Source: Methylobacterium sp. NMS14P | GTDB taxonomy: Bacteria > Pseudomonadota > Alphaproteobacteria > Rhizobiales > Beijerinckiaceae | Direction of reading: 5' to 3' | Length of the DNA stretch: 64,000 nt | Assembly (NCBI RefSeq): GCF_028583545.1 | Contig: NZ_CP087106.1 | Coordinates: 3,270,501-3,334,500 of the forward strand | Part shown: positions 1-64,000 of the stretch, one piece after another | Layout of the letters: each line of letters starts with the position of its first letter | Numbering within the stretch: the first letter of the stretch is position 1 | Translations under genes and position numbers: made by a program | Notes under the pieces: model-generated | Told to the model about the DNA's origin: nothing | The model's database searches: none | The model's input: the letters and a program-made list of their open reading frames with translations, nothing else

Positions 1-1
1 G

Positions 2-289
2 TCGCTCGATCACGAGGCCTGGGTCGACGGTCAGGTGTCGCAGTCGACCTGGGGGCCGCCGCTCTGGATCCCCTACACGCTCATGTCGGTCGGCATGAGC
101 CTGCTGTGCCTCCAGTTCGTCCTGCAGATCGCCGAGGCCCTCGCCTACGGGCCGCGGGCCGCCGGCTGGGCGCAGCCCAAGATCGGGCTCGGAGCCGACG
201 TCAATCGCGACATGCACGGGGCGGCCGAGGTCGCGCCTCGGGGACCGGATCCGATGGGTCAGACCGTTTCCGCGAAGGTTGAACGATGA
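2..289 (+). CDS. TRAP transporter small permease (DctQ-like), C-terminal part
   Basis: This is the 3' end of a gene that starts left of the window; the frame is open from base 2. It ends with a hydrophobic segment (PYTLMSVGMSLLCLQFVLQI) and a short polar tail. In the TRAP family the small membrane subunit (about 160-200 aa, four membrane segments) sits between the periplasmic solute-binding protein and the large permease. The assignment rests mainly on the next gene, a clear DctM large permease whose ATG overlaps this stop codon by four bases (ATGA), the usual DctQM coupling. The substrate cannot be told. An internal GTG at 35 is unlikely to be the real start. Confidence 0.75.
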   Translation, partial: SLDHEAWVDGQVSQSTWGPPLWIPYTLMSVGMSLLCLQFVLQIAEALAYGPRAAGWAQPKIGLGADVNRDMHGAAEVAPRGPDPMGQTVSAKVER

Positions 290-1638
290 GCACGGCCGCG
301 ATCGGCTTCCTGTACGCGGGCGCGACCCTCGGGGCGATGCTCTCGGGCATCCCCATCGCCTTCGCGCTGGGCTTCGTGGCGCTCGCCTTCATGGTGGCGT
401 TCATGCCCGGCGCCTCCCTCGATACGGTGGCGCAGAACGTCTACGAGGAGATGGCCTCGATCACCCTGCTGTCGATCCCGCTCTTCATCCTGAAGGGCGC
501 GGCCATCGGGCGGTCCAAGGCCGGCCAGGATCTCTACACCGCCATGCACGCCTGGATGCACCGCATCCCGGGCGGGTTGGGCATCGCCAACGTCTTCGCC
601 TGCGCGCTGTTCGCCGCCATGGCGGGCTCCAGCCCGGCCACCTGCTCGGCGATCGGCTCCGCCGGCATCCCGGAGATGCGCAAGCGCGGCTACTCGCCGG
701 GCTTCGCCGCCGGGATCATCGCGGCGGGCGGCACGCTCGGCATCCTGCTGCCGCCCTCGATCACCATGATCCTGTACGCGGTCGCGGCCGAGCAGTCGCT
801 CGGGCGGCTGTTCCTCGCGGGCATCGGGCCGGGGCTCCTGCTCGTGGGCCTGTTCGCCGCGTGGTCGATGGTGCGCTTCCGCTCGGAATACGCCGCCGCC
901 AAGGAGGCACTGGAGCGCGGCGGGCCGGCCTCGCCGATCCTGGCCGACGAGCAGTACAGCATGTCGCAGCGCTTCTCGACGCTGCCGCGGGTCCTGCCCT
1001 TCGTGGTCCTGCTCACCGGCGTGATGGTGGCGCTCTACGGCGGCTACGCCACGCCCTCGGAGACCGCGGGCCTCGGCGGGCTGATGGCCCTGGCGCTGAT
1101 CGCCGCGATCTACGGTGTCTGGCGGTTCCGCGACGTCACGCCGATCCTGACGGCGACGCTGCGGGAATCGACCATGCTGATGCTGATCATCGGCATGTCG
1201 CTCCTCTACGCCTACGTGATGAGCTACCTGCACATCTCGCAATCGGCCGCCGCCGCGATCGTCGCGATGCAGCTCTCGCCGTGGCTGCTGCTGGTGACCA
1301 TCCTGGCGCTGGTGATCGCGCTGGGCTTCTTCCTGCCGCCGGTCTCGATCATCCTGATGACGGCGCCGATCATCCTGCCGCCGCTCAAGGCCGCCGGATT
1401 TGACCTCGTCTGGTTCGGCGTCGTGATGACCATCACCATGGAGATGGGCCTGATCCACCCGCCGGTGGGCCTGAACATCTTCGTCATCAAGAACATCGCC
1501 CCGGACATCCCGCTCTCGGACATCATCTGGGGCACCCTGCCCTTCGTGATCCTGATGGCGGTGGCGATCCTGATCCTGTGCCTCGTGCCCGGCATCGCGA
1601 TGTGGCTGCCGGACCTGCTGCTGACGACGACGCGGTAG
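286..1638 (+). CDS. dctM: TRAP transporter large permease (DctM)
   Basis: This 450-residue, very hydrophobic protein has about a dozen predicted membrane segments. It matches the DctM subunit of tripartite ATP-independent periplasmic transporters, which use an ion gradient to import organic acids or related solutes delivered by a binding protein. Family features visible are the glycine- and proline-rich GTLGILLPPSITMILYA stretch near residue 150 and the C-terminal MEMGLIHPPVGLNIFVIKN. The length is normal for the family (about 425-450 aa). The start overlaps the stop of the small permease gene. The binding-protein gene must lie outside the window, so the substrate is unknown. A strong hairpin follows 27 bases after the stop. 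Confidence 0.93.
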   Translation: MSTAAIGFLYAGATLGAMLSGIPIAFALGFVALAFMVAFMPGASLDTVAQNVYEEMASITLLSIPLFILKGAAIGRSKAGQDLYTAMHAWMHRIPGGLGIANVFACALFAAMAGSSPATCSAIGSAGIPEMRKRGYSPGFAAGIIAAGGTLGILLPPSITMILYAVAAEQSLGRLFLAGIGPGLLLVGLFAAWSMVRFRSEYAAAKEALERGGPASPILADEQYSMSQRFSTLPRVLPFVVLLTGVMVALYGGYATPSETAGLGGLMALALIAAIYGVWRFRDVTPILTATLRESTMLMLIIGMSLLYAYVMSYLHISQSAAAAIVAMQLSPWLLLVTILALVIALGFFLPPVSIILMTAPIILPPLKAAGFDLVWFGVVMTITMEMGLIHPPVGLNIFVIKNIAPDIPLSDIIWGTLPFVILMAVAILILCLVPGIAMWLPDLLLTTTR

Positions 1639-1665
1639 GTCGACCCGAGCAGAAGCGCCGCGAGG

Positions 1666-1695
1666 CAGGCCCCTCTCCGCCCGGAGGGGGGCCTG
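1666..1695 (+). terminator. Terminator-like hairpin after dctM
   Basis: A 13-bp stem (1666-1678 pairing with 1683-1695, one G-T pair) closes on a 4-base loop. It lies just after the TRAP permease stop. No T-run follows, so it may act as a GC-rich terminator or as a 3'-end protecting structure. Confidence 0.55.
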
Positions 1696-1834
1696 TCGCG
1701 TGGAGGGACGCGGTCACGCGGGCTCCGCGTCCCGCGCAGCGGCGCCCCGCGTCGGCGCGCTGGCCGCCGCGCCCGGAGCCGCCTATGGCAGCGCGCGCGC
1801 CGCGCCGCCCCGATCTCGAGCTTCGGACCGAACC

Positions 1835-2302
1835 ATGAGCCTCGCCTCCGTGCGCGCCTTCTTCGCCGAGAAGGCGCCCGACATCGCGGTCATCGTGCTG
1901 GGGACCAGCACCGCGACCGTCGCCGAGGCGGCCGAGGGCCACGGCGTCGTCCCGGCGCAGATCGCCAAGACGCTCTCGATCCGAGTCGGCGAGCAGGTCG
2001 CCCTGGTGGTGACGCGCGGCGACGCCCGGCTCGACAACCGGAAGGCCAAGGCCGCCTTCGGCGGCAAGGTGCGGATGCTCGACCTCGGCGAGGTGGAGGT
2101 CCTCACCGGCCACCCGGTGGGCGGCGTCTGCCCCTTCGGCCTGTCGACGCCGCTGCCCGTCTACTGCGACGTCTCGCTGAGGGCGTTCGACGAGGTGGTG
2201 CCGGCGGCCGGCAGCACCCACAGCTCGGTGCGGATCGCGCCGGCGCGGATGGCCGAGCTGACCGGCGCCGCCTGGGTCGACGTCTGCGCGCTGCCGGGCT
2301 GA
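1835..2302 (+). CDS. YbaK/EbsC-family aminoacyl-tRNA deacylase
   Basis: This 155-residue protein fits the YbaK/aminoacyl-tRNA synthetase-associated (ProX-like) domain, which hydrolyses mischarged aminoacyl-tRNA in trans. Visible family features are the N-terminal VRAFFAEKAPDIAVIVL, the lysine in AQIAKTLSIRV, the NRKAKAAFGGKVRML block and the conserved GHPVGGVCPFGL motif, followed by VYCDVSLRAFDEVVPAAGS. The ATG at 1835 is preferred because homology begins there; the frame is open further upstream but looks non-coding. Which amino acid is edited cannot be read from the sequence. The gene stands alone, convergent with the enoyl-CoA hydratase gene. Confidence 0.85.
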   Translation: MSLASVRAFFAEKAPDIAVIVLGTSTATVAEAAEGHGVVPAQIAKTLSIRVGEQVALVVTRGDARLDNRKAKAAFGGKVRMLDLGEVEVLTGHPVGGVCPFGLSTPLPVYCDVSLRAFDEVVPAAGSTHSSVRIAPARMAELTGAAWVDVCALPG

Positions 2303-2345
2303 GCGGCGCGGCTGGCGCCGTTCCCGCTCCGCACGACGCGCGGGT

Positions 2346-2483
2346 CCCCTCTCCCGTGCGGGAGAAAGACAGGGTGAGGGATCAGGTCTGTCCGGACGAG
2401 GCGCGCGCCGTCGACGCAGGATCGCGCGCTCGATCCTGAACGTTCTCGTCCCGCACCCCGACCCTCTCCCGCACGGGAGAGGG
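2346..2483. repeat. Palindromic intergenic repeat with inverted arms
   Basis: Two inverted copies of one element face each other between two convergent genes. The left arm (2346-2383) contains CCCTCTCCCGTGCGGGAG and the right arm (2448-2483) contains CTCTCCCGCACGGGAGAGGG. Each arm is itself a hairpin. The copies flank about 65 bases that also contain partly matching inverted sequence. This resembles the short extragenic palindromes found in many copies in Hyphomicrobiales genomes. No coding sequence is present. Confidence 0.75.
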
Positions 2484-2554
2484 GGCATGGCGCCACTGTC
2501 TCGACACCGGAGGCGCCGTCCCTCCGGACCGTCGCAGCACCCTCCGGTGCGGCC

Positions 2555-3367
2555 CTAGCGCCCGGTCCAGTTGGGCGGGCGCTTGCCGAGGAACGCCTCC
2601 ATGCCCTCGCGGAAATCCTGGCTCATGTAGCACATGAGGATCAGGTCATCGCCGGGATGCGGCGCGCCCTCGGCGCCGGCCTCCTCCTCTGCGAGGCGCC
2701 GCAGCCCCTCCTTGGTCGCCTGCATGGTCAGCGGCGCGTGGTTGGCCAGCAGCTGCGCCAGGGTATCCACCCGCTCGGTGAGCGCGGCGCGATCGTCCAC
2801 CATCTCGCCGATGAGCCCGATGCCGAGCGCCTCCTCGGCGCCGACGAGCCGGGCGGTGAAGATGATGTCCTTGACCCGCGCCGGGCCGATCAGGCCGGAG
2901 AGCCGCTTGAGGTTGCCCTGGCTCAGGCAGTTGCCGAGGGTGCGGGCGATCGGGAAGCCGAAGCGCGCGTCGCGCGTGGCCACCCGCAGGTCGCAGGCGG
3001 CCGCGATGGCGGCGCCGCCGCCCGTGCAGGCCCCGGCGATCGCCGCGATGGTCGGCACCCGCAGCCGCTCCAGGGAGCCCAGCACCTTGTCCATGAAGCG
3101 TTCGTAGCCCAGCGCGTCCTCGGCGGTGCTGAAGTCGCGGAACTGGGCGATGTCGGTCCCGGCCGCGAAGGCCTTGTCGCCCGCGCCGGTGATGATCAGC
3201 GCCTTGACCGCCGGGTTGTCGGCGATCGCCTCGCAGCAGGTGATCAGGCCCTGATACATCGCGAAGGTGAGCGCGTTGCGCGCCTGCGGACGGTTCAGGA
3301 CGATGCGGGCGATGCCGGCCTCGTCGGTGGTGAACAGCAGCTCGTCGGTCGCGGGCTTGGCAGTCAT
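2555..3367 (-). CDS. Enoyl-CoA hydratase/isomerase (crotonase) family protein
   Basis: This 270-residue protein is a full-length crotonase. It has the N-terminal RIVLNRPQARNALTFAMYQ motif, the first oxyanion-hole region DKAFAAGTDIAQF and the second, AGACTGGGAAIAAACDLRVA, which together bind and polarise an acyl-CoA thioester. The C-terminal GKRPPNWTGR is typical of the superfamily. The exact reaction (hydration, isomerisation or decarboxylation) is not decided by these motifs. It is the last gene of an operon of MFS transporter, class III CoA-transferase and this enzyme, starting 24 bases after the CoA-transferase stop. That order suggests uptake, CoA activation and hydration of an organic acid, in a carnitine-type (CaiB/CaiD) logic. 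Confidence 0.9.
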   Translation of the reverse strand: MTAKPATDELLFTTDEAGIARIVLNRPQARNALTFAMYQGLITCCEAIADNPAVKALIITGAGDKAFAAGTDIAQFRDFSTAEDALGYERFMDKVLGSLERLRVPTIAAIAGACTGGGAAIAAACDLRVATRDARFGFPIARTLGNCLSQGNLKRLSGLIGPARVKDIIFTARLVGAEEALGIGLIGEMVDDRAALTERVDTLAQLLANHAPLTMQATKEGLRRLAEEEAGAEGAPHPGDDLILMCYMSQDFREGMEAFLGKRPPNWTGR

Positions 3368-3391
3368 GCGCGGCGTCTCCGGGTGGCGGCG

Positions 3392-4612
3392 TCAGGCCGC
3401 GGTCTCGCGGACCACGCCCCGCGCGATCAGCGCGTCGATCTCCGCCGGCGCGTAGCCGGCCTCCGCCAGGATCGCCCGGGAATGCTCGCCGAGCAACGGG
3501 GCCGGCCCGTGCACGCGTCCCGGTGTCTCGGAGAACTTCACCGGCAGGCCGAGGGTCTTCATGCGCCCGACCCGCGGGTGATCGACCTCGACCACCATCT
3601 CGCGGGCGAGCGCCTGCGGGTCGCGGTGCATGGCGTTCACGTCGAGGACCGGCCCGGCCGGGACGCCGCCGGCCTCGAGCCGGGCGAGCCACTCGGCCGA
3701 GCTGTGGGCCCGGAAGATCGGCGCGAGGGTCGCGGCGAGGTCGTGCCGGTTGGCCATCCGGTCGCGGTTGAGCGCGAAGCGCGGGTCCTCGGCGAGGCGG
3801 TCCGCGCCGATGGCCTTGAGCAGGCGCAGCCAGTTGGTCTGGTTGGCCGCGCCGATCGTGATCCACCCGTCGGCGGTCTCGAAGGCCTCGTAGGGGGCGT
3901 TCAGCGGATGGGCCGAGCCCATCGGGCCGGGCGCGATCCCGGTCGCCATGGCGATGGCCGACTGCCAGTAGGTGTGGGTGATGCCGGCCTCGAACAGCGA
4001 CGTGTCGACCGCCTGGCCTTGGCCCGTCCGGAGCCGGTTCGCGTAGGCGGCCAGGACGCCCATCGCGGCCAGGATGCCGGCGGTGATGTCGGTGACCGGC
4101 GGCCCGCACTTCATCGGCGGACGCCCGGGCCCCTCCCCGGTCACCGACATGAGGCCGCTCATGCCCTGCGCCACGAGGTCGAACCCGGCGCGGTCGGCGT
4201 AGGGACCGGTGCGGCCGAAGCCGGAGAGCGAGCAGTAGACCAGTTCGGGGAACTCGACCTTCAGGGTCTCGTACCCGATCCCGAGGCGCTCCATCGTGCC
4301 GCCGCGGTAGTTCTCGATCAGGGCGTCCGCGCCCCTGAGCAGGCGGCGCAGGACCGCCACGCCGTCCGGATCCTTCAGGTCGAGGCTGATGCCGCGCTTG
4401 CCGCGGTTCATCATCATGTAGGCGGCGCTCTCGCCCTCGAGGGCGGGCGGGACGGTGCGACGGGTGTCGTCGCCCTCCATCTTCTCGACCTTGATCACCT
4501 CCGCGCCCATGTCGGCGAGCATCAGCCCGCAGACCGGCCCGGCCATGATGTGGGCGAGCTCGATCACCCGCATCCCGGCGAGCGGGCCGGACCGCTCCAT
4601 CGTCTCCGCCAT
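3392..4612 (-). CDS. Class III CoA-transferase, CaiB/BaiF family
   Basis: This 406-residue protein matches family III CoA-transferases, which move CoA between organic acids. The N-terminal block GMRVIELAHIMAGPVCGLML with GAEVIKVEK is diagnostic. The probable catalytic aspartate is Asp175 in PPVTDITAG, which becomes acylated in this family. NRGKRGISLDLK and LIENYRGGTMERLG are further family motifs. The length is usual. The start lies 6 bases after the stop of the MFS gene, so the two are probably coupled. Substrates (carnitine, formate/oxalate, mesaconate or a dicarboxylate) cannot be decided. The paired crotonase suggests that the CoA product is an enoyl-CoA or is turned into one. Confidence 0.92.
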   Translation of the reverse strand: MAETMERSGPLAGMRVIELAHIMAGPVCGLMLADMGAEVIKVEKMEGDDTRRTVPPALEGESAAYMMMNRGKRGISLDLKDPDGVAVLRRLLRGADALIENYRGGTMERLGIGYETLKVEFPELVYCSLSGFGRTGPYADRAGFDLVAQGMSGLMSVTGEGPGRPPMKCGPPVTDITAGILAAMGVLAAYANRLRTGQGQAVDTSLFEAGITHTYWQSAIAMATGIAPGPMGSAHPLNAPYEAFETADGWITIGAANQTNWLRLLKAIGADRLAEDPRFALNRDRMANRHDLAATLAPIFRAHSSAEWLARLEAGGVPAGPVLDVNAMHRDPQALAREMVVEVDHPRVGRMKTLGLPVKFSETPGRVHGPAPLLGEHSRAILAEAGYAPAEIDALIARGVVRETAA

Positions 4613-4618
4613 GGCGCG

Positions 4619-5911
4619 CTACTCCCCGGCCGGCACGGTGGCCGCGGGGCCGACCGGCGGCGTGACCGGATCCACGAACTCCCGCTCGGGGTGCATGGTG
4701 AAGGCCAGTGCGGCGCCGAGCAGGCACAGGCCGATCGAGCCGACGAAGGGCAGCGTCCAGCTCCCGGTCATGTCGACGATGACGCCGAAGACGATCGGCG
4801 ACACGATCGCCGCAACGGCCGAGCCGGTGTTCATCAAGCCGCTCGCCGTACCGGCATATTTCGGCGCGATATCCATCGGCACGGACCAGATCGGTCCGAT
4901 CACCAGCTCGGCGAAGAAGAAGCCGGAGGACAGGAGCAGCGCCACGAGGGTCAGGTCGCGCGTCATGAACACGCCGGCGAGGCTGGCGGCGGCCCCGAGG
5001 AAGCCGATCACGATCACCGACAGGCGCGCGAGCTTCACGTTGCCGGTGCGGTGCAGGATCGAATCGCTGAGCATGCCGCCGACCGTGTCGCCGACGACGC
5101 CGGCGAAGAACACGCCCGAGGCGAACAGGGCCGAGTTCTTCAGGTCGAGGCTGTAGTTCTCCTTGAAGAAGCTCGGGAGCCAGCCGAGGAACAGCCACAG
5201 CGTCCAGCCGTAGCAGAAATACGTGATGGAGACCGGCAGCATGCGCCGGGTCAGGGCGCCCCACGGCACGCTCTGCTTCGCGCCGACCTTGCGGGGCGGC
5301 GGCAGCGTGTCGAGCTCCGCCTTGGTGATCGCCGGATGCTCGGACGGGTCGTCCCGGAAGTACAGCCACCAGATCGCGACCCAGATGAAGCTCACCGCGC
5401 CGAGGATCACGAAGCTGGTCCGCCAGCCGAAATGGTAGATCAGGAAGGCGACGATCGGCGGCGCCACCGCGTTGCCGAGGCGCGCGAAGGCGTGGGTGAT
5501 GCCCTGCGCGAAGCCGCGCCGGCCGGGCGCCGTCCAGTTCTGCATGGCGCGGGTGGCGGTCGGGAAGGTCGCGCCCTCGCCGAAACCGAGCAGCACCCGG
5601 GCCAGGAACAGGCTGACGAGGCCGCCGACCATGCCGGTCAGGATGGTCGCGGCGGCCCAGATCACCCCGCAGGCCAGCAGCGTGCGCCGCGCGCCGAACT
5701 TGTCGCCGACCGACCCGCCGATCACCTGGAAGATGGCGTAGGGATAAGCGAAGGCCGACAGGATCAGACCGAAATCGGTCTTCGACATGCCGAAATCGCG
5801 CATGATCTCCGCGCCGGCGGTGGCGATGTTCACCCGGTCCAGATAGGTGATGAAGTACATCACACAGAGCAGGCCGAGCACGCCGTTCGTGGCGCTGAAG
5901 CGCTTCGACAT
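4619..5911 (-). CDS. MFS transporter, anion:cation symporter type
   Basis: This 430-residue protein has the 12-helix layout of the major facilitator superfamily. The N-terminal VMYFITYLDRVNIATAG and the GDKFGARRTLL loop are typical of the anion:cation symporter group that takes up sugar acids and other organic anions by proton symport. The start is supported by a strong ribosome-binding site (GGAGG, 8 bases upstream). It is the first gene of the operon with the CoA-transferase and crotonase, so it probably imports the acid they process. The substrate is unknown. Its promoter should lie in the 225-base gap that also holds the narK terminator. Confidence 0.88.
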   Translation of the reverse strand: MSKRFSATNGVLGLLCVMYFITYLDRVNIATAGAEIMRDFGMSKTDFGLILSAFAYPYAIFQVIGGSVGDKFGARRTLLACGVIWAAATILTGMVGGLVSLFLARVLLGFGEGATFPTATRAMQNWTAPGRRGFAQGITHAFARLGNAVAPPIVAFLIYHFGWRTSFVILGAVSFIWVAIWWLYFRDDPSEHPAITKAELDTLPPPRKVGAKQSVPWGALTRRMLPVSITYFCYGWTLWLFLGWLPSFFKENYSLDLKNSALFASGVFFAGVVGDTVGGMLSDSILHRTGNVKLARLSVIVIGFLGAAASLAGVFMTRDLTLVALLLSSGFFFAELVIGPIWSVPMDIAPKYAGTASGLMNTGSAVAAIVSPIVFGVIVDMTGSWTLPFVGSIGLCLLGAALAFTMHPEREFVDPVTPPVGPAATVPAGE

Positions 5912-6071
5912 CGACCGTTCCTCCCATGGGGCGCCGCCTCGCGCGGTCGCCGGGCGCCTCGGCGTGGGGACCGGGCGCTCTCTCGTAATGCATTATTCAA
6001 ACGCGTCACGAGACAGAAGGCAACCGCCGACCTGCATCCGGCACGCGAATTCGTTGTTCGCGGTGCAACTG

Positions 6072-6097
6072 AAAACGGGGGCCGCCGGGGCCCCCGT
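6072..6097 (-). terminator. Intrinsic terminator after narK
   Basis: On the minus strand a 9-bp stem (ACGGGGGCC with GGCCCCCGT; 6075-6083 with 6089-6097) and a 5-base loop are followed by TTTT. It lies 39 bases after the nitrate transporter stop and has all the parts of a Rho-independent terminator. Confidence 0.8.
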
Positions 6098-6135
6098 CCG
6101 GTGTCTCGCGTCGCCGGGCGACGGCGCGGCGCCGG

Positions 6136-7386
6136 TCAGGCGGTCGCGGGCCGGAGCTGGCCCTGCTCGGCCTCGGTGGCGGTGCCGAGCGCCTTGCCGC
6201 GCGGCCCGACCCAGCTGCCGACCCACTTGCGCTGCCAGAGGGCGAGGCATCCGAGGACGACCGCCGTGAAGACGGCGTAGCCGACGAAGCCCAGCGAGAA
6301 CGAGCCGGTATACTGCTTGGACAGGCCCATGACGTTCGGCAGGATCGCGCCGCCCAGCGCCCCGACCTCGCCGATCATCGAGCCGGCCACGGCCGTGTTG
6401 CTGGGCCAGCGCAGCGGCACGAGCTGGAACAGCGCGCCGTTGCCGGCGCCGAGCGCCGCGAAGCACAGCATGAACAGGAGCGTTGTCAGCGCCAGCGACG
6501 GGGTCGCGGTCAGCGAGAGCAGCGTCGCGATCGCCGCGAGCAGCACCACCGACAGGACCGCGATGCCGCCCATCCGGTCGGCAAAGTAGCCGCCGACGAT
6601 CCGGATGCCCGAGCCCATGAAGGCCGCCAGCATGGTCAGGCGCCCGGCCTCGACCTTCGTCACCGCGAACTGCTCGTAGAAGAAGGTCGGCAGGAAGTTC
6701 GACAGGCCGATGAAGCCGCCGAAGGTGATGACGTAGATCAGCGAGAACGCCCAGCCGTCCTTGGTGAACAGGCAGGAGACGTGCTCCTTGAAAGACTGGT
6801 GCTCGCAATCCGGCGGCTCCTTGGCGAGCACGATCATGATCGCGAGGGGCAGCAGCATGACGACGCCCGCGAACGCGTAGGTGGTCTGCCAGCCGTAGGC
6901 CTGGGCCAGCGGCGGGGCGAACAGCACGGCCAGCACGGTGCCGGAATTGCCGGCGCCCGCGATGCCCATCGCCAACCCCTTGTGCTCCGGCGGGAACCAG
7001 CCCGAGCCGAGGGACAGCGCGACGCCGAAGGACGCGCCGGCGATGCCGAGCAGGACGCCCATGGCGAGCACGTCGTTGTAGGAGGAGACGAAGAGATAGC
7101 CGTAGGCCATCGCCAGCATGATCACGCTCATCTCGGTGATCGCGGCGTTCTTGCGGCCGATATACTGGGCCAGGACGCCGAGCGGGAAGCGCATCAGCGC
7201 GCCCGCCAGGATCGGCAGCGAGATCATGAAGCCGGTCTGGGCCGGCGAGAGCTTGAAGGTCTCGGTGATGAACGGCCCCATGGCGCCGTTCAGGACCCAG
7301 ATGGCGAAGCAGAAATCGAAGTAGAGGAATGCCGCGAACAGCGTCGGGGGGTGACCCGACTTCATCACCGTTTTGAAGCTGGCCAT
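6136..7386 (-). CDS. narK: Nitrate/nitrite transporter, NarK/NasA type (MFS)
   Basis: This 416-residue, 12-helix MFS protein belongs to the nitrate/nitrite porter family. The glycine-rich nitrate signatures are visible twice: GIAGAGNSGTVLAVLFAPPL in the first half and GALGAGNGALFQLVP-like sequence (ALGAGNGALFQLVPLRWP) in the second half. The N-terminus MKSGHPPTLFAAFLYFDFCF is typical of assimilatory NarK/NasA. It would import nitrate for assimilation or export nitrite. No nitrate reductase gene is in the window. The gene stands alone with a terminator after it. A leader of about 400 bases with an ANTAR-type hairpin precedes it, hinting at NasT-like antitermination control. Confidence 0.88.
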   Translation of the reverse strand: MASFKTVMKSGHPPTLFAAFLYFDFCFAIWVLNGAMGPFITETFKLSPAQTGFMISLPILAGALMRFPLGVLAQYIGRKNAAITEMSVIMLAMAYGYLFVSSYNDVLAMGVLLGIAGASFGVALSLGSGWFPPEHKGLAMGIAGAGNSGTVLAVLFAPPLAQAYGWQTTYAFAGVVMLLPLAIMIVLAKEPPDCEHQSFKEHVSCLFTKDGWAFSLIYVITFGGFIGLSNFLPTFFYEQFAVTKVEAGRLTMLAAFMGSGIRIVGGYFADRMGGIAVLSVVLLAAIATLLSLTATPSLALTTLLFMLCFAALGAGNGALFQLVPLRWPSNTAVAGSMIGEVGALGGAILPNVMGLSKQYTGSFSLGFVGYAVFTAVVLGCLALWQRKWVGSWVGPRGKALGTATEAEQGQLRPATA

Positions 7387-7883
7387 AGCTGGTGCTCGTC
7401 GTAAGTGGGCGAACCGCCACGCGGTCGCTCATGCCGGGGATCCGGACTCACACCGTCCGCTGTTTGGAGCGCCGTTGCTCCGTGGCCGCTGCAGGCGCGG
7501 CTGCGTGGGCAATGCAGCAAGCGTGCCATATCGCACAGGACATCCGCCGCCGGGATCGCCGCCTCGACGAGCGTCGGGCCAGGGCGCGCTCCGCCGAGTC
7601 GCTGCCGCGCGGCGAGGCAGGGGTGCCGAGTAAACGGGCGCTCGCCCGGCGCCCTCACGGATCGGTGAGCGGCGCCGCCGAAATCATTGCTGCACGAGGG
7701 CAACACAGGTGCCGAGAAACGACGGCGAAGACCCTGTAAGTTGCCCTCGATCATCGTCAGCAACTTGGCGGTAAAGCGCCACCTTTGCTAAGCCCCGGGA
7801 TGAGCTGTGCCGCGACTTCGTGCCGGCCCGCTCGCCTGCGCGTCGCGGCAAGCCCCGGCGACGCCTCCCGAGGAATTCGAACC
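7387..7883. promoter_or_regulatory. Divergent control region of narK and an L,D-transpeptidase gene
   Basis: This 497-base gap holds no convincing gene. It separates narK (minus) from the L,D-transpeptidase gene (plus). The narK-proximal part contains a hairpin at 7466-7481 (5-bp stem, loop AACGGC on the minus strand) described separately. The far side (about 7740-7790) is less GC-rich and probably contains the promoters. No clear -35/-10 pair stands out. Confidence 0.45.
7466..7481 (-). promoter_or_regulatory. ANTAR-type hexaloop hairpin in the narK leader
   Basis: On the minus strand GGAGC-AACGGC-GCTCC forms a 5-bp stem with a six-base loop that has A at position 1 and G at position 4. Those two bases are the conserved loop positions recognised by ANTAR-domain antiterminators such as NasT. 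It sits about 80 bases upstream of the narK start. A second hairpin of the expected pair is not clear, so the call is tentative. Confidence 0.35.
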
Positions 7884-8834
7884 ATGTCCGCCCCGATCCG
7901 TCGCCTTCTCCTGGCCGGCTTCACGGTCCTCGCCCTCGCCACCACCGCGCACGCCCAGGGCCGCGGCCCGGTGGGCGAGGCCGGGATCGACGGGTTCGGC
8001 GACGACGGTCAGCTCTACCAGGACCAGAACGGCGCGCTCTACGTCCGTCGCGGCGGCCGCTACCTGCCCTATACCGGCCGCACCGACTTCGTGCGCCCGG
8101 CACCGCCGCGACCCGCCGCGCAGGCCCCGGTCGCGCCGCCGCCGGCGACCGCCCTGGAGACGGACGATCCGACGGTGCCGGCCCGCCCGGGCAGCGCGGC
8201 GCCGGCCGAGGGCCTGTCGCCCCTGGAGGCCGCCAAGGCCAAGGCGGTTCTCCGCGCGCCCGACAATGAGCCGATCGACTACGCGAAGGTCTACGGCCCG
8301 ATCACGGACGACGTGTTCCCGGTCCAGGCGTTCAATTACAAGAAGATGAACCCGGCGTTCCTCCGTCAGGAGATCGCCTATCACGGCCCCTACGAGCCGG
8401 GGACGATCATCGTCGACCCGCGGGCCCACCAGCTCACCCTGGTCGAGGCGAACGGCCGCGCTCGCCGCTACGGCGTCGGCGTCGGCAAGCAGGGCTTCTC
8501 GTGGTCGGGCACCGCGACGGTGAACTCCAAGCAGGCGTGGCCGGACTGGTACCCGCCGAAGGAGATGATCGCCCGCAGCCCGAAGCTCGCCAGCGAGGTC
8601 GACAAGCTGCAGAGCGGCCTCGGCGTCGCCGGCGGCCTGCGCAACCCCCTCGGCGCCCGCGCCATGTACCTCTGGCAGGGCAACAAGGACACGCTGTTCC
8701 GCATCCACGGGACGCTGGAGCCCTTCTCCATCGGCAAGAGCGTGTCCTCGGGCTGCATCCGGATGATCAATCAGGACGCGATCGACCTGTTCAGCCGCGT
8801 CAACGTCGGCAGCAAGGTGGTGGTGCTGAACTGA
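7884..8834 (+). CDS. Secreted L,D-transpeptidase (YkuD domain)
   Basis: This 316-residue protein makes 3-3 cross-links in peptidoglycan or anchors proteins to it, acting in the periplasm. The chosen ATG gives a clean signal peptide (RRLLLAGFTVLALATTAHAQ) and follows a GAGGAATT ribosome-binding site; the frame is open further upstream without coding character. Residues 20-130 are a proline/alanine-rich linker after a short RYLPYTGRTDF motif. The catalytic domain covers roughly residues 170-316, with His275 (FRIHGT) and the catalytic Cys291 in SSGCIRM. The length suits the single-domain rhizobial type. It ends 58 bases from the convergent glpX, with a shared terminator between. Confidence 0.93.
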   Translation: MSAPIRRLLLAGFTVLALATTAHAQGRGPVGEAGIDGFGDDGQLYQDQNGALYVRRGGRYLPYTGRTDFVRPAPPRPAAQAPVAPPPATALETDDPTVPARPGSAAPAEGLSPLEAAKAKAVLRAPDNEPIDYAKVYGPITDDVFPVQAFNYKKMNPAFLRQEIAYHGPYEPGTIIVDPRAHQLTLVEANGRARRYGVGVGKQGFSWSGTATVNSKQAWPDWYPPKEMIARSPKLASEVDKLQSGLGVAGGLRNPLGARAMYLWQGNKDTLFRIHGTLEPFSIGKSVSSGCIRMINQDAIDLFSRVNVGSKVVVLN

Positions 8835-8858
8835 GGCCGGACTGAGCCCAGGGTCCGC

Positions 8859-8885
8859 GGGCCGCCGGTCGGTGACCGGCGGCCC
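8859..8885. terminator. Bidirectional terminator between the L,D-transpeptidase gene and glpX
   Basis: A perfect 12-bp stem (8859-8870 with 8874-8885) closes on a 3-base loop. It lies midway between two convergent stop codons and can serve both strands. No long T-run is present. Confidence 0.75.
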
Positions 8886-8891
8886 TCCGGT

Positions 8892-9875
8892 TCACGCCAG
8901 CCCGCGCCGGTGCTCGCCGAGGATCCGGCGGACCGTCCCGGCCTCCGACCGGTAGACCAGGGTCTCGGTCTGGATCCTGTCGGGCCGGAAGCGCACGCCG
9001 CGCAGGAGTGCCCCGTCGGTGATGCCCGTGGCGGCCACGATGACGTCGCCGCTCGCGAGGTCGGTCAGGTCGTACTTCCGGTCCAGATTCTCGATCCCCA
9101 TCTCGGCGGCCCGGCGCCGCCGGTCCGGGGTGTCGAGGATCAGGCGTCCCTGCATCTGGCCGCCGATGCAGCGCATCGCGGCGGCGGCCAGCACGCCCTC
9201 GGGCGCCGCGCCGGTCCCGAGATACAGGTCGATGCCGGTCTCCTCGGGGCTGGCGGTGAAGATGATCCCGGCGATGTCGCCGTCCGAGATCAGGCGCACC
9301 GCCGCGCCGGCCGCCCGCACCTCGGCGACGAGGGCCGCGTGGCGCGGCCGGTCCAGGATCAGGGCGGTGATCTGCTTCGGGTCGACGCCCTTGGCCCGGG
9401 CCAGCGCCGCGATGTTGTCGGTCGGGCTGGCATCGAGATCGACGAGACCGGGCGGGTATCCTGGCCCGATGGCGATCTTCTGCATGTAGACGTCGGGCGC
9501 GGCGAGGAGCGAGCCGCGCTCGGCCATGGCCATGACCGCGATGGCGCCGGGCATGTCCTTGGCGCAGAGGGTCGTGCCCTCCAGCGGGTCGACCGCGATG
9601 TCGACCTCGGGCCCTTCCCCGAGGCCGAGCTGCTCGCCGATGAACAGCATCGGTGCCTGGTCGCGCTCCCCTTCCCCGATCACCACGGTGCCGCGGATCG
9701 GCAGGCCGTTGAGCTCGTCGCGCATCGCGTCGACCGCCGCCTGGTCGGCCGCCTTCTCGTCGCCCTGGCCACGCAATCGGGCAGCCGCGATGGCGGCGCG
9801 CTCCGTCACGCGGGCGAGTTCGAGGGCGAGCGTGCGCGGGACGCCGCGCGATGCCGACTTGGGGGCCTCAACCAT
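8892..9875 (-). CDS. glpX: Class II fructose-1,6-bisphosphatase (GlpX)
   Basis: This 327-residue enzyme removes the 1-phosphate of fructose 1,6-bisphosphate in gluconeogenesis and, in many proteobacteria, of sedoheptulose bisphosphate in the Calvin cycle. GlpX motifs are plain: VTERAAIAAARLRGQGDEK, a metal- and phosphate-binding VVIGEGERDQAPML, and AVDPLEGTTLCA, followed by LGTGAAPEGVLAAAAMRCIGG. The length matches E. coli GlpX. It lies just downstream of hom on the same strand with a 145-base gap. The same hom-glpX order is known from other alphaproteobacteria. Confidence 0.95.
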   Translation of the reverse strand: MVEAPKSASRGVPRTLALELARVTERAAIAAARLRGQGDEKAADQAAVDAMRDELNGLPIRGTVVIGEGERDQAPMLFIGEQLGLGEGPEVDIAVDPLEGTTLCAKDMPGAIAVMAMAERGSLLAAPDVYMQKIAIGPGYPPGLVDLDASPTDNIAALARAKGVDPKQITALILDRPRHAALVAEVRAAGAAVRLISDGDIAGIIFTASPEETGIDLYLGTGAAPEGVLAAAAMRCIGGQMQGRLILDTPDRRRRAAEMGIENLDRKYDLTDLASGDVIVAATGITDGALLRGVRFRPDRIQTETLVYRSEAGTVRRILGEHRRGLA

Positions 9876-10020
9876 GGTGTCCTGCCTCTGGCCGGGTCCG
9901 ATCTTGGGGTCGGATCCCGGGTGGATACCGTCGGATGACGGCCAACCAGCCTATACGCCGGTTCGCCGACGCCCACTATCCTGCATCAGGCGATGGCAGG
10001 CGACCGAACTATATGCACTG

Positions 10021-11337
10021 TTATTCACGCTCGATCCGGATCACCTGCGGCGGCTCCGCCAGCAACCCGTCGGCGCCGATCGCGTCGAGGGCGTCCCGGA
10101 TGTTGCCCTCGGTGGCCGCGTAGGTGATCAGCACCAGCGGCACGGGCCGGCCGGAACGGCCGCGCGGATCGGTCTCCGCCCCCGCGACGCGGCGCTGCAG
10201 GATGCTCTCCAGGGAGATCGCCCGCTCGGCCATCCGCTGGGCGACGCCGGCCGCGACACCCGGGCGGTCATGGACGGTGAGGCGGATATAGTAGCCGCCC
10301 TCGTGACGCTGCATCTCCACGCGCTCGCTGGCGCGCATCGCCGTGGCCGGGATGCCGAAGGTCGGGCGGATCACGCCGCGCGCCACGTCGGCGATGTCCG
10401 CCACCACCGCGGAGGCCGTGGCCTCGCCGCCGGCGCCGGGACCGATGAGCGTGAGTTCGCCCACCGCGTCCGCGTCGATCGTCACGGCGTTGGTCACGCC
10501 CATGACCTGCGCGATCGCCGAGGATTTCGGCACCATCGTCGGGTGGACCCGCTGCTCGATGCCGGCCTCGGTCGCCTGTGCCACGCCGAGCAGCTTGATC
10601 CGGTAGCCGAGCTCGTCCGCCATGCGCAGATCGAGGGGCTGCACCCGGGAGATGCCCTCCACCGACACGCCGTCCGCGTCGACCGCGGTGCCGAAGGCGA
10701 GGCTCGTCAGGATCGCGAGCTTGTGCGCCGTGTCGAACCCCTCGACGTCGAAGGTCGGATCGGCCTCCGCGTAGCCCAGGGCCTGCGCGTCCTTCAGGCA
10801 CGCCTCGAAGGTCAGCCCCTCGCGCTCCATGCGGCTGAGGATGTAGTTGCAGGTGCCGTTGAGGATCCCGTAGACGCGGGAGACCGCGTTGCCCGGGAGG
10901 CCCTCGCGGAGGGTCTTGATCACCGGGATGCCGCCGGCCACCGCCGCCTCGAAGGCGAGGGCCACGCCCTTCGCCTCGGCCTGCGCAGCCAGGGCGGCGC
11001 CGTGGCGGGCCAGCAGCGCCTTGTTGGCGGTCACCACCGGCTTACCCGCCTCGAGCGCCGCCTCGACCACGGCCTTGGCCGGTCCGTCGGCGCCGCCGAT
11101 CAGCTCGACCACGCAGTCCACGGACTCCGACCGGGCGAGCGCCACCGGATCGTCGAACCATGCGATGCCCGACAGGTCGAGGCCGCGGTCCCGGCCGCGG
11201 TCGCGCGAGGAGACCGCGGTGACGCGGATATCGAGGCCCGCCGCCGCGAAGGCGGCGCGGCGGCGCTCGACCATCCGGACCACGGACGCACCGACGGTCC
11301 CGAGTCCGGCGATCCCGAGGCGAAAGCTCACTGTCAT
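10021..11337 (-). CDS. hom: Homoserine dehydrogenase
   Basis: This 438-residue enzyme reduces aspartate semialdehyde to homoserine, the branch to threonine and methionine. The NAD(P)-binding fold starts at the N-terminus (LGIAGLGTVGASVV). The catalytic domain has GGIPVIKTLREGL and GILNGTCNYILSRM, and the middle carries GYAEADPTFDVEGFD. The C-terminal 80-90 residues form an ACT regulatory domain (YYIRLTVHDRPGVAAGVAQ), which usually gives threonine feedback control. The ATG at 11337 is chosen because the fold starts there; an upstream in-frame start would add 18 unconserved residues. Confidence 0.95.
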   Translation of the reverse strand: MTVSFRLGIAGLGTVGASVVRMVERRRAAFAAAGLDIRVTAVSSRDRGRDRGLDLSGIAWFDDPVALARSESVDCVVELIGGADGPAKAVVEAALEAGKPVVTANKALLARHGAALAAQAEAKGVALAFEAAVAGGIPVIKTLREGLPGNAVSRVYGILNGTCNYILSRMEREGLTFEACLKDAQALGYAEADPTFDVEGFDTAHKLAILTSLAFGTAVDADGVSVEGISRVQPLDLRMADELGYRIKLLGVAQATEAGIEQRVHPTMVPKSSAIAQVMGVTNAVTIDADAVGELTLIGPGAGGEATASAVVADIADVARGVIRPTFGIPATAMRASERVEMQRHEGGYYIRLTVHDRPGVAAGVAQRMAERAISLESILQRRVAGAETDPRGRSGRPVPLVLITYAATEGNIRDALDAIGADGLLAEPPQVIRIERE

Positions 11338-11446
11338 GACCCCTTCCGTGCCCGGGCGACCGCGATGGGCCGGGCGCCCGATGCGGCGCACTTCTGCAAG
11401 AATTCCGCCCCGCCCGCAAGGAATTGGCCCCGGATCGCGGGGCGTC

Positions 11447-12133
11447 TCATCCGGCCGTCTCCCGGTGACGGATCGCCGTCGCCACCAGGGCGTACAGGAC
11501 GCCGGCGTTCAGCACGTGCCAGAGCGGGTGCGTGCCGGTCGGCAGCAGCGCGCAGGCCGCCCGGTCGGCGGTCCGCGCGGCGAGCGAGATCAGGAAGAGC
11601 AGGCCGATGCCGGCGAGCCGCCGCCCGGTCCCGACGAAGCGCTCCTCCGGCCGGCGCGCGGCCGCCCAGGCGACGCCGAACAGCGCCAGGAGGGCTGGCA
11701 GGTAGTCGACCGAGCCGTTGGTGAGCCGCGCGACGTCGAGGCCGGTCAGCCCGTCGAGCAGGGGCGTGAGCGCGAAGCCGAGAAGGGCGAAACCGCCGGT
11801 CGCCGCCGCGACGCGCACCGGCGCCAGCCGCAGGAACCGCGAGAGGGCCAGGGCGAGATAGGCGTAGATCAGCAGCGCGATCGGGACGACGTCCGCGAGC
11901 ATCGCCCAGTAGACGGCCAGCGTGTGGAACATGAACGAGCCGACGCCGACCACCGCGATCAGGGCCGCCAGCCCGAGGCAGGTCCGGTCCGGCGGATCCG
12001 ACACGGAGGCGCGCCGCGCCGCCGCCGCGGCGGCCAGCAGGAAGGCCGCGTTCGACAGCGCGTTCGCGGGCTCGGCCCAGAATTGCGGACCGCCCCGCTC
12101 GCAGTAGGCCGATACCGGCTCGAACCAGTTCAT
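11447..12133 (-). CDS. Ceramidase-family (CREST) integral membrane protein
   Basis: This 228-residue protein has about seven hydrophobic segments and the hallmark residues of the alkaline ceramidase/PAQR (CREST) superfamily. These are the N-terminal YCERGGPQFWAEPANALSNA block, Ser and His in GVGSFMFHTLAVYWAMLAD, and the C-terminal histidine pair in THPLWHVLNAGVLYALV, which together would hold a catalytic zinc. Bacterial members are annotated as ceramidase-domain proteins, and their lipid substrate is mostly unknown. It is transcribed away from xthA, with which it shares a gap of about 95 bases. The fold call is confident; the reaction is inferred. Confidence 0.82.
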   Translation of the reverse strand: MNWFEPVSAYCERGGPQFWAEPANALSNAAFLLAAAAAARRASVSDPPDRTCLGLAALIAVVGVGSFMFHTLAVYWAMLADVVPIALLIYAYLALALSRFLRLAPVRVAAATGGFALLGFALTPLLDGLTGLDVARLTNGSVDYLPALLALFGVAWAAARRPEERFVGTGRRLAGIGLLFLISLAARTADRAACALLPTGTHPLWHVLNAGVLYALVATAIRHRETAG

Positions 12134-12228
12134 CCGCCGACCCTACTTCCCCGTCCTTGCGCCGGGATGGCCTTGTCAGCGCGACGCGAAGCGCGGATGA
12201 CGGCCGGGCGGCGACCGGAAGCGAGGCG

Positions 12229-13023
12229 ATGCGGATCACCACCTGGAACGTCAACTCGATCAAGCAGCGGCTCCCGCACCTGCTCGGCTTCCTGGAGGAG
12301 GCGCGGCCCGACGTGGTCTGCCTGCAGGAACTCAAGTGCCAGGACGAGTCCTTCCCGCGGGCCGACATCGAGGCGGCGGGCTACGCGGTCGAGACGCTCG
12401 GCCAGAAGGCCTATAACGGCGTCGCGCTGCTGGTCCGCGCGCCCCTCGCCATGTCGGAGATCCGTCGCGGGCTGCCGGGCGACGCGGCCGACGAGCAGGC
12501 CCGCTACATCGAGGCGCTGATCTCCGGCACGGACACCCGTCCGGTGCGCGTGGCGTCGATCTACCTGCCGAACGGCAACCCGGTGGACAGCCCGAAATAC
12601 CCGTACAAGCTCGCCTTCATGGAGCGGCTGCGGCTCCACGCCCGGGCGCTGCTGGAGGACGAGATCGCGGTGGTGCTGGCGGGCGACTACAACGTCATCC
12701 CGGAGGCCGCCGACGCGTCCGATCCGGAGGCGTGGCGCTCCGACGCCCTGTTCCTCGGGACGACCCGGGCGGCGTTCCGGGCGATCCTCGCCGAGGGCTA
12801 CACCGACGCCCTGCGCGCCTGCGACCCGCGCGACGGGCTCTACACCTTCTGGGATTACCAGGCCGGCTGCTGGCAGCGGAACGCCGGCATCCGCATCGAC
12901 CACCTGCTGCTCTCGCCCCAGGCCGGCGACCGTCTGGTCTCGGCCTCGGTCCAGAAACACCTGCGCGGGCTCGACAAGCCGTCGGACCACGTCCCGGTCA
13001 CGGCGGAGCTGGCGGCCGGGTAG
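12229..13023 (+). CDS. xthA: Exodeoxyribonuclease III
   Basis: This 264-residue enzyme is an AP endonuclease and 3'-5' exonuclease of base-excision repair. The N-terminus MRITTWNVNSIKQRLPHL, the metal-binding glutamate in VCLQELKCQDE, the VASIYLPNGNP segment, the AGDYNVIPEA motif and the C-terminal catalytic His in PSDHVPV are all present. The ATG at 12229 starts exactly at the conserved N-terminus; the open frame upstream is not conserved. The GST gene follows after 23 bases and may be cotranscribed. Confidence 0.96.
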   Translation: MRITTWNVNSIKQRLPHLLGFLEEARPDVVCLQELKCQDESFPRADIEAAGYAVETLGQKAYNGVALLVRAPLAMSEIRRGLPGDAADEQARYIEALISGTDTRPVRVASIYLPNGNPVDSPKYPYKLAFMERLRLHARALLEDEIAVVLAGDYNVIPEAADASDPEAWRSDALFLGTTRAAFRAILAEGYTDALRACDPRDGLYTFWDYQAGCWQRNAGIRIDHLLLSPQAGDRLVSASVQKHLRGLDKPSDHVPVTAELAAG

Positions 13024-13046
13024 AGCCGCCCTCGGGGGGAACGACG

Positions 13047-13670
13047 ATGATCATCTACGGCAGCAGCGTGTCGCCCTACGTGCGCAAGGTGCTCGTGGCG
13101 CTCTACGAGAAGGGCATCGCGTTCGAGCATCGCCCGGTCGGCTTCCACGCGGCGGATCCCGGCTTCCGGGCCGCGAGCCCGATGGGGAAGATCCCCGCGA
13201 TGGAGGAGGCCGGGTACCGCCTCGCGGATTCGAGCGCCATCGTGGACTATCTCGAGCGGCGGCATCCGGCGCCCGCGCTGATCCCCGAGGACGCGCGGGA
13301 CGCCGCCCGCGCCCGCTGGTTCGACAAGTTCGGCGAGTGCGAGCTGACCCGGCAGGTGCTGGTGCCGTTCGTCGAGCGCTTCCTCAAGCCCCGCCTGTTC
13401 AAGGTCGAGGGCGACGAGGCCCTGGCGCAGCGGACTGTCGACACGGCGCTGCCGCCGCTGTTCGACTACCTCGAATCGCAGATCGACGGGCCCTACCTCG
13501 TCGGCGGCCGGTTCGGCATCGCCGACATCGCCGTGGCGGCACCGTTCCACAACCTGCGGCTGGCCAAGGTCGCGGTCGACGGCGCCCGCTGGCCGAAGCT
13601 CGCCGACTGGGTCGCGGCGACGCTGGAGCGGCCGTCCTTCACCGCGGCGATCGCCGCGGCGAAGAGCTGA
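13047..13670 (+). CDS. Glutathione S-transferase family protein
   Basis: This 207-residue protein has the two-domain GST layout. The thioredoxin-like N-terminal domain begins IIYGSSVSPYVRKVLVALYEKG and includes the glutathione-binding GKIPAMEE and ADSSAIVDYLERRHP. The helical C-terminal domain has the conserved GGRFGIADIAVAAP motif. Ser8 or Ser10 near the N-terminus could be the activating residue. It would conjugate glutathione to electrophiles in the cytoplasm, though the natural substrate is unknown. A GGGGGAACG ribosome-binding site precedes the ATG. Confidence 0.9.
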   Translation: MIIYGSSVSPYVRKVLVALYEKGIAFEHRPVGFHAADPGFRAASPMGKIPAMEEAGYRLADSSAIVDYLERRHPAPALIPEDARDAARARWFDKFGECELTRQVLVPFVERFLKPRLFKVEGDEALAQRTVDTALPPLFDYLESQIDGPYLVGGRFGIADIAVAAPFHNLRLAKVAVDGARWPKLADWVAATLERPSFTAAIAAAKS

Positions 13671-13688
13671 GCGGCGCTCAGCGCCGCT
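13670..13688. terminator. Convergent terminator palindrome at the GST/exoR junction
   Basis: AGCGGCGCT and AGCGCCGCT (13670-13678 and 13680-13688) form a 9-bp palindrome around one base. It overlaps the GST stop and the last codons of exoR, which converge here with only 7 bases between stops. Confidence 0.5.
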
Positions 13689-14580
13689 TGCGGATCGAGC
13701 CCACGGTCTGGAGCTGCGTCTGCGCCTCGGCGCGGTCGTCCTCGCTGGCGGCCGCCCAGTTCTTGTCGTAGAGCGCGACGATCCACTCGTCCTTGCGGCT
13801 CTCGGCACCTTCCCGGGCGAGCGAGAGCCACATCAGCCCCCGCACGCGCTGGATCGGGATGCCGCCCAGGCCGTTGACCAGCATGTCGCCGAGCAGCGCC
13901 TGCGCCGGGTGGTGGCCCTTCTCGGCGGCGAGGTTGAACCAGCGCGCGGCCTGCCGCGGGTCGGCCTCGACGCCGGTGCCGTCGAGGTAGAGCCGGGCGA
14001 GATTGTACTGCGCGTTGGGGTCCCCGTAGTAGGACGCCGCGTAGTTGAACATGTCGTAGGCGCGCTCGGGATTGGGGCGCACGTAGGTGCCCTTGATCCC
14101 CTCGAGGAAGTACGTGCCCAGAGCCGTGAAGGCGCTGCCCAGGACCGCCGAGTTCTGCGGATCGGGCCCGTCATCGGTGCTGGCGTCGGCGATCCGCGAG
14201 AAGAACTCGAACGCCTTCAGGTCGTCGTGCGGGACGCCGTCGCCGTCGGCGTACATCCGGCCGAGCTTCCACAGCGCCAGGGCGTGGCCCTGGCCGGCCG
14301 CGTACTCGAGGGCGCGGGCGGCGCCCTGCTTGTCGCCGGCATTGTACTCGCGCATGCCGGCGCGCAGCGCGTCCTTGGCCGAGCGGTAGCTCTTGTCGGC
14401 GACAGGGACCTGCACGGGCGTGCGGACGTTGGCGTCGAGGGCGCGCGACGGCGCGACCGGCAGCGCGAGCAGGGCGAGCGCCCAGGTCGCGACCGCGAGC
14501 CGGCCGACGGACCGGAACCGACCGGGATCGGCCCCGGCCGGCGCCCTGCGCCGGCTGAGGTCAGTCCTAGACGTCCGCAT
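13678..14580 (-). CDS. exoR: ExoR-like periplasmic Sel1-repeat regulator
   Basis: This protein of about 300 residues consists of Sel1-like repeats after an N-terminal hydrophobic signal (LAVATWALALLALPVAPSRA). Repeat blocks such as GMREYNAGDKQGAARALEYA, WKLGRMYADGDGVPHDDLKA, NLARLYLDGTGVEADPRQAA and LLGDMLVNGLGG closely follow the layout of Sinorhizobium ExoR. ExoR binds the ExoS/ChvG sensor in the periplasm and holds down exopolysaccharide and acid-response genes. The start at 14580 overlaps the end of ilvD by 14 bases; an earlier in-frame start at 14601 would add seven residues. No ExoS/ChvI genes are in the window. The regulatory role is inferred from the family. Confidence 0.78.
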   Translation of the reverse strand: MRTSRTDLSRRRAPAGADPGRFRSVGRLAVATWALALLALPVAPSRALDANVRTPVQVPVADKSYRSAKDALRAGMREYNAGDKQGAARALEYAAGQGHALALWKLGRMYADGDGVPHDDLKAFEFFSRIADASTDDGPDPQNSAVLGSAFTALGTYFLEGIKGTYVRPNPERAYDMFNYAASYYGDPNAQYNLARLYLDGTGVEADPRQAARWFNLAAEKGHHPAQALLGDMLVNGLGGIPIQRVRGLMWLSLAREGAESRKDEWIVALYDKNWAAASEDDRAEAQTQLQTVGSIRKRR

Positions 14581-16297
14581 AGCTCTGCGTCTCCTTGGCA
14601 CCTCCCGGATGGGTGACGGCGCCGTACAGGGCCGGGCCCACGCCCTGCGCGTATTTCCAGAGGTAGCCGGAGGTCGCGGTGTTGGGCCGCGCGGTCCAGG
14701 CCTTCCGCCGCTCGGCCAGCTCCGCGTCCGACAGGGCGACGCTGAGCGTCCCCTGGATCGCGTCGAGGGTGATCACGTCGCCGTCGCGGAGCAGCCCGAT
14801 CGGCCCGCCGACGGCGGCCTCGGGACCGACATGGCCGACGCAGAAGCCCCGGGTCGCGCCCGAGAAGCGCCCGTCGGTGATCAGCGCGACCTTGTCGCCC
14901 ATGCCCTGGCCGTAGAGGGCCGCGGTGGTCGACAGCATCTCGCGCATGCCGGGACCGCCGCGCGGGCCCTCGTAGCGGATCACGAGGACGTCGCCCTCCT
15001 TGTAGGTGCGCGCCTGCACGGCCGCGAAGCAGGCCTCCTCGCCGTCGAACACCCGGGCCGGGCCGGTGAAGACCTGCTTCTCGGCCGGGATGCCGGCGAC
15101 CTTCACGATCGCGCCCTCGGGGGCGAGATTGCCCTTGAGGCCCACGACGCCGCCGGTCGGGGTGATCGGCCGGTTCGCCGGGTAGACCACGTCCTGCTCC
15201 GGGTTCCAGGTCACCCGGTCCATGTTCTCCGCGATGGTGCGGCCGGTGACCGTCAGGCAGTCGCCGTGCATGAAGCCGTGGTCGAGGAGCGTCTTCATCA
15301 GCAGCGGGATGCCGCCGACCTCGAACATGTCCTTGGCGACGTAGCGCCCACCGGGCTTCAAGTCGGCGATGTAGGGGGTGCGCCGGAAGATCTCGGCCAC
15401 GTCGAACAGCGTGAACTCGATGCCGCACTCGTGGGCGATCGCCGGCAGGTGCAGCGCCGCGTTGGTGGAGCCGCCCGAGGCCGCCACCACCGTGGCGGCG
15501 TTCTCGAGCGCCTTCCGGGTGACGATGTCGCGCGGGCGGATCTGCTTGGCCAGCAGCTCCATCACCTTCTCGCCGGCGGTCGCGCAGAACTTGTCGCGGA
15601 TCTCGTAGGGCGCCGGGGCGCCGGCCGAGTACGGCAGCGCCAGGCCGATCGCCTCGGAGACGGTCGCCATGGTGTTGGCGGTGAACTGCGCGCCGCAGGC
15701 CCCGGCCGACGGGCAGGCGACCTGCTCCAGCTCGTCGAGGTCCTCGAGGCTCATGTCGCCGACGGCCACCTTGCCGACCGCCTCGAACAGGTCCTGCACG
15801 GTCACGGGCTTGCCGCGGAACGAGCCCGGCAGGATCGAGCCGCCGTAGATGAAGATCGAGGGCACGTTCAGGCGGACCATCGCCATCATCATGCCGGGCA
15901 GCGACTTGTCGCAACCCGCCAGGCCCACGAGGGCGTCGTAGGCGTGGCCGCGCATGGTCAGCTCGACCGAGTCGGCGATGACCTCGCGCGACGGCAGCGA
16001 CGCGCGCATGCCGCCGTGGCCCATGGCGATGCCGTCGGTGACGGTGATCGTGCAGAACTCGCGCGGCGTCCCGTTGGCGGCGGCGACGCCCTTCTTCACC
16101 GCCTGGGCCTGGCGCATCAGCGAGATGTTGCAGGGCGCGGCCTCGTTCCAGCACGAGGCGACACCCACCAGCGGCTGGTGGATCTGCTCGCGGGTCAGGC
16201 CCATGGCGTAGAGGTAGGAGCGGTGCGGGGCGCGGTCGGGCCCCTCCGTGACGTGGCGGCTCGGCAGCTTCGACTTGTCGTTCAAACGCGTCACCAT
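14567..16297 (-). CDS. ilvD: Dihydroxy-acid dehydratase
   Basis: This 576-residue iron-sulfur enzyme makes the 2-oxo acid precursors of valine, leucine and isoleucine. Cluster cysteines are visible in [13 protein letters not shown] and [18 protein letters not shown], and a third in [16 protein letters not shown]. The [17 protein letters not shown] block and the C-terminal [14 protein letters not shown] are also characteristic. The length is as expected for the short, typically [2Fe-2S]-type form. It is the first gene before exoR on the minus strand. The 735 bases upstream have no gene and must hold its promoter; an inverted repeat (CGGTAAA...TTTACCG, 16413-16444) lies about 120 bases upstream. 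Confidence 0.96.
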
Positions 16298-17032
16298 GAC
16301 TTCAGACCAAGCCTTCGCAGCCGATCCCGAGGGTGCGTTGAACCGCGGCGCGTCGCCGTTCGCGAAGCGCCGGGAAATCCGTCCGCGTACTCGGGAAGTC
16401 CTCGTTTCCGAACGGTAAATCGTTGTCGAGATTGCCGTTTACCGCGGATGTTGAGGTGGGCCCGGACTATGGCGGGATCGCGGCGTTTACGGGCAGGTCT
16501 CGGGGCGGAGCCGGGATCGTTTTACGGTGTTGCGACCCCGCCACAGCCACGCTTGCGGCGATTTCGCCGGCGGCGACAAGACGAAGGACAATGACGGGGC
16601 GCTAATGGAGCGCGCCGCCGATGCGCAACTTGTCTTCGGGTAAGCCGAGGATCTCCCAGGCACGATCCCCAAGAGACTTGGCAATCCGGCGCCCGGAAAG
16701 CCGCGGCATCACTATCCGTCTGCGGCAGAGACGCCGACAATACGCCGACGCGCGCGTCGGACGACCTGCTCCGGTTCAGACGCGACGAGGCCGGCGCCCG
16801 CCGTTGCTTGAGCAATGGAAGGCCGTCGGGCCCGCGGAGCGGCGATACTCGCGGCACTCCTCGGGGGGCGGCCGGCCGGTCCGAACGGCGTCCGCGCCGT
16901 TCGCCACCGCCGATCCGGCCGATCCCGCGGGCCTGCACCCAGTATGCGGCGACCGCCAGAGTTGACCGCTCCGTCGTCGCGCGGCCGGGATCACGGGATC
17001 ACAGGACGCCGCGATCCCGGCCGGATCCTCGC
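16298..17032. other. Long intergenic region upstream of ilvD, no gene recognised
   Basis: No frame here has convincing coding character: the open stretches are arginine/proline-rich shadows with no recognisable domain. The left part holds an inverted repeat, CGGTAAA at 16413-16419 and TTTACCG at 16438-16444, that could be an operator for ilvD. The right part (about 16690-17030) is ordinary GC-rich sequence without clear terminator or promoter. Confidence 0.5.
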
Positions 17033-17893
17033 TCAGGCCGCTCCGGCATGGGGCGCCGGGATCTCGGTGGAGATGGCGTCCACCGTGCGCGGCATCGGGC
17101 TGCCCTGCCCGTCCGACCGCTGGATCCGCACCTGCTGGTTGACCGGCTGCATGTTGCCGAAGGGCGTCGAGAAGGCGATCTCCGCGGCGTCGCGCCCGAC
17201 GCCGATCCGCACCAGCCCGTCGAGGTCGGCCTGCCGGGTGGCGTCGAACAGCCACCAGCGCCCGTCGAGATAGGCCTCGAACACCGCGTGGAAGTCGCTC
17301 GGGACGAGGCCGTGGGCGTAGCAGCTCACGAACCGGGCCGGGATGCCAAGCGCCCGGCAGAAGGCGGCGCCGATATGCGCGAAGTCGCGGCAGACGCCGG
17401 CGCGCTTCAGCAGCGACTCGTGGGCGGTCGTCTCGCCGTCGCTGGAGCCTGGCTGGTAGGCGATGTGGTCGTGGATCCAGTTGCAGATCTGGTTCACGCG
17501 CGCGTGGCCCTTGGGCAGCGCCCCGAACTCGGCCAGCGCGAAGGGCGTCAGCCGGTCCGAGGAGACGAACCGGCTCGGCAGCAGGAACGGCAGGATGTCG
17601 AGGGGCAGTTGCCCGATCGGCGTCTCGTTGATGGTCGCCGGGTCGGCCCGGTGCACCGTCAGGTCGACTTCGGCATTGTACTCCAGCGCGAACTGCCCGG
17701 TCGGGACGTTGACCGCGAGATAGCGGTTCTGGAGGTCAGGGGTCGTGTAGAGATCGCGCTTGAGGTTCGGCGTGAGGACCAAGTTCTCGCTCAGGATCTC
17801 GACGCTCTTCAGCTTCGCCACCTCCAGATTGAAGATGAAGGTGGTGTCCGAGAGGATGTTGTAGGACAGGCTGCAGCCGAGGGTGTAGCGCAT
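17033..17893 (-). CDS. Transglutaminase-like cysteine protease family protein
   Basis: This 286-residue protein has a bacterial transglutaminase N-terminal beta domain (about residues 1-150), then a transglutaminase-like catalytic core. The triad is visible: Cys in KRAGVCRDFAHIGAAFCRAL, His in PSDFHAVFEAYLDGRWWLFD and Asp in the same WWLFDATR motif. Such proteins act as proteases or peptide cross-linkers; the substrate is unknown. No signal peptide is evident, so it is probably cytoplasmic. It ends in an alanine/proline tail. The gene stands alone, with the LUD operon downstream-facing on its upstream side. Confidence 0.87.
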   Translation of the reverse strand: MRYTLGCSLSYNILSDTTFIFNLEVAKLKSVEILSENLVLTPNLKRDLYTTPDLQNRYLAVNVPTGQFALEYNAEVDLTVHRADPATINETPIGQLPLDILPFLLPSRFVSSDRLTPFALAEFGALPKGHARVNQICNWIHDHIAYQPGSSDGETTAHESLLKRAGVCRDFAHIGAAFCRALGIPARFVSCYAHGLVPSDFHAVFEAYLDGRWWLFDATRQADLDGLVRIGVGRDAAEIAFSTPFGNMQPVNQQVRIQRSDGQGSPMPRTVDAISTEIPAPHAGAA

Positions 17894-18018
17894 CGGATCT
17901 CCTTGCCGGATGACGGCTCATCCGCCGTCCAAGCAAGGGGCGCGCCCGACCGTCGGTTCCGGCTCGGTCGGGGAGTTGCGGGCAGGACAGGGGCGCCGCG
18001 TTGAGCGGACAGCTCTAC

Positions 18019-18110
18019 CGTCATCGCGAGCGCAGCGAAGCGACCCAGGGCGGCGCGACATCGCCGGGCGTGGCGCGTCCCTGGATTGCTTCGCTCCGCT
18101 CGCAAGGACG
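18019..18110. repeat. Palindromic repeat with CGTCAT-CGCGAGCG arms
   Basis: The left arm (18019-18050) reads CGTCATCGCGAGCGCAGCGA and continues AGCGACCCAGGG. The right arm (18079-18110) is its imperfect reverse complement, CCCTGGATTGCTTCGCTCCG then CTCGCAAGGACG. About 28 bases separate the arms. This type of extragenic palindrome occurs in many copies in Hyphomicrobiales genomes. It lies just after lutC and upstream of the transglutaminase-like gene and could form a large hairpin at the lutC 3' end. Confidence 0.8.
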
Positions 18111-18131
18111 ACCGACGCGATCGAGACGGTC

Positions 18132-18737
18132 TCAGCCGCGCCCGGCCGCACCTCTCGGGAGCAGCAACACCGTCAGCGAGCGCACGCCCTGCGCGCCGTG
18201 GATGAGGACGCCCTCGATGTCGGCGGTGGCCGACGGGCCGGTATGCAGCACCGCGTAGGCCGAGCGGCCGAATTCCGGCCGGCGATAGGCCGCCTGCACG
18301 TTCGGCACGATGTCGGCCGGGTCGAGCAGCACGACGAGGTGCTGAGCGAGGTAGCCGACCGCGTTGACGATCAACTGGTCCTGGGTGAACAGCACCGAGC
18401 CGGTCTCGGCGATGCCGAACACCGCCCGGACCACCGCCACGTCCACGTCCTCGACCTCCTGCGGCGCGCGCACGCCCCGCAGGTCGCGGTTTCCGGTCAG
18501 CTCGGGAACCGCGGAGGCGACGACCTTGGCGGCGTCGAGGCGCTCGCGCACGCCCGCGAACACGTCGCCGGCGCCGGGCTCGGCCACGCGGCCGCCCATG
18601 CGCTGCAGCCGCTCGCCGAACTCGACGACCAGGTCTTCGCCGACCAGCGGCGTGAACAGCGGCACCTCCGGCAGCGGGAAATCGCCGGCCGGCCGGTTCC
18701 TGCGGATGCCGTCGAGGATCGCGTCGCGGGCGCTCAT
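18132..18737 (-). CDS. lutC: Lactate utilization protein C (LUD domain)
   Basis: This 201-residue protein consists of an LUD domain as in LutC/YkgG. It is one of three subunits of the iron-sulfur lactate oxidase complex that turns L-lactate into pyruvate. MSARDAILDGIRRNRPAG is the usual N-terminus, and AVFGIAETGSVLF matches the conserved LUD core, also seen in LutB as FAIAETGTVV. The ATG overlaps the lutB stop by four bases, so translation is coupled. It is the last gene of lutABC. A palindromic repeat follows and may end the transcript. Confidence 0.92.
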   Translation of the reverse strand: MSARDAILDGIRRNRPAGDFPLPEVPLFTPLVGEDLVVEFGERLQRMGGRVAEPGAGDVFAGVRERLDAAKVVASAVPELTGNRDLRGVRAPQEVEDVDVAVVRAVFGIAETGSVLFTQDQLIVNAVGYLAQHLVVLLDPADIVPNVQAAYRRPEFGRSAYAVLHTGPSATADIEGVLIHGAQGVRSLTVLLLPRGAAGRG

Positions 18738-20305
18738 CGACCCGTGTCCTTCATGCGGTTCTGCTTGTACCAGGCGTGGAAGGTCTGGCGCGGCGCGTCG
18801 GGCATCTCGCGCTTCTTCCCCCAGGTGTTGAGCGGGTTGTAGACCGCGAAGCGCGGCAGGACCTTCAGAGCCGAATCCGCCGCGCCGATCGCCGCCCGGT
18901 AGGCGGCCGGGCGCGAGAGCACGGCGCCCGCGGCCTTCATCATGCCCTGCTTGAGCGCCGGGATCTGGTGCTCTTCGACCAGAACCTTCCGCCACGCGAA
19001 GATCTGCTCATGGATGTTGATCTTCACCGGGCAGACGTTGGTGCAGGAGCCGTTCATCGTCGAGGAGAACGGCAGCGTCGAGTATTTGCGCTTGTTGAAG
19101 GTCGGATCGATGATCAGCCCGATCGGCCCCGAATAGGTCGCCCCGTAGGAGAGCCCGCCGGACCGCCGGTAGACCGGGCAGGTGTTCATGCAGGCGCCGC
19201 AGCGGATGCACTTCAGGGAGGTCCAGAACTCCTCCATGCCGAGGCGCTCGGAACGGCCGTTGTCGACCAGCACCATGTGCATCTCGGTGCCCGCGCGGGG
19301 CGCGCGGAAATGCGAGGTGTACTGGGTGATCGGCGAGCCGAGGGCCGAGCGCGACAGCAGGCGGATGAACACCCCGAGATGCTCGACCTTCGGGACGATC
19401 TTCTCGATGCCGATGGAGTGGATCTGCAGCGGCGGCACGTTGCCGGAGAGATCGGCATTGCCCTCGTTGGTGCAGGTCACGACGGTGCCGGTCTCGGCGA
19501 TCGCGAAGTTGCATCCGGTCATGCCGGCATCGGCCTTGAGGATGTAGGGCCGAGTGGTCTCGCGCTGGCTCTCGGCTAGGTAGTGCGCGTCGTCGTTGTC
19601 GGGGTCGGTGCCGAGCGTCTTGGCGAAGACCTCGGCCACGTCCATCCGGGTCTTGTGGACCGCCGGCGCCACGACGTGGCTCGGCTCCTCGTTGTCGAGC
19701 TGCTGGATCCGCTCGCCGAGATCCGTCTCGATGACCTCGATGCCGTTGGCCGCCATGTGGTGGCGGAAGCCGCACTCCTCGGTGAGCATCGACTTCGACT
19801 TCACCAGCGTCTTGGCGCCGTGGCTTCGCAGGATCTCCAGCACGATCCGGTTGTGATCGGCGCCGTCCTTCGCCCAGTGGACGTGGACACCGTTGGCCTT
19901 CGCGGCCGCCTCGAACTGCTCGAGATACCGGTCGAGATGGCTCAGCGTGTGGGTCTTGATCTGCGAGGCGAGCTCGCGCAGCTCCTCCCACTCCGGGACG
20001 CCGTGCGCGGAGGCGTCGCGCTTCTTGCGCAGGTCCCACAGGCGCTCGTCGTGGGCCGCCTGGTGCAGCGGCGCCGCGAGGAAGCGCTCGGCGGCCTCGG
20101 ACTGGTTGATCGGGCGGTCACCCCGGATCTTCGCGCCGCGCGGCTGCGGCTCCCGGGTCTGGGGCGCGCGGATCGGCTTCGAGGCGGCTTCCGCGTGCTG
20201 GAGACGCCGGCCGTCCGGCGCCCGCTCGCTCTCGTCGTGGCCGGCCCGCACCTCCGGGTGGATGACACCTTCGCGCTCGCGCGGGTTGAGGTCCTCGACG
20301 CTCAT
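18734..20305 (-). CDS. lutB: Lactate utilization iron-sulfur protein B
   Basis: This 523-residue protein combines an LUD domain (about residues 110-340) with a ferredoxin-like [4Fe-4S] domain, whose cysteines are visible in CIRCGACMNTCPVYR and GSCTNVCPVKINIHEQI. A C-terminal tail (NPLNTWGKKREMPDAP) is typical of LutB. It is the electron-transfer subunit of the L-lactate-oxidising complex. Compared with Bacillus LutB the N-terminus has an extra polar stretch of about 50 residues, rich in Arg and Pro, before NQSEAAERFLAAP. It overlaps both neighbours by four bases. Confidence 0.94.
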   Translation of the reverse strand: MSVEDLNPREREGVIHPEVRAGHDESERAPDGRRLQHAEAASKPIRAPQTREPQPRGAKIRGDRPINQSEAAERFLAAPLHQAAHDERLWDLRKKRDASAHGVPEWEELRELASQIKTHTLSHLDRYLEQFEAAAKANGVHVHWAKDGADHNRIVLEILRSHGAKTLVKSKSMLTEECGFRHHMAANGIEVIETDLGERIQQLDNEEPSHVVAPAVHKTRMDVAEVFAKTLGTDPDNDDAHYLAESQRETTRPYILKADAGMTGCNFAIAETGTVVTCTNEGNADLSGNVPPLQIHSIGIEKIVPKVEHLGVFIRLLSRSALGSPITQYTSHFRAPRAGTEMHMVLVDNGRSERLGMEEFWTSLKCIRCGACMNTCPVYRRSGGLSYGATYSGPIGLIIDPTFNKRKYSTLPFSSTMNGSCTNVCPVKINIHEQIFAWRKVLVEEHQIPALKQGMMKAAGAVLSRPAAYRAAIGAADSALKVLPRFAVYNPLNTWGKKREMPDAPRQTFHAWYKQNRMKDTGR

Positions 20306-21045
20306 GCGGCGGCTCCGTTCAGCACCTGCGCGATGTGGATGTACTTGAGCGGCAATCCCAGACGCTCGGCGCAGCCCTTCTGGTGCATCAGGCACGAAGA
20401 GTCCGCCGAGACGACGTAGGCGGCCCCGGCCCGGTTCTGATCGGCGACCTTGTCGTAGCCCATCTTGGCCGAGACGGCGGGCTCGAACACCGAGAAGGTG
20501 CCGCCGAAGCCGCAGCACTCGTCCGGCCGGGCGAGATCGACGAGCTCGACGCCCTTCACGAGGCGCAGCAGGTCGAGGGGCTTCGAGAAGTAGGGCTTGA
20601 CCAGCTCGGTCGGCCGCGCGTGGTGGATGCCGCGCAGGGCGTTGCAGTTGGTGTGGTAGGCGACCTTGTGGGGGAAGTTCGCCCAGGGCAGGTCCTCGAC
20701 CTTCAGCACGTCGTGCAGGAACTCCACCAGCTCGTAGGTGCTGGCGCGGACGTGCCGGACCTCGTCGGTCTGCGGGATCGCCGTCAGATGCTCCCGCACC
20801 TGGTGCACGCAGGATCCCGACGGGGCGACGACGTAGTCGAACCCGGAGAAGTTCTTGACGAACAGCGCCTCGGTCGCGGCCGCCTCGGCGTGGCAGCCGG
20901 TATTGGTCATCGGCTGGCCGCAGCAGGTCTGGTCGAACGGATACTCGACCGTGCAGCCCAGGCGCTCGAGGAGCTCGAGGGTGGCGATCCCGACCTCGGG
21001 CTCGAAGGCGTCGACGTAGCACGGCACGAACAGGCCGACCCGCAT
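20302..21045 (-). CDS. lutA: Lactate utilization protein A (CCG-domain oxidoreductase subunit)
   Basis: This 247-residue protein carries the two cysteine-rich CCG domains of LutA/GlcF-type heterodisulfide-reductase-like subunits: FPCYVDAFEPEVG with TCCGQPMTNTGCH in the first half and DECCGFGGTFSV in the second. These bind an unusual iron-sulfur cluster. With LutB and LutC it oxidises L-lactate without a flavin dehydrogenase. The ATG at 21045 starts at the conserved MRVGLFVPCYVD. It is the first gene of the operon; the promoter lies in the 276-base gap upstream. No lactate permease or GntR regulator is adjacent. Confidence 0.93.
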   Translation of the reverse strand: MRVGLFVPCYVDAFEPEVGIATLELLERLGCTVEYPFDQTCCGQPMTNTGCHAEAAATEALFVKNFSGFDYVVAPSGSCVHQVREHLTAIPQTDEVRHVRASTYELVEFLHDVLKVEDLPWANFPHKVAYHTNCNALRGIHHARPTELVKPYFSKPLDLLRLVKGVELVDLARPDECCGFGGTFSVFEPAVSAKMGYDKVADQNRAGAAYVVSADSSCLMHQKGCAERLGLPLKYIHIAQVLNGAAA

Positions 21046-21196
21046 GGTCCGGCAACTCCCTGGATACCCCGGCCCGGCGGCCTGGAACGGTTCAAGACTG
21101 CCCCAGGGTCTACCGGATGGGGCGACCCTTGGCGAGGTCGCGCAGTGCGGCACCGTGCCCGCTGTAACCGGGCGCCGCTGCCTCCCCGCGCCCGGT

Positions 21197-21239
21197 CCCG
21201 GCTTCGCGCGCGAACGCCCGCGCGAAGCCGGGGAGTTTT
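21197..21239 (+). terminator. Strong orphan intrinsic terminator in the lutA upstream gap
   Basis: A perfect 14-bp stem (21197-21210 with 21219-21232) and an 8-base loop are followed by GAGTTTT. It points along the plus strand, where no gene lies upstream in this gap, since lutA runs leftward. It may end a small RNA that starts around 21050-21190, block antisense transcription into the next gene, or be an attenuator in the leader of the gene at 21322. Confidence 0.7.
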
Positions 21240-21321
21240 CCCGGGAAGCGATGCCGCAAGCTTGATTTCCGACGCCTCAGAGTCGAAGGACGTCTGGAAG
21301 CGTTCCGAAGAGATCATCACC

Positions 21322-21714
21322 ATGGAAGAACTGCTCGCCCGCGTCACCACCCGCACCGGGCTCGACGCCGCGACCGCTCAGACCGCCATCGGGCACATCC
21401 TGGCCTTCCTGCAGAAGGAAGGACCCGCGGCCGAAGTCGGCCAGCTGCTCGCGGCCCTGCCGGGCTCCGAGGCGCTGATCGCCGAGTCGAACGCCGGCGA
21501 GAGCGGCGGCGGTGGCCTGATGGGCATGCTCGGCGGCATGATGGGCGGCGGCGGCGTCATGGCGCTCGGCCAGAAGCTGATGGCGGCCGGTGTGCCGATG
21601 GGTCAGATGCAGCCCCTCGGACAGGAGCTGTTCGCCTTCGGCCGCGAGAAGGTCGGCGAGGACGCGATGGGCCCGATCATCGGCTCGATCCCCGGGCTGA
21701 ACCAGTTCGTCTGA
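21322..21714 (+). CDS. Small protein of unknown function, Gly/Met-rich
   Basis: This 130-residue protein is not assigned to a known pathway. The first 45 residues (ELLARVTTRTGLDAATAQTA, then a helix ending FLQKEG) look like the helical module of DUF2267/DUF2780-type proteins. The middle is a flexible, glycine-rich GESGGGGLMGMLGGMMGGGG stretch. The end (FAFGREKVGEDAMGPIIGSI) is again helical. No signal peptide or membrane segment is evident. The ATG follows a GAAGAG purine stretch. It is monocistronic, downstream of the orphan terminator. Confidence 0.75.
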   Translation: MEELLARVTTRTGLDAATAQTAIGHILAFLQKEGPAAEVGQLLAALPGSEALIAESNAGESGGGGLMGMLGGMMGGGGVMALGQKLMAAGVPMGQMQPLGQELFAFGREKVGEDAMGPIIGSIPGLNQFV

Positions 21715-21889
21715 CCGCGGATCGGTGTGCGCGGCCGCACGGCATTCGGGTGACGCCTGGACGAAGAGTAAAAAAGAGGTTTCGAGGCGAAAGCTTGACG
21801 GAACCTGTCCACGCGATCCCCGTTATTGGGGATGTGGCCCGGATCGACGCCTTCGGCAGTGTCCGGTACCGCACTCAAGCAGGCCGGCC

Positions 21890-22108
21890 ATGCCCGTCTT
21901 CGAAGCCAAGAACCTGGACAGCGAGTTCGAAGGGCAGTCCCTGCTCGCTGCCATCCTGCACCCGACCCGCGCGGCGCAGACCCGGGCCCTGAGGCACGGT
22001 CGCCGGCGCGCGGAGCGCGCGGCGGCCCTGGCCGATCCGATGACGATCGAGCCGCGCTTCCCGATCGCGCCCGGCGAGCTGGCACCGACCGGGCTCACGG
22101 GCCGCTGA
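21890..22108 (+). CDS. Hypothetical small basic protein
   Basis: This 72-residue protein begins MPVFEAKNLDSEFEGQSLLA and has an arginine-rich middle (TRALRHGRRRAERAAA) and a proline-rich end. I do not recognise it. Codon use fits real coding sequence, and the ATG follows an AGGCCGGCC stretch. It has no cysteines, signal peptide or membrane segment. It faces the next gene, a minus-strand membrane protein, across 24 bases. Confidence 0.5.
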   Translation: MPVFEAKNLDSEFEGQSLLAAILHPTRAAQTRALRHGRRRAERAAALADPMTIEPRFPIAPGELAPTGLTGR

Positions 22109-22132
22109 GGCGGACCGCCGGCGCGCCGCCGT

Positions 22133-23044
22133 CTACCAGGCCTGCGCCGTGACGAGACCCTGTCGGGTCACCACCACCCATTCCCGTCCGTGGCGCTCGA
22201 CGCCCTCGACGCGGCCGACGCCCGGGATGATGTCGCCGGGTGCGACCTCGACGAGGCGGCGCCGCCGGTTCTCCAGGATCGCGGTGCCCTCGTAGACGTC
22301 GCGCAGGGCCCAGCCCTCGATCACCGGCGGCTTGTCGGGTGCGGCCGGCTTCGGCTTGGGCTCGCTCGCCTTGGCGTCCGCGACCCTGACCTCGGGCTTG
22401 ACCTCAATCTTGGCCTCGGCGGCGCGGGCGGGCTCCCCGATGCTCCCGGTCTGGGTCGGCTCCGCCTTCGCGGCGGCCGGCGCCGCGGCCGCGCGGCGGT
22501 CGAGCTGCGCGGCGAGGCCGCTGAGGCGGGTGTTGTGGTCGCGCTCGACCTGCTCGAGCCGCTCGCCGAGGGCGGCGATCTTGCCGTTCAGAGTCTTGTC
22601 GGCCTGCGTCAGGCGCTCGCCGAGGGCGGTGCTGCGGCTGGCCGCCTCCTTCCGCGCGACGTCGGTCGAGGCGCGCAGGTCGGCGAGCACGGTGTGGAGC
22701 TGCGCGATGTCGGCGGCGAGGCGCACCGTCTCGGTGCGGCCGGCGTCGAGCGTCGTCTCGAGGGCCGCGAGCGCGTCGGGCCGGACCGAGGCCGGGCGGG
22801 AGAGCGCCATCACGCCCCCGCCCAGGAGGACACCGATCGCCAGGGTCGCGCCCGGGATCGCGAACCGCTTCGGATCGAGGCGCGACAGCGACGCCAGCGT
22901 GAACCTCGCGGCGGCGGGCGACGCCGCGGTCTCGTTCGCGGCGGTCTCGGCCGCGGCGTCGGTCTTGCCGGTCACCGCGGCCTTGAGCAGGTCGGCCGGG
23001 GAGACGCCCTGGGACCCGGCCTGCTTGGCTTCGATCTTCGTCAT
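22133..23044 (-). CDS. Single-pass membrane protein with coiled coil, unknown function
   Basis: This 303-residue protein has a short cytoplasmic N-terminus (to about residue 60), one membrane segment (FAIPGATLAIGVLLGGGVMA) and a periplasmic part. Residues 90-180 are an alanine/glutamate-rich coiled coil with ALGERLTQADKTLNGKIAAL repeats. A Lys/Pro/Ala linker follows, then a compact conserved end (GWALRDVYEGTAILENRRRR, then VEVAPGDIIPGVGRVEGV). The C-terminal region resembles small beta domains of alphaproteobacterial envelope proteins of unknown role. It lies downstream of nothing and is divergent from no gene: the Dcp gene starts on the same strand about 2 kb away and ends 85 bases upstream of this start. 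Confidence 0.75.
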   Translation of the reverse strand: MTKIEAKQAGSQGVSPADLLKAAVTGKTDAAAETAANETAASPAAARFTLASLSRLDPKRFAIPGATLAIGVLLGGGVMALSRPASVRPDALAALETTLDAGRTETVRLAADIAQLHTVLADLRASTDVARKEAASRSTALGERLTQADKTLNGKIAALGERLEQVERDHNTRLSGLAAQLDRRAAAAPAAAKAEPTQTGSIGEPARAAEAKIEVKPEVRVADAKASEPKPKPAAPDKPPVIEGWALRDVYEGTAILENRRRRLVEVAPGDIIPGVGRVEGVERHGREWVVVTRQGLVTAQAW

Positions 23045-23128
23045 CGCCCCGAACTCCGCACGCGGCCTCGCGCTGCAAGCGTTCGTTAAGGACGTTTGTT
23101 TACGAAACCCTTACCGCGACCGCACGGC

Positions 23129-25198
23129 TCAGGCCGCGAGCCCGCGCTTATTCAGGAGCGGGTCGATGCTCGGCATCCGCCCGCGGAAGGCCGTGTAGGC
23201 CTCGCGCGGGTCGCGCAAATTGCCCGCCCCGTACACGAAGGTCCGCAGCCGCTTCGCCGTCTCCGGATCGAAGATGTCGCCGGCCTCGCGGAACGCGTCG
23301 AAGGCGTCCGCGTCCAGTACTTCCGACCAGAGGTAGCTGTAGTAACCGGCGGCGTAGCCGTCCCCCGAGAAGATGTGGGCGAAGTGCGGCGTCCGGTGCC
23401 GCATGCTGATCTCGGCCGGCATGCTGATCCGCCGCAGCGCCTCGGCCTCGAAGGCGGGCACGTCGAGACCGCCCTCGCCCTCCGCCGAGAGGTGCAGGGT
23501 CATGTCGACGATCGCCGAGGACGTGTACTCCACGGTGGCGAAACCCTGGTTGAAGGTCCGCGCGGCGAGCAGCTTCCGCAGCAGGGCGTCGGGCATCGGC
23601 TCGCCCGTGCGATGGTGGCGCGCGTGGGTCCGCAGGACTTCCGGCTGCTCCAGCCAGTGCTCGTAGAGCTGCGAGGGCAGCTCGACGAAGTCGCGCGATA
23701 CCGCCGTCCCGGACAGGAGCGGATAGGTCACGTCCGAGAGCAGCCCGTGCAGGGCGTGGCCGAACTCGTGGAACAGGGTGCGCGCGTCGTCGAAGGACAG
23801 CAGCGTCGCCTCGCCCTCGGGCGCCTTGGCGAAGTTCATGACGTTGACGATGATCGGCGTGACCGTCCCGTTCAGGCGCTCCTGCGAGCGGAAGGCGCTC
23901 ATCCAGGCGCCTGACCGCTTCGAGGCGCGGGCGAAGTAGTCGCCCAGGAACAGGCCGACTTCGGACCCGTCGGGATTGCCGACCCGCCAGACCCGGACGT
24001 CGGGATGGTAGCGCGGCACGTCGGACAGCTCGGTGAAGGTCAGGCCGAACAGCCGGGACGCCGTGTCGAACGCCGCCTGGATCATCCGCTCCAGCGGCAG
24101 GTACGCCTTGATCTCGCTCTCGTCGAGGTCGTGCTCGGCGCGCCGCACCTTCTCGGCGTAGTGACGCCAATCGTGCGCCTGGAGGGCGAAGTTGTGCCCC
24201 TCCGCCTGGATCGTGGCCTGGAGGCGGTCGCGCTCCTCGGCCGCCCGCGCGCGGGCCGGCGTCCACACGTCCCGCAGCAGCCCGGTCGCCGCGTCCGGGC
24301 TCGCCGCCATCGTGTCGTCGAGGGCGAAATGGGCGAAGCTCTCGAAGCCGAGGAGCCGCGCCCGCTCGGCGCGCAGCCGGATGATCTCCGCGATGATCGC
24401 GCGGTTGTCGGTCGCGCCGCCGTTCTCGCCGCGCCGCGTCCAGGCCGCGTAGGCGCGCTCGCGCAGGTCGCGCCGGGTCGAGCAGACCAGGAACGGCTCG
24501 ATCAGCGAGCGGGACAGGGTGATGACGTGCCCGTCGAGGCCGCGCTCCTTCGCGGCGCTCTCGGCGGCCGCCCGCAGGAACGGCGGCAGGCCGGCCAAGT
24601 CCTCCTCGCCCTGCAGCGGCAGGGTGAAGCTGCTCTCGTCGGCCAGGAGATTCTGGCTGAACGTCGTCCCGAGTTCCGACATGCGCGCGGCGATCTCGGC
24701 GATGCGGGCCTTGTCCGCGGGCGCGAGATCCGCCCCCGACCGGCGGAAGCGGATCCGGTACCGGTCGAGCACCCGCCGCTCCTCCGCGCCCAGTCCCCCG
24801 GCGTCGATCGCCGAGATCCGGGCCCAGAGTTCGGGGTTGAGATAGATGGCGCTGCCGTGCCGGGCGAGCTTCGGCCCGATCTCCCGCTCGATGGCCTGCA
24901 GGTCCGGATTCGTGTGGCTGCCGGTCAGATTGTAGAACACGCCGGCGACGCGCTCGAGGGCGAGGCCCGCTCGCTCCATCGCCTCGACGGTGTTGCCGAA
25001 GGTGGCCGGAGCGGCCTGGTTCGCGATGGCGCGGATCTCGGAATCGTGGGCCGCGAGCGCGGCCTCGAACGCGGGCCTGTAGTGCTCCGGCCGGATCCGC
25101 TCGAAGGGCGGCAGGCCGTGCGGGGTGCTCCACTGCGCTTCGCGGAAGGGATTGGCCTGCGGCAGGCCCGGGAGCCCGGCATCAGCTGCGTCCGACAT
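23129..25198 (-). CDS. dcp: M3-family peptidyl-dipeptidase/oligopeptidase
   Basis: This 689-residue zinc peptidase matches the M3 family (Dcp, OpdA). The zinc motif HEFGH is at residues 477-481 (TLFHEFGHALHGLLSD), with the third ligand expected in the helix that follows. Other family blocks are HNFALQAHDWRHYAEKVR, SGAWMSAFRSQERLNG and the C-terminal AAGYYSYLWSEVLDADAF. It removes dipeptides from peptide C-termini. There is no signal peptide, so it is probably cytoplasmic. The length agrees with Dcp (about 680). It is monocistronic. Confidence 0.94.
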   Translation of the reverse strand: MSDAADAGLPGLPQANPFREAQWSTPHGLPPFERIRPEHYRPAFEAALAAHDSEIRAIANQAAPATFGNTVEAMERAGLALERVAGVFYNLTGSHTNPDLQAIEREIGPKLARHGSAIYLNPELWARISAIDAGGLGAEERRVLDRYRIRFRRSGADLAPADKARIAEIAARMSELGTTFSQNLLADESSFTLPLQGEEDLAGLPPFLRAAAESAAKERGLDGHVITLSRSLIEPFLVCSTRRDLRERAYAAWTRRGENGGATDNRAIIAEIIRLRAERARLLGFESFAHFALDDTMAASPDAATGLLRDVWTPARARAAEERDRLQATIQAEGHNFALQAHDWRHYAEKVRRAEHDLDESEIKAYLPLERMIQAAFDTASRLFGLTFTELSDVPRYHPDVRVWRVGNPDGSEVGLFLGDYFARASKRSGAWMSAFRSQERLNGTVTPIIVNVMNFAKAPEGEATLLSFDDARTLFHEFGHALHGLLSDVTYPLLSGTAVSRDFVELPSQLYEHWLEQPEVLRTHARHHRTGEPMPDALLRKLLAARTFNQGFATVEYTSSAIVDMTLHLSAEGEGGLDVPAFEAEALRRISMPAEISMRHRTPHFAHIFSGDGYAAGYYSYLWSEVLDADAFDAFREAGDIFDPETAKRLRTFVYGAGNLRDPREAYTAFRGRMPSIDPLLNKRGLAA

Positions 25199-25380
25199 GC
25201 AGTCCTCAAATCTACGTCCACGCGGCAGCGCGATCGTCCGCGCCGCCGGTGCGCCGACATAGGGTGTGCCGGCGCGATCCGGAAGACAGTGGCTCGATCG
25301 GCGCGGCCGTCAACCGGGTCCGGGCGATCCGAATGACGTCTCGCTCGTTGTAGAGGCCAACGCCCACGCTTCGAGGCCCC

Positions 25381-26295
25381 ATGTCGGGACGCAGCCTGTC
25401 GACTTTCCGACCCGCGATGGTTCTCGCGGGCGGCGCCCTCGCCGTGGGGCTCGCCTTCCCGGCATCGCCGGTCCGCGCCGTCGAAGCGCCGGCGGCGACG
25501 GTGCCGACACCCCCGCCCCTCCCGCCGGAGCGTCCCGAGGCGCTGAAGCCGCCCGTCGCGGAGCCGGGCAAGGAGCAGGCCCGGGAGGCGCCGAAGGAAT
25601 CCGGCCGGGACAGGCCGGCGGATGCCGCGCCGGAATCCGGGAAGGAGACGGGCAAAGAGGCCGGCAGGCCCGAGATTCCATCGCCGCCGCCGGCACCGCC
25701 CGAGCGGCCGCCGGAGCTGTCGGGCGCGGCCGTCCTGGCCCTCAAGGTGACGCCGCCGGACGACACCGCCTGCCGGACGCGGCTGAAGCGGCTCGGCGTC
25801 GACTTCGAGCCGCTGCCGCCGATCTCCGAAGGCCAGTGCACCGCACCGCTGCCGCTCAAGGTGACGAAGTTCGCCGACGGCGTGGCGCTGCCGCAGGGCG
25901 CCACGCTGACCTGCCGGACCGCCGAGGCGCTGGCGCGCTGGGTCACCGAGGTTCAGGTCGAGGCCGATCGGACGCTCAAGCATCCCCTGACCGCGCTCGA
26001 ATTCGGCGGCTCCTACGTCTGCCGCGGGCAGAACCACGACGTCGACGCCAAGCTCAGCGAGCACGCCTTCGCCAACGCCGCCGATATCATGGGCTTCGCC
26101 TTCGCGGGACGCGCGAGCATCCCCGTGAAGGCGATGCCGGACGGCTCCGAGGAGGCACAGTTCCTCGGCGCGGTGCGCGCCAAGGCGTGCGGCTACTTCC
26201 GCACCGTCCTCGGCCCGGGCTCGAACGCCGCGCACGCCAATCATTTCCACCTCGACGAGCGCGAGCGCAGCGCCGGTCACCGTCTGTGCCAGTAG
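25381..26295 (+). CDS. Secreted extensin-like family protein
   Basis: This 304-residue protein has a signal peptide (MVLAGGALAVGLAFPASPVR region), a long Pro/Glu/Lys-rich linker to about residue 115, and a C-terminal extensin-like domain. That domain shows paired cysteines (DTACRTRLKRLGV, GQCTAPLPLKV, TLTCRTAE, SYVCRGQNHD), plus SEHAFANAADIMGFAF and AHANHFHLDERERSAGHRLC. The SEHAxANA and HFH motifs resemble the zinc ligands of D,D-carboxypeptidase-like (LAS) folds, so a role in peptidoglycan is plausible but unproven. It is followed after 64 bases by an L,D-transpeptidase gene on the same strand, which supports a wall-related role. Confidence 0.85.
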   Translation: MSGRSLSTFRPAMVLAGGALAVGLAFPASPVRAVEAPAATVPTPPPLPPERPEALKPPVAEPGKEQAREAPKESGRDRPADAAPESGKETGKEAGRPEIPSPPPAPPERPPELSGAAVLALKVTPPDDTACRTRLKRLGVDFEPLPPISEGQCTAPLPLKVTKFADGVALPQGATLTCRTAEALARWVTEVQVEADRTLKHPLTALEFGGSYVCRGQNHDVDAKLSEHAFANAADIMGFAFAGRASIPVKAMPDGSEEAQFLGAVRAKACGYFRTVLGPGSNAAHANHFHLDERERSAGHRLCQ

Positions 26296-26359
26296 AGCGG
26301 CGTGGAACGTTCCCGCAGATCCGGCATTTCTCGGCACGAGAGCGCGTCCGCTCCCCGGA

Positions 26360-27484
26360 ATGACGACGACGATGATCCCGAAACCTTGGCGGTCGGTCAG
26401 TGCGGCACTGCTGGCGAGTTGTCTGGCCGCGCACGGCGCGGCGGCGCGGAGCGGGAAGGGCCAGAAGGCCGAGACGGTCGAGCCGCCGGCGCTGACGGCC
26501 GAGGCGGTGAACGCCGCGGCCCCGGCACAGCCGGGCGCCGGGAAGACCGAGGGTGCGAAGCCGGACGCGAGGAAGCGTCGGGCCAAGTCGTCCGAGGAGC
26601 GGCCCGATCCGCTGATCCTCAAAGCCCAGGTTCTGCTCGATCGCGCGCGTTTCTATCCCGGCGCGATCGACGGCCGGAAAGGCGACAATTACCGGCACGC
26701 CCTCTCGGCCTTCGCGGTGGCCCAGGGACTGCCCGCCGGCGAGGACCTGACGCCCGAGATCTGGGACAAGCTCCAGGCGACCAGCGATAAGCCGGTGGTC
26801 ACGGACTACACGCTCACCGAGGCCGACGCCGCGGGCCCCTATGTCGAGCGGATCCCGCCCAAGATGGAGGAGCAGGCCGAACTCAAGACGCTGGGCTACA
26901 CCAATCCCCGCGAGATGCTGGCCGAGCGGTTCCACATGAGCCGCGACCTGGTCAGCGCGCTCAATCCCGGCAAACCCCTCGACAAGGCCGGCACGACCAT
27001 CGCGGTCGCGGCGGTCGACCCGATGGGCACGGACAAGCCGAAGGGGAAGGATCTGCCGCAGGAGCCGAAGGTCGAGCGCATCGAGGTCGACAAGACGAGC
27101 CGCGACGTTCGCGCGTTCGGCGCCGACGGGAAGCTCGTGGCCTACTATCCCGCGTCGATCGGCAGTTCCGAGAAGCCGGCGCCGAGCGGCGAGACCAAGG
27201 TGAAGGGCGTCGCGTTCGATCCCGACTACACCTACAACCCGAAATACGCGTTCAAGGGCGTGAAGGCGCAGCACAAATTCATCATCCAGTCGGGCCCCAA
27301 CAACCCGGTCGGCCTGGTCTGGATCGATCTCGCGATCCCGAGCTACGGGATCCACGGTACGCCCGAGCCTGAGAAAGTCGGGAAGACCGAGTCCCACGGC
27401 TGTATCCGCCTGACGAACTGGAACGCCCGCGACCTCGCCGCACATGTGACACGGGGCGCCAAGGTCAGCTTCAAGGACGACTGA
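26360..27484 (+). CDS. L,D-transpeptidase with peptidoglycan-binding domain
   Basis: This 374-residue exported enzyme has a signal sequence (SVSAALLASCLAAHGAAARS), then a peptidoglycan-binding module (about residues 85-140, LLDRARFYPGAIDGRKGDNY). A LysM-like linker segment (EMLAERFHMSRDLVSALNPG) follows, and then a C-terminal YkuD domain. The catalytic Cys348 is in SHGCIRLTN, with the partner His in YGIHGTPEPE. The enzyme cross-links or modifies peptidoglycan in the periplasm. It is the second YkuD protein in the window and is larger than the one at 7.9 kb. It probably shares a transcript with the extensin-like gene. Confidence 0.93.
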   Translation: MTTTMIPKPWRSVSAALLASCLAAHGAAARSGKGQKAETVEPPALTAEAVNAAAPAQPGAGKTEGAKPDARKRRAKSSEERPDPLILKAQVLLDRARFYPGAIDGRKGDNYRHALSAFAVAQGLPAGEDLTPEIWDKLQATSDKPVVTDYTLTEADAAGPYVERIPPKMEEQAELKTLGYTNPREMLAERFHMSRDLVSALNPGKPLDKAGTTIAVAAVDPMGTDKPKGKDLPQEPKVERIEVDKTSRDVRAFGADGKLVAYYPASIGSSEKPAPSGETKVKGVAFDPDYTYNPKYAFKGVKAQHKFIIQSGPNNPVGLVWIDLAIPSYGIHGTPEPEKVGKTESHGCIRLTNWNARDLAAHVTRGAKVSFKDD

Positions 27485-27754
27485 GCGGGCGTTCGGGGAT
27501 ACCCGCGGCCGCCCTCGCGGCGGCGTCCGCACAAAAATGTATCATCGGTTAACATAGCGCCCGGTCTGGGTGTCAGAACGGGCCGGGAACGCTTGACACA
27601 TTGCGCATTACGGGCGACGCCTCAGGTTGTCTCGCGGGCTGGCCCCCGAGCCGCGTTCACCCTTCCGGACGCTGCTCACGCGGTGCGCAAGGCCTGACCA
27701 ACCGCATGGCAAGATCCCCGGCGACGGGGGCATTCGAAGGGAAGACGGCCCGGC

Positions 27755-28144
27755 GTGATTGCTGACCCCAACGACGACGTCCTCAACGGCGTCCGTGTTC
27801 TCGTCGTCGAGGACGAGGCCGCGATCTCGATGCTGCTGGAGGACATGCTCCTCGACTTCGGCTGTGCCGTGGTCGGGCCGGCCGCGCGTCTGTCCTCGGC
27901 GCTCGAGATGGCGTCGCAGGAGGCGTTCGAGGTCGCCATTCTCGACGTGAACGTGGCGGGTGAGCCGATCTACCCGGTGGCCGAGGCCATCGCCAAGCGC
28001 GACCTGCCGCTGGTCTTCTCGACCGGCTACGGCGGCGCCGGCATCCGCGAGCCGTTCCGCGACAGGCCCGTCGTCCAGAAGCCGTTCAGCCAGGCCGACC
28101 TGAAGCGCACGCTGATCGGGGCGATCCGCGCGGCCCGCGCCTGA
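27755..28144 (+). CDS. Single-domain response regulator
   Basis: This 129-residue protein is only a receiver domain. The acidic pocket (VEDEAAISML), the phosphorylated Asp in VAILDVNVAGEP, the Thr/Ser switch in LVFSTGYGG and the Lys in VVQKPFSQ are all present. The NVAGEPIYPVAEAIA and FSTGYGGAGI wording is typical of alphaproteobacterial stand-alone regulators that work with HWE/HisKA2-type kinases. There is no output domain, so it acts through protein contacts or phosphotransfer. The start is GTG, with GAAGGGAAG upstream. A TTGACA box at 27593-27598 lies in the gap before it, with no good -10 partner. Confidence 0.88.
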   Translation: MIADPNDDVLNGVRVLVVEDEAAISMLLEDMLLDFGCAVVGPAARLSSALEMASQEAFEVAILDVNVAGEPIYPVAEAIAKRDLPLVFSTGYGGAGIREPFRDRPVVQKPFSQADLKRTLIGAIRAARA

Positions 28145-28183
28145 GACCAGAGGCGCTCGCGCGGGCAGGCTGAGGTCCGCACG

Positions 28184-28576
28184 TCAGAGCCCCTCGATCG
28201 TGAAGACCCGCTCGACATGGGCGGGCCAGGCCCAGCGCCCGACGAACACGGCGTCGGCCCGGAACGTCGCCCCGGCGCACCACGCATTCCGACCGATCCA
28301 GGCGCGGACCGCGCGGGAGAACCGCCGCCTCTTGGCGGCGTCGATCGCCTCCCGGGCGTCGTCGCGCTTTGCCCGCGCCTTCACCTCCACGAACACGACG
28401 GTGTTCCAGCGCTGGACGATGAGGTCGATCTCGCCGCCCGCGATGCTGACGCGCCGGCCGATCGGCCAGTAGCCCTTGAGCATCAGCGCGGCGAGCGACA
28501 GCCACTCGGCCCGGTGTCCCAGCCGATAGGCGGCGCGGCGCCGGCCAGCCCGCTCCGGCAGTGCCCCGTTCATCAC
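28184..28576 (-). CDS. YraN/UPF0102 family nuclease-like protein
   Basis: This 130-residue protein is a UPF0102 member with the restriction-endonuclease-like core: GHRAEWLSLAALMLKGY, then the GGEIDLIVQRWNTVVFVEVK active-site region with the D-x(n)-ExK arrangement. The cellular role is not settled; a nuclease linked to DNA uptake or repair is proposed for the family. Its ATG overlaps the rsmI stop by four bases, and the rsmI-yraN order is widely conserved. Confidence 0.9.
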   Translation of the reverse strand: MMNGALPERAGRRRAAYRLGHRAEWLSLAALMLKGYWPIGRRVSIAGGEIDLIVQRWNTVVFVEVKARAKRDDAREAIDAAKRRRFSRAVRAWIGRNAWCAGATFRADAVFVGRWAWPAHVERVFTIEGL

Positions 28577-29541
28577 TGGTCGCGCGCCAGCGCCAGCGCC
28601 CGCGCGTAGACGAGGCGCCGCGGCTGCCCGGTCTCGTGGGACACGAGGCTGGCGGCATCCTTGATCGAGTGCCGCTCCAGCGCCGCCAGGATCAGGGCGT
28701 CGAGGGCGGCGTCCGAATCCGCGTTCCGCTCCGGCGCCGTCGCCGCACCGATGATCACCACGATCTCACCCTTCGGCGGTCCCTCCTGGGCGAAGCGCTC
28801 GCTCAGGCTACCCAACGTATCGCGCCGGATGGTTTCGTAGAGCTTGGTCAGCTCGCGGGTCACGGCGGCCGGCCGCTCCGACCCCAGCACCGCGGCGGCG
28901 TCCGCCAGCATGTCGGGCAGCCGATGCGGCGACTCGAACAGGACCAGCGTGCCGGGGACCTGGAGCAGTGCCTCCAGGCGGTTGCGCCGCGCGCCGGCCT
29001 TCTGCGGCAGGAAGCCCTCGAAGAAGAAGCGGTCGGTCGGCAGGCCCGCCGCGACCAGCGCCGTCATCACCGCGGACGGTCCCGGCACCGGCGTGATGGC
29101 GATGCCGGCCTCGATGGCGGCCTGGACCAGCTTGTAGCCGGGATCCGAGACGAGCGGCGTCCCGGCATCCGAGACCAGTGCCAGCGCCTCTCCGGCGCGC
29201 AGCCGCGCCACCATCCGCTCGCGCACCGCGTCGTTGGAATGCTCGTGATAGGCCAGGAGCGGCGTCGTGATCCCGTAATGCGCCAGCAGGTTCCGGGTGA
29301 CGCGGGTGTCCTCGGCCAGGACCGCGTCGGCCGCCGCCATCGTGGCCAGCGCCCGGATGGTGATGTCGCGCAGGTTCCCGATCGGGGTCGCCACGATGTG
29401 CAGGCCCGGGGACAGGGGCTCGGTCTCGCTCGCGAGGCCGAAGGCCGTGAAGGTCGTGCTGCGCGGCCGGTCGGGCGCGAGCTTCTGGGACGGAGCTCGG
29501 GTCGAGGCGGCGGGCCCCGGGTCGTCGAATCTGCGGGTCAT
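28573..29541 (-). CDS. rsmI: 16S rRNA (cytidine-1402-2'-O)-methyltransferase
   Basis: This 322-residue SAM-dependent enzyme methylates the ribose of C1402 in 16S rRNA. The tetrapyrrole-methylase fold motifs are clear: LHIVATPIGNLRDITIRAL, AVLAEDTRVTRNLLAHYGI, ALVSDAGTPLVSDPGYKLV and ITPVPGPSAVMTALVAAGLP, followed by FFFEGFLP. The ATG at 29541 is preferred, since 21 residues upstream are unconserved. It is the first gene of the rsmI-yraN pair and is divergent from the LpoA-like lipoprotein gene, as in many proteobacteria. Confidence 0.95.
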   Translation of the reverse strand: MTRRFDDPGPAASTRAPSQKLAPDRPRSTTFTAFGLASETEPLSPGLHIVATPIGNLRDITIRALATMAAADAVLAEDTRVTRNLLAHYGITTPLLAYHEHSNDAVRERMVARLRAGEALALVSDAGTPLVSDPGYKLVQAAIEAGIAITPVPGPSAVMTALVAAGLPTDRFFFEGFLPQKAGARRNRLEALLQVPGTLVLFESPHRLPDMLADAAAVLGSERPAAVTRELTKLYETIRRDTLGSLSERFAQEGPPKGEIVVIIGAATAPERNADSDAALDALILAALERHSIKDAASLVSHETGQPRRLVYARALALARDQ

Positions 29542-29676
29542 CACCGGCGATCTTGCCACACCGGCCGCCTCTCGTCGCGGCCGGGCCGCGTGACCGGGGG
29601 GCAAGTCCGCGCCGCCGCGTTTACATTTGGGATCGTGCCGGTCAGGCTGCGGAGCCTGCCCGAAGGAGTACGCGCC

Positions 29677-30960
29677 ATGGCGCGCCCGACAAGCGCGCGG
29701 GACCGTCTCGTGCGTGTCACCGCCCCGACCGCCGCGCTCTGCGCCGTCCTGCTGTCGCTCGGCGGCTGCATCGGCAGCGACTTCGCCAGACGCGCGACCG
29801 GGCCGCAGGCCGAGCTGACCCCGCCGGCCGCCGTGCCGGGCGCGCCGGGCCCCGCGCCCGCCGCGGAGCCGATGCCCGCCGCGGCGCCGATGCCGGCCGC
29901 GGGCGGCGGCGGGCGCATCGGCGCGGGTTCGGTGAAGGTGGCCCTGGTGCTGCCGCTGACCGGCCAGGGGTCGACGGTGGGTGCCGCCCTGCGCAACGCG
30001 GCGCAGCTCGCCTACGACGAGGCCCAGCAGCCGGACCTGACGCTCCTCGTCGAGGACGACCGGGGCAGCCCGGACGGCGCCCGGGAGGCGACGCAGGAGG
30101 CGCTGCGTCAGGGCGCCGACATCGTCCTCGGCCCGCTCTTCGCCGGCAGCGTCCAGGCCGCCGCCACCGTCGCCAGGACCGCCGGCAAGCCGGTGATCGG
30201 TTTCTCCACGGACGCGACCGTGGCGAACCAGGGCGTCTACCTGCTGAGCTTCCTGCCGCAGCCGGAGGTGGACCGCGTCGTCGAGGACGCGGTCGCCGGC
30301 GGGAAGCGGTCGTTCGCGGCGCTGATCCCCGAGACGGCCTACGGCAACGCCGTCGAGGCGGAGTTCCGGGAGATCGTCGCCCGGAAGGGCGCGCGGGTCG
30401 CCGCCGTGGAGCGCTACCCGGCGGGCGCGCCCGGCCCGGCGGTGGAGCGGCTCGCGCGGGTGATCGCCGGGCCCGGCGCCACCGCCGACGCGCTGTTCAT
30501 CCCCGAGACCGCCGACGCCATGCCCGCCGTGGCGGCGTCGCTGACGAAGGCGGGCTTCTCGCCCGCCCGGGTGCGTCCCCTCGGCACCGCCCTCTGGAAC
30601 GAGCCGTCGCTCTACGCGCTGCCCGCGCTCCAGGGCGGCCGCTACGCCGCGCCGGACCGCGTCGGCTTCTCGAATTTCAGCGCGCGCTACCAGGCCCGGT
30701 TCGGCACCGTCCCGCCGCGTGTGGCCTCGCTCGCCTACGACGCGGTGCTGCTCGCGGCGGCCCTGTCGCGGCGGTACGGCTCGCAGCGCTTCGCCGAGGC
30801 GACCCTGACCAACGGCCTGGGCTTCGCGGGCGTCGACGGGACGTTCCGGTTCCGGCCGGACGGTCAGAGCGACCGGTCCCTCGCGGTCTACGAGATCCGC
30901 AACAACGCCGCGACGCCCGTCAGCCCCGCCCCGCGGGTCCTCGCGAAGCCGGCGATCTGA
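29677..30960 (+). CDS. LpoA/LppC-like lipoprotein (penicillin-binding protein activator)
   Basis: This 427-residue protein has a lipoprotein signal with lipobox LSLGGC, then a proline/alanine-rich linker to about residue 85. A periplasmic-binding-protein (type I) fold follows (VKVALVLPLTGQGSTVGAAL, then GADIVLGPLFAGSVQAAA). In gammaproteobacteria the related LpoA activates the cell-wall synthase PBP1A from the outer membrane. The alphaproteobacterial versions lack the N-terminal TPR part, as here. The position next to rsmI-yraN is the conserved LpoA neighbourhood. A GAAGGAG site precedes the ATG. It converges with hemW with no spacer. Confidence 0.87.
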   Translation: MARPTSARDRLVRVTAPTAALCAVLLSLGGCIGSDFARRATGPQAELTPPAAVPGAPGPAPAAEPMPAAAPMPAAGGGGRIGAGSVKVALVLPLTGQGSTVGAALRNAAQLAYDEAQQPDLTLLVEDDRGSPDGAREATQEALRQGADIVLGPLFAGSVQAAATVARTAGKPVIGFSTDATVANQGVYLLSFLPQPEVDRVVEDAVAGGKRSFAALIPETAYGNAVEAEFREIVARKGARVAAVERYPAGAPGPAVERLARVIAGPGATADALFIPETADAMPAVAASLTKAGFSPARVRPLGTALWNEPSLYALPALQGGRYAAPDRVGFSNFSARYQARFGTVPPRVASLAYDAVLLAAALSRRYGSQRFAEATLTNGLGFAGVDGTFRFRPDGQSDRSLAVYEIRNNAATPVSPAPRVLAKPAI

Positions 30961-32136
30961 TCAGGCCGCGAGTTCGGCGACCAGGGCGTTCAGCACCGGC
31001 GCGCCCCGCGCCGTGGCGGCGATGCGGCCGCCGGGCAGCCGCTCCAGCAGGCCGTCCCCGATCAGCATGCCGATCCGGTTGCCGTTCAGCGGCCGCCCCT
31101 TGAGGGCCGCGTAGCGCTCGGGATCGATCCCCTCGCGCAGGCGCAGTCCCATCACCAGGAACTCGTCGGCCTGGTCGGCGGCCGAGAGCGTCTCGGTCTC
31201 GACGATCCCGTGGCCCTCGGCCTCGACGCGGGCGAGCCACGCCTCGGGCGACCGCTCCGTGACGGTCCCGATCCGGCCCCCGGGCGTCACGAGCCGGCCG
31301 TGGGCGCCCGGACCGATGCCGGCATACTCGCCGTAGCGCCAGTAGAGCAGGTTGTGCCGCGATTCCGCGCCGGGCCGCGCGTGGTTCGAGATCTCGTAGG
31401 CCGGAAGGCCGGCCTTCGCGCAGAGATCCTGGGTGACGTCGTAGAGGGCGCGGCCGACCTCGTCGTCCGGCGTCACCAGCTTGCCGGCGGCGGCGAGCCC
31501 GTGGAACGGCGTTCCGGGCTCGATGGTGAGCTGGTAGAGCGAGAGGTGCTCGGCGGCCCGCGCGAGCGCGTCAGCGAGCTCTGCCCGCCACAGGGCCGGC
31601 GTCTGCCCGGGCCGCGCGTAGATCAGGTCGAAGGAGGTCCGCGCGAACGCCGACTGCGCCAGGGCGATCGCGTCGAGGGCCTGCGCGGTGTCGTGCAGGC
31701 GCCCGAGGGTCCGCAGCGAGGCGTCGTCGAGGGCCTGGATGCCGAGCGAAACCCGGTTGACGCCGGCGGCGCGGTAGCCGTGGAACCGGCCCGCCTCGAC
31801 GCTCGACGGGTTGGCCTCGAGGGTCACTTCCGCGTCCGGCGCGACCGCCCAGTGGGCCGCCACCGCGTCGAGCAGCCCGGCCACCGTGGCGGGCTGCATC
31901 AGCGAGGGCGTGCCGCCGCCGAGGAAGATGCTGGTCACGGTCCGCCCCGGCGTCCGGGCGGCGCTGTGGGCGATCTCGGCGCGGAACGCCGCCAGGAAGC
32001 GCGGCTCGTCCACGCCCGCGCGGCGGACGTGGCTGTTGAAGTCGCAGTACGGGCACTTCGCGGCGCAGAAGGGCCAGTGCAGGTAGATCCCGAAGCCCGC
32101 GTCGCGGGTCGGATGGTTCGGGCCGGTCGATGACAT
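30961..32136 (-). CDS. hemW: Radical SAM heme chaperone HemW
   Basis: This 391-residue protein matches HemW (once annotated as a coproporphyrinogen oxidase). The radical-SAM cluster motif CAAKCPYCDFNSH is near residue 25. GGGTPSLMQP, EANPSSVE, RVSLGIQALDD and SLYQLTIEPGTPF follow in the usual order, and a winged-helix-like C-terminal HemW domain ends the protein. It binds heme and delivers it to respiratory proteins; it does not make heme. The ATG at 32136 starts at the conserved region. It is the last gene of rph-rdgB-hemW, 38 bases after rdgB. Confidence 0.94.
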   Translation of the reverse strand: MSSTGPNHPTRDAGFGIYLHWPFCAAKCPYCDFNSHVRRAGVDEPRFLAAFRAEIAHSAARTPGRTVTSIFLGGGTPSLMQPATVAGLLDAVAAHWAVAPDAEVTLEANPSSVEAGRFHGYRAAGVNRVSLGIQALDDASLRTLGRLHDTAQALDAIALAQSAFARTSFDLIYARPGQTPALWRAELADALARAAEHLSLYQLTIEPGTPFHGLAAAGKLVTPDDEVGRALYDVTQDLCAKAGLPAYEISNHARPGAESRHNLLYWRYGEYAGIGPGAHGRLVTPGGRIGTVTERSPEAWLARVEAEGHGIVETETLSAADQADEFLVMGLRLREGIDPERYAALKGRPLNGNRIGMLIGDGLLERLPGGRIAATARGAPVLNALVAELAA

Positions 32137-32174
32137 GATGGCGGGGATGTGAGCGCCCGCGCCCCGTTTGGCAA

Positions 32175-32804
32175 TCAGGCGCGGGGCGCGAGGCAGGCGC
32201 GGCTCAGCTCCACGAAGGCCCGGGCCCGGTGCGAGAGGCCCCGCCCCTTCTGCCAGTCGACGCCGTGCTTCTCGTCGGCACTCATCTCGCCGAAGGTGCG
32301 GTCGTGGCCCTCCGGCCGGAAGATCGGGTCGTAGCCGAAGCCCGCGGAGCCCTTCGCGGCGACGAGGTCTCCGAACACCCGTCCCTCGAACAGCTCGGTG
32401 TGCCCGTCCGGCCAGGCCAGCACCAGGGCGGACACGAAGTGCGCCCGGCGGTCGGCCGCGCCGCGCCGGTCGAGTTCGGCGAAGATCCGCGCCATCGCGC
32501 CGGCGAAATCCTTGGTCGGGCCGGCCCAGCGGGCCGAGAAGATGCCCGGCGCCCCGTCGAGGGCGTCGACGCACAGGCCGGAATCGTCCGCGAAGGCTGG
32601 CAGACCGGTGGCGTCGGTTGCCGCCCGCGCCTTGATCGCGGCGTTCTCGGCGAACATCGTGCCGGTCTCGTCGGGCTCGGGCAGGCCGAGCTCGCCCGCC
32701 GACACCGCCTCGATCCCGAACGGCGCGAGCAGGTCGCGCATCTCGGCGAGCTTGCCGGCATTGTGCGTGGCGATCACCACCTTCCCGGTCAGGCGGCGGC
32801 TCAC
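32175..32804 (-). CDS. rdgB: XTP/dITP diphosphatase (non-canonical NTP pyrophosphatase)
   Basis: This 209-residue enzyme hydrolyses XTP and dITP and so keeps deaminated purines out of DNA. Motifs of the Ham1/RdgB family are visible: [24 protein letters not shown]-like [34 protein letters not shown] and [20 protein letters not shown]. Translation starts at a GTG that overlaps the rph stop by four bases (GTGA). The rph-rdgB order is conserved in many bacteria. Confidence 0.95.
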
Positions 32805-33514
32805 GCGATGGCCTCCTTCTGCAGGGCGACCAGCCGCTCGGTGCCGGCGCGGGCGAGGCCGAGCAGCTCGATGAGCTGCTCCTGGGTGAAGGGCTCCATC
32901 TCGGCGGTGCCCTGCACCTCGACGATGCCGCCTCGGCCGGTGAGCACGAAGTTCGCGTCGGTCTCGGCCGCCGAATCCTCGGCGTAGTCGAGGTCGAGGA
33001 CCGGCGTGCCCTTGTAGAGACCGCACGAGACCGCGGCGACGTGATCGCGCAGCGGATCGACGGAGATGATCGAGCGGGTCCGCATCCAGGCGAAGCAATC
33101 GTGCAGCGCCACCCAGGCGCCCGTGATCGCGGCCGTCCGGGTGCCGCCGTCGGCCTGGATCACGTCGCAATCGATCGTGACCTGGCGCTCGCCCATCGCC
33201 GGCAGGTTGGTGACGGCGCGCAGCGACCGGCCGATCAGCCGCTGGATCTCCTGGGTCCGACCCGACGGCTTCCCGGAACCGACCTCGCGGCGGGTGCGTT
33301 CGTGCGTCGCACGCGGCAGCATGGCGTACTCGGCCGTGACCCAGCCCTTGCCGGACCCGCGCAGCCACGGGGGCGCGCGCTCTTCCAGCGAAGCTGTGCA
33401 GAGCACCCGGGTGTTGCCGAAACTGACGAGGCACGAGCCCTCGGCGTAGCGCGAGACCGCGCGCTCCAGGCTCACGGGCCGCAACTCGTCGGCGGCACGC
33501 TTGGAAGGCCGCAT
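32801..33514 (-). CDS. rph: Ribonuclease PH
   Basis: This 237-residue phosphorolytic 3'-exoribonuclease trims tRNA 3' ends. Family blocks are [20 protein letters not shown] at the start, [20 protein letters not shown], the RNA- and phosphate-binding [20 protein letters not shown] and the catalytic [20 protein letters not shown]. The length is exactly that of the family. It heads the rph-rdgB-hemW operon. About 100 bases separate it from the divergent hrcA. Confidence 0.97.
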
Positions 33515-33618
33515 CGCGGGCCCCTTCTGTCGAGAGTGTCGAGGGCCGGGCTCTTAGGCCGCCGCGCCACCGCGGGCAAGCATCGCCGTACGGATTGATC
33601 CGCGCGGGACGGTTGGAC

Positions 33619-34737
33619 ATGATCGGACCACAGGATGACCCCGTGACAAACCCCAGTCCCAACTTCTCGAACGGCCAGGCCATGCAGGCGCTCGCCGCCC
33701 TCAACGAGCGCGCCCGGGAGATCTTCCGGCAGATCGTCGAGAGCTATCTCACGACCGGCGAGCCGGTCGGCTCCCGGAATCTGGCGCGCATCCTCCCGAT
33801 GGCGCTGTCGCCGGCCTCGATCCGCAACGTCATGGCGGATCTGGAGCATTCCGGCCTGATCTTCGCGCCGCACACGTCCGCCGGCCGCCTGCCCACGGAG
33901 CTCGGCCTGCGCTTCTTCGTCGACGCGATGCTCGAGCTCGGCGACGTCAGCCAGGACGAGCAGGCGCGGATCGAGGCGCAGATGCGCGCCGCCGCCTCGG
34001 GCCACACGTTCGATTCCGCGCTGGCCGAAGCCTCGACCATGCTGTCCGGGGTCTCCAGGGGCGCCGGAGTCGTCCTGACCACGAAGGCGAACGTCAACCT
34101 GAAGCACATCGAGTTCGTGCGCCTCGATCCCGCCCGCGCCCTCGTCATCCTCGTCTCGGACGACGGCTCGGTAGAGAATCGCCTCGTGGACCTGCCGGCG
34201 GGCCTGCCGGCCGGCGCGCTGCAGGAGGCGACGAATTTCCTGAACGCGCGCCTGCAGGGCCGCACGCTCGGCACGCTGCGCGCCGAGATCGAAGCCGGCC
34301 GCAAGGCGATGAAGCGGGAGCTCGACGTGATCACCGAGCGCCTCGTCGATGCCGGGCTCGCCACGCCGGTCGGGCCGTCGGAGGCGCGCCAGCTGATCGT
34401 GCGCGGACAGGCCAACCTGCTGGACGACCTGCGCGCGGTGGAGGACCTCGAGCGCATCCGCCTGCTGTTCAACGATCTGGAGACCCAGAAGGACGTTATC
34501 GATCTCCTGTCCCGCGCCGAGGGCGGCGAGGGCGTCCGGATCTTCATCGGCTCGGAGAACAAGCTGTTCTCGCTGTCGGGCTCCTCGCTGATCGCGGCGC
34601 CGTTCCGCGACGGATCGCAGAAGATCGTCGGGGTCGTCGGCGTGATCGGTCCGACCCGGCTCAACTACGCGCGGATCGTGCCGATGGTCGACTACACGGC
34701 GCGGGTGGTGTCGAAGCTCCTGGACGGCGGACGGTAG
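33619..34737 (+). CDS. hrcA: Heat-shock repressor HrcA
   Basis: This protein of about 372 residues represses groESL and other chaperone genes by binding the CIRCE operator. The N-terminal winged helix ([20 protein letters not shown], then PVGSRNLAR and [18 protein letters not shown]) is followed by the conserved [19 protein letters not shown]. The C-terminal region has [14 protein letters not shown] and IFIGSEN, then [20 protein letters not shown]. Two starts are possible: ATG 33619 and GTG 33643; the second has a better-spaced AGGA. No CIRCE repeat is visible upstream, and grpE does not follow. Confidence 0.95.
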
Positions 34738-34740
34738 AGG

Positions 34741-34767
34741 GCGCCGGGCAGAGGGCCCGCCCGGCGC
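34741..34767. terminator. Terminator hairpin between hrcA and the DUF1236 gene
   Basis: GCGCCGGGC (34741-34749) pairs with GCCCGGCGC (34759-34767) around a 9-base loop. The hairpin lies three bases after the hrcA stop, between convergent genes, and is followed by AACCTTGT. Confidence 0.6.
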
Positions 34768-34787
34768 GCCAACCTTGTCGTGCTCAC

Positions 34788-35593
34788 TCAGGCCGGGATC
34801 ACGTCCACGATTTCGTAGGTGTCGGGATCGATGATCACGATGTCGTCGCGCACCAGGACGAAGTCGTAACCCTCGTATTCGGGCACCAGCTCGACGATGG
34901 CCGGCGGGAGCCGGTGGAGGGTGATCGAGCGCGGGATCGCCGTGCCGACCGCGAGACCGAACGCCACGTCCCGGAGCGGCGAGACGCCCAGACGCGTGAT
35001 CGAGCTGCGGAACTCCGTGCGCTGACGGGTGTCGAGGCGGCCGACGGCGCCGCGGACGGCGCCCCGGTCGCGGGCGCCGTCACGGCCCCCCCGCTCGCCC
35101 GCCGGACCGCGACCGCCACGCTCGGGACCGGCCGCGTCACGATTGCCGCGGTCGGGCCCGGCACCCGGTTCGCGGGCACCACGCTCGCCCCGGTCCCCGC
35201 GATCGCCGGCACCCGGGTTCGCGGCGGGCCCGGCCCGGTCAGCCGGTCCGTTGCGCTCGGCCGCGCCACCGGGGCGGCCCGGCGCCTCGGCACCGCGGCC
35301 GCCCGGACCACCCGGCTCGGCGCCGCGCGGTCCGCCCTCGGCACCGCCGGGCCCGCGCATCGCGCCCCCTCGGGCCCGCCGGCGCCGCCCCGCATTCCAC
35401 CGCCCGCGCCACCGCCACCGCCCGGGCCGCCGCCGGCCGGACCGGCGCCCGCGCCGGCGGCGCCGCCGGGCCCGCCGGCGCCGCCGCCACCGGGCCCGGC
35501 CCCTCCGCCGCCCGGGCCGCCCTGCGCGAACGCCGTCGCCGCTCCGGCCACGACGATGGCCGCCGCGACCGTGTCTCTCAGAATCCGCTTCAT
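34788..35593 (-). pseudogene. DUF1236 secreted protein gene with an apparent frameshift
   Basis: A gene starts at 35593 with a strong AGGAGGAG site and a clear signal peptide (MKRILRDTVAAAIVVAGAAT, then AFAQ). A glycine-rich stretch (GGPGGGGAGPGGGGAGGPGG) leads into GGMRGGAGGPEGA. That frame then becomes an arginine/alanine-rich reading with no family match. The rest of the protein continues in another frame from about 35360: Gly/Arg/Asp-rich sequence, then a conserved C-terminal DUF1236 domain (PRSITLHRLPPAIVELVPEY, then DDIVIIDPDTYEIVDVIPA). The span is 806 bases, not a multiple of three; a +1 or -2 shift is needed, most likely in the GAGGGGGCGCG run near 35365-35375. It may be a true lesion or a sequencing error. 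DUF1236 proteins are exported and of unknown function. Confidence 0.75.
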
Positions 35594-35831
35594 GGCTTCT
35601 CCTCCTGGAGTGGTCGGAGCGCCGTCGACGCCCACGCCGGCCCGCAACGGGGCCTCGGGGCGAACCGTTCCGTCCCGCGGCACTGTGGACACGCTGCCCG
35701 TGACACCCGCCCGCGCTGTCCTCGGCTAAGTCGGATCACGGTCTTGCGATCAGGCGCGTCACCTGTAACGTCGCGCCGCACCAGAAAGAGACCGGCTCCG
35801 GCCGGCATCGAGATTGATCGACGGAGACGCC

Positions 35832-37196
35832 ATGTCCGCCTCGCGAGACGATACGATCGGTATCGCACCGAGTGCCCTCGACGACGCCGCGGACCGGAAG
35901 CGCCGGATCTGGGCGATCGTCGGATCGTCCTCGGGCAATCTCGTCGAGTGGTACGACTTCTACTGCTACGCGTTCTTCGCGCTCTACTTCGCTCCGGCCT
36001 TCTTCCCGAAGGGCGATTCCACCAGCCAGCTCCTGCAGACCGCCGGCATCTTCGCGGTGGGCTTCTTCATGCGGCCGATCGGCGGCTGGCTGTTCGGCCG
36101 CATCGCCGACCGGGTCGGCCGCCGGACCTCGATGGTCATCTCGGTGCTGATGATGTGCTTCGGCTCGCTGCTGATCGGCATCCTGCCGACCTACGAGCAT
36201 GTCGGCACGCTGGCCCCCGTGCTGCTGCTCCTCGCCCGCATGCTCCAGGGCCTGTCCGTCGGCGGCGAGTACGGCACCTCGGCGACCTACATGAGCGAGG
36301 TGGCGATCAAGGGGAAGCGCGGCTTCTTCGCCTCGTTCCAGTACGTGACGCTGATCGGCGGCCAACTCCTCGCCTCGCTGGTCCTGGTGCTGCTGCAGAC
36401 GGTGATGACCGGTCCGGAACTCACGGCCTGGGGCTGGCGCATCCCGTTCTTCATCGGCGCCGCGCTCGCGGTCGTCGCGCTCTATCTCCGGCGCTCCCTG
36501 GCCGAGACGAAGGACAGCAGCGACAAGGAGACCGCCGGCACCTTCTCCGCGCTGGCCAAGCACTGGCGGGCGTTCCTGGTCGTGATCGCCTACACGGCCG
36601 GCGGCTCGCTGAGCTTCTACACCTTCACGACGTACATGCAGAAGTATCTCGTCAACACCGCCGGCATGCCGAAGACCTCGGCGTCGCAGACGATGACGGT
36701 GGTGCTGTTCGTCTACATGATCATCCAGCCGATCTTCGGCGCGCTCTCCGACAAGATCGGCCGCAAGGCCAACATGCTGCTCTACAGCGGCCTCGGCACG
36801 CTCATGGTGGTGCCGCTGATGACGGCGCTCGGAACCAACAAGGACCCCTATCTCGCCTTCGCGCTGATCACCCTCGGGCTCGCGGTGGTGTCGTTCTACA
36901 CGGGCATCAGCGGCATCGTGAAAGCCGAGCTGTTCCCCACCAACGTCCGGGCGCTCGGCGTCGGCCTGTCCTACGCGATCGCCAACGCCACCTTCGGCGG
37001 CACCGCCGAGTTCGTCGCCCTGTGGTTCAAGGACGCCGGCATGGAGAGCACGTTCTTCTGGTACGTGACCGTCCTGATGGCGATCGCCTTCGTGGCCTCG
37101 CTGATCATGCCGAACCCCAAGGTCCACGGCTATCTCGACGGCGCCGGCACCGTCGAGGAGGCGCTGGGGAAGAAGCCGCGCCTCGCCCACGCCTGA
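35832..37196 (+). CDS. kgtP: Alpha-ketoglutarate permease (MHS-family MFS)
   Basis: This 454-residue, 12-helix proton symporter is very close to E. coli KgtP along its whole length, including [79 protein letters not shown] and [19 protein letters not shown]. It imports 2-oxoglutarate. The ATG at 35832 is chosen over an upstream GTG because it follows GGAGACGCC and fits the family. It is monocistronic with a terminator hairpin after it. Confidence 0.94.
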
Positions 37197-37201
37197 TCGG
37201 A

Positions 37202-37220
37202 CGCCCGGCTGGACCGGGCG
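37202..37220 (+). terminator. Terminator hairpin after kgtP
   Basis: CGCCCGG and CCGGGCG (37202-37208 with 37214-37220) form a 7-bp stem with a 5-base loop. GGGACTTT follows, giving a short T-run. It lies 6 bases after the kgtP stop. Confidence 0.65.
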
Positions 37221-37278
37221 GGACTTTCACGCTGATATGCCTCCCGCCGGGCGCGCCAGACGCCCGCGGGAGGACGCC

Positions 37279-38460
37279 ATGTTGAGGAACGCCGCCGCCG
37301 GGGCGCTGGCCCTGCTCTGCCTCGCGACCGCATCGCCGTCCGGGGCCGCCGAGCCGGGCGCCGCCGACGCGCCGTTCAGGCCGACGCGGCCCGCGGGCTA
37401 CGTCTTCGTCGGCGGCCGCTACGCGATGGCCGGCGGCAAAACCACGGCCTCCGGGCAGATGTTCGTGGAGTACCGCGCCCCGGAGCGGGTGACGCAGCCC
37501 TACCCAATCGTCCTGGTGCACGGCACCGCGCAGACCGGGACCAACTTCCTCGGCACGCCCGACGGGCGGCCGGGCTGGGCCGACCGCTTCGCCGCGCAGG
37601 GCTTCGCGGTCTACGTCGTCGATCAGGTCGGCCGGGGCCGCTCGGGCGGCGACCCGGACATGTACGGTCCCTACGCCCGCCTGCCCGCCGAGGACCTAGA
37701 GACGGTGTTCACCGGGCAGGAGCGCTCCGGGCTCTACCCGCAGGCGAAGCTCCACACGCAGTGGCCGGGCGGTGCCGGCATCCGCGGCAACGCCGCCTTC
37801 GACCAGTTCTACCTCTCGCAGGTGCCCTACATCGCGAGCGCGCTGAAGAGCGAGGAGCTGGTCGATCCGGCACTGATCGACCTGCTGGAGAAGATCGGCC
37901 CCGCGATCCTGCTGACGCACTCGCAGGCGGGTGTCTTCGGCTGGGCGGTCTCCGATCAGCGGCCCGACCTCGTGAAGGCGCATATCGCCGTCGAGCCGAA
38001 CGGGCCGACCTTCTACGACATCCGCTTCAAGGGCGGCGCGGACTGGTACGAGCGCGTCGGCGAGGCCCGGGCGCGCCCCTACGGCATCACGCGGGTGCCG
38101 CTGCACTTCGAGCCGCCGGTGAGCGGCCCGGCCGACCTGACGGTGGTCCAGGCCGAGAGCGCCGCCGCGCCCGACAAGATCCGCTGCTGGCTTCAGGCCG
38201 AGCCCGCGCGCCAATTGCCGAACCTCGCCCGGGTGCCCGCGGTGATCGTCACCGCCGAGGCCTCGTTCCGGGCCACCATGGACGATTGCACGGCGGCCTT
38301 CCTGACCCAGGCCGGCGCGAAACCGGACCGGCTGGCGCTCGCCGAGCAGGGTATCCGCGGCAACGGCCACATGATGATGCTGGAATCGAACAGCGACGCC
38401 GTGGCGGACGCGATCGTCGGCTGGATCCACGGCCGGGTCCGGGCGCCGTCCCGGCCTTAA
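37279..38460 (+). CDS. Secreted alpha/beta hydrolase
   Basis: This 393-residue protein has a signal peptide (AAAGALALLCLATASPSGAA) and an alpha/beta-hydrolase fold. The oxyanion region is IVLVHGTAQTGTNFLG, the nucleophile is probably the Ser of LLTHSQAGVFGW (x-H-S-Q-A-G) and a late His in GNGHMMMLESNSD completes the likely triad. VYVVDQVGRGRSGGDPDMYG is a further conserved loop. It would be a periplasmic esterase or lipase-like enzyme with unknown substrate. The ATG at 37279 follows GGGAGGACGCC. Confidence 0.82.
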   Translation: MLRNAAAGALALLCLATASPSGAAEPGAADAPFRPTRPAGYVFVGGRYAMAGGKTTASGQMFVEYRAPERVTQPYPIVLVHGTAQTGTNFLGTPDGRPGWADRFAAQGFAVYVVDQVGRGRSGGDPDMYGPYARLPAEDLETVFTGQERSGLYPQAKLHTQWPGGAGIRGNAAFDQFYLSQVPYIASALKSEELVDPALIDLLEKIGPAILLTHSQAGVFGWAVSDQRPDLVKAHIAVEPNGPTFYDIRFKGGADWYERVGEARARPYGITRVPLHFEPPVSGPADLTVVQAESAAAPDKIRCWLQAEPARQLPNLARVPAVIVTAEASFRATMDDCTAAFLTQAGAKPDRLALAEQGIRGNGHMMMLESNSDAVADAIVGWIHGRVRAPSRP

Positions 38461-38515
38461 CCCGCCGCTTACCCTGTCCCGGCGAGGGTGCGCCCGTCAT
38501 CCGACGAGGGACTGC

Positions 38516-38797
38516 ATGACCGACATGACCGACACCGTGGGCGTCGCGGGCGACCGCATCCGCTCGATCATCGAGCGCGTGGAACGGCTGGAGGAGGAGA
38601 TCAAGGACCTGATGGAGGCCAAGAAGGAGGTCTTCGCCGAGGCCAAGGGCGAGGGTCTCGACGTGAAGGTGCTCAAGGAGATCCTGAAGATCCGCAAGCA
38701 GGACAAGGACGAGCGCGACGAGCAGGAGACGCTCCTCGACGTCTACCTGCGCGCCATGGACGCGCCGTCGCCGGCCCCGATCAAGGCGGCGGCCTGA
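38516..38797 (+). CDS. gapR: GapR-family nucleoid protein (DUF2312)
   Basis: This 93-residue protein is a full DUF2312/UPF0335 member: AGDRIRSIIERVERLEEEIK, KDLMEAKKEVFAEAKGEG and VKVLKEILKIRKQDKDERDE, a charged helical protein. The Caulobacter homologue GapR binds AT-rich, overtwisted DNA ahead of polymerases and helps topoisomerases. Two lysine-rich helices forming the DNA clamp are visible. The length is typical (about 90). A dimer/tetramer on DNA in the cytoplasm is expected from the family. The gene stands alone, convergent with purC across a strong hairpin. Confidence 0.93.
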   Translation: MTDMTDTVGVAGDRIRSIIERVERLEEEIKDLMEAKKEVFAEAKGEGLDVKVLKEILKIRKQDKDERDEQETLLDVYLRAMDAPSPAPIKAAA

Positions 38798-38809
38798 CAC
38801 GGGCGACCG

Positions 38810-38832
38810 GGTGCGGCGCCGGGCGCCGCACC
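38810..38832. terminator. Bidirectional terminator between gapR and purC
   Basis: A perfect 10-bp stem (GGTGCGGCGC with GCGCCGCACC; 38810-38819 and 38823-38832) closes on a 3-base loop between two convergent stop codons. Confidence 0.75.
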
Positions 38833-38850
38833 TCTCCGCCGCGATGATGC

Positions 38851-39828
38851 CTAGGCCGCGAGGTAGGCGGCGATGTTGCGCCGGACGCGGTCCAGGGGCT
38901 CCTCCGCCGGGTCCGGCAGGACGAAGCGCGCGCCGGTGATCGTCTCGTAGGCGCGGATGTAGACCGCGGCGGTCTCCAGGACGACCTCGGCGGGGATCTC
39001 GGGGATCGGGTCCTTGTAGGGGTCGCAGCGGGCGACGACCCAGTTGCGCACGAAGTCCTTGTCGAAGCTCTCCGGGGCCGAACCCGCGGCGAAGCGCTCG
39101 GGATAGCTCTGCGCGAACCAGTACCGGCTGCTGTCGGGCGTGTGGATCTCGTCGGCGAGGACGATCCGGCCCCCGGGGTCCGTGCCGAACTCGTACTTCG
39201 TGTCCGCCAGGATCAGGCCGCGCTCCGCCGCCAGAGCCGTCCCGCGGGCGAACAGCGCCAGGGCCGCCTCGGACACGGTCGCCCACTGCGCGCGCGTCAG
39301 CAATCCGCGCTCGAGGATCTCCGCCTCGGTGAGCGGCTCGTCGTGGCCGCCGTCGAACGCCTTGGTGGTCGGCGTGATGATCGCCTCCGGCAGTTGCTGG
39401 TTCGGCCGCATCCCGTCCGGGAAGTGGTGGCCGTACATGTCCCGCTCGCCCGCGCGGTAACGCGTCAGGATCGAGGTCGAGGTGGTGCCCGCGAGGTAGC
39501 CGCGCACCACCACCTCCACGGGCAGGATCTCCAGGCGCTGGCCGACCACCACGTTGGGATCGGGATAGGCGATGACGTGGTTCGGGCAGAGGTCGGCGGT
39601 CTGCTCGAACCAGTAGCGAGCGGTCTGGGTCAGGACCTGGCCCTTGAACGGGATCGCCGCGAGCGCCCTGTCGAAGGCGCTGATCCGGTCCGAGGTGATG
39701 AGAATGCGCCGGCCGTCGGGGAGGTCGTAATTGTCCCGGACCTTGCCGCGGTAATGCCGGGGCAGCTCGGGCAGGGTCGCGTCGCGCAGGACCTGATGCG
39801 CGTGCGGGGCGAGATCTGCCGTGTTCAT
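38851..39828 (-). CDS. purC: Phosphoribosylaminoimidazole-succinocarboxamide synthase
   Basis: This 325-residue enzyme joins aspartate to CAIR in purine synthesis, using ATP. SAICAR synthase motifs are clear: [71 protein letters not shown] and [13 protein letters not shown]. It belongs to the longer type (about 300 aa or more) rather than the 237-aa E. coli form. The ATG at 39828 starts at the conserved region. It is monocistronic, divergent from the Crp/Fnr regulator gene. Confidence 0.96.
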
Positions 39829-40040
39829 CGGGCTTTCCGTCAGGCTGAACGGCGACCGCGCCGCCGGTCCTCTGTGCGCGGATGGGCCCGGAAATTCCAG
39901 TCCCGGACCCCGGGAGCGCGCGCGGCGCCCGGTCCCGCCCTGGTCGGGCCCGGCCGGGACCCTACACTTGGGCGGGGACCAACGACGGTGGACGACCGGC
40001 CGCGCGATGCCGAACGCTTCTGCCGGACGGCCGAGGCGCG

Positions 40041-40793
40041 ATGTACGAGACACCCCAACCGTCGGGCAGAGACCCCTTCCTGCGCCGGATCGAGACCGTG
40101 GCCCTGTTCCGGCTCACGGACGCGGAGCGCGCCGCGCTCGTCGCGCTCCCCCTGCAGGTCGCTCAATTCGAAGCCAACCAGGACATCATCCGGGAGGGCG
40201 ACCGGCCGTCCCGAAGCTTCACGCTGCTCAGCGGGATCGCCTGCACGTACAAGTCGACCCGCGCGGGCAAGCGGCAGGTGATGAGCTACCACGTCCCGGG
40301 AGACGTGCCGGACTTCCAGAGCCTGTTCCTGGAGGTGCTCGACATCAACATCGCGACGGTGAGCGCCTGCCGCCTCGGCTTCGTCCAGCACGACGCGGTC
40401 CGGGCGATGCTGCGGGCGCACCCGCGCCTCAACGAGGTGTTCTGGCGCGCGACGCTGATCGACGCCGCCCTGGTCCGCGAGTGGATGCTCAACACCGGGC
40501 GCCGGGAGGCGTATGCCCGGATGGCCCACCTGTTCTGCGAGCTGATGACCCGCCTCGACGCCGTCGGTCTGGCCCCCGACCGGACCTGCGACCTGCCGAT
40601 GACGCAGCCCGAACTCGCGGACGCCCTCGGGATCACGTCGGTCCACGTCAACCGGACGATTCGCGATCTCAAATCCGCCGGTCTGATCACGCTGCGGGGG
40701 CGCCGCCTCACCGTCCACGACTGGGCCGGGCTGCAGGCAGCGGCCGAATTCGATCCGACCTACCTGCACCTGCGCGACGTGGAGACGCGCTGA
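40041..40793 (+). CDS. Crp/Fnr-family transcription regulator
   Basis: This 250-residue regulator has an N-terminal cyclic-nucleotide-binding-type domain (about residues 15-140, with [40 protein letters not shown] and the [15 protein letters not shown] turn). The C-terminal winged helix (about 150-235) carries [20 protein letters not shown] as helix-turn-helix. The N-terminal cysteines of oxygen-sensing Fnr are missing, and the phosphate-binding cassette is not canonical, so the ligand is unknown. This type is common in multiple copies in Methylobacterium. Its regulon is unknown; purC is divergent. Confidence 0.88.
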
Positions 40794-40890
40794 CCGGCCC
40801 GCGCGAACTTCGGCCATTCACTGTCGAAGAGATGGGGCGTTCTCGGTCGCCGGCTCTACCGATTCGAAGATCGGGTGCTCAGCGAGAAGA

Positions 40891-40966
40891 TGGTGCCCAG
40901 GGACGGAGTCGAACCGCCGACACTGCGATTTTCAGTCGCATGCTCTACCAACTGAGCTACCTGGGC
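40891..40966 (-). tRNA. tRNA-Phe (GAA)
   Basis: The minus strand folds as a complete tRNA of 76 bases with encoded CCA. The acceptor stem is GCCCAGG with CCTGGGC, the D arm is GCTCAGTTGGTAGAGC, and the anticodon arm TGCGACTGAAAATCGCA has anticodon GAA. The T arm contains GGTTCGACTCC. It lies upstream of nothing on its strand except the yacG-maf genes, which precede it in the transcript order maf-yacG... on the other side (the tRNA is downstream-of by 104 bases). Confidence 0.97.
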
Positions 40967-41052
40967 GTCGTCCGCGCCGGTGTCGGCCTCGGACGTCGCG
41001 GGGTATAGTGAGTGCTTGGCGGCCTGTCCAGCCTCGCGTGATACCGACGTGA

Positions 41053-41081
41053 CCGGAAGGCTGAAAAATTCAGCCCTCCGG
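41053..41081 (-). terminator. Hairpin at the end of yacG
   Basis: CCGGAAGGCTGAA (41053-41065) pairs with TTCAGCCCTCCGG (41069-41081), with one mismatch and an AAA loop. It overlaps the yacG stop codon. It separates maf-yacG from the tRNA-Phe gene on the same strand. Confidence 0.6.
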
Positions 41082-41255
41082 ATCCGGCGGGGGCGGCGGC
41101 GCGTCGGGATCGGGTTCCTCGGGGATCGCGTAGCGCTCGTTGAGCCAGCGTCCGAGATCGACGTCGGCGCAGCGCTGGGAGCAGAACGGCCGGAAGTCCG
41201 GCGTGGACGGTTGCCGGCAGATCGGACAGGGCGGCGGCTGGCGTTCGCGCTTCAT
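41070..41255 (-). CDS. yacG: DNA gyrase inhibitor YacG (zinc-binding)
   Basis: This 61-residue protein has the four zinc cysteines of YacG: CPIC near residue 10 ([10 protein letters not shown]) and CSQRC ([16 protein letters not shown]), followed by the family's [14 protein letters not shown]. An acidic, proline-rich tail ends it. E. coli YacG binds GyrB and inhibits gyrase. The ATG overlaps the maf stop by four bases, the common maf-yacG coupling in alphaproteobacteria. It is shorter than most annotated genes but unmistakable. Confidence 0.92.
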
Positions 41256-41905
41256 GCGAGGGCGCCCCACCCGGCCCGGACGGGGTAGCCCTCCCCGTCG
41301 AGCAGGCTGAGGGTCTCGTAGAGCGGCAGGCCGACCACGCCGCTGTAAGACCCGACCAGCTTCACCACGAAGGCCCCCGCCAATCCCTGGATCGCGTAGC
41401 CGCCGGCTTTGCCGCGCCACTCGCCCGAGGCGACGTAGCCCTGGATGTCGCGACCCGAGAGGCGCTTGAACCGGACACGGCTCTCGACGATCCGCTCGCG
41501 GCGCCCGCGGGGCGAGAGGACGCAGACCGCCGTGTAGACCCGGTGCTGCCGCCCCGAGAGCAGGCGCAGGCAATCCGCGGCCTCGTCGGGAATCTCGGCC
41601 TTCGGCAGAACGCGCCGCCCGACCGCCACCACCGTGTCGGCCGACAGGAGCCAGGTGGGGGTCGTGGTGTCCTCCAGGTGGAGCGCCGCCTCGGCGGTGG
41701 CGAGCTTCGTCCGCGCGAGGCGCCGCGCCAGCTCGCGCGGCGGCTCGGCCTTGCGCGGCGTCTCGTCGATCTCGGCCGGCAGGAGCGCCGCCGGCTCGAT
41801 CCCGATCTGCTGGAGCAACGCGAGACGGCGGGGCGAAGCGGAGGCGAGCACGAGTCGCGCCGTCGGCCCCTGCGTCCCGCCGATCGCTTCAGGTTTGGCG
41901 TCCAT
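41252..41905 (-). CDS. maf: Maf-family nucleotide pyrophosphatase
   Basis: This 217-residue protein matches Maf: [53 protein letters not shown] and [20 protein letters not shown]. Members hydrolyse dTTP, UTP or modified nucleotides and affect division when overproduced. The ATG at 41905 is preferred over one 18 bases upstream, because the family begins close to RLVLASASP. It heads maf-yacG. The usual infA gene is not directly upstream here. Confidence 0.93.
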
Positions 41906-42268
41906 GATGTCCCGTTCGCACAATCGACCGGAGCCGCGCGACCGGAGCCGTGCGCGCCCTGCGCGGCGGCACTTCGTCGGCCGGGACAGGCTCTATGCGC
42001 CTGCCTGATAAGGGAAGGGTTCGGGCTTGTGAACTCGATCGAGTCGGGCCGCCCGCGCGAACGCGCGCGGAGCGGGTCGCACGAACCCGCACCGCCCCGC
42101 GCACCCGGAAGCAACACTCGTCAGGTTCGGGTGCGCCACGGCGCGGCGGGTTCGGCCGCCGATGCAGATCAGCGTTCGGCTCCTGGCCACTCGCAAGAAC
42201 AGCCCAAGTCGTCGTCGGCGAGCGTAACCCGTCGTTAACCACGATCGACCGAGGATGGTGGCGTCCGA
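41906..42268. other. Intergenic region upstream of maf
   Basis: These 363 bases hold no recognised gene. The part nearest maf (41906-42010) should contain its promoter. A small hairpin (GCGGGT...ACCCGC near 42072-42090) and three partly repeated GGTTCGG words (around 42016, 42124 and 42148) are visible. The far end (42225-42245) is less GC-rich, with GTTAACC, and is probably the promoter of the small gene at 42269. Confidence 0.4.
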
Positions 42269-42493
42269 ATGGGATGGTCATCGATGCTGAACGCAGATCC
42301 GCTCGTGCCGCGCCCGACGCTCGTCAACGCGGCCCTGCTCGCCCGCGCCCTCGACGGGCTCCGTCCGCAGGTCGCCTCGCCGATCGAGATGTGGCAGCGG
42401 CTCACCGATCAGTACGTGGTCGACCTCGACGCCGTCGCGGCGCTCCTGCCCGCCGACGAGCCGGAGACGCACTGGCTTCCCGCCCGCGACTAA
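42269..42493 (+). CDS. Hypothetical small protein
   Basis: This 74-residue protein is not recognised. It contains a helical middle (TLVNAALLARALDGLRPQVA, then SPIEMWQRLTDQYVVDLDAV) and has no signal peptide or cysteines. An internal ATG at 42284 (MLNADPLVPRP) is an equally good start. Codon use fits a real gene. It stands alone before another small gene. Confidence 0.5.
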   Translation: MGWSSMLNADPLVPRPTLVNAALLARALDGLRPQVASPIEMWQRLTDQYVVDLDAVAALLPADEPETHWLPARD

Positions 42494-42663
42494 GCCCGGC
42501 CCGAAGAGCCGCGTCCTCGGCCCATGACGTCCCGCGCCGCGCTGGCACGTGACGTGCTTAGTGTCTTCGGCAACCGGAGGAAGCACCCAGGCAACGACAA
42601 CGCGGTGGCTCGCACGCCGGAGCACCCCGCGGACCTTTCGATCACTCGAAGCCGAGGTCCGTC

Positions 42664-42909
42664 ATGTCGGAATTGCTCTCCGTTGCCCTGGTCTGTGCCG
42701 GCACTCTGCTGGCCCAGGACTGCTCCCGCGACACCGCCCTCGACGTCATCATCGCGCCGGCGCACACGCCGATGGAATGCCTGATGCACGCCCAGACCAT
42801 GGCCGCCCAGGCCGGGTTGCCGGGGGGCAGCGACCGGTACCTCAAAGTCGCCTGCGAGCATCGCCGGGGCGAGGCCGAGCCGCGCCCCGTGATCCGCCGT
42901 GCCTCCTGA
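42664..42909 (+). CDS. Small secreted protein with paired cysteines, unknown function
   Basis: This 81-residue protein has a short hydrophobic N-terminus (LLSVALVCAGTLLAQDCSRD) that could be a signal sequence, followed by DVIIAPAHTPMECLMHAQTM and DRYLKVACEHRRG. The spaced cysteines (QDCS, MECL, VACE) suggest a disulfide-bonded periplasmic protein. The pattern with PMECLMHAQ and KVACEH near the C-terminus recurs among small proteins of Methylobacterium-like genomes, to my knowledge without function. Confidence 0.6.
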   Translation: MSELLSVALVCAGTLLAQDCSRDTALDVIIAPAHTPMECLMHAQTMAAQAGLPGGSDRYLKVACEHRRGEAEPRPVIRRAS

Positions 42910-43144
42910 AGCCGAAGATGCGCCGGGCGACTCGGCGCACCAAGTTGTGACCGGCGCGGCGTCTGGTGCATCAAAGTCACGTCACGGTAATTCTTGTTCG
43001 CATTCGCCTAACGGACAGTTGCCGCCCCTGGGAACGGGACCCATCCTGCACGGCCACGCTGATGCAACCCTCACTCCGGCATCCGCCAACGTTGCCGCCC
43101 CGATGGCCCGCGTGCCGGGCAGGGCTCAAGCGAGTGCCTGCCCG

Positions 43145-44353
43145 ATGCTGTACGACGCGTTCGACCTGCAGACCGACATGGCCGCCCAGACCCGGGCATG
43201 GGGCCGGCTGCTGAACGACATCTGGTCGCCCTGGGTCGGGTGGGGCGAGCCGGCGACCTGGATGTCCGCCGGCGCCCGGATGATGATGCGCGCCGGCCTG
43301 ACCTTCGCGCGGCCGCCCTACGGCATCGAGTCGGTGAACGTCGGGAACCGGAGCGTCCCTGTCTCCGAGGAGGCGGTCGAGGTCACACCCTTCGCGACGC
43401 TGCTCCACTTCAAGAAGGACATCCACACCGAGCAGCCCAAGGTGCTGATGGTGGCGCCGATGTCGGGCCACTTCGCCACGCTGCTCCGCGCCACCGTGCG
43501 CACGATGCTGCCCGACCACGATGTCTACATCACCGACTGGCACAATGCCCGGGACGTGCCGCTGGCCGACGGGGCGTTCGGCTTCGACGACTACGTGAGC
43601 CACCTCATCCGGTTCCTGCAGACCATGGGCGAAGGCGCCCACATGGTGGCGGTGTGCCAGCCCGCCGTGCAGGCCCTCGTGGCCGCCGCCGCGATGGCGC
43701 AGGCGAAGGATCCGACCGCCCCGCGCAGCATGACCCTGATGGCCGGTCCGGTGGATTGCCGGATCAACCCGACGGGCGTGAACGAGCTCGCGACCTCCAA
43801 GCCGATCGAGTGGTTCGAGAAGAACCTGATCGCGACGGTGCCGGCGCGCCACAAGGGCGCCGGCCGCAAGGTCTACCCGGGCTTCGTGCAGGTCTCGGCC
43901 TTCATGGCGATGAACGCCAAGCGCCACATCCAGGGCCACGCCGACCTTTTCTGGCACATGGCCAACGGCGAGCACGACAAGGCCGAGGCGATCGAGACCT
44001 TCTACGACGAGTACTTCGCCGTGCTCGACCTCGCGGCCGATTTCTACCTGGAGACGGTCAAGACCGTGTTCCAGGACCACGCCCTGGCCCGGAACGCGGT
44101 GTCGTATCGGGGCGAGCCGATCGACCTGCGCGCGATCCGCCGCACGGCGCTGATGACGGTCGAGGGCGAGCGGGACGACATCTGCGCGGTCGGGCAGACC
44201 ATGGCGGCCCACGACCTGTGCTCGGACCTCGCCCCGTACATGCGGACCCACCACCTCCAGGCCGGCGTCGGCCATTACGGCGTCTTCGCCGGGCGACGCT
44301 GGGAGACGCAGATCTACCCGCAGGTGCGCAACTTCATCCAGGCGCACAACTGA
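43145..44353 (+). CDS. phaZ: Intracellular polyhydroxyalkanoate depolymerase
   Basis: This 402-residue enzyme degrades stored PHB granules to supply carbon. The intracellular-depolymerase family layout is clear: MLYDAFDLQTDMAAQTRAWG at the start, VYITDWHNARDVPLADGAFG, and a lipase-box-like VAVCQPAVQAL in which Cys171 replaces the usual Ser as nucleophile, as in Ralstonia PhaZ1. The Asp is expected in VEGERDDICAVGQT and the His in GVGHYGVFAGRRW. The ATG at 43145 fits the family start. It is monocistronic. Its presence implies PHB storage, which agrees with the 3-hydroxybutyryl-CoA dehydrogenase at 51 kb. Confidence 0.95.
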   Translation: MLYDAFDLQTDMAAQTRAWGRLLNDIWSPWVGWGEPATWMSAGARMMMRAGLTFARPPYGIESVNVGNRSVPVSEEAVEVTPFATLLHFKKDIHTEQPKVLMVAPMSGHFATLLRATVRTMLPDHDVYITDWHNARDVPLADGAFGFDDYVSHLIRFLQTMGEGAHMVAVCQPAVQALVAAAAMAQAKDPTAPRSMTLMAGPVDCRINPTGVNELATSKPIEWFEKNLIATVPARHKGAGRKVYPGFVQVSAFMAMNAKRHIQGHADLFWHMANGEHDKAEAIETFYDEYFAVLDLAADFYLETVKTVFQDHALARNAVSYRGEPIDLRAIRRTALMTVEGERDDICAVGQTMAAHDLCSDLAPYMRTHHLQAGVGHYGVFAGRRWETQIYPQVRNFIQAHN

Positions 44354-44490
44354 CCCGGGGGCGGGTCGGGCGAGCGTCGCGCCGATTTGACCCGCCGACC
44401 TCAGCGGCCCACCATGCTAGGCACGTGTGACGGGGCCCGCCGAGCGCGGCTCCGTGGGCCACTCCTTCGGCGTGAGGCGGAACGGTCGGC

Positions 44491-47136
44491 GTGATCGGCA
44501 GGAACGGCACCGAGAGCAAGACCAGCGCGGGCGGGGCGGACGCGGCGTCCACGCGGCTCGACCGGCTCGTGGCGCGGGCGCGGGCGGCCGCCCTCTGGGA
44601 GCAGGCGTGGCCCGTGCTCTGGCGCGGCATCGGCGTCGGTCTGCTCTTCCTGGTCGTGTCCTGGGCGGGCGTGTGGCTCGACCTCACGCCGCTCTGGCGC
44701 CAGATCGGCCTCGGCGCCCTGGCCGTCCTCCTCGTCGCCGCGCTCCTGCCGCTGATCCATATCGCGCGGCCGGACCGTCGCCTGGCCCTGGCGCGGCTCG
44801 ACCGCGAGGCCGCCGCCCGCGATCCGAAGCTGCGGCACGGGCCGGCCTCGGCGGCCCAGGACAGCCTCGCCGTCGGCGCCGCCGATCCCGGCAGCCGGCT
44901 GCTGTGGGACCTCCACCAGCGCCGGGCCGCGCAGGCGATCTCGGCCCTGCGGGTGGGGCTGCCGCGGCCGGGCATGACCCGGCACGATCCCTTCGCGCTG
45001 CGCGCCGGCCTGTTGGTCGCGGCGGTCGCCAGCCTGTTCGTGGCCGGCCCCGAGTGGCGCCAGCGGATCGGCGCCGCCTTCGACTGGCAGGAGCCGGCGG
45101 CGCCGGGCCCGAACTTCCGCGTGGACGGCTGGATCGACCCGCCGCTCTACACGCGGCTGCCGCCTCTGCTGATCGCGATGGACGGGAGCGACCAGCACCT
45201 GCGCGCGCCGGTCAACGCCCAGCTGATCGTGCGGATCGCCGGCCAGGGCAAGGCCGCGTCCGAGACGACCCTCACGCCCGATGCCGGCCTCGTCCCGGTC
45301 CCGGGCCAGGAGGCGCGCCCCGACCTGCGCGAGGAGCGCTACCGCATCGTCGGGGGCGCCGCGCTGACGATCGTGACCCCGGCGGGCAAGCAGCGCCTGA
45401 CCGTCGACGCGATCCCCGACCGGCCGCCGGAAGTGACCGCCGTGGGCGGCCCCGAGGTGAACGGGCGCGGCACCTTCAACCTGACCTACCGGGCGAAGGA
45501 CGATTACGGGATCAGCTCGGCCGAGGCCGTGATCGAGCCGCTGAAATCCGCGCGGGCCCTGGTCCCGGTCCCGCAGATCAACCTGGCGCTGCCCGGCGAC
45601 GCGAGCGGCGACACCGACACCAAGACCCTCGTGGACCTCACGGACAGCCCGTGGTCCGGCGCGAGGGTCCGCTACCGCATCGTCGTCAAGGACGAGGCCG
45701 GTCAGGAGGGGCGCACGCCCGACACCGAGATCGTCCTGCCGGCGCGGCCGTTCCGCGAGCCGCTAGCGCGGGCGCTCGCCGAGGAGCGGCGCCGCCTCGT
45801 CACCGCGCCCGACACGGATCGCCGCTGGGTTCAGGGGGCGCTGGACGCCCTGCTGGTCGCCCCCGACACGTTCACGCCGCAGCCCGCGATCTTCCTCGGC
45901 CTGCGGACGGCGACCGAGCGGCTGCGCCGCGCCCGGACGGATGCCGACCTCGTCGCGGTGGCCGACCTCCTGTGGGAGATGGCCCTCAAGATTGAGGACG
46001 GCGACCTCTCGGACGCCGAGAAGCAGCTCCGCCAGGCCCAGGACCGGCTGAAGGAGGCGATCGAGCGCAACGCGCCCGACGACGAGATCAAGCGCCTGAC
46101 GCAGGACCTGAAGCAGGCGCTCGACAAGTTCCTGTCCGAGATGGCGCAGAAGCAGGGGCGCGAGCCCCGCGAGCAGGGCGAGCGCGGCCAGAACAACGCC
46201 CAGAGCAAGACCGTCACGCCGGAGGATCTCGATAAGATGATCCAGGACATGGCGGAGGCGATGAAGCGCGGCGACACCGCCGAGGCGCAGCGCCTTATGG
46301 AGCAGCTGCGCAACATCCTGGAGAACCTCCAGACCGCCGAGCGCGGCGGCCGCTCCGATCAGGCGTCCCGCGAGATGCAGAAGCAGATGCGCGACCTCGA
46401 CGCCATGTCGCGGGAGCAGCAGGGCCTGCGCGACGAGACCTTCAAGGACGGCGAGGAGCAGCGCGACGGCCAGCGCCCGCAGAACCGCGGCCAGCCGCAG
46501 CAGGGGCAGCGCGGCCAGCAGGGCCAGGGGCAGCAGGGCCAGCGCCAGCAGGGTCAGAAGGGACAGCAGGGGCAAGGCCAGCAGGGTCAGGGTCAGGGTC
46601 AGCGAGGCCAGGGCCAGCAGGGCGAGGGCCAGCAGGGCGGCGTCGGCGAGCGCCAGCAGGCGCTGCGGCAGCGGCTGGAAGACCTCCAGAAGCGCATGAA
46701 GGAGAACGGCATGCGCGGCGAGCAGGGTCTCTCCGACGCCGAGGAGGCCATGCGCGAGGCCGAGAACAGCCTGAAGGACGGCGATGCGGACGGGGCGGTC
46801 GACGCGCAGGGGCGCGCCCTCGACGGCCTCAAGCGCGGCGCCGACGGCATGGCCCAGCAGATGCAGGAGATGGCCGAGGGCCAGGGCGAGGGCCAGCAGG
46901 AGGGCGGTCAGCAGCCCGGCCAGCAGGGTCAGGCCGGGGCGCGCGACGACGATCCCCTCGGGCGCCCGACCCGAGGCCGCGACATGAGCGACGGGCGGGT
47001 CCGCGTCCCCACGGCCGACGAGTCGGCGGTCCAGCGCGCCCGGCGCATCATGGAGGAGCTGCGGCGCAAGCTCGGCGACCCGAGCCGCCCCCGCGAGGAG
47101 CTCGACTATTTCGAGCGCCTGCTCCGCCGCAACTGA
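44491..47136 (+). CDS. Large membrane protein of the TIGR02302/DUF4175 family
   Basis: This 881-residue protein has two membrane segments near the N-terminus (GIGVGLLFLVVSWAGVWLDL and GLGALAVLLVAALLPLIHIA) and a third near residue 170-187 (RAGLLVAAVASLFVAG). A large periplasmic region follows, with beta-rich blocks (GPEVNGRGTFNLTYRAKDDY, then RVRYRIVVKDEAGQEGRTPD). The C-terminal third is a charged coiled coil (residues about 490-640), a Q/G repeat tract (about 665-715) and a helical end with RAMRIMEEL-like VQRARRIMEELRRKLGDPSR. The family is common in alphaproteobacteria without a known function. The two-membrane-protein neighbour follows 66 bases later. Confidence 0.85.
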   Translation: MIGRNGTESKTSAGGADAASTRLDRLVARARAAALWEQAWPVLWRGIGVGLLFLVVSWAGVWLDLTPLWRQIGLGALAVLLVAALLPLIHIARPDRRLALARLDREAAARDPKLRHGPASAAQDSLAVGAADPGSRLLWDLHQRRAAQAISALRVGLPRPGMTRHDPFALRAGLLVAAVASLFVAGPEWRQRIGAAFDWQEPAAPGPNFRVDGWIDPPLYTRLPPLLIAMDGSDQHLRAPVNAQLIVRIAGQGKAASETTLTPDAGLVPVPGQEARPDLREERYRIVGGAALTIVTPAGKQRLTVDAIPDRPPEVTAVGGPEVNGRGTFNLTYRAKDDYGISSAEAVIEPLKSARALVPVPQINLALPGDASGDTDTKTLVDLTDSPWSGARVRYRIVVKDEAGQEGRTPDTEIVLPARPFREPLARALAEERRRLVTAPDTDRRWVQGALDALLVAPDTFTPQPAIFLGLRTATERLRRARTDADLVAVADLLWEMALKIEDGDLSDAEKQLRQAQDRLKEAIERNAPDDEIKRLTQDLKQALDKFLSEMAQKQGREPREQGERGQNNAQSKTVTPEDLDKMIQDMAEAMKRGDTAEAQRLMEQLRNILENLQTAERGGRSDQASREMQKQMRDLDAMSREQQGLRDETFKDGEEQRDGQRPQNRGQPQQGQRGQQGQGQQGQRQQGQKGQQGQGQQGQGQGQRGQGQQGEGQQGGVGERQQALRQRLEDLQKRMKENGMRGEQGLSDAEEAMREAENSLKDGDADGAVDAQGRALDGLKRGADGMAQQMQEMAEGQGEGQQEGGQQPGQQGQAGARDDDPLGRPTRGRDMSDGRVRVPTADESAVQRARRIMEELRRKLGDPSRPREELDYFERLLRRN
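46486..46640 (+). repeat. In-frame Q/G-rich tandem repeat within the TIGR02302 gene
   Basis: About 155 bases repeat a 9-base unit close to CAGCAGGGC, coding for QQGQ/QRGQ/QGQG words. All repeats stay in frame. The copies vary at third positions, so the tract is old enough to have drifted. It makes a flexible, low-complexity linker in the protein. Confidence 0.85.
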
Positions 47137-47202
47137 GCGCCTGTCACCTCACGACGCGCGGAGCCGGATCGCGGCTCCCGCCCCACCCGGATCCCCGACC
47201 GC

Positions 47203-47388
47203 ATGTCGTCCAACACCCTCGTCCTGATCGCCTGCTTGGCCGTCGCCGCGGTCCTGGTCCTGGGCCTCGCCAACATGATGCGCGGCGGCAGCGTCAACCT
47301 CTCGCAGAAGCTGATGCGCCTGCGCGTGCTCCTGCAGTTCGTGGCGATCGTGATCATCATGGGCGTGGTCTGGTGGCGCTCGGCCTGA
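47203..47388 (+). CDS. Twin-transmembrane HIG1-type small protein
   Basis: This 61-residue protein is two membrane helices joined by a short basic loop: VLIACLAVAAVLVLGLANMM, then SQKLMRLRVLLQFVAIVIIM. The SQKLMRLRVLLQ loop is the HIG1-domain signature. In mitochondria HIG1 proteins help respiratory supercomplexes; bacterial forms may do likewise, but that is inference. The ATG starts at the conserved region. It lies 66 bases after the TIGR02302 gene and before the cobalamin adenosyltransferase region, an order seen in many Hyphomicrobiales. Confidence 0.85.
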   Translation: MSSNTLVLIACLAVAAVLVLGLANMMRGGSVNLSQKLMRLRVLLQFVAIVIIMGVVWWRSA

Positions 47389-47525
47389 GGGCGGCCGAGG
47401 GTGTGACCGCGCCGCCGCACCAGAACACCTTTCGATACGGTGAAGGATGAATTGCCCGCCGCGCCCGGCGGGGCTCTGCTACGCTCGGTAGAAGCAAATC
47501 GCTGCGCCCGATCGGCCGAGCCCGC

Positions 47526-48158
47526 ATGACTGCCCCTTCCCGCCTCTGTGTGTTCGGCATCCTGACCGCGGCGGCGATCCTGCCGGCCGCGGCCGCGGAT
47601 CTCGCGCCACCGCCGCCGCCCGCCGCCTACGCGGCGCCCGTCCAGCCGCTCAGCATCGTGTCGGAGATCCGCATCGGCGGCGCGGTCCAGGATCCCGGGA
47701 GCGCCGAGGGCAAGCTCCCCGGGTTCAGCAAGGCGAACGTCAACGGCGAGATCCTGTTCGCCAAGCCGCGCATCAGCGACGACCCGTTCTGGCAGGCCTT
47801 CGTGCCCCGCCCGACCGTCGGCGGCAGCTACAACACCGGCGGCCGGACCAGCTACGCCTATCTCGGCGCGACCTGGACCCTCGAGGTCTTCCCGGAGACC
47901 TTCAACCGCCGCGTCTTCCTCGACGGGTTCTTCGGCGGCGTCGCCCATAACGGCTGGACCGGCCCGAAGGCCGAGACGCCCTACGGCTTCAACACCCTCG
48001 GCTGCTCGCCGATGTTCCGCGAGGCGGCCGCCCTGGGCTTCCGCCTGACGGAGCACTGGAGCATCATGGCGACGATCGAGCACATGTCGAATGCCGGGCT
48101 CTGCGCCAACAACCGCGGCCTGACCAATTACGGCGGCAAGATCGGCTACACGTTCTGA
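47526..48158 (+). CDS. Outer-membrane acyloxyacyl hydrolase (lipid A deacylase, PagL-like)
   Basis: This 210-residue protein has a signal peptide (FGILTAAAILPAAAADLAPP) and a beta-barrel-like sequence. The C-terminal catalytic motif of the PagL family is present: His186 and Ser188 in IEHMSNAGLC, then GLTNYGGKIGYTF with a terminal Phe as in outer-membrane barrels. PagL removes an acyl chain from lipid A and so changes the outer leaflet. The family's catalytic glutamate is not obvious in the expected place. The role is inferred from the motif and the barrel form. Confidence 0.78.
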   Translation: MTAPSRLCVFGILTAAAILPAAAADLAPPPPPAAYAAPVQPLSIVSEIRIGGAVQDPGSAEGKLPGFSKANVNGEILFAKPRISDDPFWQAFVPRPTVGGSYNTGGRTSYAYLGATWTLEVFPETFNRRVFLDGFFGGVAHNGWTGPKAETPYGFNTLGCSPMFREAAALGFRLTEHWSIMATIEHMSNAGLCANNRGLTNYGGKIGYTF

Positions 48159-48171
48159 GGCGCACACCCTC

Positions 48172-48744
48172 TTGGTCAAGCTCAACCGCATCTACACGAG
48201 GACCGGCGACAAGGGGACGACCGCGCTGGCGGACGGGCAGCGGCGCTCGAAGGCGGACCTGCGGGTCGAGACCTACGGCACCGTCGACGAGACCAACGCC
48301 TGCATCGGCATGGCGCGCCTGCACACCAAGGGGCCCCTCGACGGGATGCTCGGGGCGATCCAGAACGACCTGTTCGACCTCGGCGCGGACCTGGCGACGC
48401 CGCCGACCCCGGAGCCCCTCCCCTACGAGCCGCTGCGCATCGTCGCGAGCCAGGTCGACCGGCTGGAGCGCGACATCGACGCCCTGAACGCCGCGATCCC
48501 GCCACTGAAGTCCTTCGTCCTGCCCGGCGGCTCGGCCGCGGCGGCGGCCCTTCACCTCGCAAGGACCGTGTGCCGGCGCGCCGAGCGGCTGGCGGTGAGC
48601 CTCGCGGCGCGGGAGGACGAGACGGTGTCGCCGGAGGCGCTGCGCTACCTCAACCGCCTGTCGGACTTCCTGTTCGTGGCGAGCCGGGCGGCGAACGCCG
48701 ACGGGGCCGACGACGTGCTCTGGGTGCCGGGCGCCAATCGCTGA
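48172..48744 (+). CDS. Cob(I)alamin adenosyltransferase, PduO type
   Basis: This 190-residue enzyme attaches the 5'-deoxyadenosyl group to reduced cobalamin to form coenzyme B12. PduO-type motifs are plain: [20 protein letters not shown] (ATP-binding), [40 protein letters not shown] and the RRAERLAV block. It starts at TTG, 13 bases after the deacylase gene stop, so it probably shares a transcript. Coenzyme B12 is needed by methylmalonyl-CoA and ethylmalonyl-CoA mutases in C1 and C2 assimilation. The etfBA genes downstream have their own promoter. Confidence 0.94.
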
Positions 48745-48785
48745 GCCGGCATCGCGGGTTTTCGCGGGGCCGCCACGGCGCCGCG

Positions 48786-48815
48786 TTGACAAGGCGGAAA
48801 TGTGGCCGTTACGGT
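48786..48815 (+). promoter_or_regulatory. Sigma-70-like promoter of etfBA
   Basis: A perfect TTGACA (48786-48791) is followed after 18 bases by TACGGT (48810-48815). It lies about 100 bases before etfB, in an otherwise non-coding gap. The -10 box is weak by the E. coli standard but usual for GC-rich alphaproteobacteria. Confidence 0.5.
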
Positions 48816-48913
48816 CCGGCGCCTTGTGTGCCCCGGCCACGCTGCGCCTTCGAGCGCCCGTGGGAGTGGCCTGCACGACGACAAGAATCCTCCGGGGAAG
48901 GATCGTGACCGCC

Positions 48914-49663
48914 ATGAAGGTGCTGGTGCCCGTCAAGCGGGTGGTGGACTACAACGTCAAGATTCGCGTGAAGGCCGACGGCTCCGGCGTCGAGCTCGCC
49001 AACGTCAAGATGTCCATGAACCCCTTCGACGAGATCGCCGTCGAGGAGGCGATCCGCCTCAAGGAGAAGGGCAAGGTCACCGAGATCGTGGCCGTGTCGA
49101 TCGGTCCGCAGCAGGCGCAGGAGACGCTGCGCACGGCCCTCGCCATGGGCGCCGACCGCGCGGTCCTGGTGAAGACCGACGTGAACTGCGAGCCGCTCGC
49201 CGTCGCGAAGCTCCTGAAGGCCATCGTCGAGAAGGAGAGCCCGGAGCTCGTCATCCTCGGCAAGCAGGCGATCGACGACGACTCGAACCAGACCGGGCAG
49301 ATGCTCGCCGCCCTGCTCGGCTGGCCGCAGGGCACCTTCGCGTACAAGATCGAGCCCGGCGAGGGCAGCCTCGACGTCACCCGCGAGGTCGATGGCGGCC
49401 TGCAGACCGTGAGCCTCAAGCTGCCGGCGATCGTGACGACGGACCTGCGCCTCAACGAGCCGCGCTACGCGTCGCTGCCCAACATCATGAAGGCCAAGAA
49501 GAAGCCCCTGGAGGAGCTGGCACCCGACGCGCTGGGCGTCGACGTGACCCCGCGGCTCACGGTGCTGAAGACGGCCGAGCCGCCGGGCCGCTCGGCCGGC
49601 GTGAAGGTCGCCTCCGCGGCCGAGCTCGTCCAGAAGCTCAAGGTCGAAGCCGGCGTCATCTGA
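48914..49663 (+). CDS. etfB: Electron-transfer flavoprotein beta subunit
   Basis: This 249-residue subunit binds AMP and, with EtfA, carries electrons from acyl-CoA dehydrogenases to the membrane quinone reductase. The N-terminus [38 protein letters not shown], the signature [20 protein letters not shown] and the C-terminal [20 protein letters not shown] are all present. The ATG at 48914 fits the family. The gene is paired with etfA 67 bases downstream, with a 3-hydroxybutyryl-CoA dehydrogenase gene after that, a fatty-acid/PHB oxidation set. Confidence 0.97.
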
Positions 49664-49730
49664 TCCGCAGGCGGGGCTCCCAGTCGACGGTCGAGCCCCG
49701 CGCCACCATCCTCGAGGGCACCAGCAGACC

Positions 49731-50684
49731 ATGACGACACTCCTCTTCGTCGAGCACGGCAACGGCCAGATCAAGGACGGCACGCTGAAGGCGCTCGCCG
49801 CCGCCAAGGAGATCGGCGCGCCGATCCACGCCCTGGTCCTGGGCACGGGCTCCAGGGCCGTGGCCGAGGCCGCGGGCAAATTCGACGGCGTCGAGAAGGT
49901 CCTGAACGCCGAGGACGGCGTCTACGACCACGACCTCGCCGAGCCCGTCTCCGCGCTGATCGCCGCCGTCGCCGAGCCCTACGACACGATCATCGCGTCG
50001 GCCTCGACCACGGGCAAGAACGTGCTGCCGCGCGTGGCCGCCCTGCTCGACGTCGCGCAGATCTCCGACATCATCAAGGTCGTCTCGCCCGACACGTTCG
50101 AGCGGCCGATCTACGCCGGCAACGCGATCCAGACCGTGCAGGCGCCGGCCGGCAAGAAGGTGATCACGGTGCGCACCGCGGCCTTCAAGGCCGCCGAAGA
50201 GGGTGGCGCCGCGGCGCCGGTGGAGGCCGTGTCGGCGTCCGCCCCCGCGCCGGGCGGCTCGACCTTCAAGGGCGAGGAGATCGCCAAGTCCGATCGGCCG
50301 GAGCTGGCCTCGGCGCGGATCATCGTGTCCGGTGGCCGCTCGCTCGGCTCGTCGGACAAGTTCCACGAGCTGATCGAGCCGCTGGCCGACTCGCTGGGCG
50401 CCGCCGTCGGCGCCTCGCGCGCCGCCGTGGACGCGGGCTACGCGCCGAACGACTGGCAGGTGGGGCAGACCGGCAAGGTCGTGGCGCCGGACCTCTACGT
50501 CGCGGTGGGCATCTCGGGCGCGATCCAGCACCTCGCCGGCATGAAGGATTCGAAGGTCATCGTCGCCATCAACAAGGATGAGGACGCGCCGATCTTCCAG
50601 GTGGCCGATTACGGACTCGTCGGTGACCTCTTCCAGGTCGTGCCCGAGCTGCAATCCGAGATCGGCAAAGCCAAGGGCCAGTAA
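49731..50684 (+). CDS. etfA: Electron-transfer flavoprotein alpha subunit
   Basis: This 317-residue subunit holds the FAD. The C-terminal FAD-binding part is plain: [60 protein letters not shown] and [20 protein letters not shown], followed by the family's [16 protein letters not shown]. The N-terminal domain starts [20 protein letters not shown]. Length and order (etfB then etfA) are usual. Confidence 0.97.
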
Positions 50685-50867
50685 CGGCACCGGTTCTGGC
50701 AACCCGCGAGCATTGTCGCAGAACGCGGCTTCACGGGTTCCTTCCGGATCGAGGATTGGTCTAGAAGGCAGCAACGGCGAGACTTCGCGCGGTGCCGTCG
50801 CGTCCGTACCGTCCGGTGGGCGGCCCGGCCGTGCTACGGCATCCGCCTTGGGGGCACAGGTCGGCAC

Positions 50868-51749
50868 ATGCATATGGAGATCAAGCGGGTCGGCATCGTC
50901 GGCGCGGGCCAGATGGGCAGCGGCATCGCGCAGGTCTGCGCCACCGCCGGCTTCGAGGTCCTGCTGAACGACCGCGATTCCGCCCGGCTCGAGAACGGGC
51001 TGTCGGTGATCGAGGGCAGCCTCGCGCGCCTCGTCTCGAAGGGCACGCTCAGCGAGGGCGACAGCGGCGAGGCCCGTTCGCGCATCGTGCCCGCACGGGA
51101 TTTCGCCGCCCTCCACCCGTGCGATCTGGTCATCGAGGCGGCGACCGAGAACGAGGCGACGAAGCGCGAGATCTTCACCACGCTGTGCGGGTCGCTGCGA
51201 CCGGAGACCCTGGTGGCGACCAACACGTCGTCGATCTCGATCACCCGGCTCGCCGCCGCGACGGACCGGCCGGAGAAGTTCATCGGCATCCACTTCATGA
51301 ACCCGGTGCCGGTGATGCAGCTCGTAGAGCTGATCCGCGGCATCGCCACCGAGGACACGACCTACGAGTCGGCCAAGGCGTTCATCGCGAAGCTCGGCAA
51401 GACGTCGACGATGTCGGAGGATTTCCCGGCCTTCATCGTCAACCGGATCCTGCTGCCGATGATCAACGAGGCGATCTACACGCTCTACGAGGGCGTCGGA
51501 TCGGTCGAGTCGATCGACACCGCCATGAAGCTCGGCGCGAACCACCCGATGGGTCCGCTGCAGCTCGCAGACTTCATCGGCCTCGACACCTGCCTGTCCG
51601 TCATGCAGGTGCTCTACGAGGGCTTGGCCGATTCCAAGTACCGGCCCTGCCCGCTCCTCGTGAAGTACGTCGAGGCCGGCTGGCTCGGCCGGAAGGCCAA
51701 GCGCGGCTTCTACGATTACCGCGGTCCGACGCCGATCCCGACCCGCTGA
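50868..51749 (+). CDS. hbd: 3-Hydroxybutyryl-CoA dehydrogenase
   Basis: This 293-residue enzyme oxidises or reduces 3-hydroxyacyl-CoA with NAD(P). The Rossmann motif GIVGAGQMGSGIAQVCATAG starts near residue 8. The catalytic region has NTSSISITRLAAATDRPEKF and HFMNPVPVMQLVE, containing the catalytic His, and FIVNRILLPMINEAI starts the C-terminal domain, with KLGANHPMGPLQLADFIGLD after it. The length matches the short single-function form. The start is 183 bases after etfA. It likely works with EtfAB in fatty-acid or PHB metabolism. Confidence 0.95.
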   Translation: MHMEIKRVGIVGAGQMGSGIAQVCATAGFEVLLNDRDSARLENGLSVIEGSLARLVSKGTLSEGDSGEARSRIVPARDFAALHPCDLVIEAATENEATKREIFTTLCGSLRPETLVATNTSSISITRLAAATDRPEKFIGIHFMNPVPVMQLVELIRGIATEDTTYESAKAFIAKLGKTSTMSEDFPAFIVNRILLPMINEAIYTLYEGVGSVESIDTAMKLGANHPMGPLQLADFIGLDTCLSVMQVLYEGLADSKYRPCPLLVKYVEAGWLGRKAKRGFYDYRGPTPIPTR

Positions 51750-51766
51750 GGCAGCGAGCTCCCGGA

Positions 51767-51781
51767 ACGGCCCGCGGCCGT
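51767..51781. terminator. Small terminator-like hairpin after hbd
   Basis: ACGGCC and GGCCGT (51767-51772 with 51776-51781) form a 6-bp stem with a 3-base loop between two convergent genes. No T-run follows. Confidence 0.4.
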
Positions 51782-51807
51782 CCCGAGCGCGTCCTGTTCG
51801 TTCGCCC

Positions 51808-52110
51808 CTACTTCGGGGTGCCGTTCGCGCCCGGCTGGGCCGGCTGCGGGTAGGACGGGTTACCGCCCGGAACGGCGGTGCTGTTCGACGGCGACGACCC
51901 GCCGGACTGGCCGTTGACCGAGCCGGTCACCTCTTTGCGCGACGCGTCCTGGCTCTGGCTGGCATAGTCCTTCGGCGAGTTGGCGCCGTTCCACGTGAGC
52001 AGCCCCACGGTGGCGATCGCCAGCAGGACGAGGCTCGCGACCAGCACCCAGAGGACGGGCTTGCCGCGCTCGCCCTGACGGCTCTCGTTCGGGTTCAGTC
52101 TCTCGGCCAT
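51808..52110 (-). CDS. Small single-pass membrane protein, unknown function
   Basis: This 100-residue protein has a short polar N-terminus (MAERLNPNESRQGERGKP), one membrane segment (VLWVLVASLVLLAIATVGLL) and a Ser/Gly/Pro/Asn-rich tail of about 50 residues that would be periplasmic. I do not recognise a family. An upstream in-frame ATG two codons earlier (52116) is also possible. It stands alone, convergent with hbd. Confidence 0.65.
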   Translation of the reverse strand: MAERLNPNESRQGERGKPVLWVLVASLVLLAIATVGLLTWNGANSPKDYASQSQDASRKEVTGSVNGQSGGSSPSNSTAVPGGNPSYPQPAQPGANGTPK

Positions 52111-52225
52111 GTGCAAAACCTTCCTCGGCGGGACGCCACACGCCGAAACGGGCGCTGTGCGACACGATCTCGTTACCGGCGGCCAACGCGGGGCCGCCGA
52201 GGCAGGTTCCTGACGGGGACCGGCG

Positions 52226-53239
52226 CTAGCGCCCGGTCGTCAGCAGGATCTTGCCGAGATGGGCGCTCGATTCCATCAGCTCGTGCGCCTCCCGCGCCCG
52301 TTCCAGCGGGAACGTGGCGTGGGTGACGGACCGGATCCGCCCGGCCTCGAGTTCCGGCCAGATGTCCCGGCGCAGGCCTTCGGCGATCGCGGCCTTGTCG
52401 GCCTTCCCGCGCGGGCGCAGAGTCGAGCCGGTGAAGGTCAGGCGGTTGCGCATGATCGGCGTGATGTTCAGCCCGTCGACCTTGTAGCCGCCCATCAGGG
52501 CGATCATCACGAGCCGCCCATCCGGTGCCAGCGACTTGAGGTTCCGGGCGAGGTAGCTCGCGCCGATCATGTCGAGAATGACGTCGACGCCGCGACCGTC
52601 GGTGAGGCGCTTCACCTCCTCGGCGAAATCGGCCTGCTTGTAGTCGATCGCGGCGTCCGCCCCGAGGGCCTCGCAGAACCGGCACTTCTCGGCCGAGCCG
52701 GCCGTGGCGAAGACGCGGGCGCCGACGTGCTTGGCGATCTGGATCGCGGTGGCGCCGATGCCGCTCGAGCCGCCATGCACGAGGAAGCTCTCGCCGCGCG
52801 CGAGGCGGCCGCGCTGGACGACGTTGGAGTAGACCGTGAAGAAGGTCTCCGGCAGGCCGCCGGCGTCGACCAGCGAGACGGCCTTCGGGCGCGGCAGGCA
52901 GTGGGCCGCCTCGGCCACGGCGTACTCGGCGTAGCCGCCGCTGATCACGAGGGCGCAGACCTCGTCCCCGGCCGACAGACCCTCGACCCCGCTGCCGAGC
53001 GCGACCACGCGGCCGGCGACTTCGAGGCCCGGAATCTCGGTGGCGCCGGGCGGCGGCGGGTACACCCCGGACCGCTGCGCCACGTCGGGCCGGTTCACGC
53101 CGGCGGCCACCACCTCGATCAGGACCTGACCGGGCCCCGGGCTCGGCACCGGGGCGGTCTCCAGGCTGATCACCTCCGGACCCCCGGAGCCCGCGTAGCG
53201 TATCTGGCGCATGGTCCCGGGCAAGTCAGTGGTGGCCAT
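52226..53239 (-). CDS. NADPH:quinone oxidoreductase family protein (zinc-free MDR)
   Basis: This 337-residue enzyme is a medium-chain dehydrogenase/reductase of the quinone oxidoreductase (PIG3-like) group. The catalytic N-terminal part starts RQIRYAGSGGPEVISLETAP, has GVNRPDVAQRSGVYPPPPGA, and PGLEVAGRVVALGSGVEGL. The cofactor domain has LVHGGSSGIGATAIQIAKHV. The zinc ligands of alcohol dehydrogenases are missing. It would reduce quinones or enones with NADPH; the natural substrate is unknown. Confidence 0.92.
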   Translation of the reverse strand: MATTDLPGTMRQIRYAGSGGPEVISLETAPVPSPGPGQVLIEVVAAGVNRPDVAQRSGVYPPPPGATEIPGLEVAGRVVALGSGVEGLSAGDEVCALVISGGYAEYAVAEAAHCLPRPKAVSLVDAGGLPETFFTVYSNVVQRGRLARGESFLVHGGSSGIGATAIQIAKHVGARVFATAGSAEKCRFCEALGADAAIDYKQADFAEEVKRLTDGRGVDVILDMIGASYLARNLKSLAPDGRLVMIALMGGYKVDGLNITPIMRNRLTFTGSTLRPRGKADKAAIAEGLRRDIWPELEAGRIRSVTHATFPLERAREAHELMESSAHLGKILLTTGR

Positions 53240-53364
53240 CAGCGATTGTCCTCCGCGCGCACGTCGTCTCGGCCGCGCTCACGGTGTCGCGGTCCGGCTC
53301 TACTCGCGGCAACGGGCGCGCTTGGCAAGCCGCGCGCCCGCCCGTCAGCGGTCCGGAGCGCCGC

Positions 53365-54606
53365 CTAGCGGGCCGCCGCCTTCACGGCGGCCGGGAGCAC
53401 GATCGCGCCCTGCGCGAGGCCCTTCGGCCAGACCGCGACCTGCTTGCCGTCCTGCCACTGCGCCATCAGGCCGGTGACGAAGCCGGTCCCGTACTTGATC
53501 GAGTGGGTGAACGGGTCGTCCTTGCCGTAGAACTGCGTGCGCCCGACGGTGCCGACCCAGTCGGTCTTCTCCAGGGCGTCGACGAGCTTGTCGGCCTCCG
53601 TGGTGCCGGCCCGCTTCACCGCGTCGGCCGTGTAGTAGACCTGATCGTAGGCCATGTACCCGGCGTAGGACGGGTCGCTGCCGAAGCGCTTCTTGAACGC
53701 GGCGCTGAAGGCGAGCGACTTGTCGGTGATCGCCGCGCCCGGCACCGCGATGCTCTGGAAGATCACGCCCTGCGTGGCACCGTTGGTGTTCGACCAGAAG
53801 GTCGAGGAGGTCGCCTGCGAGTTCATGCCCGTCATGGCGAGCGGCACCTTCTGGTTCTGCCACTGCACCGTCGGCTGGACGCCGACATGCGAGATGCCGG
53901 TGACGATCAGGTCGGGCTTGGCCGCCTCGATCTTGTTGTAGATCGGCGTGAAGTCGCCCGTGTCCGGCGAGAAGCGGATGTGGTCGACGACCTTCACGCC
54001 GATCTCGGGGAGGCACTTCTCGTAGCCGACGTCGAGCGGCCGGGTCCAGGCGGCGTCCTCGCTCATGATCGCGGCGGTCTTCACCTTCATCAGGTCGATC
54101 AGCATGTCCTTGGTGGAGTCGCAGATCGACTGGGCCAGGGCCGCCGAGGTCAGGTAGCCGTGGAAGGTGTACTTGTTGCGGGCGTAGTCCTTGTGGACCG
54201 CGAGGCTGATCTCGTTCGAGGCCGCGCCGGGCGTGATCATCGGCGTCTTGAGCCGGGCCGCCCAGGGCATGAGCGCCAGCACGACCTCCGAGATGTAGCT
54301 GGCGATGACGAGGTTGACCTTGTCCTCGGAGACCGCCCGCTGGAAGGCGCGGACCGCGTCGGAGGCGGAGGACTTGTCGTCGTAGGTGACGACCTGGATC
54401 TGGCGGCCGTCGACGCCGCCCTGGGCGTTGATCTCGTCGGCGGCGAGCTGGACGGCCTGCGGGATCGAGGCCCCGACCACGGACTGCGCCTCGGCGATCA
54501 CCCCGATCCTGATCGGATCGGCGGCCCGCGCCTGCGTCGATCCCAACAATCCGGCCACTGCGAGCAGGGCCAGGGCCCGACTCGAGACGCTGCGTTCCAT
54601 CGGCAT
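53365..54606 (-). CDS. ABC transporter substrate-binding protein, LivK type
   Basis: This 413-residue periplasmic protein has a signal peptide (SSRALALLAVAGLLGSTQAR) and a type I periplasmic-binding fold: PIRIGVIAEAQSVVGASIPQ, LAADEINAQGGVDGRQIQVV and LVIASYISEVVLALMPWAAR. It resembles branched-chain amino acid or amide/aromatic-acid binding proteins. The ATG at 54606 has a well-placed AGGAGG. No permease or ATPase gene is adjacent, so it is an orphan binding protein and its ligand is unknown. Confidence 0.9.
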   Translation of the reverse strand: MPMERSVSSRALALLAVAGLLGSTQARAADPIRIGVIAEAQSVVGASIPQAVQLAADEINAQGGVDGRQIQVVTYDDKSSASDAVRAFQRAVSEDKVNLVIASYISEVVLALMPWAARLKTPMITPGAASNEISLAVHKDYARNKYTFHGYLTSAALAQSICDSTKDMLIDLMKVKTAAIMSEDAAWTRPLDVGYEKCLPEIGVKVVDHIRFSPDTGDFTPIYNKIEAAKPDLIVTGISHVGVQPTVQWQNQKVPLAMTGMNSQATSSTFWSNTNGATQGVIFQSIAVPGAAITDKSLAFSAAFKKRFGSDPSYAGYMAYDQVYYTADAVKRAGTTEADKLVDALEKTDWVGTVGRTQFYGKDDPFTHSIKYGTGFVTGLMAQWQDGKQVAVWPKGLAQGAIVLPAAVKAAAR

Positions 54607-54725
54607 GGGCTTCCTCCTGCGGCCCGTGCGGCTTTTGCCGCCGCATCGGGACCAGGGGTCGAGTGTGCAGCACGCGGCTGCTTGAATACAGTGTGCAGAT
54701 ACGCGAACGCGTGACAGACAGCCGC

Positions 54726-55364
54726 TCACCTGTCCGAACGTCTGAAGAGCACGCTCAGATTGTTGGCCGGCATGGCCACCCGCCGGACCAGGGTGAGCCC
54801 GTGCCGGGCCGCTTCCGCCGCGACGGCGTCGAGGTCCCGCACGCCCCAGGTCGGATCCCGGGCGCGCAGGGAGGCGTCGAAGGCGGCGTTGCTCGCCGCG
54901 AAAGGCCGGTCGGCCTCGCGGAACGGTCCGTACAGGAACAGGACGCCGCGCTCGCCCAGGACGCGGCCCGCTCCGGCCATCAGCCCCTCGGTGGCGGCCC
55001 AAGGCGCGATGTGGATCATGTTGATGCAGACGATCCCGTCGACCCGCGCGACAGGCCAAGCGGCGGCCGCGGCGTCGAGCGCGAGCGGGAGCCGGATGTT
55101 GGCGAGCCCCGCCCGGAGCGCGTGCGCGGCGATGCTGCGCCGCGCGGCGGGCTCCGGATCGCTCGGCAGCCAGTCCAGGCCCGGCAGGGCCGCGGCGACG
55201 TGGACCGCGTGCTCGCCGGAGCCGCTGGCGACCTCCAGGACGGTGCCGCTGGCGGGCAGGACCTCGCGGAGGACGGCCAGGATCGCGTCGCGATTGCGCG
55301 CGACGGCCGGCGCTGTCAGGGCGTCGTTCACGTCGACCTCCCAGCCGAGCATGGATGCTCCCAT
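54726..55364 (-). CDS. DUF938 family SAM-dependent methyltransferase-like protein
   Basis: This 212-residue protein matches DUF938: APAVARNRDAILAVLREVLP near the start, the SAM-binding TVLEVASGSGEHAVHVAAAL, WLPSDPEPAARRSIAAHALR, and CINMIHIAPWAATEGLMAGA. The fold is that of class I methyltransferases; the substrate is unknown. Starts at 55364 or 55352 are both possible. It is divergent from kaiC, with about 235 bases between. Confidence 0.88.
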   Translation of the reverse strand: MGASMLGWEVDVNDALTAPAVARNRDAILAVLREVLPASGTVLEVASGSGEHAVHVAAALPGLDWLPSDPEPAARRSIAAHALRAGLANIRLPLALDAAAAAWPVARVDGIVCINMIHIAPWAATEGLMAGAGRVLGERGVLFLYGPFREADRPFAASNAAFDASLRARDPTWGVRDLDAVAAEAARHGLTLVRRVAMPANNLSVLFRRSDR

Positions 55365-55598
55365 CGGTCTGCGCAGTCCGTCGACGGGATGGCGGCCGGA
55401 CGCGTCACGCCCCCATATTGCGCGGGCGGACCCGTTGCCATACCGCATTCCAACGGTGTTCTGCCCGCACAACGCGCTGTTCGAGCCATCCTCCGCGTCT
55501 TCACGGTGCGGAACGAGCCGACCGGCCCGGCACCGGGGCGAGCGCCGCCGCGCTTCCGGACCCGCCCGGCATCCGAGACGTCCAGGATTTCGCCCATC

Positions 55599-57287
55599 GT
55601 GCCCGACCCGCAAGCCGCCCCGACACTGCCCAAGGTCGCGACGGGCATCACCGGTTTCGACGACCTGACGTACGGCGGACTGCCGGCCGGGCGGCCGACG
55701 CTCATCTGCGGCGCGGCGGGCTGCGGCAAGACGCTGTTCGCCACGACCTTCCTGGTCAACGGCGCGACGCTCTACGGCGAGCCCGGCGTGTTCATGAGCT
55801 TCGAGGAGCGGGCCGATGATCTGGCGGCGAACGTCGCGTCGCTCGGCTACGACCTCGACGGCCTCGTCGCCGCCGGCCATCTCGCGATCGACCACGTCCG
55901 CGTGGAGCGGAGCGAGATCGAGGAGACCGGCGAGTACGACCTCGAGGGCCTGTTCATCCGCCTCGGCTTCGCGGTGGATTCGATCGGCGCCAAGCGCGTC
56001 GTTCTCGACACGATCGAGACCCTGTTCGCGGGCTTCACCGATCCGACGCTGCTCCGCGCCGAGCTGCGCCGCCTGTTCGGCTGGATCAAGGATCGCGGTC
56101 TGACCGCGATCATCACGGGCGAGCGCGGCGACGGGCCACTCACCCGCCAGGGCCTGGAGGAGTACGTCTCCGACTGCGTCGTCCTGCTCGATAACCGCGT
56201 CGAGGCCCAGATAACGACGCGGCGGCTGCGCGTCGTGAAGTATCGCGGCTCCGCCCACGGCACCAACGAGTACCCGTTTTTGATCGATCACGCGGGAATC
56301 AGCGTCCTGCCCGTGACCTCGACGGATCTCGACTACGCCGTGCCCGACGGCATCCTCTCCACCGGAATCGCCGGGCTCGATGCCATGCTGGGGCCGCGGG
56401 GCTTCCATCGCGGCTCCGGGATTCTGATCTCCGGCGAGGCGGGGACCGGGAAGAGCATGCTCGCCGCCTCGATCCTCGACGCGGCCTGCCGGCGCGGCGA
56501 GCGCTGCATGGCCTTCGTGTTCGAGGAGAGCGGCGCCCAGATCATCCGCAACGCGCGCTCGATCGGGCTCGACCTCGCCGCGCACGTGGCGAGCGGCCGC
56601 CTCCGGTTCGAGGCGGCGCGGCCGAGCCTGTTCGGGCTGGAGACGCATCTCGCGCGGATGCACCGCGACCTCGACCAGTTCCGGCCGGACGTGGTGGTGC
56701 TCGACCCCATCTCCGCCCTGCGCGGGCCGTCGGGCGAGCTGCAGGCGACGCTCCTGCGCATGATCGACCTGATCAAGACCCGCGGCATCACGGCGATCTT
56801 CACCACCCTGCGCGGGGACGGCTCGCTGATCGAGGACGACGATCTCGGCGTGTCCTCGCTGATGGATGCCTGGATCAAGCTCCAGAACATGGAGGCGAAC
56901 GGCGAGCGGACGCGGACCCTCTACGTCATCAAGGCGCGGGGCATGAGCCACTCCAACCAGATTCGCGAATTTCTGATGTCGTCGGGCGGGATCCAGTTGG
57001 TGGATGCCTATATTGGTCCTTCAGGTGTCGTAACCGGGACAGCGCGCTTGGTTCAGGAGGCGCAGGAGCGCGCCGCGGCGCAGCAGCAGCGGGACGCGAC
57101 CGAGCGCCGGCTCCGGGACATGGCGCGCCGGCGCTCCGCCCTGGAGCGCCAGATCGAGGAGCTCAGGGCCGGTCTCGAGGCGGCCGTGGACGAGGAGGAG
57201 AGCCTGCGCGCCGAGGACGCAGCGCGCGGCGTCACGCTCGCGGCGGAGCAGCAGGCGTTGATCGCACGACGGAGTGCCGCGGAATGA
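55599..57287 (+). CDS. kaiC: Circadian clock-type KaiC ATPase/autokinase
   Basis: This 562-residue protein has two RecA-like domains. CI has Walker A at 38-45 (GAAGCGKT) and the catalytic Glu pair at 69-70 ([10 protein letters not shown]). CII has Walker A at 279-286 (GEAGTGKS) and its Glu pair at 309-310 (FVFEESGAQ). The phosphorylation loop ([19 protein letters not shown]) aligns with the S. elongatus one and has Ser419-Ser420 at the Ser431/Thr432 sites, with Asp at the Thr426 site. The end (about 500-562) is a charged coiled coil, unlike the cyanobacterial KaiA-binding tail. The GTG at 55599 is chosen because the fold starts within 15 residues. It heads an operon with two kaiB genes and a kinase. 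Confidence 0.94.
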
Positions 57288-57625
57288 GCGATACGACATC
57301 GGACGACCAGGCACCCGACACGGATCCCGACCGCGATTCCGGCCACTATCACCTGCGCCTCTACGTCGCCGGACAGACGGCCAAGTCCCTCGCCGCCCTG
57401 ACCAACCTGAAGCGCTTCTGCGAGGAGCATCTGGCCGGCCACTACGACATTGAGGTCATCGACCTCATGAAGAACCCGCAGCTCGCCGCCGGCGATCAGA
57501 TCCTCGCGATCCCGACCCTCGTGCGCCGGCTGCCGTCGCCGTTGAAGCGGATCATCGGCGATCTGTCGAACACCGAGAAGGTGCTGGTCGGCCTCGACAT
57601 CCGTCCCAAGGCCGACCGGCCTTGA
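57284..57625 (+). CDS. kaiB: KaiB clock protein, canonical paralogue
   Basis: This 113-residue protein is a KaiB with an acidic N-terminal extension of about 20 residues ([20 protein letters not shown]). The core follows: [40 protein letters not shown] and [20 protein letters not shown]. The fold-switch motif GLD (VLVGLDIRP), with the Gly and Asp that tune the change between tetramer and KaiC-bound forms in S. elongatus, is kept. KaiB binds phosphorylated KaiC. The ATG overlaps the kaiC stop by four bases. Confidence 0.95.
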
Positions 57626-57939
57626 TCGCGGCCGTACCCGCGCCGACGGACGCGGAGCGCGTCCGGTTGCGGCTGTTCGTGGCCGGGACCGCGCCGCGCT
57701 CGCTGCGCGCCGTCGAGATCCTGCGCCGCGTCTGCGAGACCCATATCGCGGGCCGCTACGACCTGGAGATCGTCGACATCTATCAGCAGCCCGACCTCGC
57801 CGAGCGCGACGGTATCCTCGCCGCTCCCACACTCCTGAAGCTGGCACCGGGCCCGGAACGGCGCCTCTCGGGCGATCTCCTCGACGAGGGCCGCGTGCTG
57901 CGCGGTCTCGAGATCGCGTCCGCCGCGGAGCCGCTCTGA
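57622..57939 (+). CDS. kaiB: KaiB-like protein, second divergent paralogue
   Basis: This 105-residue KaiB-like protein starts at TTG overlapping the first kaiB stop (TTGA). It keeps the thioredoxin-like core ([60 protein letters not shown]). It differs from the first KaiB in key places: GLE replaces GLD at the fold-switch motif, and the stretch before GDL lacks the basic RRI pattern. The short core without N-terminal extension is closer to the length of the cyanobacterial protein. It may bind KaiC differently or serve the kinase instead. The kinase gene overlaps its stop by one base (TGATG). Confidence 0.9.
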
Positions 57940-59696
57940 TGGGTGTGGACGCCTTGCTGCCCGGCGACGAGCCCGGGCTCGACGCCTACCGCGCCCATAT
58001 CCGCGAACTCGAGGCGCGGCTCGAGGAGAGCGAGGAGACCCTCGCGGCCATCCGCCGGGGCGATTTCGACGCCGTCGTGGTTGAGGGGCCGAACCACGAG
58101 CGCCTCGTCTACACGCTCGAGAACGCGGACCTGCCCTACCGGGCGCTGATCGAGCAGATGCAGGAGGGCGCCTTCACGTTGGCGCTGGACGGGACGCTGC
58201 TCTACTGCAACCGGCGGCTGGCCGAGATGCTCGGCGAGCCGCAGGAGCGCCTGACCGGCCGCCCGCTCCAGGATTTCGTGCACGCGGATGTCGACCTCGA
58301 GCGCCTGATCCACCGGGCGATGGACGGCCCCGTCCGCGAGGAGATCGCGCTGCACGCGGCGGCGGGCTCCGAGAGCGCCACCTTCCTGTCGCTGAGCCGC
58401 TTCGCCTGCCAGGGCGATCAGCCGCTGCTCTGCGGGGTCCTGACGGACCTGACCGAGCAGAGGCGCAACATGCTGGCCCTCGCGGAGGCCCATGCCCGCC
58501 TCCAGTCGGAGAGCGCCGAGCGCGAGCGCGTCGAGGAGGCGCTGCGGCAGTCGCAGAAGCTCGAGGCGGTGGGTCAGCTGACCGGCGGCGTCGCCCACGA
58601 CTTCAACAACCTCCTGACGGTGATCAAATCCTCCACCGATCTGCTCAAGCGGCCGGCGCTGCCGGAGGAGCGCCGCCGCCGCTACGTCGAGGCCATCTCC
58701 GACACGGTCGACCGCGCCGCCAAGCTGACCGGTCAGCTCCTGGCCTTCGCGCGCCGTCAGGCCCTCAAGCCCGAGGTGTTCGAGGTGGGCGCGTCGCTGC
58801 GTGCCGTGGCGGAGATGCTCGACTCGGTCACCGGCGCGCGCATCAGCGTGGTGGCCGAGATTCCCGACACGCCCTGCCACATCCGCGCCGATCTCAGCCA
58901 GTTCGAGACCGCGCTGATCAACATGGCGGTGAACGCCCGCGATGCGATGGGCGGTGAGGGCACCCTGACCCTGACGCTCTCGGGCGACCGGCCCATGCCG
59001 GCGATCCGCGGGCATGCGGGATCGCGCAGCACCTTCGCGGCGGTGTCGCTGTCCGACACCGGCATCGGGATCCCGCCCGACGTGCTGCCGCGCATCTTCG
59101 AGCCGTTCTTCACCACCAAGGACATCGGCAAGGGCACCGGGCTCGGGTTGTCCCAGGTCTTCGGCTTCGCCAAGCAGTCCGGGGGGGACGTCGACGTGTC
59201 CAGCACCCCCGGCCACGGGACGACCTTCACCCTCTACCTGCCGCAGGCGGAGGACGCACCGGACGTGTCCGCCGCCCCGCCGAGCGAGGAGAACGGGTTC
59301 GACGGTGCCAGCCTCTGCGTGCTCGTGGTCGAGGACAATATCGAGGTCGGCCGCTTCGCCACGCAGATCCTGGAGGATCTCGGCCACAAGACCGTCTGGG
59401 CGACCAACGCCGAGGAGGCGCTCGTCGAGATCGAGAGGATTCCCTTCCGCTTCGACGCCGTGTTCTCCGACGTGGTGATGCCCGGCATGGGCGGCATCGG
59501 GCTGGCCCGCGAGCTGCAGCGGCGCCTCCCCAACCTGCCGGTGGTCCTCACCTCCGGCTACAGCCACGTGCTGGCGCAGGAGGGCGTCCACGGCTTCGAC
59601 CTGATCCAGAAGCCCTACTCGGTGGATCAGCTCTCGCAGACCCTCCGCAAGGTCGTCGGCAAGGGCCGTGCCGGAGTCAGGCGCGGCCGGCGCTGA
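57939..59696 (+). CDS. Hybrid sensor histidine kinase (PAS-HisKA-HATPase-REC) coupled to kaiCBB
   Basis: This 585-residue cytoplasmic kinase has a coiled-coil N-terminus, a PAS domain (about 70-175, DLPYRALIEQMQEGAFTLAL), a second coil, then HisKA with phospho-His220 in GGVAHDFNNLLTVIKSS. The HATPase domain (about 320-445) has NMAVNARDAM, DTGIGIP and GTGLGLS. A C-terminal receiver (about 455-575) has acidic LVVEDNIEV, phospho-Asp511 in FSDVVMPGMGG and Lys in LIQKPYS. There is no membrane segment and no KaiB-like domain as in cyanobacterial SasA; the sensing module is PAS. No output or HPt domain is present, so a phosphorelay partner lies elsewhere. Overlap with kaiB makes it part of the kai operon. 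Confidence 0.93.
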   Translation: MGVDALLPGDEPGLDAYRAHIRELEARLEESEETLAAIRRGDFDAVVVEGPNHERLVYTLENADLPYRALIEQMQEGAFTLALDGTLLYCNRRLAEMLGEPQERLTGRPLQDFVHADVDLERLIHRAMDGPVREEIALHAAAGSESATFLSLSRFACQGDQPLLCGVLTDLTEQRRNMLALAEAHARLQSESAERERVEEALRQSQKLEAVGQLTGGVAHDFNNLLTVIKSSTDLLKRPALPEERRRRYVEAISDTVDRAAKLTGQLLAFARRQALKPEVFEVGASLRAVAEMLDSVTGARISVVAEIPDTPCHIRADLSQFETALINMAVNARDAMGGEGTLTLTLSGDRPMPAIRGHAGSRSTFAAVSLSDTGIGIPPDVLPRIFEPFFTTKDIGKGTGLGLSQVFGFAKQSGGDVDVSSTPGHGTTFTLYLPQAEDAPDVSAAPPSEENGFDGASLCVLVVEDNIEVGRFATQILEDLGHKTVWATNAEEALVEIERIPFRFDAVFSDVVMPGMGGIGLARELQRRLPNLPVVLTSGYSHVLAQEGVHGFDLIQKPYSVDQLSQTLRKVVGKGRAGVRRGRR

Positions 59697-59703
59697 GGCC
59701 GGC
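59686..59703. terminator. Hairpin at the end of the kai operon
   Basis: GCCGGC (59686-59691) and GCCGGC (59698-59703) pair around a 6-base loop that contains the kinase stop. It lies between the convergent kinase and upp genes, whose stops are 9 bases apart. Confidence 0.45.
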
Positions 59704-59705
59704 TC

Positions 59706-60341
59706 CTAGCGGGTGCCGTACATCCGGTCCCCGGCGTCGCCGAGGCCCGGGACGATGTAGCCGTGGTCGTTCAGGTGGCTGTCGATCGCCGCGGTCCAGA
59801 CCGGCACGTCGGGATGGGCGGCCTGGAACTTGGCGAGGCCCTCCGGCGCCGCCAGCAGGCAGACGAAGCGCAGGTCCGAGGCTCCCCGGGCCTTGAGCCG
59901 GTCGAGGGCCGCGATGGCCGAGTTGGCGGTCGCCAGCATCGGATCCAGTACCAGCACCGTCCGGTCGGCCAGATCGGAGGGCGCCTTGAAGTAGTACTCC
60001 ACGGCTTCCAGCGTCTCGGGGTCCCGGTACAGCCCGATATGCGCGACGCGGGCCGACGGGACCAGCGACAGCATGCCGTCGAGAAAGCCGACTCCGGCGC
60101 GGAGGATCGGCGCCAGGACCAGCTTCTTGCCCTGGATCTGCTGCCCCTGCATCGGCTGGAGCGGCGTCTCGATCGTCACCGGCTCCAGCGGCAAGTCCCG
60201 GGTCACCTCGTAGGCGAGGAGCATCCCGATCTCGTTGAGAATCTGCCGGAAGCCCTTGGTCGAGCGGTTCTTGTCCCGCAGATAGGTGAGCTTGTGCTGC
60301 ACCAGCGGGTGATCGACCACGGTGACCCGACCCGTCGACAT
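59706..60341 (-). CDS. upp: Uracil phosphoribosyltransferase
   Basis: This 211-residue enzyme turns uracil and PRPP into UMP in pyrimidine salvage. Family blocks are [60 protein letters not shown], the PRPP-binding [20 protein letters not shown] and the C-terminal [10 protein letters not shown]. The ATG at 60341 has a good GGGAGG upstream. It is monocistronic and convergent with the kai operon. Confidence 0.97.
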
Positions 60342-60813
60342 GCCCAACACCTCCCCTGCGGTTGAGGACCAATGCCGGAGCGGAGGCCGGGGCGCAACTC
60401 GCCCCGTCGGGCCGCGCGGGATACTGCGCCGACGCGGCCGCGAGCGATTCGAAGCGCGTTCCAGTCCGTCCCGTAGATCTCTCGGAATTTCCCGCCGGTT
60501 AGGACCGAGGGCCCGACGCACGGACCCGGCACAAACATCAATTGTCCGGTTTCAGAGAACGGTTTGATTTCGATGAGAAAAATTTTATCTCCGATTTTCA
60601 GCGTTACCCACGACAGGAAAGATCTATATCCATCGCGACACTACGCTCAACTATGACGTTATGGGCAATATGACACCCTGTCAGTAAAACACACTGTCGA
60701 TCGACGCCGCTCCGGTTCGGCTTGCGCGTAAAATCGAAGGCTCTAAATGCGGTCGCGCGCATCGATGAGTCCGATGCAACTGTCGCAACCCTCGGATCTG
60801 GCCGATCACGTAC
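60342..60813. promoter_or_regulatory. Divergent upp/chemoreceptor control region with an AT-rich block
   Basis: No gene is seen in these 472 bases. The block at about 60540-60760 is clearly AT-richer than its surroundings. It holds a near-palindrome GAGAAAAATTTTATCTC (60575-60591) with an AAAATTTT core and a CTAAAT word at 60743-60748 that could be part of a weak -10 box. It may bind a nucleoid protein or regulator for the downstream chemoreceptor gene. Confidence 0.45.
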
Positions 60814-62505
60814 ATGCGCCTGTCCCTTCCGCTCAAAGCAATATTGGCAATCCTCTTCGTGGGACTTGCTCTGATCTCGGCCGCGCAAGGCGGCCTATCG
60901 CTCCGTCAGCTGGCCGCGATCGGCGAGGCGGCGACGGCGCTGGCCACGGACTGGGTCCCCTCCCTCGAGAAAGTCGGCGCGATCGAGGTGGCGGCTTCCG
61001 AGGTGCGCATCAAGCAGTACCGGCTCATCCTGCTGTCGGACACGCCGGAGCACCGGACGACCAACGAGGCAGCCCTCGCGAAGACGCACGCGCAGCTGCG
61101 CGACGCGCGCCGCGCCTACGAGCCTCTGATCAGCACAGCCGACGAGCGGCGGCACTACGACGCCTTCGACGCGGCCTGGGCCCGGTTCGAGCAGGCGGAT
61201 CGGGACGTGCGGCGCCTGATGGAGGCGGGCCAGCAAGCGGAGGCGACCAAGCTGCTGATCAAACCCGACGTCGTCGCGCTCTACAACAACGCCCGGGCGG
61301 CGCTAGCCGGCCTGGTGGCCCACGACGAGAAGGCCGCGGCGCAGGATGCCGACACGGCGATGAAGCGGATCGACACCGCCTCCGTCGCGGCCGTCACCGG
61401 CATCGGCCTCGCGCTGGTGTCGGCACTGGCCGCGGCGATCTTCGGCCTGTTCTACATCTCGCGGCCGATCTCCGCGATGACCGCCGCGATGACGCGGCTG
61501 GCGCGGGGCGAGGCGGGCACCGTGATTCCGTTCCGGCATCGCCGCGACGAGATCGGCGCCATGGCGGCGGCCGTCCAGGTGTTCAAGGACAACCTGATCC
61601 GCACCCAGCAGCTCGAGGCCGAGGCCGAGACGGCCCGGCAGGACGCGGAGCGTCAGCGCAGCCTCGGCATGCGGCAGATCGCCGACCGGTTCGCCGACGC
61701 CGTCGGCGGGATCGTCGCGCAGGTCTCGACCGCGGCGGCCGGCCTGCAGGCCACCGCCCGCGGCATGACCGAGACCGCCGCGCAGACCGCCGGCCAGTCG
61801 ACCACCGTCGCCGCCGCGGCCGAGGAGGCGGCCAGCAACGTCGGTACCGTGGCGGCGGCCGCCGAGGAACTCGGCACCTCGGTGCAGGAGATCGGCCGGC
61901 AGGTCGACGGCTCGGCCAGCCTCGCCCGCGCGGCCGTCGCGGAGGCCGACCGGACCGGCGCGCTGGTGCAGGAACTGAGCGAGGCCGTGTCGCGGATCGG
62001 CGACGTGGTCGGGCTGATCTCGACCATCGCGGGCCAGACCAACCTGCTGGCGCTGAACGCCACGATCGAGGCCGCGCGCGCGGGCGCCGCCGGCCGCGGC
62101 TTCGCAGTGGTCGCCACCGAGGTGAAGGCGCTGGCCGAGCAGACCGCCCGGGCAACGGAGGAGATCGCCGGCCAGATCGGGCGGGTCCAGGCCTCGACCG
62201 GCCAGGCCGTCGCGGCGATCGGGACGATCACGGCCCGGATCCGCGACATCGACGGCGTGGCGACCTCCATCGCGGCGGCGGTGGAGCAGCAGGGCGCGGC
62301 CACGCACGAGATCGTCCGCAACGTCGGGCAGGCGGCGGCCGGCACCGGCGAGGTCACCATCAACATCGTCAGCGTCGCGAGCGCCGCCGAGAAGACCGGG
62401 GCTGCTGCTGGTCAGGTCCTGGCTGAAGCGTCGCGGCTCTCGGAGCAGTCCGAGCACCTGAATGCCGAAGTGGCGCGGTTCCTCGACCAAGTCCGCGCGG
62501 CCTGA
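60814..62505 (+). CDS. Methyl-accepting chemotaxis protein
   Basis: This 563-residue receptor has an N-terminal membrane segment ([20 protein letters not shown]) and a periplasmic helical sensor of four-helix-bundle type (about 30-190, [20 protein letters not shown]). A second membrane segment ([20 protein letters not shown]) and a HAMP domain ([20 protein letters not shown]) follow. The signalling domain (about 290-563) has the conserved hairpin tip [20 protein letters not shown], then [20 protein letters not shown]. The ligand is unknown. No che genes are nearby. It is monocistronic, with a strong terminator after it. Confidence 0.93.
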
Positions 62506-62513
62506 TGCCGGGC

Positions 62514-62540
62514 CCGGACGCGCTCCCGGTGCGCGTCCGG
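62514..62540. terminator. Bidirectional terminator after the chemoreceptor gene
   Basis: CCGGACGCGC (62514-62523) pairs perfectly with GCGCGTCCGG (62531-62540) around a 7-base loop. It lies between the convergent chemoreceptor and DUF2852 stop codons. Confidence 0.7.
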
Positions 62541-62561
62541 ACCCCGTCGTGTCGCGAGGGC

Positions 62562-63023
62562 TCAGACCGAGCGGCTGCCGCCCTCGGTCCGGCGCTTGGC
62601 CATGAACGCGTCGAACTGCTCGCGATCCCGGGCGCGCTTCAGCTCCTCGACGAAGTCCGAGAAGGCGCGGCTCTCTTCCTCGAGAGCGCGGCGCTGCGCC
62701 TCCAGGCGGTCGAGCTCGGCCCGGCGGTACTCGTCGAAGGCGGCGTTCCCCGTGCCGCCGCGGCGGTTGGCGGCCTCGAAGGCGCGGGCGAAGCGGGACG
62801 CGGGACGTCCGCCCTCGAAGTCGGAGACCGTCCGGCGCGCGGCGTCGCGCAGCTCGGCGAAAGCCGGGTAGCCGGCGAACTTCCAGGCGACCAGCGCGAG
62901 GCCGACCGGCCACCAGTAGATGAAGCCGACCACGATCGCGCCGATCTCCAGCGAGCGACGCGGGAACGGGCCGGACCGGCAGAGCCTGCCGGTCGCCCAG
63001 GAAGAGGAGGATTGAGAGGTCAC
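62562..63023 (-). CDS. DUF2852 family membrane protein
   Basis: This 153-residue protein has one membrane segment near the N-terminus (IGAIVVGFIYWWPVGLALVA), then a basic linker and the family's charged C-terminal helix (FDEYRRAELDRLEAQRRALE, then FSDFVEELKRARDREQFDAF and MAKR). DUF2852 is found in Hyphomicrobiales and has no known function. The length is usual. Confidence 0.87.
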   Translation of the reverse strand: MTSQSSSSWATGRLCRSGPFPRRSLEIGAIVVGFIYWWPVGLALVAWKFAGYPAFAELRDAARRTVSDFEGGRPASRFARAFEAANRRGGTGNAAFDEYRRAELDRLEAQRRALEEESRAFSDFVEELKRARDREQFDAFMAKRRTEGGSRSV

Positions 63024-63080
63024 GGCTGTGCTCCGCTGTTCATGTGAACGCGGTTAACATGCGGGTCCGGCGCGGGCCTT

Positions 63081-63758
63081 TCAAGGCCGCCCGGCACCGC
63101 CGTCGCGCTCGCCGGGGCGCCCCGCCCCGTGCACAAGGGCGAGGACTCCGGCCCGCAGCAGCTCGTACTTGTCGGGGAAGCCGGGGCCGCGCGGCAGATG
63201 TCCGGCAGCCGAGAGTGTCGCCAGGCCGTGGGCCAGGGCCCAGACCTCCAGGGCGATGAAGCGCGGCGCCACGCCCCCGAACCCGTCCGCGAAGGTCGCC
63301 TGCAGCGCCTCCACCAGGAGGTCGAAGGGGCTCGGCCGCGGTTCCGCGCCGGCGCCTCCGGCCGGCGTGTCAGATTCGGCCCCGCCGGCGGGCGCGCCGC
63401 GGGTCTCGAAGATCGCCGCGTAGTAGGCCGGCTCCTCCTCGGCGAAGGCGAGGTAGGTCTCACCCATCCGGGTGAACCGCTCCAGCGGCGTCCCGCGCGA
63501 CGTCAGGGCCCGCGCCAGACGCGCGGCGAGTTCCGCGAAGCCGCGCCCGGCGAGTTCCTCGAGGAGCGCCTCGCGGCCCCGGAAATGGCGGTACAGCGCG
63601 GCCGGCGTCACGCCGACGAGGCGCGCGGCGTCGACCAGGGTGAAGCCGCCGATCCCGCGCTCCGCGATGAACCGGCGCGCGGCCTCCAGGAGGGCCTCCT
63701 TCAGATTGCCGTGATGGTAGCTCCGCCGGTCGTCCGGTCCGTCCCGCCAGGGTCGCAA
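63081..63758 (-). CDS. TetR/AcrR-family transcription regulator
   Basis: This 225-residue repressor-type protein has an N-terminal helix-turn-helix (YHHGNLKEALLEAARRFIAE, then FTLVDAARLVGVTPAALYRHF). The C-terminal ligand-binding domain is of the WHG-type (FIALEVWALAHGLATLSAAG). The start codon is TTG, with AGGA 10 bases upstream; no ATG is available. The Gly/Ala/Pro insert around residues 125-145 is unusual. It is divergent from a gene cut by the window edge, with a probable operator between. Confidence 0.88.
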   Translation of the reverse strand: MRPWRDGPDDRRSYHHGNLKEALLEAARRFIAERGIGGFTLVDAARLVGVTPAALYRHFRGREALLEELAGRGFAELAARLARALTSRGTPLERFTRMGETYLAFAEEEPAYYAAIFETRGAPAGGAESDTPAGGAGAEPRPSPFDLLVEALQATFADGFGGVAPRFIALEVWALAHGLATLSAAGHLPRGPGFPDKYELLRAGVLALVHGAGRPGERDGGAGRP

Positions 63759-63923
63759 GATCTCACATCCTTCGCGCGCCTATTACACCTCACCGGACCT
63801 CTGCACCGCTGTCGAGTCCGAAGACCAGCAAAGTCGGATTTTCGAGGTCGGCCTCTACATGACAGCCGAAGACGACGGTTGTTTCAGGCGCATGGGGCGA
63901 CGCTTGACCGCCCCCAGGGCTGC

Positions 63924-63936
63924 GTAACATTATTAC
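63924..63936. promoter_or_regulatory. Candidate TetR operator overlapping a promoter
   Basis: GTAACATTATTAC is an inverted repeat GTAA-N5-TTAC. It overlaps the expected -10 region of a promoter whose -35 is TTGACC at 63904-63909. The word TATTACAC, contained in part here (63931-63938), occurs again at 63781-63788 near the TetR gene, giving a second half-site. The layout suits a repressor of both divergent genes. Confidence 0.5.
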
Positions 63937-63980
63937 ACGCGGGGCGCTGGCGCTTCCAACGCAGGACAACGAGCATCGCG

Positions 63981-64000
63981 CATGGCCTTCGTGAGCCTCA
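63981..64000 (+). CDS. Start of a divergent gene cut by the window edge
   Basis: Only six codons (ATG then AFVSL) are visible. An AGGA 13 bases upstream, the promoter-like TTGACC and the probable TetR operator support a real gene start. In this arrangement the neighbour of a TetR gene is often an efflux pump or an enzyme that the repressor controls; the product cannot be told. Confidence 0.3.

Follow-up and report, generated by a model that had tools for sequence, protein, structure and literature searches.

How does a KaiC timer that lacks KaiA report time? KaiBC timers of this kind occur widely, and work on Rhodobacter (Cereibacter) sphaeroides has established their core chemistry, but no worked-out output path was found in the published accounts surveyed. 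The question is raised by a locus in the window, a 64,000-nt stretch of Methylobacterium sp. NMS14P, in which kaiC, two kaiB genes (here kaiBa and kaiBb) and a hybrid kinase gene follow one another (Table 1). This four-gene kai operon is real: the ORF calls give four genes on the + strand with overlaps of 4, 4 and 1 bases, the two Pfam KaiB ORFs stand in tandem and a PAS–HisKA–HATPase_c–REC ORF comes next, bearing out an earlier note that had described four same-strand genes overlapping by 1–4 bases, with two KaiB paralogues followed directly by a kinase.

Table 1. Features of the kai operon, in window coordinates
Feature	Position	Strand	Details and basis
kaiC	55599..57287	+	562 aa, GTG start; coil-type / KaiC2-like double ATPase
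S419–S420 of KaiC, two putative phospho-acceptor serines	56853..56858	+	alignment to 8dba
KaiC C-terminal tail	57060..57284	+	~residues 488–562; coiled coil by homology
kaiBa	57284..57625	+	113 aa, ATG start; Pfam KaiB 1.3e-25
kaiBb	57622..57939	+	105 aa, TTG start; Pfam KaiB 5.8e-23; second KaiB lineage, predicted fold-switched
Putative output effector, hybrid kinase leader-PAS-HisKA-HATPase_c-REC	57939..59696	+	585 aa, ATG start; Pfam
Kai-linked N-terminal leader of effector	57984..58121	+	helix + beta-hairpin; A3 leader alignment match, AlphaFold2
Effector PAS domain	58137..58466	+	Pfam PAS 67–127 / PAS_4 72–176
Receiver (REC) of hybrid kinase	59319..59645	+	Pfam Response_reg 461–569

The KaiC core

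Nothing in the genome matches PF07688, the Pfam model for KaiA, in a search that detected the positive control, S. elongatus, and in which KaiA3-like proteins lie outside the scope of the model. Within that scope, the KaiA of the KaiABC circadian oscillator is missing and KaiB is encoded beside KaiC, the arrangement of a KaiA-independent KaiBC timer, in agreement with the earlier description of the locus as a KaiA-less KaiBC–kinase operon. No KaiB was found in the genome beyond the two copies of the operon.

Judged from its sequence, KaiC belongs with the hourglass KaiC of R. sphaeroides, having two ATPase domains, two phospho-serines and a long tail. First, the Pfam KaiC ATPase domain is found twice (8.7e-103), consistent with the complete double ATPase claimed before; the chain exceeds the cut-off of the NCBIfam KaiC model PRK09302 (716.8 bits, cut-off 408) and falls under that of the circadian KaiC model TIGR02655. 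Second, its best PDB relative is R. sphaeroides KaiC (8dba, 636.8 bits, with the alignment reaching the tail); the S. elongatus or T. elongatus type KaiC chains listed score about 311–321 bits, compared with 637 for R. sphaeroides. Third, S419 and S420 align with S413 and S414 of 8dba, at columns that are both Glu in 8fwi, and both serines and the catalytic EE pairs are invariant in all 11 rows of KaiC alignment A2, as in the R. sphaeroides or KaiC2-type timer, whose double ATPase has pairs of catalytic Glu and two neighbouring phospho-acceptors. Finally, the tail can be aligned to that of R. sphaeroides as far as residue 535 and is kept in all 11 rows of A2, corresponding to the C-terminal extension of the R. 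sphaeroides or KaiC2-type timer, a coiled coil by homology.

The R. sphaeroides KaiBC hourglass, which is of KaiC2 type and from which KaiA is absent (PMC10076222), shares the two ATPase domains, the SS phospho-sites, the tail and the gene order kaiC–kaiB–PAS kinase, and its kinase carries the leader pattern described below. It differs in having a single a-side KaiB and an HWE kinase without REC, whereas here there are two KaiBs and a HisKA–REC hybrid kinase. The earlier note had named Rhodopseudomonas palustris as the related timer; this holds for the KaiA-less KaiBC–kinase arrangement, but the closest studied relative is R. sphaeroides KaiC. For R. palustris, one predicted promoter for kaiC–kaiB–PAS histidine kinase and a KaiC tail exceeding the cyanobacterial one by about 50 aa have been described (PMC4794148); the gene order is shared, with one kaiB in the described R. 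palustris cluster compared with two here.

The tandem KaiB pair

KaiBa and KaiBb are 46% identical over 94 aa, and each falls under the cut-offs of both NCBIfam circadian KaiB models. The tandem is not a chance arrangement, because all 19 KaiB-bearing genomes among 37 sampled from the genus, this one included, hold exactly two copies close together; the other 18 of the 37 gave no KaiB match. Nor is it rare: tandem kaiB occurs in 73 of 79 evaluable named loci, a biased sample (80 minus L176, cut by a contig end), and in 8 of the 14 genomes with a KaiC of this type in two broader samples, or 5 of the 11 from other genera. The suggestion that the tandem together with a REC-carrying kinase is less described needs correcting on this point: the tandem is common and has been noted in print once as kaiCBB, in Thiodictyon syntrophicum Cad16 (PMC5944118). 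That locus also has two kaiB with kaiC; it differs in its upstream diguanylate cyclase, and its description, in the parts treating the locus, includes no lineage or output analysis.

By their position in trees, KaiBa and KaiBb are separate lineages in a fixed order. A single branch (SH-aLRT 90, or 86 once other rows were added) separates all 36 first copies from all 36 second copies, in trees that rest on about 100 columns; the 36 of 88 tandem loci comprised eight named and 28 random ones, with L145, L150 and L160 not eligible. Both lineages are common to several phyla, which rules out a recent duplication within the genus. KaiBa lies on the side of the tree shared with R. sphaeroides and cyanobacterial KaiB. 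Some operons hold the KaiBa lineage only, namely that of R. sphaeroides (L208) and those of G743, G498, G505, G470 and G465; with one KaiB lineage in the well-studied R. sphaeroides operon, KaiBb has had little chance of study. Conversely, L124, L130 and L181 combine a coil-type KaiC with a sole KaiB on the b side. The single KaiB of L159 falls on the a side in one tree and on the b side by model scores and in another tree, and was counted in neither group because of this conflict.

AlphaFold2 prediction of the pair, covering KaiBb alone, gave the order strand–helix–strand–helix–strand–strand–helix. The first 13 PDB matches of this model are SasA N-domains and KaiB chains that are either fold-switched or bound in complexes; 1t4y and 6x61 (SasA) and 4kun and 8ubh (fold-switched KaiB) are among the matches listed, and no free ground-state KaiB appears among the 50 listed. 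KaiBb is thus predicted to be in the fold-switched, SasA-like state; by sequence it is closer to KaiB than to SasA. The two positions at which substitution flips R. sphaeroides KaiB (68 and 83) are both polar or charged in 9 of 88 KaiBb and 0 of 91 KaiBa sequences, so that the fold-switched assignment is best supported for this KaiBb rather than for its clade, and a clade-wide lock from these residues alone is unsupported. KaiB-TV4 and Legionella KaiB are likewise KaiB-family proteins in the fold-switched state; they differ in not being reported, in the account that describes them (PMC10808063), as adaptors beside a second KaiB.

The effector and its leader

The hybrid kinase carries Pfam PAS, HisKA, HATPase_c and REC domains. 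Its residues 1–66 have no Pfam match and the whole chain has no KaiB-model match, as expected from the earlier claim that it lacks a KaiB-like domain. SasA carries a KaiB-like thioredoxin-fold domain covalently N-terminal to its kinase; in this operon KaiBb supplies that part as a chain of its own, and the effector combines its kinase with a leader, PAS and REC.

The leader, of about 45 residues, precedes PAS in nearly every gene downstream of kai genes, whatever module follows. In this effector it matches the A3 alignment at E 4.7e-20, the sole match in the genome, and AlphaFold2 places a helix at residues 14–40 and strands at 45–49 and 55–59. A simple leader pattern matches 89 of 95 ORFs extracted downstream of kai loci, the six misses being L123 (motif variant), L160 (alternative start), L146 (wrong frame picked), L178 (start outside the picked ORF), L135 and L136. 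These ORFs came from 101 operon loci, six of which (L060, L117, L139, L164, L175 and L183) had no downstream ORF by the rule used; genome searches nevertheless recovered leaders for L060 (G131) and L117 (G564).

Genome-wide searches tie the leader to kai genes. Strong matches occur in 30 genomes, one in each, every one adjoining kaiB. Among 61 genomes of relatives, 19 have a single match, and these are exactly the 19 same-genus KaiB carriers; the leader alignment search found none in the 18 KaiB-less congeners, an absence that rules out a general feature of PAS kinases. Strong matches were found in 5 of 385 genomes of the class, exactly the five with tandem KaiB, and in 9 of 398 of the phylum, all beside kaiB. 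In a genome with an in-frame KaiC–KaiB remnant, the effector is missing the second half of the leader, a case of natural decay.

What follows the leader varies. Leaving out twelve of the 95 (L135, L136, L146, L178, L160 and seven from the genus), domain scans of 83 downstream proteins found PAS in 83, HATPase_c in 48, HisKA in 44, REC in 30, HWE in 11, HisKA_3, GGDEF and EAL in 3 each, and sigma-54 and HD in 2 each, with the sigma-54 modules seen alongside a Fis HTH. The REC-carrying kinase beside tandem kaiB, singled out before as less described, is one of several output types at this position. The ubiquity of PAS, together with the oxygen sensing suggested for the R. sphaeroides PAS kinase (PMC10931921), would suit an input, with the PAS kinase sensing redox, oxygen or light and adjusting the timer through the leader; we regard this as very unlikely, as GGDEF–EAL, HD and sigma-54 with Fis HTH are typical effectors that are hard to picture as inputs to KaiC.

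KaiB also occurs fused to such effectors. All 17 KaiB–effector fusion proteins found have a leader match behind the KaiB domain, 16 also with PAS, and all 17 KaiB domains lie on the b side of the KaiB tree; because a b-type domain served as the seed, the search did not look for KaiBa fusions on equal terms. Three fusion entries (P0239, P0254 and P0255) may be frameshifts.

Readings of the output side

We propose, with a probability of roughly 0.55, that the operon encodes a split SasA, in which KaiBb docks on KaiC and the leader couples the effector. The operon would then be a KaiA-independent KaiBC timer with a dedicated output. By homology to R. sphaeroides KaiC, the coiled-coil tail would join two hexamers, and KaiC would autophosphorylate without KaiA, its state set by the ATP/ADP ratio. 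KaiBa would play the usual part of a fold-switching KaiB, binding to the CI ring and accelerating ATP hydrolysis. KaiBb, predicted to be held in the binding-competent thioredoxin-like fold, could for that reason act like the SasA N-terminal domain, competing with KaiBa for docking on the CI ring and bringing the effector to KaiC. The leader would be the coupling element tying PAS-kinase activity to the state of KaiBC, and the kinase would pass phosphate to its own REC and to a further partner. Between species the output half would be swapped, and the leader, and mostly KaiBb, would stay. The fusions, which set a KaiBb-like domain before a kinase as in SasA, fit this arrangement.

Alternatively, it may be the leader itself that docks, on KaiC or on the KaiC tail, with KaiBb serving not as an output adaptor but as another reset factor, one that adjusts the ATPase or phosphatase activity of KaiC. 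The leader occurs with KaiBa only, KaiBb only (including the three loci with coil-type KaiC and a sole b-side KaiB) or both; its retention in KaiBa-only operons, which counts against the split SasA, makes it independent of KaiBb, and KaiBb is then not indispensable. Coil-type KaiC (785 bits or more) was found in 13 of 56 tested genomes, and all 13 have a leader match (12 strong, G465 at 2.8e-6), a linkage that speaks for the split SasA too. A point against the split SasA is that a coil-like tail as such is not a sufficient predictor, as the tailed KaiCs of a more distant group, in G099 (518 bits), G377 (499) and G559 (411), have no leader alongside. Against docking on KaiC, the 17 fusions join b-lineage KaiB directly to the leader, and among mirror-tree partial correlations given the KaiC core the leader–tail value is the weakest (KaiBa 0.27, KaiBb 0.20, tail 0.17), in a search that singled out no partner and so gives the split SasA no backing either. 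Overall, we consider this alternative unlikely.

A third possibility, compatible with split-SasA wiring, is a stress or energy-charge switch with no daily timing role. Legionella KaiB has been reported in stress responses rather than circadian rhythms (PMC10808063) and nearly half of the sampled genus genomes gave no KaiB match; the homologous R. sphaeroides KaiBC, by contrast, is described as an hourglass timer (PMC10076222). We would lean somewhat against such a switch.

In the open-licence PMC literature, neither the leader nor an adaptor role of KaiBb was found described, and the output side of this KaiA-less operon looks undescribed there. KaiBb and the shared leader look like a plug-in output port for diverse signalling proteins in many phyla. 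More generally, and only just short of an even bet, the leader may be a dedicated, as yet unnamed Kai-docking module that forms, with KaiBb, the general output port of KaiA-less timers, into which bacteria and archaea plug histidine kinases, c-di-GMP enzymes and sigma-54 activators; on this view, the cyanobacterial KaiABC–SasA system would represent a special case of a modular port that is older. A plug-in port could explain how KaiA-less timers report time. The leader and KaiBb provide two short, testable handles on timer output; with the leader as a probe, any genome can be searched for candidate timer outputs.

A tandem kaiB operon with a coil-type KaiC

The operon consists of kaiC, two tandem kaiB genes (kaiBa and kaiBb) and a PAS-HisKA-HATPase-REC kinase, with successive overlaps of 4, 4 and 1 bases. 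In the genome (3 contigs, 6.88 Mb) we found no match to the Pfam KaiA model and no KaiB beyond these two; a second double-domain KaiC, distant from the operon's type, has no KaiB match nearby. The closest named protein relatives of KaiBb come from Methylobacterium, which is therefore most likely the host genus.

The best solved relative of the operon KaiC is the R. sphaeroides KaiC 8dba (636.8 bits), aligned over residues 10–535 and into the tail. Chains of the S. elongatus and T. elongatus type score far lower, at about 311–321 bits, and another chain named KaiC, 8zn5, scores 362.5 bits. Residues S419–S420 align with the two columns occupied by Glu in 8fwi. We use the term coil-type for this KaiC2-like double ATPase of the R. 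sphaeroides hourglass kind, with its long C-terminal tail (coiled coil by homology); the available text of PMC11372060 gives such tails as typical of the KaiC2 subgroup.

Related operons have been described. In the portions available, PMC4794148 reports kaiC-kaiB-PAS kinase in R. palustris, PMC10931921 and PMC6627678 note that R. rubrum and R. sphaeroides have PAS kinases close to their kai genes, and PMC3164672 finds a kinase or GGDEF/EAL gene directly downstream of kaiC or kaiB in almost all non-cyanobacterial kaiC-kaiB clusters. PMC5520375, likewise seen in part, names KaiB2-like proteins as the main KaiB homologs outside cyanobacteria, and the text available of PMC5944118 mentions a Thiodictyon kaiCBB in a single sentence. 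In a plasmid operon of Pararhizobium, RefSeq annotates each of the two KaiBs as KaiB. In the accessible text of the open-licence literature searched, we found no description of the two-lineage KaiB pair, of KaiBb–effector fusions or of the leader, a segment of about 45 residues preceding PAS in the gene after kaiB.

Features and their coordinates (L, loci; G, sampled genomes; G000, own genome)
Locus	Coordinates	Strand	Feature
Window	55599–59696	+	kaiC, kaiBa, kaiBb, hybrid kinase
L002, L004 (G000:C1)	1487232–1488614		second double-domain KaiC
L249 (G533:C3)	6595–6831		78-residue ORF, KaiC at start, KaiB at end, in-frame remnant
L249 (G533:C3)	6828–9944		next gene, 1038 aa, first half of leader kept, VDA and hairpin part gone
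L150 (Planctomycetota bin)	6652–8236		four kaiB in a row, last on b side, others on a side
L160 (archaeal bin)	7704–8900		three kaiB in a row, last on b side, others on a side
L210 (Hymenobacter sp. plasmid)	3962–4255		annotated kaiB, no annotated kaiC within about 4 kb

Distribution and ancestry of the two KaiBs

Within the genus sample, 19 of 37 genomes (own included) carry KaiB, each with exactly two copies close together; in the class sample, KaiB exceeds the cut-off in 14 of 385 genomes, 5 of them tandem. Among coil-type KaiC genomes of the class and phylum samples, eight are tandem (G000, G033, G684, G131, G424, G306, G105 and G564), three of these being genus members; outside the genus the tandem fraction is 5/11. 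Five others have only a KaiBa-side KaiB (G743, G498, G505, G470 and G465), three of these assignments resting on just 3–6 bits in model scores, and one (G662) has only KaiBb. A named scan with the KaiC alignment, evaluated for the best 80 of 587 confirmed stretches, gave at least two kaiBs in 73 of 79 evaluable loci and one in 6 (L176 is cut by a contig end), a proportion that is biased because the first row of that alignment is itself a tandem locus. By record title, hosts of these best 80 include Pseudomonadota, Bacteroidota, Verrucomicrobia, Planctomycetota, Acidobacteria, Chloroflexota, Nitrospira, Spirochaetia, Polyangium and Methanoperedens archaea, many being metagenome bins in which mis-binning is possible.

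The two copies belong to different lineages. In a FastTree of 225 KaiB domains, one branch (support 85) parts 87/88 first copies (a side) from 85/88 second copies (b side); the exceptions are L145, whose order was swapped by script, L150 (four kaiBs) and L160 (three kaiBs); in the latter two the last copy is b-side. An IQ-TREE built from 36 of the 88 loci with tandem kaiBs separates first from second copies 36 to 36 (SH-aLRT 90), with the KaiBs of R. sphaeroides and G743 and two cyanobacterial KaiBs also on the a side; the split persists at 36 to 36 (SH-aLRT 86) when fusions and further single KaiBs are added. Because they rest on about 100 columns, the KaiB trees support the a/b split and not the deeper branching order. 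Loci L108–L116, with KaiCs of about 505 aa, show kaiB-kaiC-kaiB or two kaiBs ahead of kaiC, the second kaiB falling on the b side in the FastTree.

AlphaFold2, given an alignment of ten close relatives in the manner set out in the available text of PMC10808063, predicts KaiBb as strand-helix-strand-helix-strand-strand-helix (mean pLDDT 78.9, best of five models). The first 13 of the 50 PDB matches listed are KaiB chains (foldswitch-stabilised, KaiC-bound, Legionella KaiB and KaiB-TV4) and SasA N-domains, with thioredoxins next. According to the same partial source, changing positions 68 and 83 flips R. sphaeroides KaiB. These are E and R in the operon KaiBb, and L and V in KaiBa. In all nine genus operons, KaiBb has D, R or H at position 83 and KaiBa has V, while KaiBb varies at position 68 (E, A, V, L, Q); both positions are polar or charged in 9 of 88 KaiBb and 0 of 91 KaiBa.

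A leader linked to coil-type KaiC

Residues 1–66 of the window kinase have no Pfam match. An N-terminal pattern of the type L-RARLEEAEETLRAIRSGEVDALVVSG-G-QVFTL stands before PAS in 89 of 95 downstream ORFs extracted from coil-type KaiC operons, and AlphaFold2 predicts a helix (14–40) and, at lower confidence, a hairpin (45–49 and 55–59). The Asp never varies across 77 aligned tandem loci, in which the leader shows stronger conservation than the adjoining PAS (mean distance 0.51 versus 0.72). The gene with the leader is short, at about 232–241 aa, in L151, L152, L157, L158 and comparable Bacteroidota loci; a kinase-like ORF directly follows it in some of them (L152, L158).

Several scans link the leader to kai genes. 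First, among 61 relatives, the leader alignment has one match in each of 19 genomes, precisely those 19 genus members that carry KaiB, and always directly after kaiBb; it matches none of 18 KaiB-less congeners and none of 24 same-order genomes, including G053 with its divergent KaiB. Second, with at most 17–18 first-look candidates scored per genome, 10/385 class genomes match, five at E < 1e-15, exactly the tandem-KaiB genomes, and five weakly and partially (5e-6 to 7e-4). In the phylum sample, scored likewise, 12/398 match, nine at E < 1e-15, every one adjoining kaiB; the rest are G465 (2.8e-6, adjoining kaiB), G533 (1.4e-8) and G551 (5.8e-4). The union of strong matches over relatives, class and phylum is 30 genomes by hand count.

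Third, we scored the KaiC alignment in 56 genomes of the class and phylum samples that carry KaiB or a leader (all such genomes apart from G033 and four whose KaiB lies below the cut-off). Coil-type KaiC, at 785 bits or more, occurs in 13, and all 13 have a leader match. Three more distant tailed KaiCs (518, 499 and 411 bits) have no adjoining leader. The KaiC matches listed for other KaiB carriers reach at most 473 bits, and most of them stop short of the tail, around model position 490; none of these carriers has a strong leader match. A distant KaiC group with coil-like tails (L254, L255, L069) has a divergent kaiB after kaiC and no leader in its loci. The G533 locus can be described, as a single case, as a naturally decayed timer.

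Outputs, fusions and a proposed coupling

PAS is present in all 83 downstream proteins scanned, together with HATPase_c (48), HisKA (44), REC (30), HWE (11), HisKA_3 (3), GGDEF (3), EAL (3), sigma-54 (2) and HD (2). A protein search with residues 8–60 of the L170 effector gave 1864 matches from 2078 candidates; the 120 listed, scored as proteins irrespective of gene position, span the same output range, and one of them, P0239, has a KaiB domain as well. Searching with that domain among proteins 0.55–1.75 times 771 aa in length returned 17 proteins, P0239 included. Their listed Pfam domains comprise a histidine-kinase ATPase in 11 and GGDEF-EAL in 4; P0254 has a SpoIIE-type domain without PAS, and the incomplete P0256 has PAS only. 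A leader match lies behind the KaiB domain in 17/17, two of them weak (20.0 and 21.8 bits). For all 17 KaiB domains the b-type model beats the a-type by 14 bits or more, model scores alone being no clean test because some a-side KaiBs also favour the b model; in the tree, 17/17 fall on the b side. P0239, P0254 and P0255 may be frameshifts, and we read the remainder as clean fusions.

On the evidence of the natural fusions, KaiBb goes with the leader-bearing effector. A strict split SasA, with the KaiB-like part on a separate chain from the effector, is disfavoured by KaiBa-only operons, such as that of R. sphaeroides, which retain the leader; the leader may therefore contact KaiC or KaiBa itself, and a mirror-tree test singled out no partner for it. 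On its predicted fold, KaiBb can be likened to the corresponding domain of SasA, the cyanobacterial KaiC-binding kinase, and the fusions together with this fold lead us to regard the system as probably a split SasA, with KaiBb as the candidate docking part on KaiC and the leader as the putative link between KaiC state and both PAS and the output module.
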